From Comamonas sp. GB3 AK4-5 (GTDB taxonomy: Bacteria > Pseudomonadota > Gammaproteobacteria > Burkholderiales > Burkholderiaceae_C): a stretch of DNA of 64,000 bases. The position numbers were made by a program, and so were the translations under genes. The stretch is taken from contig NZ_CP166730.1 of the NCBI RefSeq assembly GCF_041320665.1, positions 4,588,001-4,652,000 of the forward strand. Reading direction: 5' to 3'. The notes under the pieces were generated by a model. That model saw only the letters and a list, made by a program, of their open reading frames with translations. It ran no database searches and was not told where the DNA came from. The first letter of the stretch is position 1. Each line of letters begins with the position of its first letter. This document shows positions 1 to 64,000 of the stretch, in pieces.

Positions 1-364
1 GCCGGGCGGGGATCTCCGGCATGCGCGCTGCCGTGCGGCGGTACAGCCAGCTGCTGAACAACCAGCCCAGCAGCAATGCCCAGACCACGCCCAGGGCAAT
101 CGCCCACCACAGACTGCCCACCATGCGCGCCACTTCAGGGCTAAAGTACAGGCCCAGCGCGGCCCCCATGGTCCACTGGCCCAGATTGCGCAGCGGAATC
201 CAGCTGGCCATGGGCGCACCCGCCACGGCGCACAAGGCCGTAGCCAGCAGCGGGCCAATCATCCAGGGCAGGGGCGTGTGCAGGGCCACACACAGCAGCG
301 CAGCGCCCCAGGCCAGCAGCAAGGTGAGGACAACGCGCAAAGGGAAAGAGAGTCGGGACAGCAT
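1..364 (-). CDS. AbrB-family (PF05145-like) membrane protein, N-terminal part, cut by window edge
   Basis: Reads leftwards from an ATG at 364 as 121 residues and continues off the left edge, so the stop is not visible. The peptide is a run of hydrophobic segments separated by short loops (LLLAWGAALLCVALHTPLPW, then GAALGLYFSPEVARMVGS, then a Trp-rich helix). This is the pattern of the AbrB/PF05145 membrane family, often labelled putative ammonia monooxygenase or AbrB regulator although it is an integral inner-membrane protein of about 350 residues. The family call is from memory of the early PWMIGPLLA motif; the substrate is unknown. Another frame from 371 gives a short open frame of poor composition and is not the gene. 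Confidence 0.7.
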   Translation of the reverse strand, partial: MLSRLSFPLRVVLTLLLAWGAALLCVALHTPLPWMIGPLLATALCAVAGAPMASWIPLRNLGQWTMGAALGLYFSPEVARMVGSLWWAIALGVVWALLLGWLFSSWLYRRTAARMPEIPAR

Positions 365-601
365 GGGACAAACCGGTGCAGGCCGCACGCCCACCGCAGT
401 CAAAAGGAAAGCAAAAGGAAAGCGCAAGTATCCTCGGTTTGCCCCTCTGCCTTTATTCCATGCCAAACAGGCCACTAGCGCTTATGGCACAAGCATGAGC
501 AGCTATCAAAACCAAGACGTGGCCCATAGCATTGGAAATGCAGGATTGCTGTAATCCACCGCGCTGGTGCCCACCGTGATATCCCCCACTGCCCCCTCAA
601 T
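365..601. other. Intergenic region with a short family-3 repeat motif
   Basis: No credible gene lies between the AbrB-type start and the hemerythrin 3' end. It contains GCGCTTATGGCACAAGCATG followed by AGCAGCTATCAAAA at about 478-516, which resembles GCGCTTGAGCAGCTATCAAA at 50854-50874. The promoter of the leftward membrane protein must lie in this stretch; no clear -35/-10 pair could be picked out. Confidence 0.5.
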
Positions 602-694
602 CAAGGCACCGTGCAAGGGCCGCCCCGCAGCGCCGGTGCCGTCTCCCTCCCGCGCAGCGAGTGAGAAGGGCAAGGCGCGAAGCGGCTCAGGGGG
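602..694 (+). repeat. Interspersed repeat family 1, copy A
   Basis: Shares the core GTGCAAGGGCCGCCCCG and the terminal CTCAGGGGGTG with copies at 11270, 18721 (inverted), 45997, 50915 and 61264. The central hairpin is degenerate here (CCCTCCCGCGC facing GAGTGAGAAGGG). The terminal motif, read on the minus strand as ACCCCCTGA, supplies the last Thr-Pro codons and the stop of the hemerythrin gene. Confidence 0.8.
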
Positions 695-1238
695 TGGGCA
701 TTCTGCGTGCGGCCATCTCCCGGCCCATGGTCTGCTGGCTGGGCGCATCCACCACCGCCTTGGCGGTGGGGTAGATCAACCGGTCCTCATGCTGCAAATG
801 CTGGTCATACATGGCGGCAAAGCGCTGCAGCAATGCACTTTCAGCTGGCGAAAACGCATCCTGCACACCATCGACCAAGGCCAGCAGCGGCCGCCTGGCC
901 TGGGCCCAGCAGGCAGCCATGTCCACATGGTCTTGCTGCAGCTGGCGCACCACGGCCTGGGTGGCCGCGTCGATGTCACCGCGCAGCAGCGGGGGAAAGA
1001 TATGCAGCTCCTCATCCTCATGGTGCAGCGGTGCGGCCTTGTCAAAGTAGCGCAGCACATCGCGCGCAGCCTGGCGGGCGTTGTCGTCTACGCCTTTTTC
1101 CGCCACATGGGCCTGCAAGCGCTGCAGCAAATCCAGCGTACGCGCCACGCGCTCATGGCAGGCGGCCAGCATCTCGAAAGGCTGGTCAAAGCCGGCGCCG
1201 GGCGTGCGCAGGCCGGGCAAGGAAACGCGGCTGGTCAT
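687..1238 (-). CDS. Hemerythrin-domain cation-binding protein
   Basis: 183 residues from the ATG at 1238, which has AGGAA just upstream; further-upstream in-frame codons give an unlikely basic extension. One four-helix hemerythrin (HHE) domain covers almost the whole protein. Diiron ligand candidates visible in order are H28 (ACHERV), H72/E76 in LHHEDEELH, H104 in QDHVDM, and H147/H150/E151 in YDQHLQHEDR. Such soluble proteins bind O2, NO or iron; the partner here is unknown. The 3' end runs into repeat copy A, so the final residues Thr-Pro and the stop codon come from repeat sequence. It lies downstream of nrdJ, from which it is separated by a terminator. Confidence 0.88.
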   Translation of the reverse strand: MTSRVSLPGLRTPGAGFDQPFEMLAACHERVARTLDLLQRLQAHVAEKGVDDNARQAARDVLRYFDKAAPLHHEDEELHIFPPLLRGDIDAATQAVVRQLQQDHVDMAACWAQARRPLLALVDGVQDAFSPAESALLQRFAAMYDQHLQHEDRLIYPTAKAVVDAPSQQTMGREMAARRMPTP

Positions 1239-1273
1239 GGGGATTCCTGGTGGTGCAAAGCTGCATGGTGCAT

Positions 1274-1309
1274 AAAAAAACGGCTGGTGCCTTGATGCAA
1301 CCAGCCGTT
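1274..1309 (-). terminator. Rho-independent terminator downstream of nrdJ
   Basis: Perfect stem AACGGCTGGT (1279-1288) with ACCAGCCGTT (1300-1309), followed on the minus strand by a run of T (1278-1274). It sits after nrdJ and 36 bases before the hemerythrin ATG, so the hemerythrin gene probably has its own promoter or relies on read-through. Confidence 0.85.
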
Positions 1310-1349
1310 GGTGTTGTGACAGCGCGCTCCAGCCCTTAGCAGCGGGTCG

Positions 1350-1450
1350 GACAGGCCAAGCCACCGCAGGTGGCTGGTGCAAGCGCGACGCCACACCGAA
1401 GACAGTACAAGCGTACGGCGAGGTGTGGCAACAAAGCCTGCAGGCCTGTC
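1350..1450. repeat. Interspersed repeat family 2, copy 1 (long-stem hairpin)
   Basis: Outer arms GACAGGCC (1350-1357) and GGCCTGTC (1443-1450); inner stems AGCCACC/GGTGGCT (1359-1375) and GCCACACC/GGTGTGGC (1390-1429). The 40-base core 1401-1440 matches 18981-19020 at 31 of 40 positions, including GACAGTAC, GTACGGC and GCAACAAAGC, while the outer arms differ completely. It lies immediately after the nrdJ stop and before the nrdJ terminator. Confidence 0.7.
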
Positions 1451-1464
1451 AGGCCCGCCGCCAC

Positions 1465-3939
1465 TCAACCGCAGCTGCCGAGGTGGCCGCAGGACGTGCA
1501 GTACTCACAACCATCCTTGCGAATCATGGCGTGGGCGCCGCATTCCGGGCATTTCTTGCCTGCCATCAGCTGGGCACCGGCCTTGTCGGCATGTTGCTCC
1601 TGCACCGTGGGGGCCACGGCTTCGGCGGCATCGGTCAGCGCCAGCTGCATCTGCTCGGGGGCGCGGGCGCGCTCGGCCAGGATTTGCTGGATGGCGTAGG
1701 CGATGGCGGCCACTTCCGAGTCATGCCACATGGGCACGCGGGCGCCATCGGGACGCTCGAAGCTGCCCAGGCGCACGGGCCCACGGTCCCAAACCACTTT
1801 GCGCATATCTTCCAGCGCACGCTCCAGGAAGCCGCCACGTGCGGCCAGCGACAGCAAGCGCATGCTGGAGGTGATCCACTGCTGCGACTCGCCGTTCTGG
1901 CCCACGGGCATGAAGAACTCGATGGCGCGGTCCACGCTGCCGCCTTCGGGCCGCTCCACCGGCAGGAAGGAGACGATCAGGTACAGGCGCTTCTGGCCTT
2001 CCTGGGTCCAGTATTCGATCTTGTCGGTCACGGAAGACAGCGCACCCTTGGGACGGCTCTCGATCACCGTGCGCATGGGGTCGACCACGGCTTGCGCGGG
2101 CGCTTCCTGGGCGGCCGGCTTGGCTTCTTCCTTGGGCTTGGTGGTCTCCAGCACCGCGCCCAGAATGGAGTTGGGGCGGTAGGTGGCGCAGCCCTTGAGG
2201 CCGGCCTTCCAGGCGCCCAGGTACAGGTTTTTGAAGTCCTCGAAGGGGTAGTCCTCGGGGATGTTCACCGTCTTGGAGATTGAGGTGTCGATAAAGGGCT
2301 GGACCACTTGCATCATGCCGATGTGGTCGGCCGCGCTCATCGTCAGCGCCGAGACAAAGTAGTCGGGCAGCTGCTCCACATCACCGCCCATGGAGCGGTA
2401 CAGGCGCCAGGCATGGTCTTCCACCTGGTAGCTGCTGGTGGAGCCGTCGGCCTCGCGCTTGCGGCGGGTGTAGGTCCAGGAGAACGGTGGCTCGATGCCA
2501 TTGGAGGCGTTGTCGGCAAAGGCCAGCGACACCGTGCCCGTGGGCGCAATCGACAGCAGATGGCTGTTGCGGATGCCGTGTTTTCTGATGGCGTCCTGCA
2601 GCGCCTTGGGCAGGCGGCTGGCGAAGGTGCCGGCCTTGAGATAGCCCTTGGCATCGAACTTGGGGAAGGCACCCTTTTCCTTGGCCAGCTCCACCGAAGC
2701 GGCATAGGCCGCGTTGCGCATGGTTTCGGTGATGCGTGCGGCCATGGCACGGCCTTCTTCCGAGTCATAGCGCAGCTGCAACATGCACAGCGTATTGCCC
2801 ATGCCGGTAAAGCCCACGCCGATGCGGCGCTTAGCCATGGCTTCCTCGCGCTGCTGGGGCAGGGGCCAGAAGGTGGCGTCCAGCACGTTGTCCAGCATGC
2901 GCACTTCGGTGGCCACCACGGCTTCGAAGGCGGCAAAGTCGAAGGCCGCAGCGCCCGCGATGCCGAAGGGGTTCTGGACGAAGCGCGTCAGGATGATGGG
3001 GCCCAGATCGCAGCAGCCATAGGACGGCAGCGGCTGCTCGCCACAGGGGTTGGTGGCGTTGATGGTTTCGCAATACGACAGGTTGTTGTCGGTATTGATG
3101 TTGTCGATGAACAGAATGCCGGGCTCGGCAAAGTCATAGGCCGACAGCATGATGCTGTCCCACAGCGCACGGGCCTTGATGGTCTTGTAAACCCATTGGC
3201 CGTCAGCTCGCTGGTGGGCGCCCTTGGACACCAGGCCGGCGCCGGGCTTGGCGCCATGCACCAGCTCCCAGTCGGCGTCCTGCTCCACGGCCTGCATAAA
3301 GCCGCCGGTGACGCCCACGGACACATTGAAGTTGTTCCAGCGGCCTGGCGTGCGCTTGGCGGTGATGAACTCCTGCACATCGGGGTGGTCGATGCGCAGC
3401 ACACCCATCTGGGCGCCACGGCGCGCACCGGCCGACTCCACGGTGGAGCAGCTCTGGTCGAACACATTGATGTAGCTGCAAGGACCGGAGGCCATGGAGG
3501 CCGTGCCCTTGACCTCGGCACCGCGCGGGCGGATGCGCGAGAAGTCATAGCCCACACCACCGCCACGGCGCATGGTTTCGGCGGCTTCGCGCAGGGCTTC
3601 ATAGATGCCCGGGAAGCCTTCGTCGTCCACCCCCTGGATGCAGTCGCCCACGGGCTGCACAAAGCAGTTGATCAGCGTGGCCTGGATGTTGGTGCCCGCG
3701 GCGCTCATGATGCGGCCGGCGCCAATGCCGCCGGCACGCAGGTTTTGCAGAAAACGGGCTTCCTGCAGCTCGCGCTGGTCTTCAGCTTCCACCGAGGCCA
3801 GGGAGCGGGCCACGCGGCGGAACAGGTCTTCCACACCGGATTCACCGGCCTTCAGGTATTTTTCCTTCAGCACATCCAGGCTGATGGGCTGTTCAGCCAG
3901 ACCATTGCGGGCAGTCAGGTCCATATCTTCGCGCTTCAT
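1465..3939 (-). CDS. nrdJ: Adenosylcobalamin-dependent ribonucleoside-diphosphate reductase (class II)
   Basis: 824 residues from the ATG at 3939 (MKREDMDLT). A longer in-frame reading to 4104 is possible, but the first 55 residues do not look like the family. The enzyme makes deoxyribonucleotides by a B12 radical and is oxygen-independent. The catalytic barrel shows the Cys-containing loop [20 protein letters not shown] at roughly residues 294-313, with a matching early Cys in LINCFVQP and an [10 protein letters not shown] segment. The C-terminus is a four-Cys zinc ribbon (CPECGAHAM...[14 protein letters not shown]), typical of the long class II form. No B12 riboswitch or NrdR box was recognisable upstream. 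A strong terminator and a family-2 repeat follow. Confidence 0.95.
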
Positions 3940-4328
3940 AATTTGCTTCAACCTTTGAGTAGGCAATCCCATCTTCGGGCTCTGGGATATTCCGCCATTT
4001 GCATCTTCACGTCCACCAAGAAATCCACGGCTTCTTTGCGCCAAAGCACAGCCTTTGGCATCTTGCCCATCCTTGCCTGCGACAGGGGCTTTAGGGCCGT
4101 GCAATGCAGCGGCCCAGCCTGCTCGCAGTGAGCAGGCTCAGCGTCCTGGTGTGGGGAATGAACAAGGCAAGTCCGGCCGCTGACAGTTGCCATGTCAGCG
4201 CGCAAGAACTTGGTGTGAAGCCGCTATTGTGCCGCTGTTTGCCAGCCCGGGCCATGGGGCTGCGGCATGTGCACATGGAAGCTGCGCACATGCCGGCGAG
4301 CGCATCCTGCGGCGCTTTTTTCTGGTAT
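3940..4328. other. Intergenic region with three perfect hairpins between the GGDEF-EAL gene and nrdJ
   Basis: Contains GCCTGCTC/GAGCAGGC (4117-4137), CGCTGACA/TGTCAGCG (4178-4200) and GGCATGTGC/GCACATGCC (4264-4294). Both flanking genes read leftwards, so it is the 3' end of the GGDEF-EAL gene and the promoter/leader of nrdJ. None of the hairpins has a T tract. A small open frame on the minus strand (3948-4205) has no start signal or family resemblance and was not called. Confidence 0.55.
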
Positions 4329-7064
4329 TTATGCGGCCTGTGCGGGGGGCTGTGCTGCGGCTTGCGGGTCGGCACTGCCGCCGCTGTCGGCCTGCCCGTC
4401 CGGGCCTGCGCTGCGGGCCAGCAACAGGGCAAACTCGGCCGCAGGCACCGGTTTGCTGCACAGATAGCCCTGGTAGTAGTCGCAGCCGTTGCGGCGCAAA
4501 AACTCCAGCTGCGCGGCCGTTTCCACCCCTTCGGCCAGCACATGCAGCTCCAGGCTGCGGCCCATGGCAATGATGGCGCGGCTGATGGCCATGTCGTCGC
4601 TGCTGTGCGGAATATCGCGGATAAAGCCCTGGTCGATCTTGAGCACATCGATGGGGAAGCGCTTGAGGTGGGCCAGCGAGGAATAGCCGGTACCGAAATC
4701 GTCAATCGCCAGGCGCACCCCCAGCTCGCGCAGGCGGCGCAGCACCACCAGGGCTTCGTCCGGACGCTCGGCCAATGCGCTTTCGGTGATTTCCAGCTCC
4801 AGCCCCTGGGCTGCATAGCCCGAGACCTCCAGCGCCTGGGCGGTGCAGCTGGCGATGTCGGTGAGCAAGAACTGGTGTTGCGAGACATTCACGGCCACCG
4901 AGATGGGCGGCAGCCCCTGGTTGCGCCACTGCTGGGCCTGGCGGCAGGCCTGGTGGATCACCCACTCGCCCAACGGCCCGATCAGGCCCGTGCTTTCCGC
5001 CACCGGAATAAAGCGCGCCGGGGAGATAAAACCCTCCTGCGGGTCGTTCCAGCGCAGCAGCGCCTCGGCGCCCATGATGCGGCCGCTGACAATGTCCACC
5101 TGCGGCTGGTAGTACAGCTGCAGCCGCTCCTGGCTGACGGCCAGGCGCAGCTTGGCTTCCAGCGCAATGCGTTCGCGGGCCGCAGCCGTCATGTTCTCGT
5201 CGAAGAAGCACCAGGCACTGCTTTCGCCCCGGCCACTCTTGGCGCCATAGACGGCCGCATGCGCGCCCTGCAGCAGGGCGGCTGTGGTCGAGGCATGCTC
5301 CGGGAACATGCAGATGCCGGCGCTGACACTGACCACCACGGCAAAGCCGTCGGGTGAATGCCAGGGCTGAGCTGCGGCGCGGATCAGGCGGTCGGCAATT
5401 TCCTCGGCATCGCTGCGGCTGTGCAGATGGCGGGCCACGACGATGATTTCATCGCCCGCCATGCGGCCTATCATGTCGCCCGGGCGCAGCGCAGCCTGTA
5501 CCTGGCGGGCAATGTGCTTGAGCACCTCATCGCCCACCAGATGGCCGTAGCTGTCGTTCACATCCTTGAAGCGGTCCAGATTCAGCAGCAACACGGCCAT
5601 GGTCTCGTTGCTGTCATTGGCCTGCTGCACCGTGCGCTCCAGCTCCTGGCCAAACCAGGTGCGGTTGGACAGGCCGGTCAAGGGATCGCGGTGTGCCAGG
5701 AATTCCAGGCGCTGCTGCTGCTCCTTCTCTTCCGAGATGTCGGTGAACATGCAGACATAGTGGGTCACCGCGCCCTGTCCATCGCGCACCGAGCTCAGCG
5801 ACATGCGCTCGGGGAAGACCTCGCCGTTCTTGCGCCGGTTCCAGATCTCGCCACGCCAATGACCGGTCTGCTCCAGGCTGTTCCACAGCTCGGCGTAGAA
5901 GGCCTGACCATGGCGGCCCGACTTGAACATGCGCGGCGTCTTGCCCAGCATTTCCTCTGCCGAGTAGCCCAGCAGCCGCGTGAAGGCGGCGTTCACCGAA
6001 AGGATGCGGCTTTGCGCGTCGGTGACGATCACGCCTTCCATGGTGTTGTCCACCACGCTGGCGGCCAGGCGCAGGCGGTCTTGCTCCTGGCGCTGGGATG
6101 TCTGGTCGGTGAGGATGCCGGAGAAACGCACCACCCGGCCCTGCGCGTCCAGATGGCGCATGCCCCGGGCATGGAACCAGCGATAGACACCATCAAAGCA
6201 GAGCACACGGGCGGCGGCCTCAAAAGGCGCGCCGGTCTGCATGGAGCGCTCCACTGCCTGCCGCACCCGTTCGCGGTCCTCGGCGTGCACGGTCTGCTTG
6301 AAGCGCAGATCGCGCCCCAGGTCGTTGCCGCTATAGCGCACCATGGCCGCCACCCCGTCGGAGAAGGTGTAGCAGCGGCGCTCCATGTCCCAGTCCCACA
6401 TGCCGCTGCCGCTGCCATCCAGGGCCAGGCGCAGTTGGTGGGCACTGAGGGCCAGCGCACGCCGGGTCGACTCGATCTCGCTGACGTCCTGCAGCACATA
6501 GACCAGCACCGGCTCGCCGCGCTGGCTGCGCACCACGGCCACGGTGCACAGCACCGTGAAAATCTGGCCGGAGGTGGCATGGCGCAGGCTGCGCTGATCC
6601 TGGAAATGGTCGAGCTCGCCCGAAAGCAAGCGTTCCACCTGGCTCTGCGCCTCCTGCGGGTCGCCCGAGGGCGCCAGCGCGCGAAAGTCCCGCTGCACCA
6701 GCTCCGAAAGCGACAGCCCCAGCATGCGGCACAGGCGACCATTGGCCCACAGCACATGGCCGTCTTCCGGCTGCACGCGGGCAATGCCTGCGGGCGCGTG
6801 GCGCACGATGTGAAAGAACTCCTGCATGGTGGCCGCGCGCTGGGCTTCGGCACGCATCATGCGGTGCACCTGCCACGCGGCCAGCAGGCCGGTGACAAAG
6901 ACAAAAAGGTAGATGGACCAGCGATGCAATGCGGTGAGCACGGCCGCATCGGTGGACAGGGTCGCCAACGCCTCGGCCGCACCGAACCAGAGCAGTCCGA
7001 AAGCCAGATAAAAAACCATGGCGCGCCAGGGCGCCATATGGGGGACTGAGCCCTCGTACTGCAT
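4329..7064 (-). CDS. PAS-PAS-GGDEF-EAL cyclic-di-GMP signalling protein, membrane-anchored
   Basis: 911 residues from the ATG at 7064, chosen because GAGGA lies 7 bases upstream and because a longer reading would overlap purU. Two N-terminal membrane helices (about residues 10-60) are followed by PAS/PAC sensor repeats (about 90-440), a GGDEF domain and an EAL domain. The cyclase signature reads AGDEI rather than GGDEF, about residue 536, with the inhibitory-site RPGD placed five residues before it. The EAL half keeps AEALLRW (about 666) and DDFGTGYSSL, so phosphodiesterase activity is likely. Whether the variant cyclase motif still works cannot be told from sequence. Divergent from purU with 54 bases between. 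Confidence 0.92.
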   Translation of the reverse strand: MQYEGSVPHMAPWRAMVFYLAFGLLWFGAAEALATLSTDAAVLTALHRWSIYLFVFVTGLLAAWQVHRMMRAEAQRAATMQEFFHIVRHAPAGIARVQPEDGHVLWANGRLCRMLGLSLSELVQRDFRALAPSGDPQEAQSQVERLLSGELDHFQDQRSLRHATSGQIFTVLCTVAVVRSQRGEPVLVYVLQDVSEIESTRRALALSAHQLRLALDGSGSGMWDWDMERRCYTFSDGVAAMVRYSGNDLGRDLRFKQTVHAEDRERVRQAVERSMQTGAPFEAAARVLCFDGVYRWFHARGMRHLDAQGRVVRFSGILTDQTSQRQEQDRLRLAASVVDNTMEGVIVTDAQSRILSVNAAFTRLLGYSAEEMLGKTPRMFKSGRHGQAFYAELWNSLEQTGHWRGEIWNRRKNGEVFPERMSLSSVRDGQGAVTHYVCMFTDISEEKEQQQRLEFLAHRDPLTGLSNRTWFGQELERTVQQANDSNETMAVLLLNLDRFKDVNDSYGHLVGDEVLKHIARQVQAALRPGDMIGRMAGDEIIVVARHLHSRSDAEEIADRLIRAAAQPWHSPDGFAVVVSVSAGICMFPEHASTTAALLQGAHAAVYGAKSGRGESSAWCFFDENMTAAARERIALEAKLRLAVSQERLQLYYQPQVDIVSGRIMGAEALLRWNDPQEGFISPARFIPVAESTGLIGPLGEWVIHQACRQAQQWRNQGLPPISVAVNVSQHQFLLTDIASCTAQALEVSGYAAQGLELEITESALAERPDEALVVLRRLRELGVRLAIDDFGTGYSSLAHLKRFPIDVLKIDQGFIRDIPHSSDDMAISRAIIAMGRSLELHVLAEGVETAAQLEFLRRNGCDYYQGYLCSKPVPAAEFALLLARSAGPDGQADSGGSADPQAAAQPPAQAA

Positions 7065-7118
7065 GTATGTCCTCAATCCCTCGGTCACCACCCAGCTTGC
7101 TGCGACAATCGCCGAGCT

Positions 7119-7967
7119 ATGACCCAAGCCTATATTCTTACTCTCTCATGCCCAGACCGCCGCGGCCTGGTGCACGCTGTATCCGGCTTCTTGCTGGAGC
7201 AGGGCGCCAATATTGAAGAGGCGGCCCAGTACAACGACAACATCACCGGCCTGTTTTTCATGCGCGTGCAGTTCGCCTGTGACAGCCAGGACCTGCAGTC
7301 GCTCAAGGTGGCCACCGCACAGATGGCCGAGCCCTACCAGATGCAGTGGAGCCTGCACGCCAATTCAGAGGCCATGAAGACCGTGATCATGGTCAGCAAG
7401 GAAGGCCACTGCCTCAACGACTTGCTGTTCCGCTGGAAGTCCGGCCTGTTGCCCGTGGACATCCGCGCCATCGTCAGCAACCACCGCGAGTTCTATCAAC
7501 TCGCCGCCAGCTACAACATTCCCTTCCACTACATCCCGGTGACGGCTGCCACCAAGGCCCAGGCCGAAGCACGCCAGCTTGAGATTATCGAGGCGGAAGG
7601 TGCCGAGCTGGTGGTGCTTGCACGATATATGCAAGTCCTGTCGGATAATTTGTGTCAAAAGTTATCAGGCCGTGCTATTAACATTCACCACAGCTTTTTG
7701 CCCAGCTTCAAGGGCGCCAAGCCCTACTACCAGGCCCATGACCGTGGTGTGAAGCTGATCGGTGCAACCGCCCACTATGTGACGGCCGATCTGGATGAAG
7801 GCCCCATCATCGAGCAGGACGTGGCCCGCGCCGACCACACGGACACCGTGGAAGACCTCACCGCCCGCGGCCGCGACACCGAAAGCCAGGTGCTGGCCCG
7901 CGCCGTGAAATGGCACAGCGAGCACCGCGTAATCTTGAACGGCAGCAAAACCGTCGTTTTCCGCTGA
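7119..7967 (+). CDS. purU: Formyltetrahydrofolate deformylase
   Basis: 282 residues, full length for the family. Hydrolyses 10-formyl-tetrahydrofolate to formate and tetrahydrofolate, supplying formate for purine synthesis and balancing the one-carbon pool. An N-terminal ACT domain (about residues 3-80, starting YILTLSCPDRRGL) is followed by a formyltransferase-type domain with YMQVLS, the active-site segment NIHHSFLPSFKGAKPY and the catalytic Asp in TADLDEGPIIEQD. The ribosome site is weak. A LysR gene starts 11 bases after the stop, so the two are probably co-transcribed. Confidence 0.96.
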   Translation: MTQAYILTLSCPDRRGLVHAVSGFLLEQGANIEEAAQYNDNITGLFFMRVQFACDSQDLQSLKVATAQMAEPYQMQWSLHANSEAMKTVIMVSKEGHCLNDLLFRWKSGLLPVDIRAIVSNHREFYQLAASYNIPFHYIPVTAATKAQAEARQLEIIEAEGAELVVLARYMQVLSDNLCQKLSGRAINIHHSFLPSFKGAKPYYQAHDRGVKLIGATAHYVTADLDEGPIIEQDVARADHTDTVEDLTARGRDTESQVLARAVKWHSEHRVILNGSKTVVFR

Positions 7968-7977
7968 CACTGTCTGC

Positions 7978-8916
7978 ATGTTCACGCCAGCCCCGAAATC
8001 CTCGTCCTTGGCGGTCACCACCCCGCCACAGGCGTACTTCAACAGCAGCGCAGCGCGGCGCATTCCGCCGATTCAGTGTCTGCTCACCTTCGAGGCTCTG
8101 GCGCGATTGCGCAGCGTCACGCTGACGGCCGAGGAACTGTGCGTCACGCCCAGCGCCGTCAGCCACCGGGTCAAGCAACTGGAGCAGGCCCTGGGCACGC
8201 GATTGTTCGGGCGTGCGGATTTCTCGCTCACCACCGACGGCAGCGCCTACCTGGCCCAGGTGCGCGAGGGCCTGGGCGCGCTGCAGCGCTTTCCCGGCGC
8301 CAGCATGCCCACGGGCCGGCGCCGGCTGAAGCTGGCCGTCACCCCCACGTTTGCGCGCTGCGTGCTCATCCCCCGGCTGAGCCAGTTCACCACGGCCTAC
8401 CCCGAAATCGATTTGACGCTGCAGGTCGCCATTCCGCTGCTGGACGTGGTGGCCGAAGACGCCGACCTGATGGTGCGCTACGGCCCCGGCCACTATGCCG
8501 ATGTGGAGCATCTGGAAATCGTCCGCGACGTACTCACCCCGCTGGCCTCGCCCGCTTTTGTGCGCGAGCACGGCCCCTTTGAAACCCCGGCCGATCTGGA
8601 AGGCGTGCCCCTGCTGCGCAGCCCGCTGGAGCCCTGGCGCACCTGGCTGGATGCCGTGGGCCTGGACTGGCCCGAGCCCTCCGAAGGCTCGCAGTTCAAC
8701 GACATCGGCCTAATGTGCGATGCCGCATCCGCCGGCATGGGCGTGGCGCCCGTGCGCCTCAAGCTGGGCGGCCCCTGGCTGGACAACGGCCTGCTGGTGC
8801 GCCTCTTCGATGTGGATGTGCCCAGCCCCCACGCCCACTATCTGTGCTGGAAGACCGGCACCATGGATCGCTGGGAATGTGCGGCCTTTGCCGAATGGAT
8901 CAGCAAGGCCATTTGA
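7978..8916 (+). CDS. LysR-family transcriptional regulator, GcvA-like
   Basis: 312 residues. A winged helix-turn-helix near residues 35-95 (FEALARL, LTAEELCVTPSAVSHRVKQL, LGTRLFGR) is followed by a LysR co-inducer domain to the end. The helix-turn-helix wording and the C-terminal WKTGTMDRWECAAFAEWI resemble GcvA, the glycine cleavage activator. About 30 residues precede the DNA-binding domain because the only in-frame ATG is at 7978; a weaker non-ATG start nearer the domain cannot be excluded. It follows purU by 11 bases, which fits a one-carbon metabolism link, but the target is inference. Confidence 0.88.
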   Translation: MFTPAPKSSSLAVTTPPQAYFNSSAARRIPPIQCLLTFEALARLRSVTLTAEELCVTPSAVSHRVKQLEQALGTRLFGRADFSLTTDGSAYLAQVREGLGALQRFPGASMPTGRRRLKLAVTPTFARCVLIPRLSQFTTAYPEIDLTLQVAIPLLDVVAEDADLMVRYGPGHYADVEHLEIVRDVLTPLASPAFVREHGPFETPADLEGVPLLRSPLEPWRTWLDAVGLDWPEPSEGSQFNDIGLMCDAASAGMGVAPVRLKLGGPWLDNGLLVRLFDVDVPSPHAHYLCWKTGTMDRWECAAFAEWISKAI

Positions 8917-8986
8917 GCCTGCCGCCCTGTTTGGCAGGCAAACAGGCCTCTGATGCAGAACCCATCTGCATCGACAGCTCTTTTTT
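8917..8986 (+). terminator. Tandem hairpins after the LysR gene
   Basis: GCCTGCC/GGCAGGC (8917-8939) begins right after the stop; GATGCAGA/TCTGCATC (8952-8972) follows, with a T6 run at 8981-8986. The T run is eight bases beyond the second stem, so this is a poor classical terminator. Confidence 0.5.
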
Positions 8987-8999
8987 CTGAAGCAAGACC

Positions 9000-10988
9000 A
9001 TGACCGAGCCGCAGGACCTCGCCTTCAAAAAGCGCTACCCCACGCTGGAGCAAAACGAGGTGCTGAACGCCACGGCCAGCTCGGTGCTGATCAGCGCCCT
9101 GGCCGGCACGGGCAAGACCACCACCCTGGCCATCAAGGCCGCCGACCTGATCCGCCACCATGGCGCCAGCCGGATTCTGATGCTGGCCTATTCCGACGCC
9201 GGCCTGGCCGCCATGGCCCAGCGCCTGCAGCAGTTCGCCCCGCAGGCCGCGCCTGCGCTGCAGATTCTGACGGTGGAGCAGCTCTGCGCCCAGCTGCTGC
9301 AAGAGCAAGGCGACCCGCTGCTGTGCATCACCGAGCCACTGCAGCGCCAGCTGCTGATACGCCAGGCACACAGCGCGCTGCTGCAAGACCAGGCCTTGCA
9401 CACCACGCCCGAGCTGGCCGAGTTCCTGTCGCACGCCCTGGATGTGCCGGCCTTTCTGCGCTTCGAGGCCCTGGCCAAACAGCAGCTCTTGCTGCGCAGC
9501 ATCGACAACGCCGGTCTCAGCCCGCTGCAATACTGCCGCGAACATGCGCTGGACTACGGTCTCTACCTGCTGCTGGCCAAATACGAGCGCCTGCGCGTGG
9601 GGCTGAACGACGAGGCTCTGTTCTACACCCCGGGCGACTGCACCTACGAAATCGCCCGCCAGCTGTGCGAGCTGGACTTTGAGGATGGTTTTGCGCCGCT
9701 GCAGGGCCGCTTCGATGCCGTGCTCTTCGACGAGCTGCAGGATCTCGACGAAGCCGCCATGCTGGTGCTGCGCCATCTGGTGCGTGGCGGCAACGGGCGG
9801 TTTGTGGGAGCGGGCGACTTCAACCAGCACATTCTGCCCGGCGCCTTTTCGGTGTTTGGCGACGGCCAGGCCCGCATACGCCAGGAGCTGCCGGCCGACA
9901 CCCTGGTGCTATCGCTCAGCACCACCTACCGCTTTGGCAACCGCATCTGCCAGGCCTTGAATCCCTTGTTCGCGGTGGATTTTTCGTCCCACTACCCGCG
10001 CAAGCCGGCCTGGTTCGAGCCGCTGCGCTACCGCGACGACGCCGACTGCGCCCGCCAGCTGCTGGCCATACACCAGAGCGTGCTGCAGCAGGGCCCCGAC
10101 CACAGCGGCCAACCGCCGGCCCTGCATGTGGTGTTGCGCGCCCCCGAAGACACGGTGCTGCTGGAATGGATGTTTGCCCACGAAGGCGTGCACTACGCCT
10201 GCAAGGGCATGCAACGCTTCTACCAGCGCCCCGAGCTGGCCCTGGTGCTGACGCTGATGGCCGCCCTGCCCGGCTGCCGCAGCAGCGCGCTGCTGACCCA
10301 GGGCATCGTCAGCCACGCCCTCGCAGGACTGCAGCGCTATGTGCGTCGCAGCCGCGAACCCGATGGCGACATGCTGGCCAATGGCCAGTTCGACATGCCG
10401 GCCCTGGGCGACGATGTGATCGAGTTCGACAGCAAGGCCGTGGCCGCACAGCTGTTGGGCAGGCCCGACAAGCTGCGCCATTTCCTGGTCCACGCCAGTC
10501 CCGCACTTGATGCGCCCGTGGCCTCGGCCCTGATCGAGCGCCTGCTGGAGCTCCCCCCCGAAGCCTGCGCCGATGCCGGTGCGCTGTGCCAGCACCCGCT
10601 GCTGCTGCAGTTCTTTGAGCAAGCCCCCATCAGCCCGCAGGCGCTGCGCAGCTGCCTGGACAGCCTGCAGGCGCTGGCCCATATCTGCACCGGCCTGGCT
10701 GTGGACGAGTTTCTGGGCCGCCTGACGCTGATGGTCCAGGCCAGCATCCAGCAACACCAGCAGCGCGAAATCCCCAGCCTGCAGCTGCTCACCGTGGAAC
10801 GCTGCAAAGGCCATGAATACGACAACGTGGCCGTCCCTCTGGTGGAACGCGGGCGCTTTCCGCGCAGCGTGGCCCGGCAAGACGCCTACCGCGAACGCAA
10901 TATGCTCTACGTGGCCATGACCCGGGCCAGCAAGCGGCTGTGGCTGCTGGAGGGGGAGCGGCGGCCGGTCAGCCCCGGGCCGGTGTAG
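9000..10988 (+). CDS. UvrD/Rep-family superfamily 1 DNA helicase
   Basis: 662 residues. ATP-dependent 3'-5' helicase fold with the expected motifs in order: Q-like EQNEV, Walker A ALAGTGKTTTLA (about residues 33-44), motif II LFDELQDLDEAA (about 242-253), motif III GAGDFNQHI, motif IV TTYRFGN, motif V LLTVERCKGHEYDNV and motif VI RNMLYVAMTRASKRLW near the C-terminus. It is shorter than UvrD or Rep and the middle region is divergent, so it belongs to a lesser-known branch of unknown role. Stands alone between the LysR gene and an intergenic region full of inverted repeats. Confidence 0.9.
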   Translation: MTEPQDLAFKKRYPTLEQNEVLNATASSVLISALAGTGKTTTLAIKAADLIRHHGASRILMLAYSDAGLAAMAQRLQQFAPQAAPALQILTVEQLCAQLLQEQGDPLLCITEPLQRQLLIRQAHSALLQDQALHTTPELAEFLSHALDVPAFLRFEALAKQQLLLRSIDNAGLSPLQYCREHALDYGLYLLLAKYERLRVGLNDEALFYTPGDCTYEIARQLCELDFEDGFAPLQGRFDAVLFDELQDLDEAAMLVLRHLVRGGNGRFVGAGDFNQHILPGAFSVFGDGQARIRQELPADTLVLSLSTTYRFGNRICQALNPLFAVDFSSHYPRKPAWFEPLRYRDDADCARQLLAIHQSVLQQGPDHSGQPPALHVVLRAPEDTVLLEWMFAHEGVHYACKGMQRFYQRPELALVLTLMAALPGCRSSALLTQGIVSHALAGLQRYVRRSREPDGDMLANGQFDMPALGDDVIEFDSKAVAAQLLGRPDKLRHFLVHASPALDAPVASALIERLLELPPEACADAGALCQHPLLLQFFEQAPISPQALRSCLDSLQALAHICTGLAVDEFLGRLTLMVQASIQQHQQREIPSLQLLTVERCKGHEYDNVAVPLVERGRFPRSVARQDAYRERNMLYVAMTRASKRLWLLEGERRPVSPGPV

Positions 10989-11070
10989 CGCCCGGCCTTG
11001 GCCATTGGCTTCAATGCACCTCCCCGTACAAGATCAACATTCCGAGGCCGGGACTCGCCCCGGCAGGCGA

Positions 11071-11163
11071 GATCCTTTCTTGCTCGTGCAAGAAAGGATC
11101 CAAAGTCCACGCCCTTCTATACCCGACCCCAGCGCTATCGCGCCGGGGCCGGGTATAGAAGGG
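11071..11163. repeat. Two consecutive perfect inverted repeats (cruciform-type element)
   Basis: GATCCTTTCTTG (11071-11082) pairs with CAAGAAAGGATC (11089-11100) around a 6-base loop. Eleven bases later CCCTTCTATACCCG (11112-11125) pairs with CGGGTATAGAAGGG (11150-11163), with an internal CCCC/GGGG extension. Neither has a following T tract. The 11164-11269 stretch beyond holds nothing recognisable. Confidence 0.75.
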
Positions 11164-11269
11164 GAAGGCGGGGACCGGATACCTGCCCTGCGTAGACTGC
11201 GCCGCAAACGAGCGCATTGCGCCCCACGGCATATTTGGGCTTCCATAGGGCTGTGCCATATCCACAGCC

Positions 11270-11389
11270 CATGAAACTGGCGCGCCTCCATGCCAGGGCA
11301 CCGCGCAAGGGCCGCCCCGCCGCGCTGGTGCCGTCCCCCTCCGGCGCATAGCGCCAGAGAGGGGGAAGGCGCGCAGCGCCTCAGGGGGT
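11270..11389 (+). repeat. Interspersed repeat family 1, copy B
   Basis: Complete copy beginning CATGAAACTGGCGC and ending CTCAGGGGGTG. The central hairpin is well formed: CCCCCTC-CGGCGC, loop ATA, GCGCC-AGAGAGGGGG. This copy sits upstream of glcD and is the only one not at the 3' end of a gene. Confidence 0.85.
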
Positions 11390-11455
11390 GATTTCACAAC
11401 CTCCTTCAAGAAAACTCACGCACAGCCGCGCGCCCTTAATCTACAGTGGCGGGCT

Positions 11456-12958
11456 ATGAGCTTCGCCAGCCCCACCCCTACGCCCAGTGCACAAGAACGC
11501 GCTGCCCGCCAGGCCGAAGTGGTCGCCACCCTGAGCGCCCATGTGCCTGCCCACGCCTTGCTCTACCAGAGCGAGGACACCACGCCCTATGAGTGCGACG
11601 GCCTCACCGCCTACCGCCAGCGCCCGCTGGTGGTCTGCCTGCCCGAAACCTATGCTCAGGTGCAAGCCGTGCTCAAGGCCTGCCATGCCATCCAGGTGCC
11701 CGTGGTGGCGCGCGGTGCAGGCACGGGCCTGTCGGGCGGGGCCATGCCCCATGCCATGGGCGTGACGCTGTCGCTGGCCAAGTTCAACCAGATTCTGAAA
11801 GTGGATGCCCACAGCCGCACGGCCCTGGTGCAATGCGGTGTGCGCAACCTGGCCATCAGCGAAGCCGCCTCGCCTTTCGGCCTGTACTACGCGCCCGACC
11901 CCAGCAGCCAGATTGCCTGCACCATAGGCGGCAATGTGGCCGAGAACTCCGGCGGCGTGCACTGCCTGAAATACGGCCTCACCGTGCACAACGTGCTGAA
12001 GGTAAAGGGTTTCACCATTGAGGGCGATGCGGTGGAGTTCGGCTCCGACGCGCTGGATGCCCCCGGCTACGACCTGCTGGCCGCCATGATCGGCAGCGAA
12101 GGCATGCTGGCCGTGGCCACCGAAGTCACCGTCAAGCTCATACCCAAGCCCCAGTTGGCGCGCTGCATCATGGCCAGCTTTGACGATGTGCGCAAAGCCG
12201 GCGACGCCGTGGCCGCCGTGATTGCTGCCGGCATCATTCCGGCCGGGTTGGAGATGATGGACAAGCCCATGACCGCCGCCGTGGAGGACTTCGTCAAGGC
12301 CGGCTACGACCTGACGGCCGAGGCCATTTTGCTGTGCGAATCCGACGGCACGCCCGAAGAGGTGGAAGAGGAAATCGGCCGCATGAGCGCCGTGCTGACC
12401 GCGGCCGGCGCCACCGCCATCACCGTGAGCAACAGCGAGGAAGAGCGCATGCGTTTCTGGAGCGGGCGCAAGAACGCCTTCCCCGCCAGCGGCCGCATCA
12501 GCCCGGACTATATGTGCATGGACTCCACCATCCCGCGCAAGCGCCTGGCCGACATCCTGCTGGCCATCCAGGAGATGGAGCAGAAATACCAGCTGCGCTG
12601 CGCCAATGTCTTCCACGCCGGCGACGGCAATCTGCACCCGCTGATTCTGTTCGACGCCAACGACCCGGACGAGCTGCACCGCTGCGAGCTGTTCGGCGCC
12701 GACATCCTGGAAACCAGCGTGGCCATGGGCGGCACGGTGACGGGCGAGCATGGCGTGGGCGTGGAAAAGCTCAACAGCATGTGCACCCAGTTCACCACCG
12801 AAGAGAATCTGCAGATGTTCGCGCTGAAGGCGGCCTTCGACCCCGCAGGCCTGCTCAACCCCGGCAAGGTGATCCCCACCCACAACCGCTGCGCCGAGTA
12901 CGGCAAGATGCTGGTGCGCGGCGGCCAGATCAGCCACCCCGATCTGCCGCGTTTTTAA
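11456..12958 (+). CDS. glcD: FAD-linked oxidase, glycolate oxidase subunit GlcD type
   Basis: 500 residues, usual length. Oxidises a 2-hydroxy acid (glycolate or D-lactate) using FAD. PCMH-type FAD-binding half contains VVARGAGTGLSGGAMP and the PDPSSQIACTIGGNVAENSG segment; the C-terminal cap has NVFHAGDGNLHPLILFD and TGEHGVGVEKL, with the conserved DPAGLLNPGKVIP end. In many proteobacteria glcD is followed by glcE and glcF, which complete the membrane-linked complex; neither is present here, the next gene being an efflux lipoprotein. It may work with subunits encoded elsewhere or be a stand-alone D-2-hydroxyacid dehydrogenase. Confidence 0.88.
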   Translation: MSFASPTPTPSAQERAARQAEVVATLSAHVPAHALLYQSEDTTPYECDGLTAYRQRPLVVCLPETYAQVQAVLKACHAIQVPVVARGAGTGLSGGAMPHAMGVTLSLAKFNQILKVDAHSRTALVQCGVRNLAISEAASPFGLYYAPDPSSQIACTIGGNVAENSGGVHCLKYGLTVHNVLKVKGFTIEGDAVEFGSDALDAPGYDLLAAMIGSEGMLAVATEVTVKLIPKPQLARCIMASFDDVRKAGDAVAAVIAAGIIPAGLEMMDKPMTAAVEDFVKAGYDLTAEAILLCESDGTPEEVEEEIGRMSAVLTAAGATAITVSNSEEERMRFWSGRKNAFPASGRISPDYMCMDSTIPRKRLADILLAIQEMEQKYQLRCANVFHAGDGNLHPLILFDANDPDELHRCELFGADILETSVAMGGTVTGEHGVGVEKLNSMCTQFTTEENLQMFALKAAFDPAGLLNPGKVIPTHNRCAEYGKMLVRGGQISHPDLPRF

Positions 12959-12968
12959 ACACCCATCC

Positions 12969-12998
12969 TGGGCCCGCGCCAGCGCAGGCGTGGGCCCA
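12969..12998 (+). terminator. Strong hairpin 10 bases after glcD
   Basis: TGGGCCCGCGCC pairs with GGCGTGGGCCCA over 12 bp (one G-U pair) around a 6-base loop. No T tract follows, so termination is likely only in part intrinsic. Confidence 0.5.
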
Positions 12999-13131
12999 AC
13001 CCTGGGGGCAGATGCCCCTGTACCCTTCACACCGCCCTTCCGCCGCCCGCAGCTTGGGCGGCGCTGCGCCCCTCCAACAGCCGTCGTTTGCCTCATCCGC
13101 TGATGGCGGCATGCCTGTGTGCAGCAGCAGA

Positions 13132-13186
13132 TTACCGATTCGTTAAAAACCAACCGGTCGGTAACAGTCTTGATCTAGCTCAAGAC
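13132..13186 (+). promoter_or_regulatory. Candidate operators upstream of the efflux operon
   Basis: Two dyads lie side by side. TTACCGA (13132-13138) and TCGGTAA (13158-13164) form an inverted repeat of the kind bound by TetR efflux repressors. GTCTTGA (13167-13173) and TCAAGAC (13180-13186) form a second perfect dyad whose centre TTGATCTAGCTCAA (13170-13183) differs at one position from the FNR/Anr consensus TTGAT-N4-ATCAA. No regulator gene is adjacent, so the binding proteins are inference. The rest of 12999-13278 holds no gene; a GCCGCCC/GGGCGGC hairpin is also present. Confidence 0.45.
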
Positions 13187-13278
13187 CGCTCATCCCTCGC
13201 AGCTCCACACTTGTCTACAAGCTGCCCCTTGCCATGTCCCATGGCTTGCCTGGGACTGGCCATTTGGGATGCCTTGCA

Positions 13279-14754
13279 ATGAACACATTTGCCACCTTGC
13301 CCTTTTCCCGCCCCGTCACCTGGGCGGCCATGGGGCTGTGTGCCGCCTTGCTGGCCGGCTGCGCTCCGGGTGCCCGGCCACTGGCCCAGCCGGATGCGGC
13401 TGTCCTGCCCAGCCAGTGGCCGGCCGACAGCCCCCTGGGCCGCAGCGGGGCCGCAGCGCTGCCCGACTGGGGCGCCTTGGTACAAGACCCCACGTTGACC
13501 CGGCTGCAACAGCAGGCCCTGCTCCACAACCACGACCTGCGCCTGGCGCTGCTGCGCGTGGAAGAAGCGCGTGCCGCCCATGGCATTCAGCGGGCCGACC
13601 GCTTCCCCACCATCGGCGTGGGCAGCAGCCATGGCCGCGCCCGGGTGCCGGGTGACCTGAACGTCAGCGGCCGCCCGGTGATTGGCAGCGACCACGAGGT
13701 TTTTGTGGGCCTGAGCAGCTGGGAGCTGGACCTCTGGGGCCGCGTACGCAGCCTGGACCAGGCCGCCATGCAGCAATACCTGGCCACAGAAGCCGGCGCC
13801 CGCGCCACACGGCTGAGCCTGCTGGGCCAGGTGGCCCGCAGCTATCTTGCATTGCGTGAAATGGACGAGCGCCTGCAGCTGGCACGCAGCACGGTGGAAA
13901 CCCGTGCGGAGACGCTGCGCATCTTCACGCGCCGCTATGAAGTGGGTAGCACCTCCAAATACGCCCTGACCCAGGTGCAAAGCCTGCACCACCAGGCCCT
14001 GTCGCTGGCCGTGTCGCTGGAGCAGGCACGTGCCCCCATTGCCCACGCCCTGGCACAGATGACCGGCCAGGACATGGCCCAGTTGCCCGCCGCTGCGCGC
14101 GGTGCACTGATCTTCCGCGAAGTCCCTGCCGGCCTGCCCTCAAGCCTGTTGCAGGCCCGGCCCGACATCGTGGCGGCCGAGCACCAGCTGCAGGCCGCCC
14201 ATGCCCAGGTGAGCGCCGCACGCGCCGCCTTTTTCCCGCGCATTGCCCTGACCGGCAGCTGGGGCACGGCCAGCGCCCAGCTCGACGGCCTGTTCGATTC
14301 CGGCAGCCGGGCCTGGAGTTTTGCGCCCAGCATCTCGCTGCCGATTTTTGACGGCGGCCGCCGCAGCGCCAATCTGGACTTGGCCGCCGTGCGCCAGCAC
14401 AGCGCCGTGGTGGGCTACGAGCAGCGCGTGCAAACCGCCTTCCGCGAAGTGGCCGACGCCCTGGCCGCCCGCCACAGCCTGGCCCAGCAAACCCTGGTGC
14501 AGCAGGACAACCTCAAGGCCTTGCAGGAACGTGCCCGCCTGGCCCAGCTGCGCTATGACAACGGCGCCTCGCCCTATCTGGATGTGCTGGACGCCCAGCG
14601 CGATCTGCTGACCGCCGCACAGCAAGCCGTGCAAGCCCATTACGCCCTGCAGACCGCCCAGGTCAGCCTCTACACCGCCCTGGGGGGTGCACCACAAGCC
14701 GCTGCGGATTCCGCCAGCGCAGCCCCCTCCACCACCGCCCCCACCACCCACTGA
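13279..14754 (+). CDS. Outer-membrane efflux lipoprotein (NodT/OprM family)
   Basis: 491 residues from the ATG at 13279, chosen because it gives a clean lipoprotein signal with lipobox LAGC (Cys28). Forms the trimeric TolC-type channel across the outer membrane and periplasm. Two outer-membrane-efflux repeats are visible: the first with DLRLALLRVEEARAAHGIQR, ELDLWGRVRSLDQAA and RRYEVGSTSK, the second with RPDIVAAEHQLQAAHAQVSAAR, PIFDGGRR and ASPYLDVLDAQRDLL. The C-terminus ends in a Ser/Thr/Pro tail. It precedes the membrane-fusion and ABC genes by 10 bases or fewer each, giving a full tripartite exporter in one operon. Confidence 0.92.
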   Translation: MNTFATLPFSRPVTWAAMGLCAALLAGCAPGARPLAQPDAAVLPSQWPADSPLGRSGAAALPDWGALVQDPTLTRLQQQALLHNHDLRLALLRVEEARAAHGIQRADRFPTIGVGSSHGRARVPGDLNVSGRPVIGSDHEVFVGLSSWELDLWGRVRSLDQAAMQQYLATEAGARATRLSLLGQVARSYLALREMDERLQLARSTVETRAETLRIFTRRYEVGSTSKYALTQVQSLHHQALSLAVSLEQARAPIAHALAQMTGQDMAQLPAAARGALIFREVPAGLPSSLLQARPDIVAAEHQLQAAHAQVSAARAAFFPRIALTGSWGTASAQLDGLFDSGSRAWSFAPSISLPIFDGGRRSANLDLAAVRQHSAVVGYEQRVQTAFREVADALAARHSLAQQTLVQQDNLKALQERARLAQLRYDNGASPYLDVLDAQRDLLTAAQQAVQAHYALQTAQVSLYTALGGAPQAAADSASAAPSTTAPTTH

Positions 14755-14764
14755 GACCTCTGCC

Positions 14765-15844
14765 ATGCCTCTGTCCCCCTCTACCAAGAAGACGCTGACC
14801 CTGGTGGCCGTGGCCGCCGCCCTGGTGCTGGCCGGCGGCTACGCCTGGAAGCAATGGCAGGCCAGCCATGCCAATGAAGGCCTGGCCGGCGGCAACGGCC
14901 GCATCGAGGCCACCGAAATCGACGTGGCCACCAAACTCGGTGGCCGGGTCGATGAGGTCCTGGTCACCGAAGGTGCTTTTGTGAAGGCTGGCGAGCCCTT
15001 GGCCCGCATGCAGATCTACACGCTGCAGGCCCAGCATGCCGAAGCCGTCGCCGGCAAGGACCGCGCCGTGCATGGCGTGGCCGCTGCCCGCGCCCAGGTG
15101 GCGCTGCGTGAAAGCGACCATGCAGCCGCCCAAGCCATGATCAGCCAGCGCGAAGCCGAGCTGGACGCGGCCCGCCGCCGCCTGGCCCGCTCCGAAACCC
15201 TGACCAAGGAAGGCGCCAGCGCCGTGCAGGAGCTGGACGACGACCGCGCCCGCGTGCGCAGCGCCGAGGCTGCGCTCAAGGCCACCCAGGCCCAGGCCGC
15301 AGCGGCCAAGTCCGCCATCGAAGCGGCCCAGGCCAATGTCACCGGCGCCGACTCCTCGGTCAAAGCCGCCGCCGCCACGGTGCAGCGCATCGATGCCGAG
15401 CTGGACGACAGCACCCTGGTGGCCCCGCGCGACGGGCGCGTGCAGTTCCGCCTGGCCCAGCCTGGCGAGGTGCTGGGCGCCGGCGGCAAGGTGCTGAACC
15501 TGGTGGACCTGGCAGATGTCTACATGAGCTTCTTCCTGCCCGAAACCGTGGCCGGCCGTGTGGCCCTGGGCGCGGATGTGCGCATCGTGCTGGACGCCGC
15601 GCCGCAGTGGGTGATCCCCGCCAAGGTGAGCTTTGTGGCCAGCACCGCCCAGTTCACGCCCAAGACGGTGGAGACCGCCAGCGAGCGTCAAAAACTCATG
15701 TTCCGCGTCAAGGCCCAGATCGATCCGCAGCTGCTGCAAAAGCATTTGCAGCAGGTCAAGACCGGCCTGCCCGGCCAGGCCTGGGTGCTGGCCGAGCCCG
15801 GTGCGCAATGGCCGGCCCATCTGCAGGTGAAGTTGCCGGAGTAA
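14765..15844 (+). CDS. yhiI: HlyD-family periplasmic adaptor (YhiI type)
   Basis: 359 residues from the ATG at 14765, 10 bases after the channel gene. One N-terminal membrane anchor (about residues 12-28), a lipoyl-like half (GRIEATEIDVATKLGGRVDEV), a long alpha-helical hairpin rich in Ala, Glu and Arg (about 80-220), the second lipoyl half with STLVAPRDGRVQF, and a beta-barrel segment. Connects the inner-membrane ABC exporter to the outer-membrane channel. The pairing with RbbA- and YhhJ-like genes matches E. coli yhiI-rbbA-yhhJ, so the symbol is by synteny and resemblance. Confidence 0.85.
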   Translation: MPLSPSTKKTLTLVAVAAALVLAGGYAWKQWQASHANEGLAGGNGRIEATEIDVATKLGGRVDEVLVTEGAFVKAGEPLARMQIYTLQAQHAEAVAGKDRAVHGVAAARAQVALRESDHAAAQAMISQREAELDAARRRLARSETLTKEGASAVQELDDDRARVRSAEAALKATQAQAAAAKSAIEAAQANVTGADSSVKAAAATVQRIDAELDDSTLVAPRDGRVQFRLAQPGEVLGAGGKVLNLVDLADVYMSFFLPETVAGRVALGADVRIVLDAAPQWVIPAKVSFVASTAQFTPKTVETASERQKLMFRVKAQIDPQLLQKHLQQVKTGLPGQAWVLAEPGAQWPAHLQVKLPE

Positions 15845-15850
15845 GAAGGC

Positions 15851-18712
15851 ATGGCCCAGGCGCACCCCTCTTCCCCCCCGGCTGGCACAGCCTCCGTGGC
15901 CAGTCTGCGCAATGTGCGGCTGCGCTACGGCGCCACCGAGGCATTGCGCGACATCACGCTGGACATTCCTGCCGGCGGCATGGTGGGCCTGATAGGCCCT
16001 GACGGCGTGGGCAAATCCAGCCTGCTGTCACTGCTGGCCGGTGCCCGTGCGGTGCAGGAGGGCGAAGTCTTTGCCCTGGGCGGCGACATGGCCAGCCGCA
16101 CCCACCGCAACGCGGTCTGCCCGCGCATTGCCTATATGCCCCAGGGCCTGGGCAAAAACCTCTACCCCACGCTGTCGGTGGAAGAGAATTTGCAGTTCTT
16201 CGGCCGCCTGTTCGGCCACAACGCGGCCGAGCGCCGCGCCCGCATTGACGACCTGACGCAAAGCACCGGCCTGTACAAGTTCTTGCAGCGCCCGGCGGGC
16301 AAGCTCTCGGGCGGCATGAAACAAAAGCTGGGGCTGTGCTGCGCACTGATCCACGACCCGGATCTGCTGATCCTGGACGAGCCCACCACCGGCGTGGACC
16401 CGCTGGCACGCGCCCAGTTCTGGGACCTGATCCAGCGCATCCGCATCACACGCCCCCATATGAGCGTGCTGGTGGCCACGGCCTATATGGACGAGGCCCA
16501 GCGCTTTGGCTGGCTGGTGGCCATGGACGACGGCCAGGTGCTGGCCACCGGCACCCCTGCCGAGCTGCTGGCGCAAACGCAGACCCAGTCGCTGGAGGCA
16601 GCCTTTATCGCCCTGCTGCCGGAGTCGCGCAAGCGCGGCCATGCCGAGGTGGTGATTCCGCCCCTGCCCGACAGCGTCGACGGTGTGGATGACATTGCCA
16701 TCGAAGCCCAGGACCTGACCATGCGTTTTGGCGACTTTGTGGCCGTGGACCATGTGAACTTCCGCATCCGCCGGGGCGAGATTTTTGGCTTTCTCGGCTC
16801 CAACGGCTGCGGCAAGTCCACCACCATGAAGATGCTCACCGGCTTGCTGCCGGCCAGCGAAGGCCAGGCCAGCCTGTTCGGCCAGGCCGTGAACCCCAAG
16901 GACATCGCCACGCGCCGGCGCGTGGGCTATATGTCGCAGGCGTTTTCGCTGTATGGCGAGCTGACGGTGGAGCAAAACCTGGTGCTGCATGCCCAGCTGT
17001 TCCACGTCCCTGAAAGCCAGGTGCCGGCGCGCGTGCAGGAAATGCTGGAGCGCTTCGGCCTGACCGAAGAACGCCAGGCCCTGCCCGAGAAACTGCCCCT
17101 GGGCCTGCGCCAGCGCCTGTCGCTGGCCGTGGCCATGGTGCACCGCCCCGAACTGCTGATTCTGGACGAGCCCACCTCGGGCGTGGACCCGGTGGCGCGC
17201 GACCAGTTCTGGCGCCTGCTGGTGGAGCTGTCGCGCCGCGACCAGGTGACCATCTTCATCTCCACCCACTTCATGAACGAGGCCGCGCGCTGCGACCGCA
17301 TGTCCATGATGCACGCCGGCAAGGTGCTGGACAGCGACACGCCCGCCGCCCTCACGGCCAAGCGCGGCGCAGCCACGCTGGAGGAGGCCTTCATCGGCTA
17401 TCTGGTCGAGGCTTCGGGCGAAGCCGCCCCCCAGCTCGACGCCCAGCCTGCTCCGAAAAAAGAAGCAGCCTCTGCACAGACATCCAGTGTTTCAGCATCA
17501 CAGGCATCTGAAACCCAGGCAACCAAAGCACAGGATGCTGCGATTTCTGCAGCACCCTCCGCCCACGCTCACGCAGCCCGGCCTGCGCGCTTCAGCCTGC
17601 AAAGGCTGTGGAGCTATCTGTGGCGCGAAGCGCTGGAGCTGCAGCGCGACCCGGTGCGCGCCACGCTGGCCCTGGTGGGCTCGCTGGTGCTGATGGTGGT
17701 GATCGGCTTTGGCATCAGCATGGACGTGGAAGACCTGAAGTTCGCCGTGCTGGACCGCGACCAGAGCACACTGAGCCAGAGCTACACACAAAGCCTTTCG
17801 GGCTCGCGTTACTTCATCGAGCAGCCCCCGCTGACCTCGTATGAAGACCTGGACCAGCGCATGCGCGCCGGCCAGATTGCGCTGGCCATCGAGATCCCGC
17901 CCGGCTTTGGCCGCGATGTGCTGCGCGGCAGCCCGGTGGCCGTGGCCGCCTGGTTCGACGGCGCCATGCCCCAGCGCGGCGAAACCATCAAGGGCTATGT
18001 GCAAGGCATGCACCAGACCTGGCTGGTGCAGCAGCTGCGCGAGCGCACCGGCATGCGCCCGGCCAGTGCCGTCAGCGTGGAAACCCGCTTTCGCTACAAC
18101 CCCGACGTGAAGAGCCTGCCCGCCATCGTGCCGGCCGTGATCCCGCTGTTGATGCTGATGCTGCCGGCCATGCTCACGGCCCTGGCCGTGGTGCGGGAAA
18201 AAGAGCTGGGCTCCATCGTCAACCTGTATGTGACACCGGTGACGCGCACCGAATTCCTGGTGGGCAAGCAACTGCCCTATGTGGCCCTGGCCTTGCTGAA
18301 CTATTTGCTGATGTGTGCCATGGCGGTGTTCGTCTTTGACGTGGTGCCCAAGGGCAGCCTGCTCACGCTGACACTGGCGGCCTTCTTGCTCAGCATCATC
18401 GCCACAGGCATGGGCCTGCTGGCATCGGCCGTCACGCGCAGCCAGATCGCTGCCATGTTCTTTGCCATCCTGGGCACGCTGATCCCGGCCGTGCAGTTCT
18501 CCGGCCTGCTGGACCCAGTGTCTGCCCTGGAAGGCGCCGGCCGCTGGATTGGCGAGGCCTACCCCGCCACCTATATGTTCATCATCAGCCGAGGCGTGTT
18601 CAGCAAGTCCCTGGGCATGTCCGATCTGAGCGCCGCCTTCTGGCCTCTGCTGCTGATGATTCCGGTGATCATGGGCATTGCGATTTGGGCGCTGCCCAAG
18701 CAAGAAAAATGA
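15851..18712 (+). CDS. rbbA: Double-ATPase ABC exporter fused to permease (RbbA type)
   Basis: 953 residues, slightly longer than E. coli RbbA. Two ABC domains in tandem, then a membrane domain. ABC1: Walker [10 protein letters not shown] (about residues 50-58), signature [10 protein letters not shown], Walker [17 protein letters not shown]2: Walker [10 protein letters not shown] (about 316-324), signature degenerate as [10 protein letters not shown], Walker [15 protein letters not shown] Gln/Ser/Ala-rich linker (about 535-580) leads to an ABC-2 permease with one helix near 620 and a cluster of helices after 755. The family was named for ribosome association but its operon setting is export. 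Starts 6 bases after the adaptor gene. Confidence 0.92.
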
Positions 18713-18720
18713 CGATGGAA

Positions 18721-18840
18721 CACCCCCCTGAGTCGCTACGCGCCTTCCCCCCGCTCTCGCATCGCGTTGCGATGCGGGCAGGGGGACGACACCAGCGCGG
18801 CGGGGCGGCCCTTGCGCGGTGTCCCTGGCGAATGGGGTCT
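18721..18840 (-). repeat. Interspersed repeat family 1, copy C (inverted)
   Basis: Inverted relative to the other copies, starting 8 bases after the rbbA stop with CACCCCCCTGAGTCGC. Hairpin GCATCGC, loop GTT, GCGATGC, enclosed by CCCCCCGCTCTC and GCAGGGGG. The stem bases differ from those of copy B on both sides, so pairing is kept. Confidence 0.85.
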
Positions 18841-18944
18841 CAGCATGCGATATGCCTGTGCTGTAGGGCCAAGGCCTCAGGCATGTGGAATGTCGGCCGG
18901 AGCGAGCATGCGCAGCACAGCGGGGCTCCGTTTCACCACCACAA

Positions 18945-19037
18945 CGCCCAGACAGCGCTTCAGGCGCGGCGTGCGTCCGCAGACAGTACTGGGGTACGGC
19001 CAGGGCGCGCAACAAAGCATGAAGCGCTGTATGGGCG
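18945..19037. repeat. Interspersed repeat family 2, copy 2 (long-stem hairpin)
   Basis: Outer arms CGCCCA-g-ACAGCGCTTCA (18945-18962) and TGAAGCGCTGT-a-TGGGCG (19020-19037): 17 paired bases with one mismatch. The core 18981-19020 matches the copy at 1401-1440. It lies between rbbA and yhhJ, just before the yhhJ start. The stretch 18841-18944 between the two repeats holds nothing recognisable. Confidence 0.75.
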
Positions 19038-19091
19038 CTTCCAAACGAATCACACACCCAAGTCCTTCAACAAAGTATTGGGAGTCCAACC

Positions 19092-20219
19092 ATGCTGCAT
19101 AGTTTGAAAAATATTTGGCGCTTGGGCGTGAAGGAACTGTGGAGCCTGTGGCGCGATCCTGTGATGCTGCTGCTCATCGTCTACACCTTCACGCTGTCGG
19201 TCTACACCGCCGCCACGGCCATGCCGGAGACGCTGCACCACGCACCGATTGCCATCGTCGACCAGGACCAGTCGCCGCTGTCGGCGCGCATTGCCTCGGC
19301 GTTCTATCCGCCGCAGTTCATGCCGCCGCAGATGCTGGACTGGCAGCAGGTGGACCCCGGCATGGATGCCGGCAGCTTCAGCTTTGCATTGACCATTCCC
19401 CCCGGTTTCCAGCGCGATGTGCTGGCCGGCAAAAAAACCGAGCTGCAGCTGAATGTGGACGCCACGCGCATGAGCCAGGCGTTTTCGGGCAGCGGCTATA
19501 TCCAGCAGATCGCGCTGGCCGAGGTCAATGAATTTGTGCAGCGCCACCGCCAGGCCACGGCGCTGCCGGTGGACCTGGAAATCCGCGCGCGCTTCAATCC
19601 CTCGCTGAACAAGATCTGGTTTGGCGGGCTGATGCAGATCATCAACAACGTGACCATGCTGTCCATCATCCTCACCGGCGCGGCCCTGATCCGCGAACGC
19701 GAGCACGGCACCATCGAGCATTTGCTGGTGATGCCGGTCACGCCCACCGAGATCATGCTGGCCAAGGTCTGGTCCATGGGCGCGGTGGTGCTGCTGGCCG
19801 TGGGCGTGTCGCTGAACCTGGTGGTGCGCGGCCTGCTGCAAGTGCCCATCGAGGGCAGCCTGCTGCTGTTCATGGCCGGTGCGGCGCTGTGCCTTTTTGC
19901 CACCACCTCCATGGGCATCTTCATGGCCACGGTGGCGCGCTCCATGCCGCAGTTCGGCCTGCTGATGGTGCTCACCCTGCTGCCGCTGCAGCTGCTGTCG
20001 GGCGGCATGACACCGCGCGAATCCATGCCCCAGCTGGTGCAGGACATCATGCAGCTGGCACCCACCACCCACTTTGTGGAACTGGGCCAGGCCATTCTCT
20101 ACCGCGGTGCCGGCCTGGAAGTGGTGTGGAAGCCCTTCCTGGCACTGGCAGCCATCGGCAGCACGCTGTTTGCGCTGTCGCTGGCGCGCTTTCGCAAAAC
20201 CATCAGCCAGATGGCCTGA
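19092..20219 (+). CDS. yhhJ: ABC-2 type permease (YhhJ type)
   Basis: 375 residues. ABC-2 exporter permease: one N-terminal helix (about residues 18-40), a large periplasmic domain, then five helices from about residue 175 to the end, with REREHGTIEHLLVMPVTP after the second helix as in YhhJ/YhiH permeases. Probably pairs with the permease half of RbbA to export an unknown substrate through the yhiI/OprM-type conduit. It is separated from rbbA by 379 bases that contain two repeat elements, which is unusual for genes normally abutting. Converges on the serine hydrolase gene with 7 bases between stops. Confidence 0.9.
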   Translation: MLHSLKNIWRLGVKELWSLWRDPVMLLLIVYTFTLSVYTAATAMPETLHHAPIAIVDQDQSPLSARIASAFYPPQFMPPQMLDWQQVDPGMDAGSFSFALTIPPGFQRDVLAGKKTELQLNVDATRMSQAFSGSGYIQQIALAEVNEFVQRHRQATALPVDLEIRARFNPSLNKIWFGGLMQIINNVTMLSIILTGAALIREREHGTIEHLLVMPVTPTEIMLAKVWSMGAVVLLAVGVSLNLVVRGLLQVPIEGSLLLFMAGAALCLFATTSMGIFMATVARSMPQFGLLMVLTLLPLQLLSGGMTPRESMPQLVQDIMQLAPTTHFVELGQAILYRGAGLEVVWKPFLALAAIGSTLFALSLARFRKTISQMA

Positions 20220-20226
20220 GCACCGC

Positions 20227-21561
20227 TCACGGCGCCTTGCTGCACCCCATCAAATGCAAGGCCAATGTCTGGTAGGCCGGTAGCGATGTGGCATCGTTGG
20301 CCGCATTGCCGGCCACCGGGTGCGAGGCAAAGCGGGCAATCACCATCTCCGCTTTGGGATCGATGTAAATGGTCTGCCCATGCACACCCCGCGCGGCAAA
20401 AGCGCCATGGCTGTTGTGCGTGACCCACCACATATTCCGGTACGACCAGCCGGGCAGCTGGCTGTATCCGGCCTGGGCAAAAGCGGCCTTGTCACCGCCG
20501 CGCTGAATGTCGGCCACGGCAGCAGCCGGCAGAATGCGTCGGCCCTGGAACACACCACCGTTGCGGACCATTTCGCCAAAGCGTGCCATATCGCGCAGGC
20601 CCAAGTTCAAACCGCCACCGGCAAACGGCGTACCTGTGGAGTCCACGCTCATATAGGCGTCTTGCTCCGCGCCCAGCTTGCTCCAGATGCGCTCGGCCAA
20701 TAGATCGGCCACCGACTGCCCGCTGACCCGCGCCAGCACCCAGCCCAGGGCATCGGTATTGGCCGTGCGGTAGCCAAAGGCCGCGCCATGCATGCCCTGC
20801 GGCTGCACGGTCTGCAAAAACGCGTAATAGCTGCGCGGGCCGGTGTAGTCCACGGGTTTGGGCAGTGGGCTGCCCGCTGCCGCGTGCGCCCAGACTTCGG
20901 CATTCGGGTCGGCATAGTCTTCGCTGAAGCGGATGCCCGTGGTCATGTCCATCAGCTGGCGCACCGTGGCGCTGCCAAAGGCCGAGGCGGCCAGCTCGGG
21001 CACATAGTCGGCCACACGGCGCTCCGGGTCCAGCCGGCCTTCGGCCACCAGCATGGCGGCCAGCGTGCCAATAAAGGACTTGGTCACCGACATGGCTGCG
21101 TGCTGGCCTTCGGGCTTGAGCACGCCAAAGTAGCGCTCATACACCACCTTGCCGCGGTGCAGCACCACAATGCCATCGGTGTAATTGGCCGCCAGCGACT
21201 GCTGCCAGCTCATGGGTTGACCGGAGCCCAGGGGCTGAAACTGCAGCGCATCGATATCGCTGCGCAGTGCGCGCGGCAGTGCTGCGGGGACACCCAGCCC
21301 GCGCGAGACATTCACCGTCGGCATCAATTGGCGAAAGTGCGCCACGCTCCAGCGCAGCGCCGGAAAGCGGAAGTACGAACCATCGTCAAACCGCAGCATG
21401 CGATCGGGCGACGGTGGCGAGCCCACCATCCAGCCCAACTTGGCGGGGTCGCTGGCAGCAGCATCGGGGTAAGTGGCCACCGGCGTGGCCGCCCATGCAG
21501 CCGGTGTCGCAAACAAAGCGGCCACACAGGCTGTGGCAGCACAACAGGTTTTGAGGCGCAT
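20227..21561 (-). CDS. Serine hydrolase, class C beta-lactamase fold, 6-aminohexanoate-dimer hydrolase-like
   Basis: 444 residues from the ATG at 21561, which gives a clear cleavable signal peptide ending in AAWA. The beta-lactamase/transpeptidase fold shows the SxxK motif as SVTKS, a Tyr motif YRTAN, and the neighbouring text RQLMDMTTGIRFSEDYADPNAEVW, which resembles nylon-oligomer hydrolase NylB and related secreted esterases. A periplasmic amidase or esterase is likely; the true substrate is not known. A long N-terminal segment of about 130 residues precedes the catalytic fold. The following 79 bases before the transporter operon show no terminator. Confidence 0.87.
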   Translation of the reverse strand: MRLKTCCAATACVAALFATPAAWAATPVATYPDAAASDPAKLGWMVGSPPSPDRMLRFDDGSYFRFPALRWSVAHFRQLMPTVNVSRGLGVPAALPRALRSDIDALQFQPLGSGQPMSWQQSLAANYTDGIVVLHRGKVVYERYFGVLKPEGQHAAMSVTKSFIGTLAAMLVAEGRLDPERRVADYVPELAASAFGSATVRQLMDMTTGIRFSEDYADPNAEVWAHAAAGSPLPKPVDYTGPRSYYAFLQTVQPQGMHGAAFGYRTANTDALGWVLARVSGQSVADLLAERIWSKLGAEQDAYMSVDSTGTPFAGGGLNLGLRDMARFGEMVRNGGVFQGRRILPAAAVADIQRGGDKAAFAQAGYSQLPGWSYRNMWWVTHNSHGAFAARGVHGQTIYIDPKAEMVIARFASHPVAGNAANDATSLPAYQTLALHLMGCSKAP

Positions 21562-21640
21562 GGCGCGAGACTTTCTCTCGGAGTGACAGCCCTCCATGCT
21601 GCCAGATGAGGCGCCCTCCCAGGGCATTGCTCCGCCGCGC

Positions 21641-22549
21641 TCAGCGCTGCACCCCCCACCTCCGCACCGTCAAACGCTCCAGTTGGTGAAAGCCCAGGGT
21701 CTCCACCGCCAGGCCGATGGCGATCACGGTGAGCAAGCCGGCAAACACCTTGTCGGTATAGAGCTCGTTGCGGTTCTGGAAGATGTACCAGCCCAGGCCG
21801 CCCTTGCCGGATGAGGCGCCAAACACCAGCTCGGCCGCGATCAGCGTGCGCCAGGCAAAGGCCCAGGCAATCTTGAGCCCCGAAAGAATCGCCGGCAGGG
21901 CAGCGGGGATCAGAATCTGCAGCACATAGCGCACACCGCTGAGGCCGTAGTTGCGCCCGGCCATGCGCAGGGTCTCGGGCACGGCCTGAAAGCCGGCATA
22001 GGTGTTCAGCGCCAGCGGCCACAGCACCGAGTGCACCAGCACCAACAGCAAGCTGCCCTGGCCCAGGCCAAACCACAGCAGGGCCAGCGGCAGCAGGGCA
22101 ATGGCGGGCAGCGGGTTGAACATGCTGGTCAGCGTGGTCAAGAGATCGCGGCCCAGCTGGGTGGACACGGCCAGTGTGGTCAGCAGCAGCGCCGCCGCAA
22201 TGCCCAGCAGATAGCCCTGGGCCAGCACGGCCAGCGAGGTGGCGGTCTTGCGCCACAGCTCGCCGCTGGCCCAGTCCTCTACCAGCGCACGCAGGGTGGC
22301 GGTGAAGCTGGGCAGCAGCAAATCATTGTCCTGCCACAGCGCCAGGGCCTGCCAGGCCGCAGCCAGCAGGGCCAGAATCAGCACGCGGCGCACGGCAGCC
22401 AGACCCCACAGCCGGGAGAGCCAGGGCAGAGGTTGATGGGGGGCGATGCGACCCAGCGGCGGCAGCGCGTTTTCGTACTCGGGCCGCACCGGCGGTTGCG
22501 CAATGGCCGTGGCGGCAAGCGGGGAAGGCGTGACAGTGGTCAAGGACAT
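21641..22549 (-). CDS. ABC transporter permease, nitrate/sulfonate/taurine type
   Basis: 302 residues from the ATG at 22549, 7 bases after the ATPase stop. Six predicted helices with the EAA loop text VPETLRMAGRNYGLSGVRYV and PAALPAILSGLKIAWAFAWR, as in SsuC/TauC. About 50 residues of Pro-rich cytoplasmic extension precede the first helix. Moves its ligand across the inner membrane together with the ATPase and binding protein upstream in the same operon. Confidence 0.92.
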   Translation of the reverse strand: MSLTTVTPSPLAATAIAQPPVRPEYENALPPLGRIAPHQPLPWLSRLWGLAAVRRVLILALLAAAWQALALWQDNDLLLPSFTATLRALVEDWASGELWRKTATSLAVLAQGYLLGIAAALLLTTLAVSTQLGRDLLTTLTSMFNPLPAIALLPLALLWFGLGQGSLLLVLVHSVLWPLALNTYAGFQAVPETLRMAGRNYGLSGVRYVLQILIPAALPAILSGLKIAWAFAWRTLIAAELVFGASSGKGGLGWYIFQNRNELYTDKVFAGLLTVIAIGLAVETLGFHQLERLTVRRWGVQR

Positions 22550-22556
22550 GGGCGGC

Positions 22557-23663
22557 TCACAAAGTGATGGGTATGCTGGCCCAGGCCGGGGGCGCAGAGG
22601 CAGCCGCCTCCCGCTGTGCCGGGCTCTGGGGCGAGGCAGGCTCTGCCGCAGCAGCCGCAGAGTCCGGTACCGCTGACTCTGCGGCCGGCTCGAACAGCAG
22701 GCGGTGAATGCGCTGGGCCGTGGCCTGAAAGGCGGCACCGCCCTGGCTGGCCAGATCAAAGTCATGGCTGTTGACCTCGGCCCGCACGCGGCCCGGATGG
22801 GGCGAGAGAATGGCAATGCGGTTGCCCACCACCAGCGCCTCTTCGATGGAATGGGTGACAAACACCAGGGTGAAGCGCAGCTCCTCCCACAGCGCCAGCA
22901 ACTCTTCCTGCATGTGGCGGCGGGTCAGCGCGTCCAGCGCGGCAAAAGGCTCGTCCATCAGCAACACACGCGGCTGCATGGCCAGTGCGCGGGCAATGGC
23001 CACACGCTGCTTCATGCCGCCGGAAAGCTGGTGCGGGTGCGCCTGGGCAAACTGCGCCAGCCCCACCTTGGCAATCATGGCGTCGGCCCGCTCGCCTGCA
23101 GCCTTGCGGCCCAGCTGGCCCGACGCCAGCAGCGGAAACATCACGTTCTCACGCACCGTCTTCCACGGCGGCAGCTGGTCAAACTCCTGGAACACCACCA
23201 CCCGGTCCGGCCCCGGACCATGGACGGGCTGGCCGCCCAGCAGGATCTGGCCTTCGGCAGGCTGCAGAAAACCGCCCAAGGCCTTGAGCAGACTGCTCTT
23301 GCCGCAACCCGATGCGCCCAGCAGCACAAAACGGTCGCCCTCGAACACCTCCAGGCTGACCCGTTGCGTAGCCCGCACCTGCTGGCTGGCCGTGGCATAG
23401 ACCAGGCTGACGTTTTGCAGCTGCAGCAGGGGGACCGCAGTGGTGGTTGGCGCAGCGTCATTGGCGCTTATTGCTCCAGGTATGGGAGCGCCGAATGCTT
23501 TATCCCCTAGCTTTACATGCTGTTTTTTCAGCCGTTCGATGCGCTGTGGCGCCAGGGGCGTGGCTTCGAACGTGTGCAACGCGTCCGGGCCTTCCCATTC
23601 GGCCGCCAATTGTTGAAAAAAACGCTGGCGAATACCGGCGGCAACGGGGGCAAAGCGAGGCAT
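22557..23663 (-). CDS. ABC transporter ATP-binding protein, nitrate/sulfonate/taurine type
   Basis: 368 residues from the ATG at 23663, which has AAAGGAG 7 bases upstream. The ATPase shows Walker A GASGCGKSS, Q-loop VFQEFDQLPPWKT, signature LSGGMKQR, Walker B VLLMDEPFAALDA and the switch His in VTHSIEEA, very like SsuB/TauB. Family members are usually about 260 residues; this one has about 80 extra N-terminal residues and an Ala/Ser/Pro-rich C-terminal tail of about 45. The N-terminal extension includes text resembling SBP-operon partners but no domain was recognised. Confidence 0.92.
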   Translation of the reverse strand: MPRFAPVAAGIRQRFFQQLAAEWEGPDALHTFEATPLAPQRIERLKKQHVKLGDKAFGAPIPGAISANDAAPTTTAVPLLQLQNVSLVYATASQQVRATQRVSLEVFEGDRFVLLGASGCGKSSLLKALGGFLQPAEGQILLGGQPVHGPGPDRVVVFQEFDQLPPWKTVRENVMFPLLASGQLGRKAAGERADAMIAKVGLAQFAQAHPHQLSGGMKQRVAIARALAMQPRVLLMDEPFAALDALTRRHMQEELLALWEELRFTLVFVTHSIEEALVVGNRIAILSPHPGRVRAEVNSHDFDLASQGGAAFQATAQRIHRLLFEPAAESAVPDSAAAAAEPASPQSPAQREAAASAPPAWASIPITL

Positions 23664-23689
23664 CAAAAGCTCCTTTCTTGCGTGGGGGA

Positions 23690-24745
23690 TCAATTCCCGC
23701 CCGCTACACGTGGGTCGTCAAAAAAGTAGTCCGAGATTTGTGTGGGTGTGGCCTTGATGGCACCCACGCGCTGCATGAACTGGCCCAGCGCCAGCGTGTT
23801 CTGCGGCTGCACCTTGAACTGCACCTGCGGGTTGCGAATCACCTGCAACAGCAGCTTGCGGTCCACATTGCTGTGGTTGACCTTGAGATAGATGTCGGCG
23901 GCCTGCTCAGGCTGTGCGGCCACAAAGCGTGCGGCCTCGTCCAGCGCATCGACAAAGGCGCGGTAGGTCTTGGGGCTGTCGTTTTTGAACTTCTCGGTGG
24001 CGTAGAGCACGGTGCTGGAAGCCGGCCCCCCTTGCACGTCATACGAATTGAGCACGATATGGGCCTGCGGGTTGCCGGCCAGCTCCTGCTCCTGAAACGG
24101 TGGGTTGCCGAAATGGCCGGTGATCTCGGTGCCGCCCTTGATGATGGCGGCCGTGGCCTCAGGGTGGGGAATGGCCACCTGCAGCTTGTCCAGCTTGTTG
24201 AACTGGGCCTCGCCCCACAACTTGGCCGAGGCGAACTGCAGAATGCGCGACTGCACCGACACGCCCACGGCGGGCAGGGCAATGCGGTCCTTGTCCGTGA
24301 AGTCGGCAATGGTCTTCACCGCCGGGTTGTTGCTCACCAGGTAGTAGGGAAAGTTGCCCAGCGAGGCCACGCCCTTGACGTTTTGCCTGCCCTTGGTGCG
24401 GTCCCAAATCGTGAACAGCGGGCCCACGCCGGCACCGGCAATATCGATGCTGCCGGACAGCAGCGCGTCATTCACGGCCGGGCCACCGGAGAGCTTGACG
24501 AAGTCCACCTGGATGTCCACGCCCTGGGTCTTGCCGTGCTTTTCGATCAGCTTTTGCTCTTGGGCCACATTCAGCAGCAAATAGACAATGCCGAACTGCT
24601 GGGCAATGCGCAGCTGGCCCTCCTTGGCCTGGGCCGTGCTGGCTGCCAGGCCGGCCGCCAGCATGGCCCAGGCCAAGGCGCCGGTGAGGCGGCGGCGCAG
24701 AGGTGAGCGCGGAGTGCGGGGTGAGATGAAAGCAGTTGGTGTCAT
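23690..24745 (-). CDS. Periplasmic substrate-binding protein, sulfonate/taurine type
   Basis: 351 residues from the ATG at 24745, with a Sec signal ending in STAQA after an Arg-rich start. A NMT1/SsuA-type two-lobed binding protein: LRIAQQFGIVYLLLNVAQ at the start of the mature form, SGGPAVNDALLSGSIDIA and VSNNPAVKTIADFTDKDRIA in the ligand lobes. It feeds the permease and ATPase encoded 26 and fewer bases downstream. Ligand is probably an organosulfur or related anion because a TauD-type enzyme is upstream in the same operon; nitrate or a thiamine precursor is less likely. Confidence 0.9.
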   Translation of the reverse strand: MTPTAFISPRTPRSPLRRRLTGALAWAMLAAGLAASTAQAKEGQLRIAQQFGIVYLLLNVAQEQKLIEKHGKTQGVDIQVDFVKLSGGPAVNDALLSGSIDIAGAGVGPLFTIWDRTKGRQNVKGVASLGNFPYYLVSNNPAVKTIADFTDKDRIALPAVGVSVQSRILQFASAKLWGEAQFNKLDKLQVAIPHPEATAAIIKGGTEITGHFGNPPFQEQELAGNPQAHIVLNSYDVQGGPASSTVLYATEKFKNDSPKTYRAFVDALDEAARFVAAQPEQAADIYLKVNHSNVDRKLLLQVIRNPQVQFKVQPQNTLALGQFMQRVGAIKATPTQISDYFFDDPRVAGGN

Positions 24746-24808
24746 GCGCAGGTCCAAAAAAGGGGGAAGGCTTTTGCCAAAAATTTCAGGCAAAACAGCC
24801 CCTAGAGC

Positions 24809-24855
24809 CCACTGCAAAAGCAGTGGAAGCTATCAATTTCAAAGCAATAAAGATC
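24809..24855. repeat. Hairpin plus family-3 short motif
   Basis: CCACTGC/GCAGTGG (24809-24826) with an AAAA loop, followed by AAGCTATCAATTTCAAAGC. The GCTATCAA text recalls the motifs at 498-513 and 50862-50876. It lies between the dioxygenase stop and the binding-protein start inside the operon. Weak family assignment. Confidence 0.35.
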
Positions 24856-24870
24856 CGTCAGCGGAAGGAA

Positions 24871-25812
24871 TCAGGCCAGGGGCGTATCGCCTTCGACCGT
24901 GGTGCGATAGAGCCTGCGGCGCAGATGCGCCGGCGTGCCGGCCGCCAGGTGCAGCACCGAGCGGTTGTCCCAAAACACCATGTCGTACGGCTGCCACTGG
25001 TGGCGGTAGACGAATTGCGGCTGCACGCTGTGGGCAAACAGCTGGTCCAGCAGATCGCGGCTTTCATCACCGGGCAGGCCCAGGATGCGGCTGGTGAAAT
25101 GCTCGCTGACAAACAGCGCCTTGCGGCCATTGCCCGGGTGGGTAGTGACCACGGGGTGTACGGTGGGCCGGACCTCGTCGATCTGCGACTGGGTCAGCGC
25201 CGGGCGCCAGGGGCTCTTGGCACGCAGCGTCTCGTAATGCAGCAAATAGCTGTGCTCGGCCTGCAGGCCGACCAGCTGTTTTTTCAGCGCCTCGGGCAGG
25301 GCGTCGTAGGCTGCATGCTGGTCGGCAAACAAGGTGTCGCCGCCCTCGCTGGGCAGCTCCTGGGCATGGAGCAAGCTGCCCAGCGAAGGCTTTTCCTTGT
25401 ACGAGAGATCGGAATGCCAGAGCTGCCCCGCATCGCCCAGCCCCTCGGGCTGGCCTTGTGCATTGCGCACATTCGAAACCTGCAGGATTTCCGGATGGCC
25501 TTGAAGCTGAAACTGGCGCAGCACATGGATTTGCAGCGGCCCCCAGCGGCGGCTGAAAGCGACCTGCTGCGCCGGCGTGATGCGCTGGTCGCGGAACACC
25601 AGCACATGATGCTGCCAATGCGCCCGCTGCAGGCGATTGAAGTCGGCATCAGACAGTGGTCGGGACAAATCCAGCCCCAGCACCTGTGCCCCCAAATCCC
25701 CGGCCGCGCCGGGAACGGGCCGGATCACAAAATCTTGCGCACCTGCCGCCCCCTGTGCGGGCTGCAGACGGGCATTGCGAGAAAAATCGTAGGTGGCGAG
25801 AACGGCAGACAT
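24871..25812 (-). CDS. TauD/TfdA-family 2-oxoglutarate/Fe(II) dioxygenase
   Basis: 313 residues from the ATG at 25812, with AAGGAAG upstream. Couples 2-oxoglutarate decarboxylation to hydroxylation of a substrate; in TauD this releases sulfite from taurine. The iron facial triad is visible as HSD in GQLWHSDLSYKE and the distal His in RSVLHLAAG; the 2-oxoglutarate-binding Arg lies in RRRLYRTTVEG near the C-terminus. First gene of the leftward operon dioxygenase-binding protein-ATPase-permease, which points to uptake and oxidation of a sulfonate or sulfate ester. The exact substrate is inference. Confidence 0.92.
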   Translation of the reverse strand: MSAVLATYDFSRNARLQPAQGAAGAQDFVIRPVPGAAGDLGAQVLGLDLSRPLSDADFNRLQRAHWQHHVLVFRDQRITPAQQVAFSRRWGPLQIHVLRQFQLQGHPEILQVSNVRNAQGQPEGLGDAGQLWHSDLSYKEKPSLGSLLHAQELPSEGGDTLFADQHAAYDALPEALKKQLVGLQAEHSYLLHYETLRAKSPWRPALTQSQIDEVRPTVHPVVTTHPGNGRKALFVSEHFTSRILGLPGDESRDLLDQLFAHSVQPQFVYRHQWQPYDMVFWDNRSVLHLAAGTPAHLRRRLYRTTVEGDTPLA

Positions 25813-26123
25813 GGCGGACTTCCTTTTTTTCTGGCGCTCGTATGCGCTTGGAGGCCAGTCTAGGAAGCCGCCGTTCTTCTGAGAACGAATAATTTTCGAC
25901 TTGCTTATGCAGCAATCATCTTTGCTCCGTCTCCCCTGCGAAGTGCAGGGAAAAGAAGGATTCAGAGTGTGAGCACACCATTGGCTTGCAGCAGAGCAAG
26001 CACCACGGACAGTTACGCGTTTTAAACACGGAAGCACAAGCCGCAGCCCGTCCGTGGAAGCATGCCAAGTTCGGCGCCAAGCGGTACGCCATCTTGCGCA
26101 CATCTACGGTCTCATCGCTTCCT
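25813..26123. promoter_or_regulatory. Divergent intergenic region between the sulfonate-type operon and vgrG
   Basis: Holds the promoter of the leftward dioxygenase operon and possibly that of vgrG. The AT-rich palindrome CGAATAATTTTCG (25886-25898) sits about 75 bases before the dioxygenase ATG and is the best candidate for a regulator site. An in-frame extension of vgrG back to 25986 is open but has no family resemblance and no ribosome site. Confidence 0.4.
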
Positions 26124-29100
26124 ATGCTTACTGCCTATTCCGCTGACCTTGCCAGCCTGCTCACCCCCGTCACCCTCAGCGCCGACGCCCGCCTGTACCG
26201 CGTGGAACTGGCTCCCGGCCGTTCAGATTCCACAGCAGCCCAAACCATGGTGCAAGCCCTGCAGCCCGAGGCCTGGATTGCACGCGAAGCGCTGAGCGAG
26301 ATCGGTGAGATACGTCTGCTGTGCCTGAGCTTAGAGGCCGATTTGGTGCTGGACGATCTGCTCGGCCAAGGCCTGCTGCTGCACACGGTCTGCGCGGACG
26401 GCAGCCTTTACACCCGCAGCGGCTTGGTGCGCCTGGCCGAGCGCCTGGATGCACAAGGCGGCCTGGCACGCTACCGTTTTACCCTCGCTCCCTGGCTGTG
26501 GCTGGCCACCCAGCAAGGGCGCAGCCAGATCTTTCAAGACCGGTCGCTGGCAGACATCATCGAGCAGCTCCTCGCGCCCTATGCGGCCCAAGGTGCGGTC
26601 TGGCGCTGCAGCAGCGATGCCAGCGCCCTGCTGCAGCAAATCCCTGCCCGCAGCTACTGCACCCAGTGGCGTGAGAGCGACTACGCCTTCCTGTCCCGTC
26701 TGCTGTCCGAAGAAGGCCTGGGCTGGCGCGTTCAACCTCAGCCCGAAGCCGCCTGGGGCCACGAGATCGTCATCTTTGCCGACAGTACCCAGGACAGCGC
26801 AACCCCGCAGAGCCAGGCCTCGCCCGCACGCTTTCACCGCCAGGATGCGCAAGAGACGGATGACGCCGTGCAGGCCCTGGCACGCCGCAGCCGCATGGGT
26901 GCCTCCAGCGTCAGCGTGGCCATCTGGAACCCCGATGCCCGCAGCCTGCACGAGGCCAGCACCCAGGTACGCACACCGGCGGCCCATGCACCACGGCTGG
27001 CATACGACCATTTGCTCGGCCAGGATGACCACAGCAAAGCCCTGGAAGGCAGCCGCGCGGTAGAGCGCAGCGCACAGCGTTTGATCGAAGGCATAGAAGC
27101 CCACAGCGATACATTTTTAGGCCACTCCAGCCTGCGCAGCGCCCACTACGGCACCCGGTTGACCGTGCAAGAGGCTCCCGCCCTGGGCCTGTCCTCGGAG
27201 TCCAGCAGTGCCGAAGTCGCCCTGCTGCTGGATGCCCTGGAGCAAGTCGGCTTCAACGATCTGCCCACGGGCAGTGTGCAAGCCATAGAGGCCAGCCTGG
27301 GCAGGCCTGAAGACCACCTCTGGTTCGATACGGCCCCTGCCGCCCCTGATATCCAAGCGTCCTCCCTTGGCGTCAGCGATCTCGCGCCTGTTTCCGTTTC
27401 CGAAACCCCAGCGGCAGACAGCAAGACCTGGGAGAGCCGCTTTTGGGAAGGCGATCAAGCACCTCTGGCGCCGGATTTCTCCGCTGTGCTGATCGCCTCC
27501 TTCACCACCACCCAAGGCGGCCACAAGCCCAGGCCCGAACCCACGCTGATCGCAGCCGCCCGTGCCCATGGCTATGCCAATCGCTTCCGGGCCAGCCAAG
27601 CCGCCCTGCCCTGGCGCCCGCCATTGCTCCAGCCGCAGCCCAGCGCACCCAGCAGCTTTATGGCCAACCGCCCCCAGGTTTTCGGGGTGCACAGCGCCAT
27701 CGTCGTAGGCCCCGATGGCAACCCCCAGGCCAATGGCGCCGACGAGATCTACACCAATGCCCGGGGCGATGTGCGCCTGCGTTTCCACTGGCAGGGCGAG
27801 CAGGTGCAGCAGCAAGACAGCAATCCCCGTCCCGACAACCGCAGCACCCGCTGGGTGCGCGTCGCGCAGCGCCAGGCCGGCCCCGGCCTGGGCTGGCAAT
27901 GGCTGCCACGCATAGGCCAGGAGGTCTTGGTCAAATTCACCGATGGCGACCCTGACCAGCCCATCGTCATCTCTGCCCTCTACAACGGCCAGGGTGCGGG
28001 TGGCATCACGCCCACACCCGGCGGTCAAGCCGCGGCGGACAACGACAACAGCCTGTTTGCCCAGGCCCATGACGGCATGGTCAGCGCCCAGCACAATCTG
28101 GCCGCAGGCCTGGGTGGCGGCCACGCCCCCGCATGGCATGCGGCCTCGCCCCAGCCCGAAGGCCACCGCAATGCCACGGCACTGTGGGGCTTCAAATCCA
28201 AAGAGTTGGGCGGCAGCGGTCACAACCAGCTGGTGTTTGACGACAGCGACCAACAGCTGCGTGTGCAGCTGGCCAGCAGCGCCCAGCACTCCCAGCTCAA
28301 TCTGGGCCATGTGATTCACCAGCAGGACAACTACCGCGGCGGCCTGCGCGGCCAGGGCTTTGAGCTGCGCACCGATGGCTATGCCGCAGTCCGGGGCGGC
28401 GCAGGCGTGCTGCTCACCACCTACCATGGCCCTGCCGGTAGCAAGCTCGAGCCCACGGCCGACTTTGCCCCCGGCATGGCCTTGCTCAAGCAACTCAGCA
28501 CGCTCTCAGAAGGGCTGGATCAAGCCGCCGCCACCCACCAAACCGTGCGCCTGCCCGGCCATGCGGGCAGCCACAAGGCCGCAGCCAGCAGCATGGACAG
28601 CGAACATGCCCCGCATGCCGCCATGCTGCGCACGGCCAGCACCCTGGTCAACGCCGACGCCACCGAGCAAGCCCTCAGCCAAGCCAGCGAGAAAGACCCC
28701 AGCACGGGCGACAAGCGCGTGCCCCACACCGGTGACGCTGTGATCGCCGCAGCCGCCCAAGACGGCTTGCTTGCCATTGCCGGCCAGCACATGCAACTGG
28801 TGGCGGGTGAAGACATCAGCCTGGCCGCAGGCGGTGCCATCAACCTGGCTTTGAATGCCCAGGCCAGACTGCACACAGGCCAGGCCATTGGGCTGGTGGC
28901 TGCAGCCGCCAAGGCAGACCATGACGGCACGGGCCTGAGCATCATCGCCGCCCAGGACGCCATCGATGTGCAGGCACAAAGCAGCACGCTGAAGGTTCAA
29001 GCCAAGGAGCAGCTAACGCTGCAAAGCGCCAATGCCGCCGTGGAAATAGCAGCCTCTCGCAAGCTGCGCATCGCCACGGCCCAGGGCGCGGCCATAGAGC

Positions 29101-29279
29101 TAGAGGGCGGCAGCATCACGTTTGAGGCACCGGGAACCATTACCTACAAAACGTCTATGCGCACGCTGCAGGGGCCGGTGCGGGGTGGGTATGCGCTGCC
29201 GCTTTTCCCTCAGAGTGTGTGCGTTGCCTGCTTGCTCAAGGCCGCCCAAAGCGGCTCGCCCTTTGCAATCCATCAATAA
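26124..29279 (+). CDS. vgrG: Type VI secretion spike protein VgrG
   Basis: 1051 residues from the ATG at 26124 (MLTAYSADLAS). The trimeric spike at the tip of the secreted Hcp tube. The gp27-like half spans about residues 1-450, with RSYCTQWRESDYAFLSRLL as the usual late landmark. A gp5-type OB fold follows around 519-640 (HSAIVVGPDG, RLRFHW, RWVRVAQ, GWQWLPRIGQEVLVKF, DPDQPIVISALYN), then a DUF2345 region and a long beta-helix needle (about 880-1020). It ends with CVACLLKAAQSG, a common VgrG tail. Residues 163-254 are the part duplicated at 32919-33195. Structural T6SS genes are absent from the window, so the sheath machinery must be elsewhere. Confidence 0.95.
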   Translation: MLTAYSADLASLLTPVTLSADARLYRVELAPGRSDSTAAQTMVQALQPEAWIAREALSEIGEIRLLCLSLEADLVLDDLLGQGLLLHTVCADGSLYTRSGLVRLAERLDAQGGLARYRFTLAPWLWLATQQGRSQIFQDRSLADIIEQLLAPYAAQGAVWRCSSDASALLQQIPARSYCTQWRESDYAFLSRLLSEEGLGWRVQPQPEAAWGHEIVIFADSTQDSATPQSQASPARFHRQDAQETDDAVQALARRSRMGASSVSVAIWNPDARSLHEASTQVRTPAAHAPRLAYDHLLGQDDHSKALEGSRAVERSAQRLIEGIEAHSDTFLGHSSLRSAHYGTRLTVQEAPALGLSSESSSAEVALLLDALEQVGFNDLPTGSVQAIEASLGRPEDHLWFDTAPAAPDIQASSLGVSDLAPVSVSETPAADSKTWESRFWEGDQAPLAPDFSAVLIASFTTTQGGHKPRPEPTLIAAARAHGYANRFRASQAALPWRPPLLQPQPSAPSSFMANRPQVFGVHSAIVVGPDGNPQANGADEIYTNARGDVRLRFHWQGEQVQQQDSNPRPDNRSTRWVRVAQRQAGPGLGWQWLPRIGQEVLVKFTDGDPDQPIVISALYNGQGAGGITPTPGGQAAADNDNSLFAQAHDGMVSAQHNLAAGLGGGHAPAWHAASPQPEGHRNATALWGFKSKELGGSGHNQLVFDDSDQQLRVQLASSAQHSQLNLGHVIHQQDNYRGGLRGQGFELRTDGYAAVRGGAGVLLTTYHGPAGSKLEPTADFAPGMALLKQLSTLSEGLDQAAATHQTVRLPGHAGSHKAAASSMDSEHAPHAAMLRTASTLVNADATEQALSQASEKDPSTGDKRVPHTGDAVIAAAAQDGLLAIAGQHMQLVAGEDISLAAGGAINLALNAQARLHTGQAIGLVAAAAKADHDGTGLSIIAAQDAIDVQAQSSTLKVQAKEQLTLQSANAAVEIAASRKLRIATAQGAAIELEGGSITFEAPGTITYKTSMRTLQGPVRGGYALPLFPQSVCVACLLKAAQSGSPFAIHQ

Positions 29280-29341
29280 ACCACCGGCAGAAAGCTTTGC
29301 TGTTCTTATTCGACCCCATTTCTCCTGCCAGCATCGAAGCG

Positions 29342-30211
29342 ATGGCCCAGGCCTTGCGAGCACCAGCCTCGTCCCACCAGTCTTGGCTACTGGTAGATGG
29401 TGCGCTGGTGGAGCCCCAGCATTTAAAGCCGGCGCTGCGCTTTCTGGGCTGGGCAAGCCAGCGGGCATTGGAGTTCACTCCGCTGGCTGCCTATGGTGAG
29501 CACGGCCTGCTGCTGGTGGAGCTTCCCCAAGAAGCCGAAAAATTGACTTCGAGCTTGCAGCGGCTGATAAGCACAGCCCCTGACGCTCCCGCCTGGAGCT
29601 GTTTTGCTGCCACGCAGCCGTTACCGGTACTGCAGCAATGCTTTGCCTACCTGGCCCAGGCACAACATGAGCAGCTCAAAGTGCACTGCCGGGTCGCAGA
29701 TACCCGAGTGCTCCCCGTGTTGCTGGCCCAGCTGTCTGACGCGCAGCGGCTGCGCATCACAACATCCATCACCCATTGGCACTGGTTTCACAGAGAAGAA
29801 GGGAGCCTGCAAACCTGGAAAGCGCCAAGCCCCATGCACGAGCCTGTGGACCCCCTCCCTCATCTGCAAATCAATGACTCGCAATTCACCGCCATGCTGG
29901 ATGCAGCCGAGCCGGACGGCATTTTTTTACAGCTACAAGAAGTGCTCCCCGCTCTGATGCCCAAGCAGCATCGCGGCCGCTTCTATTCAAGCTTGCTGCG
30001 TATTTTGCAAACAGCTACCCAGCTGCAGCTGCAAGGCAACCCCGACCGTTTGCAGTTTGTTGTGCTGTCCCTCGGTTTTGGCGAGCATTTTCACAAACAC
30101 CCGCAGCTCCAGAACACCTGGAAAGCCGTACAGCAAGGCCAGAGCTTTACCGCACTGAAAAATGCATGGAGCGATGTACTGTGGGATACCTTGGAGCAGG
30201 AAAAATCATGA
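29342..30211 (+). CDS. DUF4123 T6SS effector-loading adaptor
   Basis: 289 residues from the ATG at 29342; a TTG at 29297, 18 bases after the vgrG stop, is an alternative start. Proteins of this family (TEC/Tap) bind the VgrG tip and load one specific effector onto it. The fold-typical WLLVDGALVEP opening, the middle HCRVADTRVLPVLLAQLSDA and the following THWHW patch are visible. It is encoded between vgrG and the lipase, the position expected for the dedicated chaperone of that effector. The start of the next gene overlaps its stop (ATGA at 30208). Confidence 0.88.
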   Translation: MAQALRAPASSHQSWLLVDGALVEPQHLKPALRFLGWASQRALEFTPLAAYGEHGLLLVELPQEAEKLTSSLQRLISTAPDAPAWSCFAATQPLPVLQQCFAYLAQAQHEQLKVHCRVADTRVLPVLLAQLSDAQRLRITTSITHWHWFHREEGSLQTWKAPSPMHEPVDPLPHLQINDSQFTAMLDAAEPDGIFLQLQEVLPALMPKQHRGRFYSSLLRILQTATQLQLQGNPDRLQFVVLSLGFGEHFHKHPQLQNTWKAVQQGQSFTALKNAWSDVLWDTLEQEKS

Positions 30212-30729
30212 ATACTTTTAAATCTCTCAACCTGGCAACAGGTCACATCCATACCACGCGATTTTTATTTATTGCATTTTTTTCGCTGCTTCTTTCTGCC
30301 TGCAGTAGCCATCAAAAACCTGTAGCCCCAGCCCGCATACCTATTCAAATCACAGCTTACAACCATACACAAGATTATATTCATCAATATTATATTGATG
30401 GAAAATCAGGTGGAAATGTTCGTGCTTACGGAATCGATGGAATATTATGCTGTACTACCATCCCTGAAAAATGGCATGAAGGTCTCACCGCCACGGTTAA
30501 GTGGACTACGTCCAGTGGAATCCCAGGGGACCGCAGACCAGGAGCTGAAAAAGAGACTTGGCATGAGCAAAAAGTGGCTATTGAGCCATATACCAGACCT
30601 GTTGACTATATCGCCCCGCATTTTTTACCCAATGGAGAGGTACGTTTGATTGTTTCACCTCAACTTGCGGGAGGAAAGGGGTATCCAGGGCCAGATGAGC
30701 CTATAGCTCCTCCAGGATGGAAAAAATGA
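30208..30729 (+). CDS. DUF3304-type lipoprotein, possible effector immunity protein (copy 1)
   Basis: 173 residues. Lipoprotein signal with lipobox LSAC (Cys32) after a strongly hydrophobic helix. The mature part carries the DUF3304 landmarks AYNHTQDYIHQYYIDG, GILCCTTIPEKW and TVKWTT. It shares these with the protein at 34547. Translation is coupled to the DUF4123 adaptor by the ATGA overlap. Lipoproteins next to a phospholipase effector are a common immunity arrangement because the toxin acts at the periplasmic face of the membrane; that role is inference. Codon use is clearly more AT-rich than in vgrG. Confidence 0.8.
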   Translation: MNTFKSLNLATGHIHTTRFLFIAFFSLLLSACSSHQKPVAPARIPIQITAYNHTQDYIHQYYIDGKSGGNVRAYGIDGILCCTTIPEKWHEGLTATVKWTTSSGIPGDRRPGAEKETWHEQKVAIEPYTRPVDYIAPHFLPNGEVRLIVSPQLAGGKGYPGPDEPIAPPGWKK

Positions 30730-30759
30730 CTTCCATAAAAATATCTGTTGGAGCAACTT

Positions 30760-32880
30760 ATGAGTGAATTTACGACAGGCTGGTATGAGATTGGTTTTGA
30801 CAAGCAAACCCAGGAGCGTCGCCATCGTTTCTTTAAAAGCACCATTTTGGTATTGGCTGAATTTATTGAAAAGCCCAGCGGCCGTACCCTGGTGAGCTGG
30901 GTAGATGAAAAAGGCAGGTCAGACCAATGGTCTGCGAATTACCCCAAAGCTAAAAATACCACACCAGAGGCCTGGATTAGCACCACCAGCGGCAATCAGT
31001 GCCAATTCAAAACCCCGGAAGACAAATCACGCAAAGAAGTGGTGCTTTCCACTCGGGAGGCCAGCCAAAGAGCGGAAAAGGCCGATGCCGCGCAGGCTGA
31101 TGGCCTGAGCTGCGAAAAAGAAATCCATGTGGGTCTTTTTTTTGATGGCACCAATAACAATATGGACCGAGACCTGAATGATCTGAGTCATAGCAATGTA
31201 GTCAGCCTTTTCAGAGCACATAAAAATGATCGTTCCAACCATCTTAGATTTTACGCTGCAGGGGTAGGCACAGCTTTTCCAGAAGTTGACGAAGACAAAG
31301 AATCCGATAATGGAAAACGCTGGGGAACAGGGGGAGAGGCCCGTATCCACTGGGGTATAATTCAAATTTACAATGCCATCCACATATCTCATTTTCGGAA
31401 TCCATTAATCCCCTTCGATGAAGCAAAAAATCTTTGTATAAAATCCAAGCTACCCGGCGCCTGGTCTTCCAAAAGAGCCTCGGATATGGTCGACGTTTTT
31501 GCAGACATACAGCAGCGCCTTTGCAATGCCATTGCAGACCAGCGCCCCCGCATCACCAAAATCCATTTATCGGTTTTTGGTTTTTCACGCGGCGCCGCTC
31601 AAGCCCGAGCTTTCTGCCAATGGATTCAGCTGGTGGCCAAAGAGAAAAAAATAGGCTTTGCCACTTTAGAAATTAATTTTTTGGGTATTTTTGATACCGT
31701 AGCCTCTTCCGGCCTGCCTGCCAGCTCAGGCATAGCCAATGGTTTTCAGAATTGGGCGAATAAAACCATGGATATACGCGGCGTGCAACGCTGCGTACAC
31801 TATGTGGCGGCGCATGAAATCCGCCAGAACTTTCCCCTGTCTTCCGCTCGCATCAAGGGAAATGGCTACCCTGCAAACACCCAGGAATATGTGTACCCGG
31901 GCGCCCATTCCGATGTAGGGGGAGGCTATGCAGCCGGTAGCCAAGGCAAGGGAGTGGGAGGCCGCAGCAACCTGGTGTCCCAAGTCCCATTGATGGACAT
32001 GTATGCGCAAGCGCTGATTTCCGGCGTTCGCCTGGACTTCAAAGATGAGATGGCAGGGAAAATTTCAGCCGATTTTGAAATAGACCCAAAGCTGGACAAG
32101 GCTTTTAGCGATTATATTCAGTGGACAAAATTCAGTGAAAAACAAGATATTTCCCAAGGCGGTGCAGCCGTAGAAAATCGCTTGCGCAGCCAGATGGGGC
32201 TATACTGGAGCTGGCGGGCATCCAAGGCACAAGCATCGGAATTTGAAGCCATGCAAAGCTACCAAGCGGCCAATGCGCAAGACAGGCAAAACCTTGCAGA
32301 TGCAGAAACCGATTGGAAAGCAGATGTGCGCGCGGCCGAAAAAGCGGTGCAAAGAGCACAGTCGCAACCCAGTGCTTACGATTCCACACCTGCACCGCGC
32401 AAGCCTTCAGAGGTTCAGCAGCGCTTGTTGGCCGCTGTGGCCAAGGCCAATGATATTCCCAAAGCCGTGGATCAATTTCTTGACCAATACATCCATGATT
32501 CACACGCCGGCTTCTATATGCTGGGCCCTATTACCCAACAAGATACCGACGAGTTCATCGCCAAAGTCAAGGAAAAGAAAGAGGCCCACGATGCCTGGAT
32601 GGCGCGGCAGACCAAAATTGGCAATTTCTCCGAAAGCGGCTCATTCGAAGAAATCGATGAATATCGGTCACCCTACAAGCTCAATCAATTTGAAAAGCGA
32701 GTGATTGAGCAAGATGCCAAGCAGCCGGGCACCATGGCTTTGATGTCTGATGTCGATGCCCCGGAATTGAGAGAGAGCATGGGCATCATCATGGGAACGG
32801 GCGTCCGCATCTTTGCCTCCAGCACTCGGCGGGAATCTGACGGCCATGGGCGCTACCGCGAGGTGTTTGACTGGAGCTGA
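30760..32880 (+). CDS. T6SS lipase effector, Tle1 type (DUF2235)
   Basis: 706 residues from the ATG at 30760, which has GGAG 7 bases upstream. An alpha/beta-hydrolase of the Tle1 phospholipase family, toxic to rival cells from the periplasm. The catalytic triad is visible: nucleophile Ser in FGFSRGAAQAR (about residues 271-281), Asp in FLGIFDTVASS, and His in YPGAHSDVGGGY (about 378-389). The first strand LFFDGTNNN (about 126-134) is also family-typical. About 120 residues of unrecognised N-terminal region precede the fold and may be the adaptor-binding part; a Lys/Gln/Ala-rich helical stretch (about 490-560) interrupts the C-terminal half. Follows vgrG, adaptor and lipoprotein in one transcription unit. 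Confidence 0.9.
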   Translation: MSEFTTGWYEIGFDKQTQERRHRFFKSTILVLAEFIEKPSGRTLVSWVDEKGRSDQWSANYPKAKNTTPEAWISTTSGNQCQFKTPEDKSRKEVVLSTREASQRAEKADAAQADGLSCEKEIHVGLFFDGTNNNMDRDLNDLSHSNVVSLFRAHKNDRSNHLRFYAAGVGTAFPEVDEDKESDNGKRWGTGGEARIHWGIIQIYNAIHISHFRNPLIPFDEAKNLCIKSKLPGAWSSKRASDMVDVFADIQQRLCNAIADQRPRITKIHLSVFGFSRGAAQARAFCQWIQLVAKEKKIGFATLEINFLGIFDTVASSGLPASSGIANGFQNWANKTMDIRGVQRCVHYVAAHEIRQNFPLSSARIKGNGYPANTQEYVYPGAHSDVGGGYAAGSQGKGVGGRSNLVSQVPLMDMYAQALISGVRLDFKDEMAGKISADFEIDPKLDKAFSDYIQWTKFSEKQDISQGGAAVENRLRSQMGLYWSWRASKAQASEFEAMQSYQAANAQDRQNLADAETDWKADVRAAEKAVQRAQSQPSAYDSTPAPRKPSEVQQRLLAAVAKANDIPKAVDQFLDQYIHDSHAGFYMLGPITQQDTDEFIAKVKEKKEAHDAWMARQTKIGNFSESGSFEEIDEYRSPYKLNQFEKRVIEQDAKQPGTMALMSDVDAPELRESMGIIMGTGVRIFASSTRRESDGHGRYREVFDWS

Positions 32881-32918
32881 TGCAGCAGAGACTACAGTTT
32901 TGTGACGCAGCACGCTTG

Positions 32919-33316
32919 AGCAGCGATGCCAGCACCCTGCTGCAGCAAATCCCTGCCCGCAGCTACTGCACCCAGTGGCGTGAGAGCGACTACGCATTCC
33001 TGTCCCGCCTGCTGGCCGAAGAAGGCCTAGGCTGGCGCGTTCAACCCCAACCCGAAGCGGCCTGGGGCCACGAAATCGTCATCTTTGCCGACAGCAGCCA
33101 GGACAGCGCTGCACCGCAAAGCCAGGCCTCGCCCGCACGCTTTCACCGCCAGGCCGCGCAAGAGAGTGAAGACGCCGTGCAAGCCCTGGCACGCCAGAGC
33201 CCAGCGCCCTGGCGCACACGCCCCCCCATATGCAGCAGCTGGAGTACAACCATTTACTCGGCAGCCTGGAAAGCAAAGAGCTGATCACCTTCATAGCGCA
33301 CAACAGGAGCTCCTGA
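32919..33316 (+). pseudogene. vgrG remnant
   Basis: Bases 32919-33195 match 26610-26886 of the complete vgrG with no insertion or deletion over 277 bases and only scattered differences, mostly at third positions. The frame then breaks. A second, weaker match (text encoding EYNHLLGS) resembles vgrG around 27000-27020 in another frame, so at least one internal deletion has occurred. There is no OB fold, no needle and no start of the gp27 half. It cannot make a spike and is read as the scar of a recombination that exchanged what lies downstream of a vgrG. Confidence 0.85.
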
Positions 33317-33317
33317 A

Positions 33318-33801
33318 ATGGCTCACTACAAGCTTCAACCGGATGCTTCCCAGCCGGGCGCAAACACAGCCGATATTCCATTTCGCCGCCGAATGCTTTT
33401 AGCCACATTAGGAGCTTTATCTGCGGGACTTTCAGCTTGTCGTCCCTCTGAAGGGAGTTCCAATATTTGGAAAATATTTTCAATGAATGCAACAAAAAAA
33501 CAAGCTGAATTTGCATATTTTGATGTGACACTCATTAGCTATCTTGATTACGCAATATTTGATGTTTACATCAACAAAAAAGACATTGGCGTTGCCAGCG
33601 CTTTTGGTGGTGGGGGACTTATAACAGGCATCCCAATGAAGTTAGGAGAACAACATATTGAATGGTGCGATGCAGGAACCGGGGAAAATTTTCAAGCGAT
33701 CAAATCGCCCAATTTTATCCTCCACGCCCCCCAATCACCGCTATCTCGGTGTTCACATTTATCCCGATAACACAGTGGATTTGATCCCCGAAAAATTCTG
33801 A
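33318..33801 (+). pseudogene. Frameshifted lipoprotein gene, paralogue of the gene at 33919
   Basis: Starts at ATG 33318 with AGGAG upstream. Codes for a signal with twin Arg (PFRRRMLLATLG) and a lipobox LSAC (Cys41), then YFDVTLISYLDYAIFDVYIN and GGGLITGIPMKLG, aligning with YFSVNLLSYLERPIFDVLLN and NGGIITGIPVPLG of the next protein. At the C6 run 33727-33732 the frame shifts and the open frame stops at 33770. Removing one C restores HAPNHRYLGVHIYPDNTVDL and a stop at 33801, matching the paralogue. Either a real inactivation, a switchable tract, or a sequencing error. Confidence 0.8.
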
Positions 33802-33918
33802 CCGCGCACGCGCACAGAGAAAGGTGAGGCACTTTTCCAGCGATGGCAAAAAATCTAGCCAACTACTCAAAAATAAACCAACGATTAGCCTCTCTAAAGA
33901 CCTGCTCGTCCCACCGCT

Positions 33919-34437
33919 ATGTCGTTCACACCTACACGCCGTCATGCTCTCTTCGCAAGTCTAGGTTTGCTTGCAATCCATATAGCAGCTTGCCGCCCTG
34001 ATGAGAAAGAGCAAGCTATACATGGCCAATCCATGCCTCACATCCCCAAACCAGAAATCATCTATTTCAGCGTCAACCTTTTAAGCTATCTTGAACGTCC
34101 TATATTCGATGTTCTGCTGAACGGAAAATTCATAGGAGATTCTGCAGGCCAACTCCATAGAGGTAATGGAGGGATTATTACTGGAATTCCTGTTCCCCTT
34201 GGTCCGCAAACCGTGACTTGGCGATTAGATGGTCCTGAAGGTATGCCAGGCAATGGAGACACCACTCACTCCAGCAACACCCCTATACTTAATCGCCCTG
34301 ACAAAAAATTCACCTATCTTGGTGTTCATATTTACCCAGATAACACCGTGGAATTAATTCCAGAAAAATTTTGGCCCGAAAAAACGCCAAGAGGATTAGA
34401 AATTAATCGCCAATGGGAGATTTTGCATAACCAATGA
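33919..34437 (+). CDS. Small lipoprotein of unrecognised family, possible immunity protein
   Basis: 172 residues. The start TRRHALFASLGLLAIHIAAC combines a twin-Arg pattern with a lipobox ending at Cys25, suggesting a lipid-anchored protein that may use the Tat route. The mature part has three conserved blocks shared with the frameshifted gene upstream: FSVNLLSYLERPIFDV, NGGIITGIPVPLGPQTVTW and YLGVHIYPDNTVELIPEKF. I do not recognise the family. Its place in the tail of the vgrG-lipase unit, its duplication and its low GC suggest an effector-immunity role, which is inference. No good ribosome site is visible before 33919. Confidence 0.7.
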   Translation: MSFTPTRRHALFASLGLLAIHIAACRPDEKEQAIHGQSMPHIPKPEIIYFSVNLLSYLERPIFDVLLNGKFIGDSAGQLHRGNGGIITGIPVPLGPQTVTWRLDGPEGMPGNGDTTHSSNTPILNRPDKKFTYLGVHIYPDNTVELIPEKFWPEKTPRGLEINRQWEILHNQ

Positions 34438-34546
34438 ATAATCCCCAATTGACTAGGTTCACGCTTGGGAAAATTTGGTTCATTGAACCTCGTGGAAAGG
34501 TGCAGATTTTATTCAAATCTTCTAAATTATTTCTTAGGAGCAATAC

Positions 34547-35005
34547 ATGAAGAAAATAAAAAATTTGATTTACATCTCGATTTTTCTAATTTTCTTACCG
34601 GTCTTGACATCGTGTAAAGAGTCTTCCTATCCTGCAAATATTATTGGATATAACCATACCGACAAAAGTATAGGGGATTTTTTCGTTAATGGTTATGGAG
34701 GAGGATTTTTAGATGCTCATAAAGGCGGCGGAGTATTTGTGTGCTGCATTAGTATCCCGAAGAAATGGTCACCCGATCAAAAAGTCACTATCAAGTGGAC
34801 AAATGACCATGGAAAGAGTTTCCAAGAACGAACGATTCCCATCCCTGAGTACAAAGAATCAGGTCAATTTGATGTCCATTTTCTTTATAATGGGGAGATC
34901 AAGGTTTTTGTTACCCCCATGTCTCTATGGCACCCCGACTCTCCTCTCAAAGGACCTGAAGCAGAAATGACTCCAGGAGTTCCTCTTAGAAAAATAAAAA
35001 ATTAA
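34547..35005 (+). CDS. DUF3304-type lipoprotein (copy 2)
   Basis: 152 residues from an ATG with AGGAG 8 bases upstream. Lipoprotein signal with lipobox LTSC (Cys23). Carries the same blocks as the protein at 30208: GYNHTDKSIGDFFVNGYGGG, VFVCCISIPKKW and TIKWTN, so the two are paralogues about 4 kb apart. Strongly AT-rich and ending in Lys/Asn codons unlike the flanking genome. Last gene of the T6SS island; a bidirectional terminator follows. May be immunity for a lost or related lipase; not provable here. Confidence 0.82.
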   Translation: MKKIKNLIYISIFLIFLPVLTSCKESSYPANIIGYNHTDKSIGDFFVNGYGGGFLDAHKGGGVFVCCISIPKKWSPDQKVTIKWTNDHGKSFQERTIPIPEYKESGQFDVHFLYNGEIKVFVTPMSLWHPDSPLKGPEAEMTPGVPLRKIKN

Positions 35006-35063
35006 TCAATGGGATTTATAGCCTCGAATAATACTTCTCAGCAAATAATAAAAAACGTGTCAA

Positions 35064-35096
35064 AAAATCGGCCGCGATTGCGGCCGATTTTTATGG
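35064..35096. terminator. Bidirectional rho-independent terminator
   Basis: Perfect 12-bp stem AAAATCGGCCGC (35064-35075) with GCGGCCGATTTT (35080-35091), T tract on the plus strand and an A tract on the left giving a T tract on the minus strand. Separates the rightward T6SS island from the leftward copper receptor gene. Confidence 0.92.
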
Positions 35097-35108
35097 TTTT
35101 AGCTGCAT

Positions 35109-37202
35109 TTAAAACTTCATATCCGCCCGCACCCACCAGGTACGCCCCGGCTCGTTGATGCGTGTATTTCCGGGGAAGCCAAAGCCGGAATTACCCACCA
35201 GGTTCAAGTGCTCTGCATAGGCCTTGTCGAACAGGTTGTCCACGCCCATCAGCAGCTTCCACTGGTGGTTCACGCGGTAGCTGGCGTTGAGCGACAGCAC
35301 GCCAAAACCGCTGCTTGCGCCCATGTCCTTGCCCACCACATTGCCCTGGTTCAGCGCATAGCGGTGCTGGGGCGCGACCAGGCGCCACAGCGCGCCTGCG
35401 GTCCAGGGGCCCTGGGCATAATAGTCCAGGCCCAGACGCAGCTCGGCCGGCGGGGTTTGGGGCAAGGGGCGGCCGTCGCTTCGGTTATCTCCCCAGGTGG
35501 TGGCCAGCGTGGCCTGTGCCGTCCACGCTGGGGTGAGCTTGTAGTTACCACCCAGCTCGAAGCCAGCCGTGCGTGCATCCACATTGCGCACGGCAGAGCC
35601 CATGCCCATGTAGTCGAACAGCATGTAGTCACGCACATAGCCCAGATAGCCCGAGGCCCAGGCCTGCCAGCCCTGGCCCTTCCATTGCGCGCCCACGTCC
35701 AGCTGGGTGGTTTTTTCGGGCTGCAGCGTGGTGAAGGCGTTGCCCTTGTTGGCCGTACTGTTGCCAGGCGAGATCAGCTCCCAGTAGTCCGGAAAGCGCT
35801 GCACATGGCCCAGGCCGGCGTAGACCGTGGTGCTTTGGGTGAGTTGCTGCTCCCAGCGCACAAAGCCGCTGGGCATGGCGTTTTTGCTGCGTTCGTTGTC
35901 GGCAGCAATGGGGCTGACGCCGCCGTAGCCGGTGGCATAGCGCCAGGCCTGGGCCTTATCCAGCCGCAGGCCGCCCACCCAGCGCGTCTGCGCACTGGCC
36001 TGCCAGCCCAGCTCGGCAAACCAGCCGAAGTTGGCGAACTTGGCATTGCGTTCCCAGTCCTTGTTGGCGTAGGAGTCTGCGGGCGTGCCCTTGCGCATGT
36101 CATGCGGGCTGTACTGGCCGTCAAAGCCTGTGACCAGCTGCCAGCCTGCGCCCGGCTCCAAGGTCGCGGCCACGCGGCCGCCGGTGGTGGTGCGACGCAC
36201 GCTGCTGGCCATGCCACCCGCCATCATGCCGGTGGTGGGCGGGGTGCGCAGCGTGAAGTTGTCCATCACATGGTCGGCCTTGTTGCTGTAGACCTGGGCC
36301 TCCAGCTTGGTCAGCCAGGGGGTGAGGTGTTTTTTCTCCGCACGCAGGCCCCAGCTGTCGCGGCGGAACTGGCTGCCATCCATGCCGCGGCCGCCATAGC
36401 GGGCCCAGCCATCGCCAGCGCCGGCGCTCAGCTCCAGCAAGGTATTGGCGTCGGGCGTCCAGCCCAGGGCCACATCGGTATTCCATTTGTCATAGGCCGA
36501 GGGCACGCGCTGGCCACGGCCGTCGCGGTAGTCCTGGCTGTGGGAATGGTTGGCCGTGGCACGCAGATAGACCTGGTTGTTGCCCACCTCCAGCGTGGCG
36601 GTCTGGTCGTTGCGGCCATGGCCGCCGCCCAGCAGGCTGGCCTCCAGCCTGGCACCGGGCTCGGTGAATTCGGGCGGCAGCCGGTCAAAACGCACCACGC
36701 CGGCCGAGGCGCCCGGGCCCCAGACCACGGTCTGCGGGCCTTTGACCACGGTGAGCTGGTCAAAGGTTTCGGGCGAGATATAGGAGCTGGGTGAATCCAT
36801 GCGCCCGGGGCAGGCCCCCTGCAGCTGGGTGCCATTGGTGAGCAGTGGCAGACGCGAGCCGAACTGGCCGCGAAACACCGGATCGCTGTTGGAGCCGCCG
36901 CTGCGAATGGCCGAGAAGCCGGGAATGGTCTTGAGGTAGTCGGCCGCATCGCTGGCCGGGATGGGCTGGCGCGGCTGCTTGGGGTCGGTCACCACCTGTA
37001 CGGGCGAATGGTCATGCACGGCGGTGACCACCACCTCTTGCAAGGTATCGCTGGCGGCGGCATCGGCCGTGCTGGCGGCTTGCGCTGCGACCGGCAGCAG
37101 CAGGCTGGCGGCACAGGCCAGGGCCATGGGGGAGAAAGCAAAAGGCAGGGGCGGCAGGGCGATATGGCCCGCGCGCGCAAAGGCGAGAAAGGGGTAAGAC
37201 AT
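35109..37202 (-). CDS. oprC: TonB-dependent copper receptor (OprC/NosA family)
   Basis: 697 residues from the ATG at 37202; a GTG 12 bases upstream is less likely. Signal peptide ends near AAQAA (about 43). A plug domain (about 50-180: DYLKTIPGFSAIRSGG, DPVFRGQFGSRLPLL) and a 22-strand barrel end in the C-terminal Phe typical of outer-membrane proteins. The copper ligands known for Pseudomonas OprC, Cys-x3-Met and His-x-Met, are present as C131/M135 (GACPGRMD) and H311/M313 (DHVMDN) with the same 4-176-2 spacing. Imports copper across the outer membrane. A DUF2946 gene, often found beside such receptors, lies just upstream. Confidence 0.95.
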   Translation of the reverse strand: MSYPFLAFARAGHIALPPLPFAFSPMALACAASLLLPVAAQAASTADAAASDTLQEVVVTAVHDHSPVQVVTDPKQPRQPIPASDAADYLKTIPGFSAIRSGGSNSDPVFRGQFGSRLPLLTNGTQLQGACPGRMDSPSSYISPETFDQLTVVKGPQTVVWGPGASAGVVRFDRLPPEFTEPGARLEASLLGGGHGRNDQTATLEVGNNQVYLRATANHSHSQDYRDGRGQRVPSAYDKWNTDVALGWTPDANTLLELSAGAGDGWARYGGRGMDGSQFRRDSWGLRAEKKHLTPWLTKLEAQVYSNKADHVMDNFTLRTPPTTGMMAGGMASSVRRTTTGGRVAATLEPGAGWQLVTGFDGQYSPHDMRKGTPADSYANKDWERNAKFANFGWFAELGWQASAQTRWVGGLRLDKAQAWRYATGYGGVSPIAADNERSKNAMPSGFVRWEQQLTQSTTVYAGLGHVQRFPDYWELISPGNSTANKGNAFTTLQPEKTTQLDVGAQWKGQGWQAWASGYLGYVRDYMLFDYMGMGSAVRNVDARTAGFELGGNYKLTPAWTAQATLATTWGDNRSDGRPLPQTPPAELRLGLDYYAQGPWTAGALWRLVAPQHRYALNQGNVVGKDMGASSGFGVLSLNASYRVNHQWKLLMGVDNLFDKAYAEHLNLVGNSGFGFPGNTRINEPGRTWWVRADMKF

Positions 37203-37328
37203 GCGAAGTTCCACGACTCCAGCCCATGTTCACAGGCAGGGCCGCATGCGGCCGCGCCCCATGGACATGGGCGAGGAGCTAATCAAAAAGTGATGAGTGA
37301 AGCGCGCAGCCGCAGGGGCTGGGCGCTG

Positions 37329-37823
37329 TCAGGCGTGGAACCTGGCAGGGGGGCCGCGCGGGGGCAGCGGCGCTGCCGCCTGCAGGGCGGGTGGGAAATA
37401 GGCAGGCGCCAGCCAGACCGGGCCATGCACGGGCCGAGGCGGCTTGTAGACCTGCAGCGCCACCGTGGCCGGGGGGCTGAGGGCGATACACAGCAAACAG
37501 TCCGGGTCCTGATGGCTGTGGGAGGAAGCGGGAGCATCGCCATGCGCGCCGGCATGAGCACCGGGCGAAGGCGCTGCGGCGGGCGTGTTTGGCGTGGCTT
37601 GGCCGTCGACCAAGCCCAAGGGCTGGGCCGCATCGTCCATCACCGTGCAGATATCGTGCTGCACGGCCAGCTCCATGGCGGCCTCTGGTGTCGTCGCAGC
37701 CGCCTCTGGCCAGGGCATGACGCGCACGCGCACGCCCGCCAGCATGGCCACCAGCCACAGCATGGCGCACAGCGCGAGCACCCAGCGGCCCAGGCGGCGA
37801 TTGCGACGGATCAACTCCAACAT
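37329..37823 (-). CDS. DUF2946-type small protein with metal-binding-like His/Cys cluster
   Basis: 164 residues. One N-terminal hydrophobic helix (about residues 15-33) after a basic start, then HDICTVMDD and a His-rich stretch ending HSHQDPDCLLCIALSPP, which is the DUF2946 pattern of an early Cys, a His run and a CxxC. The Pro-rich C-terminus is variable. Probably periplasmic and membrane-anchored or secreted. It lies 126 bases upstream of the copper receptor on the same strand, which supports a role with copper, but no function is established from sequence. Confidence 0.72.
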   Translation of the reverse strand: MLELIRRNRRLGRWVLALCAMLWLVAMLAGVRVRVMPWPEAAATTPEAAMELAVQHDICTVMDDAAQPLGLVDGQATPNTPAAAPSPGAHAGAHGDAPASSHSHQDPDCLLCIALSPPATVALQVYKPPRPVHGPVWLAPAYFPPALQAAAPLPPRGPPARFHA

Positions 37824-37916
37824 GGGCGGGGATTATGGTGCTGCCTGCCACACCCACTTCCTGCGTTGGCGCAAAAAATGGCGCCGACACCGTGGCTGCG
37901 CTGCGACAATCGCCCC

Positions 37917-38363
37917 ATGTCTGCAGACTCCTACAACACCGAACTGGCCGCCGGCAATGCCCTGGTGCAACAAGCCCAGGCCGTGGCCACCACCGACTTT
38001 GCACAGGCCCGCGGGCTGTGGCAGCGGGCAGGCCAGCATTTCCACCGCGCCCACCAGGCCGACCGCGACCAGCCCGAAGCCGCTTTCCGCCTGGCCCAGG
38101 CCTGGATGGCCGAGGCCTATGCCCTGCAAAAAGAAGACTCGCCCAACGCCCTGGTGATGTGGAGCAATGCCGCCGCCCAGTGCGAGCTGGCCTTTGACCT
38201 GGACAGCGAGAACGCCCGCATCGCCATGACGGCCGCCAGCTGCCACCACTTTGCCGGCGAGATGGACGCAGCCAGTGCCTGGAAGCGCATTGGCGAGCAT
38301 CTGCTGCCCGGGGACGCCAACGCAGCACATGGCCAGCCACACACCGAGAACGATGGCGACTGA
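37917..38363 (+). CDS. Small TPR-like protein of unknown function
   Basis: 148 residues from the ATG at 37917. All-helical and Ala-rich, with helix pairs such as QRAGQHFHRAHQADRDQPEA, AQAWMAEAYALQKE and AAQCELAFDLDSENARIAMTAA that fit two to three tetratricopeptide-like repeats. No signal peptide or membrane helix. Opposite-strand readings of the same bases have poor composition. Divergent from the DUF2946 gene with 93 bases between, and convergent with the siderophore-binding protein gene. Function unknown. Confidence 0.65.
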   Translation: MSADSYNTELAAGNALVQQAQAVATTDFAQARGLWQRAGQHFHRAHQADRDQPEAAFRLAQAWMAEAYALQKEDSPNALVMWSNAAAQCELAFDLDSENARIAMTAASCHHFAGEMDAASAWKRIGEHLLPGDANAAHGQPHTENDGD

Positions 38364-38382
38364 GCCCGTCCACGTACCCCCC

Positions 38383-38423
38383 AAAAAACAAGAGCAGCCA
38401 CTGCTTATGCAGGGCTGCTCTTG
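38383..38423 (-). terminator. Terminator between the TPR-like and siderophore-binding genes
   Basis: CAAGAGCAGCC (38389-38399) pairs with GGCTGCTCTTG (38413-38423), extended inside by CTGC/GCAG. On the minus strand a T6 tract follows (38388-38383), serving the leftward gene at 38497. An inverted repeat CAAAACCA/TGGTTTTG (about 38439-38478) lies between it and that gene. Confidence 0.8.
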
Positions 38424-38496
38424 CTATTTAAACCCTCTCAAAACCAGGCTGTATCAGCAATAGAAGCTATGGTTTTGATGGTGACCGCAGGCTGCC

Positions 38497-39462
38497 TCAG
38501 CGCGCTGCCGCATAGGCCTTTTTGAGCTGGGCCACATTGCGCAACATGGCCGTAGGGCCGGCGCTGCCCATCAAATACCAGCCCTTGGGGTCGAGAAACA
38601 CCACCTGGTTTTTTTGCCCGGCCGGCGTGCCGCGGACCTGGGCGTTGTCGAACACCTGGGTGGACGGAACGATGGCGCCGCCGCCCGGGGCCGAGCCGGT
38701 GGCGGTGTTGCGGTCGATCACATAAATCCACTGCGGCTGCAGCTTGGCCAGATCGTCAAAGCCAAAGGCCGGACCACCGCGCGCCGGCACATCCTTGGCC
38801 GTCAGCAGCGACGGGGCGCCGAACACATCAAACAAAAAGCCAAAGCGCGCCCCCGGTGCCTGGGGCATGATTTTTTCATTGATGGCCATCAGCAGCACAC
38901 CAGGCGCCGCCTTGCCGGCCACGGCCCGCAACGCCCCAACCTCCTGTTGCACCTGGGCCATCAGCGCCTGGCCCTGGGCCTGCTTGCCATACAGGCCCGC
39001 CAGCGCCGTCACATTGCGCTCCATATCCGCCAGCATCTGCTGGGGATTGACCGTGAAATCCAGCGTGGGGGCGATCTTGCTCAGCAGCTCGAACTTGCCA
39101 GCCGAGCGGCCACCGACGATGACCAGATCCGGCCGGATGCGACTCAAGGCCTCGTAGTCAGGCTCAAACAGCGAACCCGCCACGGTGTAGCGGGCATCGG
39201 CATAGCCGCTCAGATAGTCCGGCCACTGCAGCTTGGGTACGCCCGCAACGGGGATGCCCAGGGCCTGCATGGCGTCCAACGCCCCCAGGTCATACACCAC
39301 CACGCGCAGCGGCTTGGCGGGGACTTGGGTCACGCCGCGGGCGTGCGCTACCGCAATGGTCTGGGACGGGCCCGCCCAGGCTGCTGGTGCCAGCGTGCAC
39401 ATGCTGGCCACGGCACAAGCCAACCAATGGCGACGCGATGAGAAGAGGGAGATAGAGGGCAT
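38497..39462 (-). CDS. Periplasmic iron-siderophore binding protein
   Basis: 321 residues from the ATG at 39462, chosen because GGAAAAG stands just before it; the ATG at 39474 is also possible. Signal peptide SSRRHWLACAVASMCTLAPA ends near AAWA. The mature form is a TroA/FecB-type clamshell: RVVVYDLGALDAMQALGIPV, PDYEALSRIRPDLVIVGGR, and LQPQWIYVIDRN near the C-terminus. Resembles FatB/CeuA-type siderophore binders. The cognate permease and ATPase genes are not in the window. Divergent from a FepA-like receptor over Fur-like sites, which suggests joint iron regulation. Confidence 0.9.
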   Translation of the reverse strand: MPSISLFSSRRHWLACAVASMCTLAPAAWAGPSQTIAVAHARGVTQVPAKPLRVVVYDLGALDAMQALGIPVAGVPKLQWPDYLSGYADARYTVAGSLFEPDYEALSRIRPDLVIVGGRSAGKFELLSKIAPTLDFTVNPQQMLADMERNVTALAGLYGKQAQGQALMAQVQQEVGALRAVAGKAAPGVLLMAINEKIMPQAPGARFGFLFDVFGAPSLLTAKDVPARGGPAFGFDDLAKLQPQWIYVIDRNTATGSAPGGGAIVPSTQVFDNAQVRGTPAGQKNQVVFLDPKGWYLMGSAGPTAMLRNVAQLKKAYAAAR

Positions 39463-39474
39463 CTGCTTTTCCAT

Positions 39475-39615
39475 GAAGTTGACAATTAACAACTTCTTGC
39501 TCGCATCTGAAGTCATCAAACTTCATTTTTCGATGAAATAACAACGAAACAAGAACAAGAATAATTATCAATCGTACATCATGTTGCTAGAATTAAATAA
39601 GAATGATTCCCGTTA
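39475..39615. promoter_or_regulatory. Divergent iron-regulated promoter region
   Basis: Two Fur-like AT-rich segments face the receptor gene: GAATAATTATCAATC (39559-39573) and AATAAGAATGATTCC (about 39596-39610). A separate perfect dyad GAAGTTG (39475-39481) and CAACTTC (39490-39496) lies against the start of the leftward binding-protein gene. Fur control is known for this gene class; the boxes are matched by eye only. Confidence 0.55.
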
Positions 39616-39637
39616 GCAATTTACTGATTGTCCGTTG

Positions 39638-41863
39638 ATGTCCAGCTCTCCAACTTTCCGCCTCTTTGCCCTTTCTGCCATCGCCTTGGCAGCCCACAGC
39701 GCCGTGACGGCCCAAACCAGCACAGACCAGGTGCTGAGCGAAACCACGGTTCGCGCCACTGCGGAGGAAGAGCTCAAGCAAGCGCTGGGGGTGTCTGTCA
39801 TCACCCAGGAAGAGCTGACCGAGCGCGCACCGGCCAACGATATTTCCGAGCTGGTGCGCACCATGCCCGGCGTCAACCTGACTGGTAACTCCGCCTCGGG
39901 CCAATACGGCAACAACCGCCAGATCGACCTGCGCGGCATGGGCCCGGAAAACACGCTGATCCTGATCGATGGCAAGCCTGTGCAATCGCGCAATGGCGCC
40001 AAGATGGGCCGCAGCGGTGAGCGTGACACCCGTGGTGACTCCAACTGGGTGCCGGTGGAAGCCATCGAGCGCATCGAAGTCATCCGTGGCCCTGCGGCCG
40101 CACGCTACGGCTCGGGCGCAGCAGGTGGCGTGGTGAACATCATCACCAAAAAGCCCTCTGGCAAGCTACAGGGCTCGGTCACCGTCTATGGCAAGTTCCA
40201 GGAAGACGGCAACGAGGGCGACACCAAGCGCAGCAGCTTCAATCTGTCTGGCCCGCTGGCAGAGAACTTCTCTTTCCGCCTGTTTGGCAATGTCGCCAAG
40301 ACCGATGCCGACAGCCCTGACCTGAACCGCACGTCCAGCACCACTTCGCAAATTGCCCCGGCAGGCCGCGAAGGCGTGCGCAACAAGGACATCAACGCCA
40401 TGCTGCGCTGGGATCTGACGCCCCGCCAGGTGCTGGAACTGGAGCTGGGAGCCAGCCGCCAGACCAATATCTACACCGGCGAGACCCCGGTCAGCATCGA
40501 CGCGAATGCCCCCATCCGTGAATCCATGATGGGCAAGGAAACCAACCGCACCAACCGCAACACTGTGGGCCTGAACCACCGTGGCACCTGGGATTGGGGT
40601 ACATCGCGTCTGCTGTTCCAGTATGAAAACACGCGCCGTTGGCAAAACCCGGTGGGCCTGGCGGGTGGTCCGGAAGGCTCCATCACCGATGCTACGGACA
40701 AGGTGTCATCCAAGCTGGGCAACTACTTTCTGACGGGTGAGATCAACACCCCGTTCAAATTGGGCAGCACCTCGCACATGCTCACCAGCGGCTTTGAGTA
40801 CCGCAACGAGAAGCTCGATGACGCAGCGGCCATGGGCCAGGGCACGGGTACGGGTGGCAACAACATCGGCGGCCTGACCGGTGGCTCTGGCGTGCGCAGC
40901 GGCAAGTCCGATGCCCAGACTTTTGCCCTGTTCGTGGAAGACAACTTCGAGCTGGTGCGCAATCTGATCGTGACACCGGGCATGCGCTTCGACCACCACA
41001 GCCAGTCGGGCAACAACTGGAGCCCCAGTCTGAACACCACCTACCATGTGAATGACAACTGGCAGCTCAAGGGCGGCATTGCACGGGCCTTCAAGGCGCC
41101 CAACCTCTACCAGACCAATATCAACTACCTGTATTACACGCGTGGCAATGGCTGCCCGATCAATTCGCCCAACATGGGCTCTGGCTGCTACATCGTCGGC
41201 AACCCCGATCTGAAGGCCGAAACCAGCATCAACAAAGAGCTGGGCGTGGCCTATACCAACCACAACGGTCTGGATGCCAGCCTGAGCTACTTCCAGAACG
41301 ACTACAAGAACAAGATTTACTCGGAGATGAGCGAGGGCGCTCCCGTGGTGGTCGGCACCTCGCAGGTGTTTCAGTGGATGAACGCCAGCAAGGCCATCGT
41401 CAAGGGCTTTGAAGGTAATCTGACCTTGCCGCTGGATGGCAAGGATGGCCGCAGCCTGAAGCTGGTGAACAACTTCACCTACATGCTGAAGAACCACAAC
41501 AAGAGCAATGACCAGCCACTGTCCGTGATTCCCAAGTACACCGTGAACTCCACCCTGGACTGGAAGGTCAACGCCGTGCTCTCGGCCCAGCTGAATGCCA
41601 CCTTCTACGGCCGCCAGGAGCCTCGCACCATCCAGTCCGGTGGCGCGGCCTCCACCGGCAACCAGCTGCAGCCACTGAGCTCGTATGCCTTGTTCGGCAT
41701 TGGCGCGCAATACCAGCTCGCCAAGGACTATTCGCTGAACTTTGGCATCACCAACCTGGCCGACAAGCGCCTGTACCGCGAGTCCAACAGCTCGGGCGCT
41801 GGTGCAGCGTCGTACAACGAATTGGGCCGCGCCTACTATGTGTCGCTGACGGGCCGCTTCTGA
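39638..41863 (+). CDS. TonB-dependent catecholate siderophore receptor, FepA/PfeA type
   Basis: 741 residues from the ATG at 39638. Signal peptide (LFALSAIALAAHSAVTA), TonB-box-like ETTVRA, plug domain with NRQIDLRGMGPENTLILIDG, RIEVIRGPAAARYGSGAAGG and VVNIITKKP, then a 22-strand barrel ending LTGRF. The EEELKQALGVSVITQEEL text and the long extracellular loops with two Cys (GNGCPINSPNMGSGCYI) resemble FepA/PfeA/BfrA receptors for catecholate iron chelates. Partner of the divergent binding protein at 38497. A clear terminator follows. Confidence 0.93.
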   Translation: MSSSPTFRLFALSAIALAAHSAVTAQTSTDQVLSETTVRATAEEELKQALGVSVITQEELTERAPANDISELVRTMPGVNLTGNSASGQYGNNRQIDLRGMGPENTLILIDGKPVQSRNGAKMGRSGERDTRGDSNWVPVEAIERIEVIRGPAAARYGSGAAGGVVNIITKKPSGKLQGSVTVYGKFQEDGNEGDTKRSSFNLSGPLAENFSFRLFGNVAKTDADSPDLNRTSSTTSQIAPAGREGVRNKDINAMLRWDLTPRQVLELELGASRQTNIYTGETPVSIDANAPIRESMMGKETNRTNRNTVGLNHRGTWDWGTSRLLFQYENTRRWQNPVGLAGGPEGSITDATDKVSSKLGNYFLTGEINTPFKLGSTSHMLTSGFEYRNEKLDDAAAMGQGTGTGGNNIGGLTGGSGVRSGKSDAQTFALFVEDNFELVRNLIVTPGMRFDHHSQSGNNWSPSLNTTYHVNDNWQLKGGIARAFKAPNLYQTNINYLYYTRGNGCPINSPNMGSGCYIVGNPDLKAETSINKELGVAYTNHNGLDASLSYFQNDYKNKIYSEMSEGAPVVVGTSQVFQWMNASKAIVKGFEGNLTLPLDGKDGRSLKLVNNFTYMLKNHNKSNDQPLSVIPKYTVNSTLDWKVNAVLSAQLNATFYGRQEPRTIQSGGAASTGNQLQPLSSYALFGIGAQYQLAKDYSLNFGITNLADKRLYRESNSSGAGAASYNELGRAYYVSLTGRF

Positions 41864-41915
41864 TGCTCATCTGCTGACCCGCATCTGCTGACCCGCAGCG
41901 GTGCAGGTGGAGCAC

Positions 41916-41944
41916 AAGCCCGAAGCCATCCTTCGGGCTTTTTT
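41916..41944 (+). terminator. Rho-independent terminator after the FepA-like receptor
   Basis: AAGCCCGAAG (41916-41925), loop CCATC, CTTCGGGCTT (41931-41940), then T tract to 41944. Preceded by a 14-base tandem duplication of CATCTGCTGACCCG (41868-41895). Confidence 0.92.
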
Positions 41945-41962
41945 GCGCCTGGCTGCGCCCCA

Positions 41963-43678
41963 TCACCCCGCCTTGCGACAGGGCGCCAGCATGTCCAGCT
42001 CCGGCTTGTAGGTGGGGCTGTGCACGTCCAGCATGCCCAGCACGGTGTGGAAGTAGTTGTCGTGGGTGTAGGCCTTGTCGATGCTGGCGCGCGCGCACTG
42101 CTCGTCCATGCCGGTACGGGCCTGCAGGCTACCGGGCCACAACACCCAGGGCACATGCTTTTGTGCCTGGGGCGCAATGGCATAGGGCATGCCATGCAGG
42201 TACAGCCCGTTCTCACCCAGCGATTCGCCATGGTCGGAAACATAGAGCAGTGATGTGGCGTACTGGTCCTGCTGCGTCTTGAGCCAGTCGATCACGCGAC
42301 CCACAAAGCGGTCGGTCTCGCGCATGCTGTTGTCGTAGACATTGATCAGCTCGGTGTGGCTGCAGTCGGAGGTGACCTGTGTCGTGCATTCGGGCTGAAA
42401 GGTCTTGTTCTGCGCGCTCGAGCGGCGGTAGTAGGCCGGGCCGTGGCTACCCATCTGGTGCAGCACCAGCACCGCACCTTGGTGGCGCGCGGCTTCGGGC
42501 AGGGCCTGCAGTCGCTGGTCCAGCTGGTCCACCATCAACTGGTCCAGGCATTCGCCGTCCTTGCACCACTGGCGCAGCGCCTGGGGTGTGGCAATGGCGT
42601 CCGCCTGTGCATGGGGCACGCGGTCGCATACGCCCTTGCAGCCGGACTGGTTTTCCAGCCACTCCACGCCCAAGCCTGCGGCCTGCAGCACATCCAGCAA
42701 ATTGCCGTACTCGAATTTGCGGCGCTCGTAGCCCGCCTTGCCCAGCGACGAGAACATGCAGGGCACGGATGCCTGCGTGTTGGTGCCGCAGGACTGCACC
42801 TGGCGCCAGCTGATGACCTGGTGTGCCTCCATCTCGGGCGTGGTGTCGCGCGGGTAGCCGTTCAGACCGAAATGGTCGGCCCGCGCGGTCTCGCCCACCA
42901 CCAGCACCAGCAGCGGCGGTTTGGTTGCCGCATTGGCATAGCTCGCGCCCAGCAGTGCGCCTGCCGTGATGGGCTGGAACGGCCGCTGCGGCTGCAGCAA
43001 GGGCTTGATGGTGACGCTGGCGAATGACACCACGCTGGCCAGCGGGTTGATCTGGTAGCGGATTTCCGTGTGGTTGCGCAGCAGCGGCGCCAGCTCCCGG
43101 TACATGCCCATGGCACCGCCCACCAGAAGGCCCAGGCAGGCCAGCAGCACCAGGGCAGAACAGCCCCAGGACTTCCGCGCCGACTCTTCCTTGAAGCGCA
43201 GGCCCCGGTACAGCCACAGCAGCGGCAGGCCGGCCAGCACCAGGACATGGCCCACCAGGGTCATGCTGAACAGCGCCAGGCCTTCGGTGAAATTGGTTTG
43301 CAGCACGTTGTGGGCCATGCTGCTGTCCATCACCATGCCATAGCGCAGCATGTAGTACTGCACCACGGCAGCCACCACCAGCGTCAGACTCCACATGGGC
43401 CGGCGCAGCCGTGGCCAGGACCAGAGCATGAACCACAGGTAGGTAGCGCAGGCAACCAGCACCGCGATCACGGTGCGGCGCAGCAGCCAGGGATCGGAGA
43501 AGTCCGGCAGACCCGCCAGCTTGTGCCACAGGGCCTGGTTCAGCGCCACGGTGCACCAAAGCGACAGCAGCACGGCCACGGTGCGCGGTGCCAGCACAGG
43601 CTGCGGCCAGGTGCGCAGCAGATGCGATAGGAAGTCAGGGACAGCACGGCCGGGCGTGCGGGGCATGGAAGTCTGCAT
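41963..43678 (-). CDS. eptA: Lipid A phosphoethanolamine transferase (EptA/MCR family)
   Basis: 571 residues from the ATG at 43678. Transfers phosphoethanolamine to lipid A, lowering polymyxin binding. Five N-terminal membrane helices (about residues 34-190) lead to a periplasmic alkaline-phosphatase-like domain. The zinc/catalytic residues are visible: Glu263 in VVGETARADHF, nucleophile Thr301 in CGTNTQASVPCMFSS, and Asp-His in VSDHGESLGENG with a later His in GLYLHGMPY. Cys pairs CGTNTQASVPC, SGCKGVC, WCKDGEC and ECTTQVTSDC fit the disulfides of the family. Divergent from a PmrAB-like pair, the usual controllers of eptA. Confidence 0.95.
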   Translation of the reverse strand: MQTSMPRTPGRAVPDFLSHLLRTWPQPVLAPRTVAVLLSLWCTVALNQALWHKLAGLPDFSDPWLLRRTVIAVLVACATYLWFMLWSWPRLRRPMWSLTLVVAAVVQYYMLRYGMVMDSSMAHNVLQTNFTEGLALFSMTLVGHVLVLAGLPLLWLYRGLRFKEESARKSWGCSALVLLACLGLLVGGAMGMYRELAPLLRNHTEIRYQINPLASVVSFASVTIKPLLQPQRPFQPITAGALLGASYANAATKPPLLVLVVGETARADHFGLNGYPRDTTPEMEAHQVISWRQVQSCGTNTQASVPCMFSSLGKAGYERRKFEYGNLLDVLQAAGLGVEWLENQSGCKGVCDRVPHAQADAIATPQALRQWCKDGECLDQLMVDQLDQRLQALPEAARHQGAVLVLHQMGSHGPAYYRRSSAQNKTFQPECTTQVTSDCSHTELINVYDNSMRETDRFVGRVIDWLKTQQDQYATSLLYVSDHGESLGENGLYLHGMPYAIAPQAQKHVPWVLWPGSLQARTGMDEQCARASIDKAYTHDNYFHTVLGMLDVHSPTYKPELDMLAPCRKAG

Positions 43679-43800
43679 GGGCCGCGAAGTTAGGCCCCGC
43701 AACTGAACTTGCAGTGAACCCCATGTTCAGCTTTCGTTCAGGTGCAGGTCTGCGCCAGACTCCCTACACTTGGGGTTTTACGCCGTTACTGCCCTGCCCC

Positions 43801-44460
43801 ATGCGTATTTTGTTGGTCGAAGACGATCCCGTCCTGGCCCATGCGGTCCTGGACTATCTCCAAAGCAAGCAATTCCAGGTGGACCTGGCTCCCGATCTGC
43901 GCGCGGCCCGCGCCCTGGTGGCCGTCACCCACTACGCCACGATCTTGCTGGACCTGAACCTGCCCGACGGCGAAGGCCTGGAGCTGCTGGGCTCCATCCC
44001 CGCACGCAAGGACCCGCCCACCATCGTGGTGGTGACGGCCCGCGACCAGGTCAGCGACCGCATTCGCGGCCTGGATTCGGGTGCCGACGACTACCTGGTC
44101 AAGCCCTATGACCCCGAAGAGCTGCTGGCGCGGCTGCGCGCCATCGAGCGCCGCCGCAGCGCCCAGGCCAGCCCCGTGCTGGTGCGCGGTGTGGTCAGCA
44201 TCGATCTGGCACGCGAAACCGTGAAGGTGCAGCAGTTGCCCGTGGTGCTGACGCCCAAGGAATGGGCCTTGCTGCGTGTGATGGCCAGCCGCCCGGAGCA
44301 GACCTTCACCCGCGAACGCCTGCAAGAAGCCCTCTACCAATGGGACCAGACCTCGGACAGCAACACGCTGGAGGTCTTCATCAGCCGGCTGCGCCGCAAG
44401 CTGGGCAGCGAGCTGATCCAGACCGTGCGCGGCACCGGATACCGACTGGCTACGGCATGA
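43801..44460 (+). CDS. pmrA: OmpR-family response regulator (PmrA/BasR type)
   Basis: 219 residues. Receiver domain with acidic pocket EDD at residues 7-9 and phospho-acceptor Asp51 (ILLDLNLPDGEGLE), followed by an OmpR-type winged helix with ALLRVMASRPEQTFTRERLQ and SNTLEVFISRLRRKLG. Overlaps the kinase gene by four bases (ATGA). The symbol is inferred from the divergent eptA; QseB-type regulators look alike. The 122 bases shared with eptA hold the likely promoters. Confidence 0.88.
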   Translation: MRILLVEDDPVLAHAVLDYLQSKQFQVDLAPDLRAARALVAVTHYATILLDLNLPDGEGLELLGSIPARKDPPTIVVVTARDQVSDRIRGLDSGADDYLVKPYDPEELLARLRAIERRRSAQASPVLVRGVVSIDLARETVKVQQLPVVLTPKEWALLRVMASRPEQTFTRERLQEALYQWDQTSDSNTLEVFISRLRRKLGSELIQTVRGTGYRLATA

Positions 44461-45887
44461 CGCCCACGACAGCACCCCAAGCCCTGCCCACCAGCCTTGC
44501 CCACCGCCTGACCAAACCCCTGGTGGTGGCCGTGGTCACGGTCTGGGCGCTCAGCACGGCCATGGTGGTCTGGTATGTGGACGCACAGATCCAGCGCAAC
44601 TTCGACACCGAGCTGGTGGAAAGTGCCTACCGCCAGCTCTATCCGGCCCTGCTGGATGTGGCCCATGCCCGCAGCCTTGGCAAGCAACCGGAGCTGCGCA
44701 CCATCACCATGGGTGAGGTGCCGGGCGATGGCCATCCGGAGCCCTTGCTGCTGCAGCTGCGCGACCAGCAAGGCCATGTGCTGCTGCGCTCGCGCGGAGC
44801 TCCCATGGCCCCGTTTGATGCGCCCTTGCGCGAAGGCTTTCACAACTCTATAGAACACCGCATCTACACCCTCTACACCTCGCAGGAGCAGGTGTGGCTG
44901 CAGCTGGCCGACCCGCTGGCAGAGCGCTCCGAGGCCAGCCGCCGCACCCTGACCGGCCTGGTGTTGGTGCTGCTGCTGATGCTGCCCGTATTGGGCTGGT
45001 TGATCCACCGCATCGCCCGCAATGAGTTGCGCAGCGTGCAATGGCTGCAGCAGCAAATCACCGACCGCAGCAGCAACAACCTGGAGCCGCTGTCACTGCA
45101 AGGCCTGCCGCGCGAGCTGCACCAGGTGGGCGAAGGTGTGAACCAACTCATGCACCGCTTGCACGAGGCCCTGGATGTGGAGCGCGCCCTGGCCGCCAAT
45201 GCCGCCCATGAGCTGCGCACGCCCCTGGCCTCCGTGCGGCTGCGCCTGCACCTGGCACTGGACCATGCCCGCCAGCAAGAAAGCGAGCACATCACTGTGG
45301 CGGAGGCCCAGGCCGCGCTGTCCGCACTGGAGACCCTCAGCCACCGCACCGAACGGCTGTTGCAGCTGTCACGCGCCGAATCCGACAGCGCAGCGCGCCA
45401 GCACCGCATCGACCTCGTTCAGCTCTCCAGCACCATGGCCCAGGAGTTTTGGCAGCAACCCCGCGCCCAGCGCCGCCTGGACTGGGAGGCCCCGGCATCG
45501 GCCACCCCGGTCTGGGTGCAAGGCGATATGGACACCCTGGCCATTGCCTTGCGCAACCTGGTGGACAACGCCCTGACCTATTCCAGCGGCGAGGTGACGC
45601 TGGCCGTCACCACCGAGCCCCCGGCCCTGGTCGTGCGCGACCAGGGACCAGGCCTGGACAGCACACAGCAAACGCAGATGCTGCAACGCCATGTGCGCGC
45701 CGACACCCAGCACATAGGCTATGGCCTGGGTATGTCCATTGTGCGCAGCATTGCCGACAAGCATGGGGCGCAGCTGACCCTGGTGTCACCAGTGCCCGGC
45801 CAGACCCGCGGGCTGGAAGTGCGCTTGGTTTTCTCAGAGGTTTCCCCCGAGGTCATTGTTCCAGCCGAAGCACCCTCGGCCACCTGA
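44457..45887 (+). CDS. pmrB: Sensor histidine kinase (PmrB/QseC type)
   Basis: 476 residues. Two membrane helices (about residues 20-41 and 164-184) bracket a periplasmic sensor of about 120 residues. HAMP-like segment, then H-box NAAHELRTPLASVR with phospho-acceptor His251, N-box NLVDNALTYS, G1 RDQGPGLD and G2 GYGLGMSIVRSIADKHG. The sensor loop has several Glu (ESAYRQL, EVPGDGHPEP) but no clear ExxE iron motif, so the signal is uncertain. Translation is coupled to the regulator by the ATGA overlap. Divergent eptA is the probable target. Confidence 0.9.
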   Translation: MTPTTAPQALPTSLAHRLTKPLVVAVVTVWALSTAMVVWYVDAQIQRNFDTELVESAYRQLYPALLDVAHARSLGKQPELRTITMGEVPGDGHPEPLLLQLRDQQGHVLLRSRGAPMAPFDAPLREGFHNSIEHRIYTLYTSQEQVWLQLADPLAERSEASRRTLTGLVLVLLLMLPVLGWLIHRIARNELRSVQWLQQQITDRSSNNLEPLSLQGLPRELHQVGEGVNQLMHRLHEALDVERALAANAAHELRTPLASVRLRLHLALDHARQQESEHITVAEAQAALSALETLSHRTERLLQLSRAESDSAARQHRIDLVQLSSTMAQEFWQQPRAQRRLDWEAPASATPVWVQGDMDTLAIALRNLVDNALTYSSGEVTLAVTTEPPALVVRDQGPGLDSTQQTQMLQRHVRADTQHIGYGLGMSIVRSIADKHGAQLTLVSPVPGQTRGLEVRLVFSEVSPEVIVPAEAPSAT

Positions 45888-45996
45888 ACGCCATGGCGCT
45901 GCGCGCGCCCCTTACGCTCCGCTGTCGCCCCATCGGGGGGCAGGCACCAAAGCGGCCCCAGGCAATTCCCTTCAGCGTGCGGTACCGCTCACAGCC

Positions 45997-46100
45997 CATG
46001 AAACTGGCGCGCGCCCTGTCAGAGACAGCGAGCAAGGGCCGCCCCGCCGCGAAGCTGTCGTCCCCCGGGGGGGGAGGGCGCCGAAGGCGACTCAGGGGGG
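45997..46100 (+). repeat. Interspersed repeat family 1, copy D (hairpin lost)
   Basis: Keeps the CATGAAACTGGCGC start, GCAAGGGCCGCCCCGCCGCG core and CTCAGGGGGG end, but the central hairpin is reduced to CCCCCGGGGGGGG. It lies 13 bases after the DUF445 stop (leftward gene). The rest of 45888-45996 has no gene. Confidence 0.75.
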
Positions 46101-46112
46101 CTCAGAGGCAGC

Positions 46113-47378
46113 TCAGGTCCGCAGCAAATGGGTCAGCGTGAACAGCAGCAGGCCAATGGCGCCCCCCACCAGGGTGCCGTTGATGCGTATGAACTGCAGG
46201 TCCTTGCCCATATGGTGCTCCACCAGGGCCGACAGCTCCTGTGCATCCCAGCGCTGCACGGTCTCGCGGATATGGCGGGCAATGAACTCCGACACCTCGG
46301 GTGCCAGCGCCTGGGCCCACCCCTCCAGCCGCGTATTCATGGAGGCGCGCAGGGCCGCATCCTGCGCCAGCGCCTGGCCCAAACCCCGGCCCATGCCCGC
46401 CAGCTTGCGCGCAATGTGAGAGTTGGGGTTGGCCAGATCGGCCTCCAGCCGCTGGCGCATACGGCCCCACATCTCGCGCAGATAGGCCGCCAGCTTCTCG
46501 TCATGCAGCAGGTAGTGGCGCAGTTGCTCGGCCCGCTGTGCGTAGTCCGGATCTTGCTGCAGCCGGGTGATCAAGCGCTGCACCGCACCATCGAAGGCCT
46601 CGCGCATGCGGTGCTGCGGGTTGTGGGCAATGTCATGGAGCAGGCTTTCCAGCGCATCGGCCACCAGCTCTGCGCCCTTGTCACCCAGCCAGTCTGTGGG
46701 CAGCAGCTTTTCCTTCACCGGGTGCTCGCGTTTGAGCCATTGCACAATCGACTCGGCCACCAGATGGTGGGTATCGGTCTGCCGCAGCACGCCGCTGATG
46801 CGGCGCAGCACATCGTCCAGCACCGCCTGGTGACGGCCATCCTGGGTCAGTGCCTGCAGCACCGAGGCCATAGAGCGAGCGAAGTCCACCTGCGCCAGCA
46901 CACCGCGCAGCGCTTGCGTCAGCAAGCGCTCCACCTGGCGGTCCTGCACCATTTCCAGCCCGGCCAATGCCAGGCGCGCCAGCTGCCGCCCCAGCAACGG
47001 GCTGTTGCCCGGGGCGCCCAACCAGTCCGCCAGCGACTGGGCAGCATCATGGCGGCGCAGCAGCGCCACCAAGGAAACAGGGTCCAGAAACCGGTCGCGC
47101 ACAAACACCGCAAGGTTCTCGCCGATGCGGTCCTTGTTGCGCGGGATGATGGCCGTGTGCCGCTGCACCCAGGGAATGGGAATGCGGCGAAACAGCGCCG
47201 ACACCGCAAACCAGTCGGCCAACGCCCCCACCATGGCGGCTTCTGCCACGGCCTGCAGGCACTGCACGGCCAAGGTCTGTGCCAGAAAGTGGGTGGCAAT
47301 GAACACTGCCGTCACCAGCAGCAGCAGCCCCAGCGCCAGGCGCTTGGAGCGGGTCAGAGCGGAAGCAGTGGAGGACAT
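46113..47378 (-). CDS. DUF445-family inner-membrane protein (YjiN type)
   Basis: 421 residues from the ATG at 47378. An N-terminal helix (about residues 13-32), the DUF445 landmark MVGALADWFAVSALFRRIPI followed by HTAIIPRNKDRIGENLAVFV, a long alpha-helical periplasmic or cytoplasmic region with repeating helices, and a C-terminal helix (GGAIGLLLFTLTHLL). Function of the family is not established. Stands alone with repeat copy D at its 3' end. Confidence 0.88.
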   Translation of the reverse strand: MSSTASALTRSKRLALGLLLLVTAVFIATHFLAQTLAVQCLQAVAEAAMVGALADWFAVSALFRRIPIPWVQRHTAIIPRNKDRIGENLAVFVRDRFLDPVSLVALLRRHDAAQSLADWLGAPGNSPLLGRQLARLALAGLEMVQDRQVERLLTQALRGVLAQVDFARSMASVLQALTQDGRHQAVLDDVLRRISGVLRQTDTHHLVAESIVQWLKREHPVKEKLLPTDWLGDKGAELVADALESLLHDIAHNPQHRMREAFDGAVQRLITRLQQDPDYAQRAEQLRHYLLHDEKLAAYLREMWGRMRQRLEADLANPNSHIARKLAGMGRGLGQALAQDAALRASMNTRLEGWAQALAPEVSEFIARHIRETVQRWDAQELSALVEHHMGKDLQFIRINGTLVGGAIGLLLFTLTHLLRT

Positions 47379-47547
47379 GACATTCAGCCTAGCATGGCCC
47401 TGCCCGTTTTCCATGGCGCTGTGCAGCACCCTGCAGCGCCCTGCAACCTGCACATGGCACATAGCCGCCGGCACCAAAGGCGACCCAGGGGGTTACTTCA
47501 AAATCCCGGACAATCCGGGCATTCCCATTTTTTGCCAGCTACACACC

Positions 47548-47790
47548 ATGAGCGACACCCGCCCCACTCTGCCCGATCACCTGTCCATCGACCCACGCAG
47601 CCCCCACCATGTGGCCGCGATTTTTGAACACGACATCGGCATCCGCTTCAACGGCAAGGAACGCTTTGATGTGGAGGAATACTGCATCAGCGAAGGCTGG
47701 GTGAAAGTGCCCGCCGGCAAGACCGTGGACCGCCGTGGCTACCCGCTGCTGATCAAGCTCAAGGGCCTGGTTGAGGTGTTCTACAAGTAA
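47548..47790 (+). CDS. DUF3297-family small protein
   Basis: 80 residues. Nearly the whole protein is the DUF3297 domain: LPDHLSIDPRSPHH, IGIRFNGKERFDVEEYCISE, GWVKVPAGKTVDRRGYPLLI. A small soluble protein of unknown function, well conserved in proteobacteria. A good terminator follows 16 bases after the stop. The ATG at 47548 is fixed by the family start. Confidence 0.85.
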   Translation: MSDTRPTLPDHLSIDPRSPHHVAAIFEHDIGIRFNGKERFDVEEYCISEGWVKVPAGKTVDRRGYPLLIKLKGLVEVFYK

Positions 47791-47806
47791 ACCGGCCCCT
47801 GCATTC

Positions 47807-47840
47807 AAAGCCTGTGGTGAAAGGGTCGCCACAGGCTTTT
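47807..47840 (+). terminator. Rho-independent terminator after the DUF3297 gene
   Basis: AAAGCCTGTGG (47807-47817) pairs with CCACAGGCTTT (47829-47839), followed by TTCC; the T tract is short. Confidence 0.75.
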
Positions 47841-47903
47841 CCGTTTCTGCCCATACCGGTGTCTTGTCTGTGTTTTGCAACGCGCAACACAAATACTCAT
47901 GCG

Positions 47904-47922
47904 ATTGATAACAATTATCAAC
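47904..47922 (+). promoter_or_regulatory. Fur box upstream of the CirA-like receptor
   Basis: TTGATAACAATTATCAA (47905-47921) is a near-perfect dyad with 7-base arms and matches the Fur consensus core GATAAT/ATTATC closely. It lies about 150 bases before the receptor ATG, in an AT-rich stretch. Confidence 0.7.
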
Positions 47923-48071
47923 ATCCTCACGCATAATCTACGGCGCCGGCCTCCATAAAACAATCCATAGCACAGGAACGGCAGTCACCCGCACGCGCTG
48001 GCCACTGCGCCCAGCCCCCGCGTTCCTACCCCTTCCTGACCTCCGCCAGCCTCGCCTGGTGAGGCGTAGCT

Positions 48072-50222
48072 ATGTCTTTTTCTGCCGCACCCAGCTCCTT
48101 CCTCTCGCCCACCTTATTGGCCTTGGCCGCTGCAGCGGCCTGCGCTTCAGCCACCGCCCAACAAGCCCCCGCTGCAGCAACCCAGACCCTGTCGGAAGTG
48201 GTGGTCTCCGCCTCCGGTTTTGAACAAGACATCAAGGAGGCGCCCGCCTCCATCACTGTCATCTCTCGCAAGGATCTGGAGAAGAAGAGCTTCAGCAACC
48301 TGGCCCAGGCTTTGGAAGATGTGGAAGGCGTGGACATTGGTGCGGCCACCGACAAAACCGGCGGCCTGAACATCAGCATCCGGGGTATGCCCAGCGAATA
48401 CACCCTGGTGCTGATTGATGGTCGCCGCCAGAATTCGGCAGGCAATGTCACCCCCAATGACTTTGGCGGGACACAGACCAGCTTTCTTCCGCCCCTCTCT
48501 GCCATTGAGCGCATCGAAGTCATCCGTGGCCCCATGTCCACGCTGTATGGCTCGGATGCCATGGGCGGCGTGATCAACATCATCACGCGCAAGGTGGGCA
48601 AGACCTGGAGCGGCTCGGTGGGCGTGGACTACACCATGCAGCAAGAATCCGCATTTGGAGACACCCATGCAGGCAAGTTCTATCTGAGTGGTCCCATCAA
48701 GCAAGACTTGCTGGGTCTGACCCTGCGCGGCAGCACATTTCATCGCGACGGTGCAGACATGCACTATGTCGGCAGCAACGGGCAAGAAGTCGTTCCGGTC
48801 ATGGGCTCCAACCCCGTCAAGTCCACCGTCAACACGGTGGGGGCACGTCTGTCGCTCACCCCGAGCCGCCACCACGACATCGTGCTGGACGTGGATACCG
48901 GCCGCCAAACCTATGACAACGGACGCGGGCAAATGGGGTCTTTGACAGGTGGCTATGCGCCCGAGCAGAAATACAACCGTGACCAATGGAGCCTGGCCCA
49001 TACCGGACGCTATGGCTTTGGCACCTGGGAGACCAGCTTCATGGTCAACCAGACCGAGACCATTGGCCGCACCATACCCAGCGGCACACCCGGTGCGGTA
49101 GCCGGCGCTCCACGCACGCTGGAAGTAGAAAGCAAGGTGCTGGACACCAAGCTGGTCATGCCCTGGGGCAATCACTTGACGACTCTCGGCGGCCAATGGT
49201 GGAAGGCTGAAATGGAAGACGGCGTCGCGCCCAGCCCCTTTGAGTTCACACAAAAAGCCATCTTTGCCGAAGACGAATGGAGCTTGGCCGAGGCCTTCAA
49301 ACTCACCCTGGGTGCACGTTACGACCGCCACAGCATTTTTGGCGGCAAGGTCAGCCCACGCGCCTACGGTGTATGGCAGGCAGCGCCGCAATGGACCGTC
49401 AAGGGGGGCATGAGCCATGGCTACAAGACGCCACGCGTGGAGCAACTGGCTCCCGGCATCAACGGCTTTGGCAACCAGGGCAAGACCCCGCTGGTGGGCA
49501 GCCCCAACCTGAAGCCCGAAACTAGCCGCAGCACCGAGCTGGGTGTGTATTTTGACAATGCCCGAGGTCTGTCTGCCAGCGCCATGCTGTTCAACAACCA
49601 GTTCAAGGACAAGATCACCAGTGGTCCTGGTTTGCCCAACTGCTCCTTTGCAGGCGACCCCAACCGCCCCGGCTGTGCCGATTTCGGCAACTGGCCCTTG
49701 GTGGATACCTTTGGGCAATCCATCAACGTGGATGAGGCTGTCACGCGCGGCATGGAGCTGAGCGCACGCTACACCTTCAATCCCCAATGGAGCAGCAGCG
49801 CCAACTACACCTACACCAAGAGCAAACAGCAAAGCGGCCCCAATCAAGGCAAGCCGCTGACCGACACGCCCAAGCATGCGCTGAACGCCCGCGTGGACTG
49901 GAAGCCGACAGCCCAATGGAGTGGCTGGGTACGCGCCGAGTACCGCAGCGAACGCTACCGCGACCCAGGTACCACCGCCACAACCATTGCCGCAGCCCAG
50001 GTGTTGGGAGACTACAAGGCCTACACCCAGTTCCACCTGGGTGGCAGCTACCGTGTCACGCCCAAATTCACCATCAACGCAGCGGTCTACAACCTGTTCA
50101 ACAAGGACTTTGTGGACTATCAGCCTTACTACCGCAGCGGCAACACCGTGACCTATGGCAACCGCTATCGCAACCCGCAAGATGGCCGCCGCCTCTGGAT
50201 CTCGGCCAACTACGAGTTCTAA
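48072..50222 (+). CDS. TonB-dependent outer-membrane receptor, CirA-like
   Basis: 716 residues; GAGG lies 8 bases before the ATG. Signal peptide (LLALAAAAACASATAQ), TonB-box-like SEVVVSA, plug domain with NISIRGMPSEYTLVLIDGRR and RIEVIRGPMSTLYGSDAMGG, then a beta barrel ending ISANYEF. The plug text resembles CirA/colicin I receptors that import linear catechol-iron complexes. One loop pair of Cys (LPNCSFAGDPNRPGCADF) is visible. Single gene with Fur box before and terminator after, so it is an iron-responsive monocistron by inference. Confidence 0.92.
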   Translation: MSFSAAPSSFLSPTLLALAAAAACASATAQQAPAAATQTLSEVVVSASGFEQDIKEAPASITVISRKDLEKKSFSNLAQALEDVEGVDIGAATDKTGGLNISIRGMPSEYTLVLIDGRRQNSAGNVTPNDFGGTQTSFLPPLSAIERIEVIRGPMSTLYGSDAMGGVINIITRKVGKTWSGSVGVDYTMQQESAFGDTHAGKFYLSGPIKQDLLGLTLRGSTFHRDGADMHYVGSNGQEVVPVMGSNPVKSTVNTVGARLSLTPSRHHDIVLDVDTGRQTYDNGRGQMGSLTGGYAPEQKYNRDQWSLAHTGRYGFGTWETSFMVNQTETIGRTIPSGTPGAVAGAPRTLEVESKVLDTKLVMPWGNHLTTLGGQWWKAEMEDGVAPSPFEFTQKAIFAEDEWSLAEAFKLTLGARYDRHSIFGGKVSPRAYGVWQAAPQWTVKGGMSHGYKTPRVEQLAPGINGFGNQGKTPLVGSPNLKPETSRSTELGVYFDNARGLSASAMLFNNQFKDKITSGPGLPNCSFAGDPNRPGCADFGNWPLVDTFGQSINVDEAVTRGMELSARYTFNPQWSSSANYTYTKSKQQSGPNQGKPLTDTPKHALNARVDWKPTAQWSGWVRAEYRSERYRDPGTTATTIAAAQVLGDYKAYTQFHLGGSYRVTPKFTINAAVYNLFNKDFVDYQPYYRSGNTVTYGNRYRNPQDGRRLWISANYEF

Positions 50223-50245
50223 AAACCGCCGCGAGGCGCAAAAAC

Positions 50246-50270
50246 AAAGGGAGGCCATGCCTCCCTTTTT
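50246..50270 (+). terminator. Rho-independent terminator after the CirA-like receptor
   Basis: AAAGGGAGGC, loop CAT, GCCTCCCTTT, T5. It starts 24 bases after the stop codon. Confidence 0.93.
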
Positions 50271-50304
50271 GCGTTCTGCTCACAGAACATCGCTCATCAA
50301 AAAT

Positions 50305-50320
50305 GAGCTGCTTGTGCAGT
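50305..50320. repeat. Family-3 short motif shared with a coding linker
   Basis: The 16-mer GAGCTGCTTGTGCAGT is identical to 54222-54237 inside the acyl-CoA carboxylase gene. Here it lies in non-coding DNA next to a GCTCAT/ATGAGC hairpin. Confidence 0.5.
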
Positions 50321-50404
50321 CCAGCCTTGATTTCACGCACTATTGATGTGTGAAACCAAGTGGGTCACTGCATAGGCAGCTCCTGTTTTCTTCAGGCCCT
50401 TGGC

Positions 50405-50815
50405 TCACTTGCCATTGATGCCCAGCAGCTCCACCTCGAACATCAGCGTGGCGTTTGGTGGAATCACCCGGCCTGCCCCACGGCTGCCGTAGGCAATGCT
50501 GGATGGGCAGGTCAGGCGGGCCTTGCCGCCCACCTTCATCTTCTGCACGCCCTCGGTCCAGCAGGGAATCACGCCATTCAGGGGAAACTCGATGGGCTCG
50601 CCCCGGGCAATGGAGCTGTCGAAATCCTTGCCGGTATCGGGGAAGTAGCCGCGGTAATGCACCTTGACCTTGTCGCTGGCCTTGGGGCTGAGGCCTGTGC
50701 CCTCCTTCAGGCTTTCGTAGACCAGGCCGCTGGCAGTGGTGACGGGCTGGGCCAGTGCATGACCGGCCAACAAGGCGCCCATCAGGCAGGCAGCGCCTGC
50801 AATGCGTGTGAACAT
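50405..50815 (-). CDS. FKBP-type peptidyl-prolyl cis-trans isomerase, exported
   Basis: 136 residues from the ATG at 50815, with GGAG 9 bases upstream. A signal peptide (CLMGALLAGHALA) is followed by one FKBP domain: KVKVHYRGYFPDTGKDFDSS, FPLNGVIPCWTEGVQKMKVG, AYGSRGAGRVIPPNATLMFE and VELLGI. Catalyses proline isomerisation during folding of periplasmic proteins. Short single-domain form without the N-terminal dimerisation region of FkpA/Mip. Monocistronic. Confidence 0.92.
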   Translation of the reverse strand: MFTRIAGAACLMGALLAGHALAQPVTTASGLVYESLKEGTGLSPKASDKVKVHYRGYFPDTGKDFDSSIARGEPIEFPLNGVIPCWTEGVQKMKVGGKARLTCPSSIAYGSRGAGRVIPPNATLMFEVELLGINGK

Positions 50816-50845
50816 GGTTTTCTCTCCAATCTGGTGCCCAAGCAA

Positions 50846-50880
50846 TCGGTAAGCGCTTGAGCAGCTATCAAAAAATCAGT
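50846..50880. repeat. Family-3 short repeat motif
   Basis: Contains AAGCGCTTGAGCAGCTATCA followed by an A run, resembling the motif at about 478-516. Located just upstream of the FKBP gene. Only the AGCAGCTATCAAAA part is firmly shared. Confidence 0.45.
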
Positions 50881-50914
50881 GGGCCGTCAGTTCCCATAAC
50901 GCCACGTCGCCGGC

Positions 50915-51038
50915 CTATGAAACTGGCGCAGGCCCCATGCCAGGGCACCGCGCAAGGGCCGCCCCGCCGCGCCGGTGCCGTCCCCCTCCATCGCGTAGCG
51001 ATAGAGAGGGGGAAGGCGCCGCAGGCGACTCAGGGGGT
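50915..51038 (+). repeat. Interspersed repeat family 1, copy E
   Basis: Complete copy from TATGAAACTGGCGC to CTCAGGGGG. Hairpin CCCCCTC-CATCGC, loop GTA, GCGAT-AGAGAGGGGG: the inner stem ATCGC/GCGAT replaces GGCGC/GCGCC of copy B on both sides. The terminal motif supplies the last Thr-Pro codons and stop of the aminotransferase gene. Confidence 0.88.
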
Positions 51039-52169
51039 GCTTATTTTTTCCAGGGCATCCCGCAAATGCTCCACCGTGCGGTCCACGTTGTGCCATTTTT
51101 CCAGGCCAAACAGGCCGATGCGGAAGGTCTGGAAGTCGGGGCCTTCGTCGCACATCAGTGGCACGCCCGAGGCCGTTTGCAGGCCCACGGCCAAAAAGGC
51201 CTTGCCGTTCTGGATCTCGGGGTTGGTGGTGTAGCTCACCACCACGCCAGGGGCCTTGAAGCCGCCGCCCGCCACGCTGGGAAAACCGCGCGACTCCAGC
51301 AGCTTGCGCACCTTGTCGCCCAGGGCGATTTGTTCTTCGCGCACTTTTTCAAAGCCGTAGGCACGGGTTTCCAGCATCACATCGCGCAGGCGCACCAGAG
51401 CGTCGGTGGGCATGGTGGTGTGGTAGGCGTGCTGGCCTTTTTCGTAGCCTTCGGCAATCTGCATCCACTTCTTCAGATCGCAGGAGAAGCTGGAGCTTTG
51501 CGTGGGCTCTATGGCTTCACGCGCACGGGCCGAGAGCATGACCATGGCGCAGCAGGGCGAGCTGCTCCAGCCCTTTTGCGGGGCGCTGATCAGCACGTCC
51601 ACGCCGGTCTTTTCCATGTTCACCCACATGGCACCGGAGGCCACGCAATCCAGCACCATCAAGGCACCCACGTCATGGGCGGCTTCGGAGATGGTGCGCA
51701 GATAGTCGTCGGGCAGCATGATGCCACTGGCGGTTTCCACATGCGGGGCAAACACCACCTTGGGGCGCTCGGCACGAATGGCCTCGGCCACATCCTGGGC
51801 CGGGCAGGGGGTCCATGGGTCCTGGCTGCCTGCGCCCTGCTTGCGCGCCTTGCAGACCACGGCGCCGCCGCCCAGGCCGAAGTTGCCGGCCTCGAAGATC
51901 TGCGTCCAGCGGTAGCTGAACCAGCCATTGCGCACGATCAGCACCTTCTGGTTGTTGGCGAACTGGCGGGCCACGGCTTCCATGCCAAAGGTGCCGCTGC
52001 CGGGCACCAGCACGGCGGTGTGGGCGCTGTAGACCTCTTTGAGCATGCCCAGAATGTCTTGCATCACGCCGGTGAAGCGCTTGGACATGTGGTTGAGCGC
52101 GCGGTCGGTGTAGACCACCGAGAATTCCAGCAGACCATCGGGGTCGATATCGGGCAAAAGTCCGGGCAT
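51030..52169 (-). CDS. Class V aminotransferase, alanine-glyoxylate/serine-pyruvate type
   Basis: 379 residues. PLP enzyme that moves amino groups between small amino acids and glyoxylate or pyruvate. Conserved features: GSGTFGMEAVARQF near residue 57, the PLP-Asp region MVLDCVASGAMWVNME, the Schiff-base Lys in SAPQKGWSSSPCCAMV, and the C-terminal substrate-Arg segment FRIGLFGLE. The start at 52169 is the first ATG of the family-like text. Its stop codon lies inside repeat copy E. It is downstream of the acyl-CoA carboxylase by 235 bases on the same strand; a metabolic link is not obvious. Confidence 0.9.
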   Translation of the reverse strand: MPGLLPDIDPDGLLEFSVVYTDRALNHMSKRFTGVMQDILGMLKEVYSAHTAVLVPGSGTFGMEAVARQFANNQKVLIVRNGWFSYRWTQIFEAGNFGLGGGAVVCKARKQGAGSQDPWTPCPAQDVAEAIRAERPKVVFAPHVETASGIMLPDDYLRTISEAAHDVGALMVLDCVASGAMWVNMEKTGVDVLISAPQKGWSSSPCCAMVMLSARAREAIEPTQSSSFSCDLKKWMQIAEGYEKGQHAYHTTMPTDALVRLRDVMLETRAYGFEKVREEQIALGDKVRKLLESRGFPSVAGGGFKAPGVVVSYTTNPEIQNGKAFLAVGLQTASGVPLMCDEGPDFQTFRIGLFGLEKWHNVDRTVEHLRDALEKISTP

Positions 52170-52404
52170 AGGTTTTTATCTCCAGTCACAGGGGCCGCGC
52201 GCTGTTGTCCAGCGCTGCGGCCGATGCCGCATCCGGTGCGGCCAAATATTGCATTGAGATTTTCAGCTTAGCATGGGATGCAGCCCCCTCCTGCGCGACC
52301 GGCACCCAGCGGCGCTTGCCACATCCCTTCTCTCTGGCATCTCTCGTACCTCCCGTATCCCGCATGCGGCCCTGCCCGAAAGCGCCCGGCCTCCACCGCG
52401 GCGG

Positions 52405-55400
52405 CTACCAGGTGTCAACAAACCGGGGCGGAATCTCCCGCAAGCGGGCGCTGGCCAAGCCCCGCACCAGCCAGGCGCGTGTGTCGGCCGGGTCGATGAC
52501 GGCATCGATTTCCAGCGTGGACGCCATGTGCTGGGCCTCGCCATGTGCGTATTGCTGGGCCAGCAGTTTCTGGAACAGGGCATCGCGCTCGGGGCCTTCG
52601 GCCAGGGCCTCCAGTTCCTTGCGATAGCCCAGGCGCACCGCGCCCTCCAGGCCCATGCCACCGAATTCGCCCGTGGGCCAGGCCACGTTGAACAGCGGTG
52701 CATGAAAGCCGCCCGCCGCCATGCCCATGGCACCCAGGCCATAACCCTTGCGCAGCACCACGCTGAAATACGGCACACGCAGCTTGGCGGCGGTGACAAA
52801 CAGCCGGCTCACATGGCGCACCTGGGCCGTTTTTTCGATCTCTGGCCCCACCATAAAACCGGGGGTGTCCACCAGGCTGACCATGGCAATGCCATGCGCA
52901 TTGCACAGCTGCATAAAGCGCGCGGCCTTGTCTGCGGCATCGGCGTCGATGGCACCGCCCAGATGCGAGGGGTTGTTGGCCATGATGCCCACGGCGCGCC
53001 CCTCTATGCGCGCCAACGCCGTGTGAATGCCGACACCAAAACCGGTGCGCAGCGGCAGCAGGCTGCCCTCGTCCACCAGGTGCCGCATGGCTGCGCGCGT
53101 GTCATAGGCGCGCAAGCGGTTTTCGGGCACCACATGGCGCAGGGCACGCGCATCGGGCGCGCTCCAGTCCCGGGCCCGGCCCTGGAAGAAGGAGAGGTAA
53201 TGCTTGGCAGCGGCCACGGCCTGGGCTTCGTCCTCCACCAGGATGTCGATCACGCCATTGGCATGCTGCACGCCGCTGGGGCCAATTTGCTCGGGCTTGA
53301 AAACACCCAGGCCGCCGCCTTCGATCATGGCCGGCCCGCCCATGCCAATGGTGCTGGCGCGCGTGGCGATGATGACGTCGCTGCAGCCCAAAAGCGCCGC
53401 ATTGCCCGCAAAGCAGCGCCCGTGGGCAATGCCCACCACGGGCACCTGACCGGACAGCGCCGCATAGGCCGCAAAGGTGTGCACATGCAGGCCGGCCACC
53501 ACGGGCATGTCGGTATCGCCGGGGCGCCCGCCACCGCCTTCGGCGAACAACACCACGGGCAGTTGCTGCTGCAGGGCCACACCCAGCATGCGGTCGGTCT
53601 TGGCGTGGTTGCGCATGCCTTGCGTGCCGGCCAGCACGGTGGCGTCGTAAGACATGACGACGGCGCGCGCTTTCTCTTCACCACACTGCGCGCCGTTGAT
53701 GCTGCCTATGCCGGTGACCATGCCGTCCGCCGGGGTGTTGGCCACCAGGTCTTCCATGCTGCGCCGGCGCGTTTGCGCGGCAATGGCCAGCGCCCCATAT
53801 TCGATGAAGCTGCCGGCATCACACAAATCAGCAATGTTCTCGCGTGCGCTGCGCCCGCCCTGGGCATGGCGCTTGGCCATGGCTTCGGGCCGGGCCGCAT
53901 CCTGCGTGAACACATGGCGGTCCATCACGCGCTGCAGGTCGGCGCGGATATGGGCGGGGTCTTGCGTCTGCTGCGACGCCCCCGCTTCGGCCACCTCACC
54001 CTGGATGGCCTCGAACACCAACAAGGCCTGGCCCTGGGCCACATAGGCACCGGCCTCGGTCAGCAGATCTGCAATGCGCCCGGCATGCGGCGCGCACAGC
54101 ACATGCTCCATCTTCATGGCCTCGAGTACGCCCAGCTCGGCGCCCTGCGCCACCACATCGCCCACCGCCACGCTCCACTGCAGCACCCGCGCCGGCATGG
54201 GGGCCAGCACTGCGTTTTCAGGAGCTGCTTGTGCAGTATCTGCGGTCGATACAGAGGGATTCATCCCTGCATTGCTTGCGCCATCTGCACTGGTAGCTAT
54301 CTTTTCTGCTTGCTCTGCGGCCGCCACCAGCGCGGGCAGGGCCTCTTCCAGCCAGCGCGTGTGTACCTTCTGGCTGTCCATCTCCGGCCGCTGCGCCAGG
54401 GCCTGCAGCAGCGGCAGATTGGTGGGCAGGCCTGCAATGCGGCATTCGGCCAGGGCGCGGCGCGAACGCGCCAGCACATCAGCAAAGCGTGGCGAATGGC
54501 TGTGGACGATGAGCTTGGCCAGCAGCGTGTCGTAATGCGGCGAAGGTGCCACGCCCAGGCGCGCATGGCTGTCTATGCGCATGCCCGGGCCGGCGGGCCA
54601 ATCCAGCTGGCGGACGCGGCCGCTGCCCGCCGTGGCTGCGCCCTGAGCATCCAGGGTTTCGGCATTGATGCGCCATTGCATGGCATAGCCGCGCGGCGCG
54701 GGGGGCGGGCTCAGGCCCAACTCGCTCAGATGCTCGCCTGCCGCAATGCGGATCTGGGCCTGCACCAGGTCCACGCCAAACACCTCTTCGGTGATGGTGT
54801 GCTCCACCTGCAGGCGCGGATTGGCCTCGATGAACACATAGGGCAGGTCTTGCGAGGCCATGTCGACCAGAAACTCGAAGGTGCCCAGGCTCTCGTAGCG
54901 GATATGCGATGCCAGCGCCAGCGCATCGCGGGTGATGCGCTCGCGCAGTGCCTGGCTCAGGCTGGGGCTGGGCGCAATCTCCACCAGCTTTTGAAAGCGC
55001 CGCTGCAGCGTGCATTCGCGCTCGCCCAGGGCCACGGGCCATTCGCTGCCATCGCCCAGCACCTGGATCTCGATATGGCGCGCCCCCGTCATCAAACGCT
55101 CCACATAGACGCCGTCCACGCCAAAGGCGGCGCGCGCCTCGCTGCGGCAGCGCTCGTAGGCGGCGGGCAGGTCCTCGGCATGGATCACGGCGCGCATGCC
55201 GCGCCCGCCACCACCGCCTATGGCCTTGACCATGATGCCGGGCGCGCCCGCGGCCTGCTGGGCCGCGAAAAACGCCTGGGCCTGCTCCAGGCTCACGGCC
55301 TCGCTGCTGCCGGGCATCACGGGCACGCCGCATTCCAGCGCCAGCGCGCGCGCCCTGGCCTTGTCGCCCAGCAGGGCCAGTTGCTGTGGCGTGGGGCCGA

Positions 55401-55704
55401 TAAAGCGCAGGCCGGCATCCGCACAGGTCTGGGCAAAGCCGGCATGCTCGCTCAAAAAACCGTAGCCGGGGTGGATGGCATCGCAGCCCGCCTCACGGGC
55501 AATGCGCAGCAGGCTCTCTCCATCCAGATAGGCCGCGGGGCCGCTGGCGCCCAGGGCCTGGGCCGCATCGGCGGCCGCCACATGGGGGGCATCTGCATCG
55601 TCGGCCGCGTACACGGCCAGGCTAGCAATGCCCAGCTCGTTCAAGGCGCGCACGATACGCAAGGCGATTTCGCCACGGTTGGCGATCAGTACTTTGTCAA
55701 ACAT
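52405..55704 (-). CDS. Single-chain acyl-CoA carboxylase (biotin carboxylase, biotin carrier and carboxyltransferase fused)
   Basis: 1099 residues. Biotin carboxylase domain at about 1-450 (MFDKVLIANRGEIALRIVRA, KAIGGGGGRGMR, FIEANPRLQVEHT). A linker of about 60 residues with Ala/Ser/Thr bias leads to a biotinyl carrier domain with the lysine in LEAMKMEH (about 525-532). A carboxyltransferase of about 490 residues follows (GMVTGIGSINGAQC, LFAEGGGGRPGD, FGVGIHTALARIEGRAVGI, VSLVDTPGFMVGPEIEK). All parts for ATP-dependent carboxylation of an acyl-CoA are in one polypeptide, unlike the usual two-subunit enzymes. With the ligase upstream, the substrate is likely a CoA ester of an exogenous acid; its identity is unknown. 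Confidence 0.93.
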   Translation of the reverse strand: MFDKVLIANRGEIALRIVRALNELGIASLAVYAADDADAPHVAAADAAQALGASGPAAYLDGESLLRIAREAGCDAIHPGYGFLSEHAGFAQTCADAGLRFIGPTPQQLALLGDKARARALALECGVPVMPGSSEAVSLEQAQAFFAAQQAAGAPGIMVKAIGGGGGRGMRAVIHAEDLPAAYERCRSEARAAFGVDGVYVERLMTGARHIEIQVLGDGSEWPVALGERECTLQRRFQKLVEIAPSPSLSQALRERITRDALALASHIRYESLGTFEFLVDMASQDLPYVFIEANPRLQVEHTITEEVFGVDLVQAQIRIAAGEHLSELGLSPPPAPRGYAMQWRINAETLDAQGAATAGSGRVRQLDWPAGPGMRIDSHARLGVAPSPHYDTLLAKLIVHSHSPRFADVLARSRRALAECRIAGLPTNLPLLQALAQRPEMDSQKVHTRWLEEALPALVAAAEQAEKIATSADGASNAGMNPSVSTADTAQAAPENAVLAPMPARVLQWSVAVGDVVAQGAELGVLEAMKMEHVLCAPHAGRIADLLTEAGAYVAQGQALLVFEAIQGEVAEAGASQQTQDPAHIRADLQRVMDRHVFTQDAARPEAMAKRHAQGGRSARENIADLCDAGSFIEYGALAIAAQTRRRSMEDLVANTPADGMVTGIGSINGAQCGEEKARAVVMSYDATVLAGTQGMRNHAKTDRMLGVALQQQLPVVLFAEGGGGRPGDTDMPVVAGLHVHTFAAYAALSGQVPVVGIAHGRCFAGNAALLGCSDVIIATRASTIGMGGPAMIEGGGLGVFKPEQIGPSGVQHANGVIDILVEDEAQAVAAAKHYLSFFQGRARDWSAPDARALRHVVPENRLRAYDTRAAMRHLVDEGSLLPLRTGFGVGIHTALARIEGRAVGIMANNPSHLGGAIDADAADKAARFMQLCNAHGIAMVSLVDTPGFMVGPEIEKTAQVRHVSRLFVTAAKLRVPYFSVVLRKGYGLGAMGMAAGGFHAPLFNVAWPTGEFGGMGLEGAVRLGYRKELEALAEGPERDALFQKLLAQQYAHGEAQHMASTLEIDAVIDPADTRAWLVRGLASARLREIPPRFVDTW
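54222..54330. repeat. Possible family-3 repeat inserted in coding sequence
   Basis: This part of the carboxylase gene encodes the linker before the biotin carrier. It contains the 16-mer GAGCTGCTTGTGCAGT found in non-coding DNA at 50305 and the text TAGCTATCTTTTCTGC recalling family-3 motifs. It is in frame and seems to have been absorbed as linker. Based on short matches only. Confidence 0.35.
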
Positions 55705-55785
55705 TCGATTTCCTATTCAGCGGCACATGGCGCCACGCTTGCCAGCGGTCTTCACCCCCTCCTCCGGGAAGGAGCCTGCCAGCAC

Positions 55786-57384
55786 TCAGGGGATATCACG
55801 CAGCAAACGGCGCAGCACCTTGCCTGCGCCGGTGGCCGGCAAGGCCGCGATAAAGCGCAGCTCGCGCGGCGCCTTGTAGCTGGCCATGTTCTGTTTGGAC
55901 CAATGCAGCAGCGCCTCGGCCTCCAGCGTCTGCCCGGGTTTGGTGACGATGAAGGCGCGCACGATCTCGCCCTTCTCCGCATCGGGCACGCCGATGACGG
56001 CGGCCTGGGCCACGGCCGGGTGCTTGATCAAAATGGTCTCCACTTCCTCGGGGAACACGCTGTAGCCCGAGACCTTGATCATTTCCTTGAAGCGGCCGAT
56101 GAAGGTGAGGTAGCCATCGGCATCCATCTTGCCCATGTCACCGGTATGCACCCAGCCGTCTTTCAGGGTCTTGGCCGTGGCCTCGGGCTTGTTCCAATAG
56201 CCTTTGAAGTTGCCTGGGCCGCGCACGATGATTTCACCCACCTCGCCTGCAGGCAGTGGCTCGCCACTCAAGGGGTCGATGATGCGAATTTCATTCCCCG
56301 CCACGGGCTTGCCGTGCGTGCCCCAGCGTATGGCGTCCATGGGCATGGTGGTGTCCATGGTGTGGGTCTCTGACAGGCCGTAGGCCGCCTCGCAGGAGAT
56401 GCAATCGGGCGCGAACTGGCGCCACTTGGCAGCCAACTCCTCGGTATAGGCAATGCCAAAGCTGGTGACGGTGTTGCGGCGCAGCGAACGCAGGTCCATG
56501 TTCTGCACGCCGGGCAGCTGCATCACGGCCACGTTCATGGGCGCAATGCTGTACCACCAGCTCACGCGGTAGCGCTCTATGGCCTGGGCCACGGCCAGCG
56601 GGTCAAAGCGGTAGAGCAGCACACAGGGCGCGCCGGCCTGCACCGGCATGTTCACCCCCATGGACATGCCGGCAATGTGATAGAGCGGCGCCACGGCCAG
56701 CAGCATGTCCTGCGCGCCCACCTGGCTGGCCTGGCAGGCTGCGGCCGTCTTGCTGGCCGCGTTGGCAAAGCTCAGCATGGCGCCCTTGGGCAGACCGGTG
56801 GTGCCCGAGGTATAGGTCATCAGCGCCACATCGTCCATGCCAACTTCAACGGGCGCAGGCCTGGCGCCGCTGTGCATCACGCTCCAGAAGGATTCCACGC
56901 CGTCAGGCAGGGGCTGCACCGGCGCCTGCAATTCGGCCGGCAGGGGCAGCGTGGGCACCTCGGGCAGCCAATCCGCATAGCGCACGCCCAACACATGCTG
57001 CAACGCCGTGCTGCTGCGCACCTGGTCCACGATGGGCAGCAACACATCGGCGGCGATGATGATGCGCGCCTGCAGATCCCCCAGCTGGTAGGCCAGCTCA
57101 TGCTCCTTGTTCAGCGGGCCGCAGGGGCAAACGATGGCGCCCGCCTTCTGCACGCCGTAGTGGGCCACGATGTACTGCGGGCAGTTGTTCATGAACAGCG
57201 CCACGGGCTCGCCTTTTTGCACGCCCAGGGTTTGCAAATGCGCCGCCACGGCATCACTGGCATCGTCCAGCTGCCGCCAGCTGATGTGCCTGCCATACCA
57301 GATATAGGCCGTGGCATCGGACTGCTGGCGCGCATTGCGGCGCAGGGCTTGGTGCAAGGGAACGAGGGTTTCGGAATCCGCCAT
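55786..57384 (-). CDS. AMP-forming acyl-CoA synthetase (fatty-acid/aryl acid-CoA ligase)
   Basis: 532 residues from the ATG at 57384, with AGGAG 8 bases upstream. Activates a carboxylic acid with ATP to its CoA thioester. ANL superfamily motifs are visible: MTYTSGTTGLPKGAMLSF (A3, about residues 192-209), YGLSET (A5), DGWVHTGDMGKMDADGYL (A7), GRFKEMIKVSGYSVFPEEVE (A8) and the catalytic Lys in GAGKVLRR near the C-terminus. First gene of the leftward unit with the single-chain carboxylase 81 bases downstream. The divergent TetR gene and two palindromes at 57490-57522 point to control by the CoA product or its acid. Confidence 0.93.
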   Translation of the reverse strand: MADSETLVPLHQALRRNARQQSDATAYIWYGRHISWRQLDDASDAVAAHLQTLGVQKGEPVALFMNNCPQYIVAHYGVQKAGAIVCPCGPLNKEHELAYQLGDLQARIIIAADVLLPIVDQVRSSTALQHVLGVRYADWLPEVPTLPLPAELQAPVQPLPDGVESFWSVMHSGARPAPVEVGMDDVALMTYTSGTTGLPKGAMLSFANAASKTAAACQASQVGAQDMLLAVAPLYHIAGMSMGVNMPVQAGAPCVLLYRFDPLAVAQAIERYRVSWWYSIAPMNVAVMQLPGVQNMDLRSLRRNTVTSFGIAYTEELAAKWRQFAPDCISCEAAYGLSETHTMDTTMPMDAIRWGTHGKPVAGNEIRIIDPLSGEPLPAGEVGEIIVRGPGNFKGYWNKPEATAKTLKDGWVHTGDMGKMDADGYLTFIGRFKEMIKVSGYSVFPEEVETILIKHPAVAQAAVIGVPDAEKGEIVRAFIVTKPGQTLEAEALLHWSKQNMASYKAPRELRFIAALPATGAGKVLRRLLRDIP

Positions 57385-57489
57385 GGCTTGTCTCCTGGGT
57401 GTCGGGTGGAGTGCGAGGTCTGGCACGGTATGTTTCCGTGCTTCCAGGGATGGTCACAGGCCTTCCCGCCTCGCTGTCTTGCCAATATA

Positions 57490-57522
57490 TACCGCTTGGT
57501 AGAACAATAATACCCATTGGTA
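57490..57522. promoter_or_regulatory. Paired operator palindromes between ligase and TetR gene
   Basis: TACCGCTTGGTA (57490-57501) and TACCCATTGGTA (57511-57522) share the form TACC-N4-GGTA. Their centres are 21 bases apart, two helical turns, so a pair of TetR dimers could bind on one face. The site lies between the two divergent start codons. Confidence 0.65.
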
Positions 57523-57548
57523 TAACCTAGATGACACGGAGCCACCGC

Positions 57549-58313
57549 ATGGCCAGCACCTCCCGAAAAGCCCCTGTTTCTCCCCGTGGCCGGCAGCGCC
57601 TTCCCACCGCAGGCTCCGACGAAAAGCGCGAGCGCATCCTCAAGGCCGCCGAGGCCCTGTTCGACCGCAATGGCTACGCGAACACCACCATGGAGCAAAT
57701 CGTGCAGGCTCTGGGCGTGACCAAGCCCTTTGTGTATTACTACTTTCGCAGCAAGCAGGAGATCTTCGAGACCCTATGCTGGGCACCTACCGAGGCTTGT
57801 TTCACGGTGCTGGATTTCGAGGCCGACGATGCGCGCCCGGCACATGAAAAAGCCATAGACGGGCTGCAGCGCCTGATTGCGGCCACCATCGCCCATTACC
57901 CGGCGGCCTTTTTCCCTTACCGCGAGCCCCAGGCCTTCAGCCCGGCCTACAACAAGGCCTCGCGCGCCGTGGCCAAGCGCTTTTACACCCAGCTCTGTGC
58001 GCTGCTGGAAGAGGGCCGCGCCAGCGGCCATTTCGACTTTAAAGAAACGCGCATCACGGCCCAGGCCGCCTGCAGCCTGCCTGGTTTTCTCTACCACTGG
58101 TACCGCCCCAGTGGGCGCCTGGGCCCGGCGGAAATGGTGGCCGAGCTGACGGCGCTGGCCACCCGCGTCCTGGGTCTGCAGTCTCTGCCTGCCGCACCGC
58201 AGCGCCGCACCAGCAAGGCCCGTACGGCCCAGCCGAGCGAGGCCACCGCCAAGCCCGCCAAAACACGTAAGCGAGCCGCGAGCCAGGCCAGAGAACTTCA
58301 GGCTGCGGGGTAG
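57549..58313 (+). CDS. TetR-family transcriptional regulator
   Basis: 254 residues from the ATG at 57549, which has GGAG 7 bases upstream; the ATG at 57531 lacks a site and would extend by six residues. The helix-turn-helix lies at about residues 30-75 (RILKAAEALFDRNGYANTTM, IVQALGVTKPFVYYYFRSK). The ligand domain is Phe/Tyr/Pro-rich and the C-terminus is a basic Ala/Lys/Arg tail (about 210-254). Divergent from the acyl-CoA ligase/carboxylase unit, so most likely its repressor. The last 16 bases overlap the 3' end of yggS on the other strand. Confidence 0.9.
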   Translation: MASTSRKAPVSPRGRQRLPTAGSDEKRERILKAAEALFDRNGYANTTMEQIVQALGVTKPFVYYYFRSKQEIFETLCWAPTEACFTVLDFEADDARPAHEKAIDGLQRLIAATIAHYPAAFFPYREPQAFSPAYNKASRAVAKRFYTQLCALLEEGRASGHFDFKETRITAQAACSLPGFLYHWYRPSGRLGPAEMVAELTALATRVLGLQSLPAAPQRRTSKARTAQPSEATAKPAKTRKRAASQARELQAAG

Positions 58314-59017
58314 CTTCTTTTACCGAACACGCCGCTGCCCACACGCACCATGGTGCTGCCGGCCGCAACGGCCAGTTCCAGGTCGTCAGTCATGCCCAGG
58401 CTCAGGGTGTCAAAGGCATCCAGCCCCGGCAGGCCGCTGTCACGGATCTGCGCAAACACGGCGGCCACACGCTGGTGCACGGCCAGCATGGCCTCGGGCG
58501 TGGGCTGGGGGTCGGGAATGCTCATCACCCCGCGCAGTTGCAGCTGCGGCAAGGCGGTGATGGCCTGGGCCAGGGCCAGGGCCTCCTCGGGGCTGCAGCC
58601 GGACTTGGTCTCGCCCCCGTCCACATTCACCTGCACGCAGACCTGCAGCGGCGCCAGCGCGGCCGGGCGCTGCTCGGACAGGCGCTGGGCAATCTTCAGG
58701 CGGTCCACGGTGTGTACCCAATCAAAATGCGTGGCCACCAGCCGCGTCTTGTTGCTTTGTATCGGGCCTATGCAATGCCATACAGGCTGGGGCATATCGG
58801 CCATGGCGCGCAGCTGGGCGATCTTGTCCACGCCTTCCTGGATGTAGTTCTCGCCAAAGGCGCGTTGGCCCGCCAGTGCGGCTTCGCGCACGGCGTCGGC
58901 GCCAAAGGTTTTGGAGACCGCCAGCAAGGCCACGCTGTCCTGGGGTCGCTGCGCAGCATCACAGGCATGCGCCATGCGGCGGTGTATCTGCTGAAGGTTC
59001 TCGGCTATGGTCGTCAT
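58298..59017 (-). CDS. yggS: YggS-family PLP homeostasis protein
   Basis: 239 residues. Cytosolic PLP-binding alanine-racemase-like barrel that keeps pyridoxal phosphate and branched-chain metabolism in balance. The PLP Lys is in LLAVSKTFGADAVREA (about residue 36); GENYIQEGVDKI, WHCIGPIQSNKT, VNVDGGETKSGC and the phosphate-binding LSLGMTDDLELAVAAGSTMV complete the family pattern. Divergent from pilT with 42 bases between the start codons, the arrangement common in betaproteobacteria. Overlaps the TetR gene tail-to-tail by 16 bases. Confidence 0.95.
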   Translation of the reverse strand: MTTIAENLQQIHRRMAHACDAAQRPQDSVALLAVSKTFGADAVREAALAGQRAFGENYIQEGVDKIAQLRAMADMPQPVWHCIGPIQSNKTRLVATHFDWVHTVDRLKIAQRLSEQRPAALAPLQVCVQVNVDGGETKSGCSPEEALALAQAITALPQLQLRGVMSIPDPQPTPEAMLAVHQRVAAVFAQIRDSGLPGLDAFDTLSLGMTDDLELAVAAGSTMVRVGSGVFGKRSYPAA

Positions 59018-59059
59018 AAGGACTTGAGGTTACCAAACCCCTGGAGGAAGGTGGAGACG

Positions 59060-60106
59060 GTGGACATCACCCGCTTGCTGGCCTTTGGCGTGCAGCACCA
59101 GGCCTCGGACCTGCATCTTTCGGCCGGGCTGCCTCCCATGGTCCGCGTGCACGGTGATATGCGCCGCATCCATGCCCAAGCGCTAGACCACAGAACCGTG
59201 CTCGGCATGCTCCATGAAACCATGGGCGATTTGCAGCGCAAGGTATTTGAAGCCTCGCTGGAGGTGGATTTTGCGTTCGAGATCCCGGGCCTGGCACGCT
59301 TTCGGGTGAATGCATTCCAGCAAAGCCGGGGCGCTGCCGCGGTGTTCCGCACCATTCCCAGCACCGTGCCGACGCTGGAGCAACTGGGCAGCCCCCCGAT
59401 TCTTGCCGAGCTGGCCCTCAAGCCCCGTGGCCTGGTGTTGGTCACCGGCCCTACGGGCTCGGGCAAGTCCACCACGCTGGCGGCCATGCTCAACCACCTC
59501 AACGACCACTTGCACGGCCATATCCTGACCGTGGAAGACCCCATCGAGTTTGTCCATGCCTCCAAGAAATGCCTGGTCAACCAGCGTGAGGTGGGGCCCA
59601 TGACCCAGTCGTTTTCCGCCGCACTGCGCTCGGCGCTGCGTGAAGACCCCGACGCCATCCTGGTGGGCGAGATGCGCGATCTGGAAACCATACGCCTGGC
59701 CATGACGGCAGCCGAGACCGGCCACCTGGTCTTTGCCACGCTGCACACCGCCAGCGCAGCCAAGACCATAGACCGCATCATTGACGTCTTCCCCGCTGGC
59801 GAAAAAGACATGGTGCGCAGCATGCTGTCCGAATCGCTGCAGGCCGTGGTCTCGCAGACGCTGTGCAAAACCAGGGAAGGCACAGGCCGCGTGGCGGCGC
59901 ACGAGATCATGCTGGGCAGCAGTGCCATACGCCACCTGATCCGCGAGTCCAAGGTGGCGCAGATGTATTCCACCATCCAGACCAGCCAGAGCCTGGGCAT
60001 GCAGACCCTGGACCAGAGCCTGAGCGATCTGCTGCGCCGCCAGTGCATCAGCGCTGCAGAGGCCCGCAGCAAGGCCAGGACGCCTGAGAGCTTCCCCGGC
60101 GGCTGA
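59060..60106 (+). CDS. pilT: Type IV pilus retraction ATPase PilT
   Basis: 348 residues if started at the GTG at 59060, which aligns with the usual MDITQLLAF opening (here VDITRLLAFGVQHQASDLHL) and has GGTGGAG just upstream; a GTG at 59051 is also open. Hexameric motor that depolymerises pili for twitching. Walker A GPTGSGKST (about residues 132-140), Asp box and Walker B VGEMRDLETI, His box GHLVFATLHT, and the C-terminal AIRHLIRESKVAQMYSTIQT. pilU normally follows pilT in relatives but the next gene here is a dehydrogenase. Confidence 0.94.
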   Translation: MDITRLLAFGVQHQASDLHLSAGLPPMVRVHGDMRRIHAQALDHRTVLGMLHETMGDLQRKVFEASLEVDFAFEIPGLARFRVNAFQQSRGAAAVFRTIPSTVPTLEQLGSPPILAELALKPRGLVLVTGPTGSGKSTTLAAMLNHLNDHLHGHILTVEDPIEFVHASKKCLVNQREVGPMTQSFSAALRSALREDPDAILVGEMRDLETIRLAMTAAETGHLVFATLHTASAAKTIDRIIDVFPAGEKDMVRSMLSESLQAVVSQTLCKTREGTGRVAAHEIMLGSSAIRHLIRESKVAQMYSTIQTSQSLGMQTLDQSLSDLLRRQCISAAEARSKARTPESFPGG

Positions 60107-60257
60107 CCGCTGTCATCCCCTGTCCGCAGCACGGCACCATGGTGTGCTGCCCGGCTACTCGCCCATCTGTAGCACCACAGGCTGCCGGCACTGTGTCACC
60201 ATGTCGGCCTCGCCACAGTGCCTGTGCACTGTTTTTTTGCATTCCTGATCCACCGAC

Positions 60258-61160
60258 ATGTCGAGCATTCACCACCGCGAATACGCTGCCACCGCTTCCC
60301 GCAAAGTTGCCTTTCTGGGCCTGGGCGTCATGGGCTTTCCCATGGCCGGCCACCTGGCCAAGGCCGGTCACCAGGTCACCGTGTACAACCGCAGCCCCGC
60401 CAAGCGCCAGGCCTGGGTGGCGGAGTTCGGCGGTGCCGAGGCCGCCACACCGCGCGAGGCCGTGCAAGGCGCCGAGATGGTGTTCTGCTGCGTGGGCAAT
60501 GACGATGACCTGCGCTCCGTGGTGCTGGGCGAGCATGGCGCTCTGGCCGGCATGCAAGCCGGCGCGATTTTTGTGGACCACACCACGGCCTCGGCCGAGG
60601 TGGCCCGCGAGCTGTATGCCACCGCCCAGGCCCAGGGCTTGCACTTCATCGATGCACCCGTCTCCGGCGGCCAGGCCGGCGCGCAAAACGGCCAGCTCAC
60701 CGTGATGTGCGGTGGCGATCAAACTCAGTTCGACGCCGTGGCACCGGTTGCGGCATGCTTTGCCCGGGCCTTCACGCTGATGGGCGAAAGCGGCGCCGGC
60801 CAGCTGACCAAGATGATCAACCAGATCTGCATTGCCGGCGTGGTCCAAGGCCTGTCCGAGGCCGTGGCCTTTGGCGAAAAAGCCGGCCTGGATGTGCACA
60901 AGGCACTGGATGTGGTCAGCAAGGGCGCAGCCCAGAGCTGGCAGATGGAAAACCGTGGCAAGACCATGGTGGAAGGCAAGTTCGACTTCGGCTTTGCCGT
61001 GGACTGGATGCGCAAGGACCTGGGCCTGGTGCTGGACGAAGCCAAGCGCAACGGCGCCCGCCTGCCCCTGACGGCCCTGGTGGACCAGTTCTACGCCGAT
61101 GTGCAGGCCATGGGCGGTGGCCGCAACGACACCTCCAGCTTGATACGCAGGCTGCGCTGA
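60258..61160 (+). CDS. Beta-hydroxyacid dehydrogenase (3-hydroxyisobutyrate dehydrogenase family)
   Basis: 300 residues. Rossmann NAD(P) domain with VAFLGLGVMGFPMAGHLAKA (about residues 17-36), substrate loop DAPVSGGQAGAQNGQLTVM, and the catalytic Lys in GAGQLTKMINQ (about residue 183). The C-terminal all-helical domain follows. Family members oxidise 3-hydroxyisobutyrate, tartronate semialdehyde or glyoxylate relatives; which applies cannot be told. Has its own terminator, so a single-gene unit. Confidence 0.93.
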   Translation: MSSIHHREYAATASRKVAFLGLGVMGFPMAGHLAKAGHQVTVYNRSPAKRQAWVAEFGGAEAATPREAVQGAEMVFCCVGNDDDLRSVVLGEHGALAGMQAGAIFVDHTTASAEVARELYATAQAQGLHFIDAPVSGGQAGAQNGQLTVMCGGDQTQFDAVAPVAACFARAFTLMGESGAGQLTKMINQICIAGVVQGLSEAVAFGEKAGLDVHKALDVVSKGAAQSWQMENRGKTMVEGKFDFGFAVDWMRKDLGLVLDEAKRNGARLPLTALVDQFYADVQAMGGGRNDTSSLIRRLR

Positions 61161-61177
61161 TTGGAAGTTTCAGACAC

Positions 61178-61206
61178 AAAAACGGCAGCCCAGGCTGCCG
61201 TTTTTT
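61178..61206 (+). terminator. Rho-independent terminator after the dehydrogenase gene
   Basis: AACGGCAGCC (61181-61190) and GGCTGCCGTT (61193-61202) with a very short loop, then T6 to 61206. Confidence 0.93.
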
Positions 61207-61263
61207 GCTTGTGGTGTTGTGTCCGCGCTCAACTATCCATAGCGTTGAAAACTGTCCGCACCG

Positions 61264-61387
61264 GCTGAAATCGGCGCAGCCCACGCCAGGGCACCGCGCA
61301 AGGGCCGCCTTGTATCCCTGTCAGGCGCCGGTGCCGTCCCCTTCCGGCGAAGCCAGAGAGGGGGAAGACGCGCAGCGGCTCAGGGGG
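61264..61387 (+). repeat. Interspersed repeat family 1, copy F
   Basis: Ends CTCAGGGGG five bases before the stop of the dolP-like gene. The core has a short replacement (TTGTATCCCTGTCAGG) after GCGCAAGGGCCGCC. Hairpin CCCC-TTCCGGC, loop GAA, GCC-AGAGAGGGGG, with a shorter inner stem than copy B or E. Confidence 0.82.
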
Positions 61388-61391
61388 AGCC

Positions 61392-62054
61392 TCAATTCTC
61401 CGTAGCAGGATCGCGCGTGACCGGTGCCGTGCCTGGCATGTAGTTGGCCAGTGCGTCCTCGGTGGTGATCTCGAACAGACGTACCACCTTGCGCACATCG
61501 TTGATGCCGCGCGCCACCTCGGCCGCACGCTTGGATTCGCGCTCGGTCACGATGCCCAGCAGGTAGACCACCTTGTTCTCTGTGACCACCTTGATGGCCG
61601 AGGCCTGGAGGTCCTTGGAGTCCAGCAAGCTGGCCTTGACCTGGGTGGTGATGATGGAGTCCTTGCCGCGCTGCGTCAGCGAAGAGGTGAAGGGCAGCAC
61701 CTCAAGCTCGTTGAACACGCCTTCGACGTTGTTCACCTCGCGCACCAGGCGCTCGACTTCCTGCTTGTCCTTTTCGGTACGCGCTTCACCGCTGATGAGC
61801 ACCTTGCGGTTGTAGCTGGTGGTGTTGACGCGCACCTGGTCGCCCAATGGGGACTGGCGAATACGGTCCGAGGCCCGCAGCTCGATGCCCTGGTCTTCCA
61901 CCTGGGCGCCCGTGGTGCGACGGTCTGCCGCCGACAGGGCTGCCGTGGCCATGCCACCGCCCACCACCAAGGGCACGCAGCCCGACAATGCGCCCACCAT
62001 GCCGGCGGTCGCCAAGGCCATACAGACCCAACGGGAGGAACCCGTACGCTTCAT
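61392..62054 (-). CDS. dolP: Outer-membrane BON-domain lipoprotein (DolP/YraP type)
   Basis: 220 residues. Lipoprotein signal with lipobox LSGC (Cys26), a Gly/Ala-rich spacer, then two BON domains at about 62-125 (RVNTTSYNRKVLISGEART, VEGVFNELEVLP) and about 138-205 (TTQVKASLLDSK, VVYLLGIVTERESKRAAEVA). In E. coli DolP keeps the outer membrane intact and acts at the division site. Start overlaps the diaA stop by four bases (ATGA), so the two are translationally coupled, as in the E. coli yraN-diaA-dolP order. Confidence 0.93.
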   Translation of the reverse strand: MKRTGSSRWVCMALATAGMVGALSGCVPLVVGGGMATAALSAADRRTTGAQVEDQGIELRASDRIRQSPLGDQVRVNTTSYNRKVLISGEARTEKDKQEVERLVREVNNVEGVFNELEVLPFTSSLTQRGKDSIITTQVKASLLDSKDLQASAIKVVTENKVVYLLGIVTERESKRAAEVARGINDVRKVVRLFEITTEDALANYMPGTAPVTRDPATEN

Positions 62055-62647
62055 AACACCTCCTGATCACCTAGCAACTGGGTGTCCAAGCCATCGCACA
62101 GGCAATGGATCACCAACTCATGGGCCTCTCGCACGCGGGCGGCCCTCTCGTGCGGAACGCAGACCAGTACATCGGTCTCGCGCACCCTGGCGGCCAGCGC
62201 ACCGCCGGTGTGGCCGCTGAGCACGACCACCATCATTTCGCGCTCATGGGCCGCTTCCACGGCTTCGAGCAGGCTTTGTTCATTGCCCGAGACCGAAATC
62301 ACCAACAGCACATCGCCGGCCTGGCCCAGGGCCCGGACCTGGCGTGCCAGGTATTGCGAACCAGGTGCCGTGCCGGCCGAGCCGCCCAGCAGCCCGCCGT
62401 CACTGCTCAGCGCCAGGGCTGCCAGCTCGGGGCGTTCGCGTTCAAAACCGGTGATACACAGGGCGGCAAAGGTCTGCGCCTGCTGGGCAGATACCCCGCT
62501 GCCGCAGGCCAGCACTTTGCCGCCGCTGGTGACACTGGCCAAAATGGCCTGCACAGCGGCGGTGATGGGTTGACTCAACGTCTGGGCGGCCTGGTACTTC
62601 AGGTCGGCACTGTCGATAAAGTGCTGTTGGATACGTAGCTCAAGCAT
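62051..62647 (-). CDS. diaA: SIS-domain protein DiaA (phosphoheptose isomerase family)
   Basis: 198 residues from the ATG at 62647 (MLELRIQQHFIDSADLKYQA). A single sugar-isomerase (SIS) domain with VLACGSGVSAQQAQTFAALC, LLVISVSGNEQSLLEAVEAA and VREAHELVIHCLCDGLD. In E. coli DiaA binds DnaA and times replication initiation; GmhA is a close relative, but the yraN-dolP context favours diaA. Genes yraN, diaA and dolP all read leftwards as a unit. Confidence 0.9.
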   Translation of the reverse strand: MLELRIQQHFIDSADLKYQAAQTLSQPITAAVQAILASVTSGGKVLACGSGVSAQQAQTFAALCITGFERERPELAALALSSDGGLLGGSAGTAPGSQYLARQVRALGQAGDVLLVISVSGNEQSLLEAVEAAHEREMMVVVLSGHTGGALAARVRETDVLVCVPHERAARVREAHELVIHCLCDGLDTQLLGDQEVL

Positions 62648-62722
62648 GGGACTGCGATGATACCTGTGTGCGGTTACACCTTTCGTAGCAGAACGTTTGT
62701 GCGGTAACTGCACCACGCAGCG

Positions 62723-63121
62723 TCACTCGGCATCAAACGCCGCCTCCAGCCATTGCAGCTGCATGCCTTGCACCAGTACCGCGTCAAAGCGGCAGCGTGG
62801 CAAGCTGGGCTGGCGTGCCAGCCAATGCCTGGCCGCCAGCACAATGCGCCGGCGCTTGGTGGCATCAATGCTGCCACCAGCTCCGCCATAGTCCTGCAGG
62901 CTGCGGCTGCGCACTTCTACAAACACCACCACGCCGTCGCCGGTGCGCAGAATCAGGTCTATCTCGCCACCGCCACGGCCGGGCGTCCGATAATTGCGTG
63001 CTATCAGCCGCCAGCCCCGCGCCTGTGCGTGCTGCAAGGCCGCATCTTCGGCCAGCTGGCCCGGCGTGCGCTGCGCAGCAGCCAACGTCTTTGGCGGCGG
63101 CTTTTTTCCAAGGAAACCCAT
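62723..63121 (-). CDS. yraN: YraN-family (UPF0102) putative endonuclease-fold protein
   Basis: 132 residues. Restriction-endonuclease-like fold with GQLAEDAALQHAQARGWRLI, NYRTPGRGGGEIDLI, VVVFVEVRSRS and the late Lys/Arg region TKRRRIVLAARHWL, the standard UPF0102 pattern with the Asp...ExR residues. Function is not established. Its ATG (63121-63119) shares its first base with the TTG start of rsmI on the other strand. Confidence 0.92.
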   Translation of the reverse strand: MGFLGKKPPPKTLAAAQRTPGQLAEDAALQHAQARGWRLIARNYRTPGRGGGEIDLILRTGDGVVVFVEVRSRSLQDYGGAGGSIDATKRRRIVLAARHWLARQPSLPRCRFDAVLVQGMQLQWLEAAFDAE

Positions 63122-64000
63122 TGAGTGCCTCTTTCGCTCCGGCCCTGAGCGCTGCCCGCGAGGCAGCGGCTGCCCAGAATTATCCGCAGGCCACGCTGTA
63201 CGTGATGGCCACGCCCATCGGCAATCTGGCCGACATCTCGCTGCGTGCCCTGCATGTGCTGCAACTGGTGGACGCGGTGGCCTGCGAGGACACCCGCCAC
63301 ACCCAGGGCATGCTGCGCTCCTATGGCATGGAACGCCCCGGCAGCCAGCTGCTGGCCGTGCACCAGCACAACGAGGCCGAGGCCGCCGCCGGCATCATCG
63401 CCCGGCTGCAGCAAGGCCAGCGCATTGCCTATGTCAGCGATGCCGGCACGCCCGGCGTCAGCGACCCCGGCGCGCGCCTGTGTGCGGCCGTGCAGGCCGC
63501 CGGCCTGCGCTGCATGCCGCTGCCGGGTGCCAGCAGCATCACCAGCGCCATCAGCGTGGCCGGCTGTGTGCCACCCGGGCAAACCGATGGCGGTTTTGTG
63601 TTTGCCGGTTTTTTGCCGACCAAGAATGCGGAACGCCAGGCCGCTGTGCAGCAGTTGGCTGGGGAGCCGCGCTGCACCGTGCTGCTGGAGGCACCCCACC
63701 GCATCCACGAGCTGGCCAAGGCCCTGGCCGTGCTGGGCGAGCGACCGGTGACGCTGGCGCGTGAGATCACCAAGCAGTTTGAGCAGATCAGCACCCATGC
63801 GGCCCAAGACCTGCCGGAGTGGCTGGCGGGCGAGTCCTCCCGCGCCAGGGGCGAGTTTGTGGTGGTGCTACACCCCGTGGCCGTGCAGCAGGACGACGGC
63901 GATGCCGAGCGCGTGCTGCGCCTGTTGCTGGCCGAGCTGCCGACCAAGAGCGCGGTGAAGCTGGCGGCCGACATCAGCGGCGGCAACCGCAACCAGCTCT
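63121..64000 (+). CDS. rsmI: 16S rRNA (cytidine-1402-2'-O)-methyltransferase RsmI, cut by window edge
   Basis: 293 codons are visible before the right edge; the stop lies outside. Modifies C1402 of 16S rRNA in the decoding centre. The TTG at 63121 has AAGGA 7 bases upstream and is the best start; no ATG in frame lies before the conserved text. SAM-dependent tetrapyrrole-methylase fold: YVMATPIGNLADISLRAL, ACEDTRHTQGML, IAYVSDAGTPGVSDPG, PLPGASSITSAIS and EAPHRIHELAKAL. The divergent yraN-diaA-dolP arrangement is the common proteobacterial one. Confidence 0.95.
   Translation, partial: MSASFAPALSAAREAAAAQNYPQATLYVMATPIGNLADISLRALHVLQLVDAVACEDTRHTQGMLRSYGMERPGSQLLAVHQHNEAEAAAGIIARLQQGQRIAYVSDAGTPGVSDPGARLCAAVQAAGLRCMPLPGASSITSAISVAGCVPPGQTDGGFVFAGFLPTKNAERQAAVQQLAGEPRCTVLLEAPHRIHELAKALAVLGERPVTLAREITKQFEQISTHAAQDLPEWLAGESSRARGEFVVVLHPVAVQQDDGDAERVLRLLLAELPTKSAVKLAADISGGNRNQL

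Follow-up and report, generated by a model that had tools for sequence, protein, structure and literature searches.

The 64,000 nucleotides of Comamonas sp. GB3 AK4-5 DNA analysed here (the window) host a T6SS island in which the gene of a Tle1-type lipase is followed by a vgrG scar and three lipoprotein genes. Two of these, X1 and X2, belong to a family, denominated X, which is a new, undescribed subfamily of a known immunity superfamily, its role in immunity being putative; the third encodes a DUF3304 protein, as does the gene found in the slot preceding tle1. X1, X2 and the second DUF3304 gene probably encode immunity to effectors that have been replaced, X being cognate to a separate Tle1 clade, and the slot DUF3304 protein protecting against the resident Tle1. 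Orphan-immunity arrays of this type are already known.

Organization of the island

Table 1. Features of the T6SS island, in window positions
Feature	Position	Strand	Evidence
T6SS island	25924..35060		blastn vs G1093 and G1085
Exchangeable cassette within the island	about 29203-35060		blastn vs G1085 (L115)
VgrG (TssI) spike	26124..29279	+	Pfam Phage_GPD 4e-50, T6SS_Vgr, DUF2345; NCBIfam
DUF4123 (Tla1-like) adaptor	29219..30211	+	Pfam DUF4123 5e-12; NCBIfam Tla1
DUF3304 lipoprotein, slot before Tle1	30208..30729	+	Pfam 1e-23; slot as in relatives
Tle1-type lipase effector, GFSRG	30760..32880	+	Pfam T6SS_Tle1-like catalytic domain 4e-27; PDB 4o5p E 2e-54
vgrG scar (internal hub part)	32913..33201	+	nucleotide match to 26604-26892
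X1, nearest subtype A, broken	33318..33770	+	frame change and in-frame stop downstream
X2, subtype B, intact lipoprotein	33919..34437	+	lipobox IAAC, C25, twin-Arg upstream of lipobox
Second DUF3304 lipoprotein	34547..35005	+	Pfam 4e-23

The borders of the island were set by blastn (Table 1). Homology to G1093 (L116) stops on the left at 25923 and picks up again at 35113, and a model search found no vgrG between the two flanks of that genome. Homology to G1085 (L115) extends up to 29202 and resumes from 35061, the gap between the homology blocks being occupied by a PLD effector and a Tli4_C protein. The gene content read from the letters in the initial annotation (VgrG, DUF4123 adaptor, DUF3304, Tle1, vgrG scar, two X genes, second DUF3304) was confirmed, and so was the drop in GC: between 30 and 35 kb the values per kb are 40-53%, compared with 63.7% for the window as a whole. 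The adaptor ORF overlaps the end of vgrG (ORF limits are given in Table 1, and the exact start may differ), and its product scores 49 bits against NCBIfam Tla1, below the cut-off of 200.

The lipase carries the GFSRG motif already noticed, and S276, D312 and H383, assigned by motif, form a putative triad. Its best PDB match, 4o5p, is titled 'Uncharacterized protein', and is presumably P. aeruginosa Tle1. The GFSRG, FDTVA and HSDVGGGY regions align in the two proteins, but the alignment is limited to query residues 93-489, and the C-terminal parts diverge. A GxSxG nucleophile with Asp and His, and the linkage to VgrG and DUF4123, mark the protein as a Tle1 effector of putative activity, encoded by the only PF09994 (Tle1-like) gene of the genome. 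The slot DUF3304 protein matches PF11745 with 83.8 bits (gathering score 22) and NCBIfam NF053804, 'Tli1a family immunity protein', with 81.5 bits, below the cut-off of 110; it likely provides cognate immunity to the resident Tle1. The island would be an orphan vgrG island of the T6SS of the genome, in which VgrG and the adaptor would load the Tle1 phospholipase, and the slot lipoprotein, plausibly periplasmic, would protect the cell.

The vgrG scar proposed downstream of tle1 was recovered at 91% identity to the resident gene, and at 93.6% over 281 bp to the vgrG located at the same site in another genome; past it, weaker VgrG similarity (41%, E 1e-4) reaches about 33313. The X2 protein matches the X1 gene in two pieces lying in different frames (45% over 99 aa and 48% over 61 aa), in agreement with the supposed paralogy. 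X1 had been described as frameshifted. The change of frame is there, but the second piece, extending to about 33849, also holds an in-frame TGA, and the lesions are thus two, not one. Similarly, twin arginines precede the lipobox in both window copies, as claimed, but not family-wide, being found in 10 of 19 whole homologues, a count in which some N-termini are cut by the chosen start (as for L015 and L012 6114). The second DUF3304 protein matches PF11745 with 82.2 bits (gathering score 22) and NF053804 with 103.8 bits, below the cut-off of 110; its nearest aligned relative, L010 6654-7073, is 53-54% identical.

All genes downstream of the scar might be non-functional debris, as suggested by the two lesions of X1, by the reduction of the vgrG copy to a scar, and by the proposal, made in PMC13133936, that one duplicated tli1 gene of P. 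aeruginosa PAO1 is a pseudogene. This is unlikely, since neither X2 nor the second DUF3304 gene is truncated, and both retain lipobox cysteines and conserved residues. AF2 models of the two proteins have mean pLDDT of 82 and 89, respectively. We favour immunity genes left from earlier modules, the toxins of which were replaced: X1 would be decaying, and protection from non-self Tle1 could still be conferred by X2 and the second DUF3304 protein. No tle1 fragment was found by searching the window from 33.2 to 35 kb, hence the lost X-type effector is deduced from the scar and from relatives.

The X family and the DUF3304 fold

At an E-value limit of 1, neither PF11745 nor NF053804 matches any of 19 whole X proteins (the broken window copy and the fragment L012 5802-6062 being left out), and the few scattered weak matches to Pfam and NCBIfam involve unrelated families. 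In profile comparisons by hhalign, X and DUF3304 match with 97.6-98.7% probability. The mature parts score 73.4, against at most 25.1 for 199 column-shuffled controls and 17.9 for the reversed profile; the match to one single DUF3304 sequence is weak (10%), becoming strong once alignments are used. Models of both feature eight strands in identical order and with similar spacing. The top two PDB entries retrieved by Foldseek are common to X and DUF3304 models, but these are weak matches, none under E 0.001; a sequence search of the PDB found nothing for X, and for DUF3304 nothing beyond weak, unrelated matches. Profile homology and a shared predicted fold assign X to the DUF3304/Tli1a superfamily, as a divergent branch remotely homologous to DUF3304. 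The initial annotation had suggested an undescribed immunity type for the 33318 and 33919 genes. Undescribed they are, but profiles and predicted fold speak against a separate type. A third group, F3, would be linked to X through DUF3304 only (98.4% and 96.9% by hhalign), as the direct X-F3 match falls from 80% with signal peptides to 3.7% without them. Current models miss the X subfamily altogether, and genes without a family may accordingly be read as likely Tle1 protectors.

X sequences were found in eight genomes, all with VgrG sequence on the same stretch. In part of the searches only some 8-9 first-look candidates were scored in each genome; divergent X genes may have been missed for this reason, and separate genome draws overlap. 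No match was found in plasmids (tblastn, E 1e-3), nor in viral contigs scanned with two peptide patterns. A weak match in L017 (G115) was dropped, as no ORF of at least 70 aa matched X or T6SS queries, and weak matches in L118, L119 and L129 (G604, G499, G1168) turned out to be DUF3304 genes beside Tle1. DUF3304 genes lie at most 5 kb from a Tle1-like gene at 10 of 12 places in 150 genomes. Homologues are hence not mostly found away from T6SS genes, in line with the predicted linkage.

The order VgrG-DUF4123-X-Tle1 is found in four genomes, with two X genes in L013, one in L014, and four each in L016 and in L114, which is of the same genus. X is thus encoded next to tle1 in four intact effector operons, and in all of them a Tle1 start codon overlaps the last X gene, beginning 7-10 nt ahead of where its stop codon ends (starts were taken as the nearest ATG or GTG; L014 and L114 have alternative candidates). 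Such translational overlap, and the adjoining of X to the adaptor gene, might denote a folding or secretion helper of the X-type Tle1 rather than an immunity protein. We give this very little credence: the lipoprotein signal and the predicted beta-sandwich are common to X and DUF3304 immunity proteins, DUF4123 already fills the adaptor role, and multiplication and retention without effector would suit immunity better. Not every X gene has a Tle1 neighbour in the fetched sequence, since no Tle1 was found near X in the stretches fetched from Chitinimonas (L011, L012), where an effector with a Pesticin-like domain lies on the X contig and Tli4_C proteins are neighbours; in G150 the contig stops behind X. 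X proteins sort into subtypes A and B (support 86/81 and 84/90, not starred), the placement of X1 being unsure. The intact G1062 module has X genes in the order A-A-A-B, mirrored by X1-X2 in the window; in L010 the order is reversed, B then A.

Pairing of lipoproteins and Tle1 clades

At 18 loci the lipoprotein beside Tle1 is DUF3304 (12), X (4) or F3 (2), with no mixing in the sequence in view, which takes in DUF4123 at 11 loci and is cut by a nearby contig end at five. Left out of the count were L070, the contig of which begins inside tle1; L078-L081, L083 and L086, Tle1-like domains, the fetched surroundings of which gave no hit to VgrG or DUF4123; L087 and L088, unmatched by the Tle1 model; and L089, lacking Tle1. 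In a tree of 17 of these Tle1s (L129, fetched later, is not in it) the X-paired lipases form one clade (100/99), as do the F3-paired ones (100/100). The window Tle1 falls outside the X-paired clade, joining a DUF3304-paired Tle1 at 92/91, not starred. Long branches were flagged by the tree program for L119, L077, L071 and L118, with a warning that the joining of L119 to the X group may be false. X being rare (eight genomes), the clade match rests on the four intact X-Tle1 modules.

In L010 (Acidovorax) two tle1 fragments each match the Tle1 type predicted by the neighbouring lipoprotein gene. For the fragment behind DUF3304, a DUF3304-paired Tle1 is matched with 70.9 bits and the best X-paired one with 30.0; for the fragment behind X, an X-paired Tle1 gives 64.3 bits, compared with 36.6 from the best DUF3304-paired one. 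As the only Tle1-like gene of the Comamonas genome lies outside the X-paired clade, the X genes are most likely left from a replaced effector; a vgrG remnant, the scar, adjoins them, cognacy being deduced from sequence. Tree, single gene and L010 fragments all support the early proposal that some immunity genes were kept after past effectors were lost.

X1, X2 and both DUF3304 proteins might instead all be redundant immunity to the resident Tle1, a reading we consider quite improbable. X1, X2 and the second DUF3304 gene do lie at most 2.2 kb downstream of tle1, and multi-copy modules are common (four X genes in L016 and L114, two DUF3304 genes in L075 and L129). However, the scar stands between these genes and tle1, within the sequence in view none of the 18 loci places two families directly next to Tle1, and the L010 fragments match by type. 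The resident Tle1, outside the X-paired clade, shares 26-28% identity with the four X-paired Tle1s, but DUF3304-paired Tle1s likewise span 26 to 40% identity to it. The preferred reading, displaced immunity, would make X an undescribed branch of the DUF3304/Tli1 superfamily, presumably binding and neutralising lipases of the separate clade. It is quite possible, if tentative, that one immunity superfamily comprises three specificity classes (DUF3304, X and F3), every class being matched to a Tle1 set of its own, and that X2 and the second DUF3304 protein are a working memory against Tle1 types no longer made. Were each class so matched, the lipase sequence would predict the protector. The family-clade match makes lipase-immunity specificity testable, with three homologous classes unmixed beside one lipase.

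Comparison with known immunity systems

DUF3304 proteins, initially taken for immunity proteins, are already documented as such for Tle1 in PMC13133936 and PMC6691524. TliV1a neutralises a Tle1-family lipase (PMC6691524), and Tli1a binds one (PMC13133936). The same papers report that it was not possible to demonstrate a rescue of cells by Tli1a of P. aeruginosa (PMC13133936), and that V. cholerae TliV1b is non-protective (PMC6691524). Both window DUF3304 genes belong with Tli1a and TliV1a (PF11745, NF053804). X shares with these the position adjoining tle1, the predicted beta-sandwich and a VNG...VHFxPD core, and is a lipoprotein like P. aeruginosa Tli1a, whereas V. cholerae TliV1a is described as lacking a predicted export signal (PMC6691524). 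Unlike DUF3304, X escapes the models of Pfam and NCBIfam, has no counterpart of the CC pair present in many DUF3304 members, features a loop of its own (GGQPHRG or FGGGG in most copies) and an extra predicted C-terminal helix (157-169), and is partnered with another Tle1 clade.

DUF2931 proteins, named as immunity proteins for V. cholerae Tle1 in PMC13133936, are alike in being another Tle1 immunity family; set beside X and F3 through Pfam matches only, DUF2931 was absent from those of the 19 X and two F3 proteins scanned. Orphan immunity arrays following effector displacement are documented for V. cholerae T6SS clusters in PMC5361080, and, as in the window, the immunity genes are retained 3' after the effector is displaced. 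The window differs from the arrays there described in that the orphans are found in a vgrG-Tle1 island of a member of the Burkholderiales, and include members of an unnamed immunity subfamily.

The vgrG island and its chromosomal site

The window spans 4.588-4.652 Mb of a single-contig genome of 5.05 Mb. The stretch listed in the table is an orphan vgrG island, because the T6SS sheath gene (VipB) has one match in this genome, far off at 2.12 Mb. VgrG, DUF4123, DUF3304 lipoprotein and Tle1 genes are followed by a vgrG scar, two members of an unnamed lipoprotein family, denominated X (X1, broken, and X2, intact), and another DUF3304 lipoprotein gene. Both this order and the drop in GC content described in the initial annotation were recovered, GC being 38-57% in the genes behind VgrG and 63% in the scar, versus 63.7% in the whole window.

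Comparison with relatives makes the island an effector-exchange site. In the close relative G1085 (locus L115), where the TonB flank protein is 92% identical, DNA similarity covers most of vgrG up to window position 29202, and is regained from 35061 onwards. The interval encodes a PLD-type effector together with a Tli4_C immunity-like protein in place of Tle1. In G1093 (L116) the two flanks align, and vgrG was not found between them; in G1055 (L117) the TonB side alone aligns, and vgrG was not found.

Location of the features described (positions without a prefix refer to the window; L numbers are fetched loci)
Feature	Position	Content
vgrG island	25.9-35.06 kb	
DUF3304 gene before Tle1	30208-30729	
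vgrG scar	32913-33201	
X1	33318-33770	broken
X2	33919-34437	intact
Second DUF3304 gene	34547-35005	
Counterpart of the island site	L115:7627-14773	PLD effector, Tli4_C protein
Chitinimonas X copies	L012:576-7149; L011:78-3695	
F3 before Tle1	L074:93-2993; L084:7448-8113	
Acidovorax MAG array	L010:205-7076	
Tle1-like protein	L119:2387-4291	
DUF3304 with PLD-type effector	L089:5832-11453	
X strands (AF2)	47-56, 62-67, 70-75, 86-93, 99-103, 115-117, 133-138, 144-149	
DUF3304 strands (AF2)	27-36, 42-47, 50-55, 59-71, 79-85, 92-98, 107-112, 118-123	

Distribution of X and its position next to Tle1

Genome draws and a scan of named genomes identified X in 8 genomes overall. Draws revealed it in G000, G144 and G150 (4 of 299 genomes matched, including G115, spurious), in G408 (4 of 399) and in G1062 (2 of 53 genomes of the genus). 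Matches in G604 and G499 (the draw that gave G408) and in G1168 correspond to DUF3304 genes, and were discarded. A draw of 369 genomes from the class yielded one match, the window's own, and no other X genome; a further draw of 399 yielded four matches, G1168 among them, and no new X genome. The scan of named genomes, restricted to close relatives of one protein, detected five X loci, in an Acidovorax MAG, in Ideonella, in Caballeronia and on two contigs of Chitinimonas taiwanensis, of which one is identical to G408:C28. No description recognisable as X was found in the open-access literature (PMC), though an unnamed family can escape a word search.

X was also checked for location away from T6SS effectors, as the initial annotation proposed: VgrG sequences lie alongside it on the fetched stretches in 8/8 genomes and 8/9 contigs, L011 being without. 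Tle1 is found in 6 of the 8 genomes, full-length in the window, L013, L014, L016 and L114 (same genus as the window), and as a fragment in L010. The G150 contig ends behind X, and no Tle1 was found near X in the stretches fetched from Chitinimonas. Chitinimonas X copies accompany Tli4_C proteins and a large protein with a Pesticin-like domain behind VgrG, and both contigs end next to them.

In L013, L014, L016 and L114 X is located between DUF4123 and Tle1, and a Tle1 start codon begins 10, 10, 10 and 7 nt, respectively, ahead of the point where the final X stop codon ends. The families found beside Tle1 are mutually exclusive across 18 loci: 12 feature DUF3304 (behind Tle1, not before, in L077), 4 X, 2 a third family, F3, and none is mixed. 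DUF4123 is seen at 11 of these 18 loci; at five (L072, L073, L074, L075, L085) a contig end near the lipoprotein hides any genes beyond it. F3 directly precedes Tle1, in four tandem copies in L074. Neither Pfam nor NCBIfam matched the two F3 proteins scanned; hhalign probabilities of 98.4 and 96.9% make F3 a putative remote homologue of DUF3304.

Tle1 types and their partners

In a tree of 17 Tle1 proteins, the four paired to X form one clade (100/99), and the two paired to F3 another (100/100). Partner labels require the minimum of two changes for three labels, reached in 0 of 200 shuffles; DUF3304-paired Tle1s alone need two changes. The branches of L119, L077, L071 and L118 were flagged as long, and L119 and the X group are possibly drawn together falsely. 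The window Tle1, the single gene containing all PF09994 (Tle1-like) matches of its genome, is 26-28% identical to X-paired and 26-40% to DUF3304-paired Tle1s. In L119, a Tle1-like protein in a VgrG-DUF4123-DUF3304 neighbourhood has the catalytic Ser and His replaced by D and Q in the alignment.

The Acidovorax MAG hosts a long immunity array: besides six copies of DUF3304 and two of X, it comprises a DUF4123 gene and fragments of vgrG (one) and tle1 (two). Of the tle1 fragments, one follows DUF3304 and matches the DUF3304-paired type, and the other follows X and matches the X-paired type.

X1 falls into subtype A (86/81) and X2 into B (84/90), neither group being starred; the placement of X1 is unsure because its branch is long. 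The order is A-A-A-B-Tle1 in the intact G1062 module, and B, tle1 fragment, A in L010. Given the former, the A-B pair behind the vgrG scar looks like the remainder of a similar module; no tle1 fragment was found in the window sequence.

X, DUF3304 and known Tle1 partners

Mature parts of X and DUF3304 align with a profile score of 73.4 (97.6% probability), versus a maximum of 25.1 in shuffled controls, and 17.9 when reversed. With an enlarged profile, most of the complete X proteins hit the DUF3304 model (1e-5 to 5e-13); two L016 copies and X1 gave no match at E 1e-3. AF2 models (mean pLDDT 81.9 for X, 89.2 for DUF3304) feature eight strands in identical order, the C-terminal helix being longer in X. 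PepT1 (the same two PDB entries) tops both Foldseek lists, weakly (E 0.01-0.09). Twin-Arg is found in 10 of 19 X copies. X is a candidate immunity protein, its export route and present protection being putative.

Among 150 genomes of the family, DUF3304 was found at 12 places in 8 genomes. The linkage to the lipase that the initial annotation proposed to score is evident at 10 of the 12, with a PF09994 match within 5 kb; the others are G066:C57, where VgrG and a PLD effector lie in the same stretch, and G052:C70, a degenerate copy. For a random point, the chance of a T6SS-type Tle1 lying at most 6 kb away is 0.0003, a rough estimate from about 20 loci (PF09994 search) and a mean genome of 4.6 Mb. 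In L089 a DUF3304 gene lies in a vgrG stretch with a PLD-type effector, presumably Tle5-like, rather than Tle1; DUF3304 is possibly not confined to Tle1, or this copy may be an orphan.

DUF3304 proteins are already published as Tle1 partners. P. aeruginosa Tli1a, a DUF3304 outer-membrane lipoprotein modelled as a beta-sandwich, binds Tle1, and cell rescue was not achieved (PMC13133936); V. cholerae TleV1 is neutralised by TliV1a, not by TliV1b (PMC6691524); and in Xanthomonadales DUF3304 is listed beside Tle1-like genes (PMC6653060).
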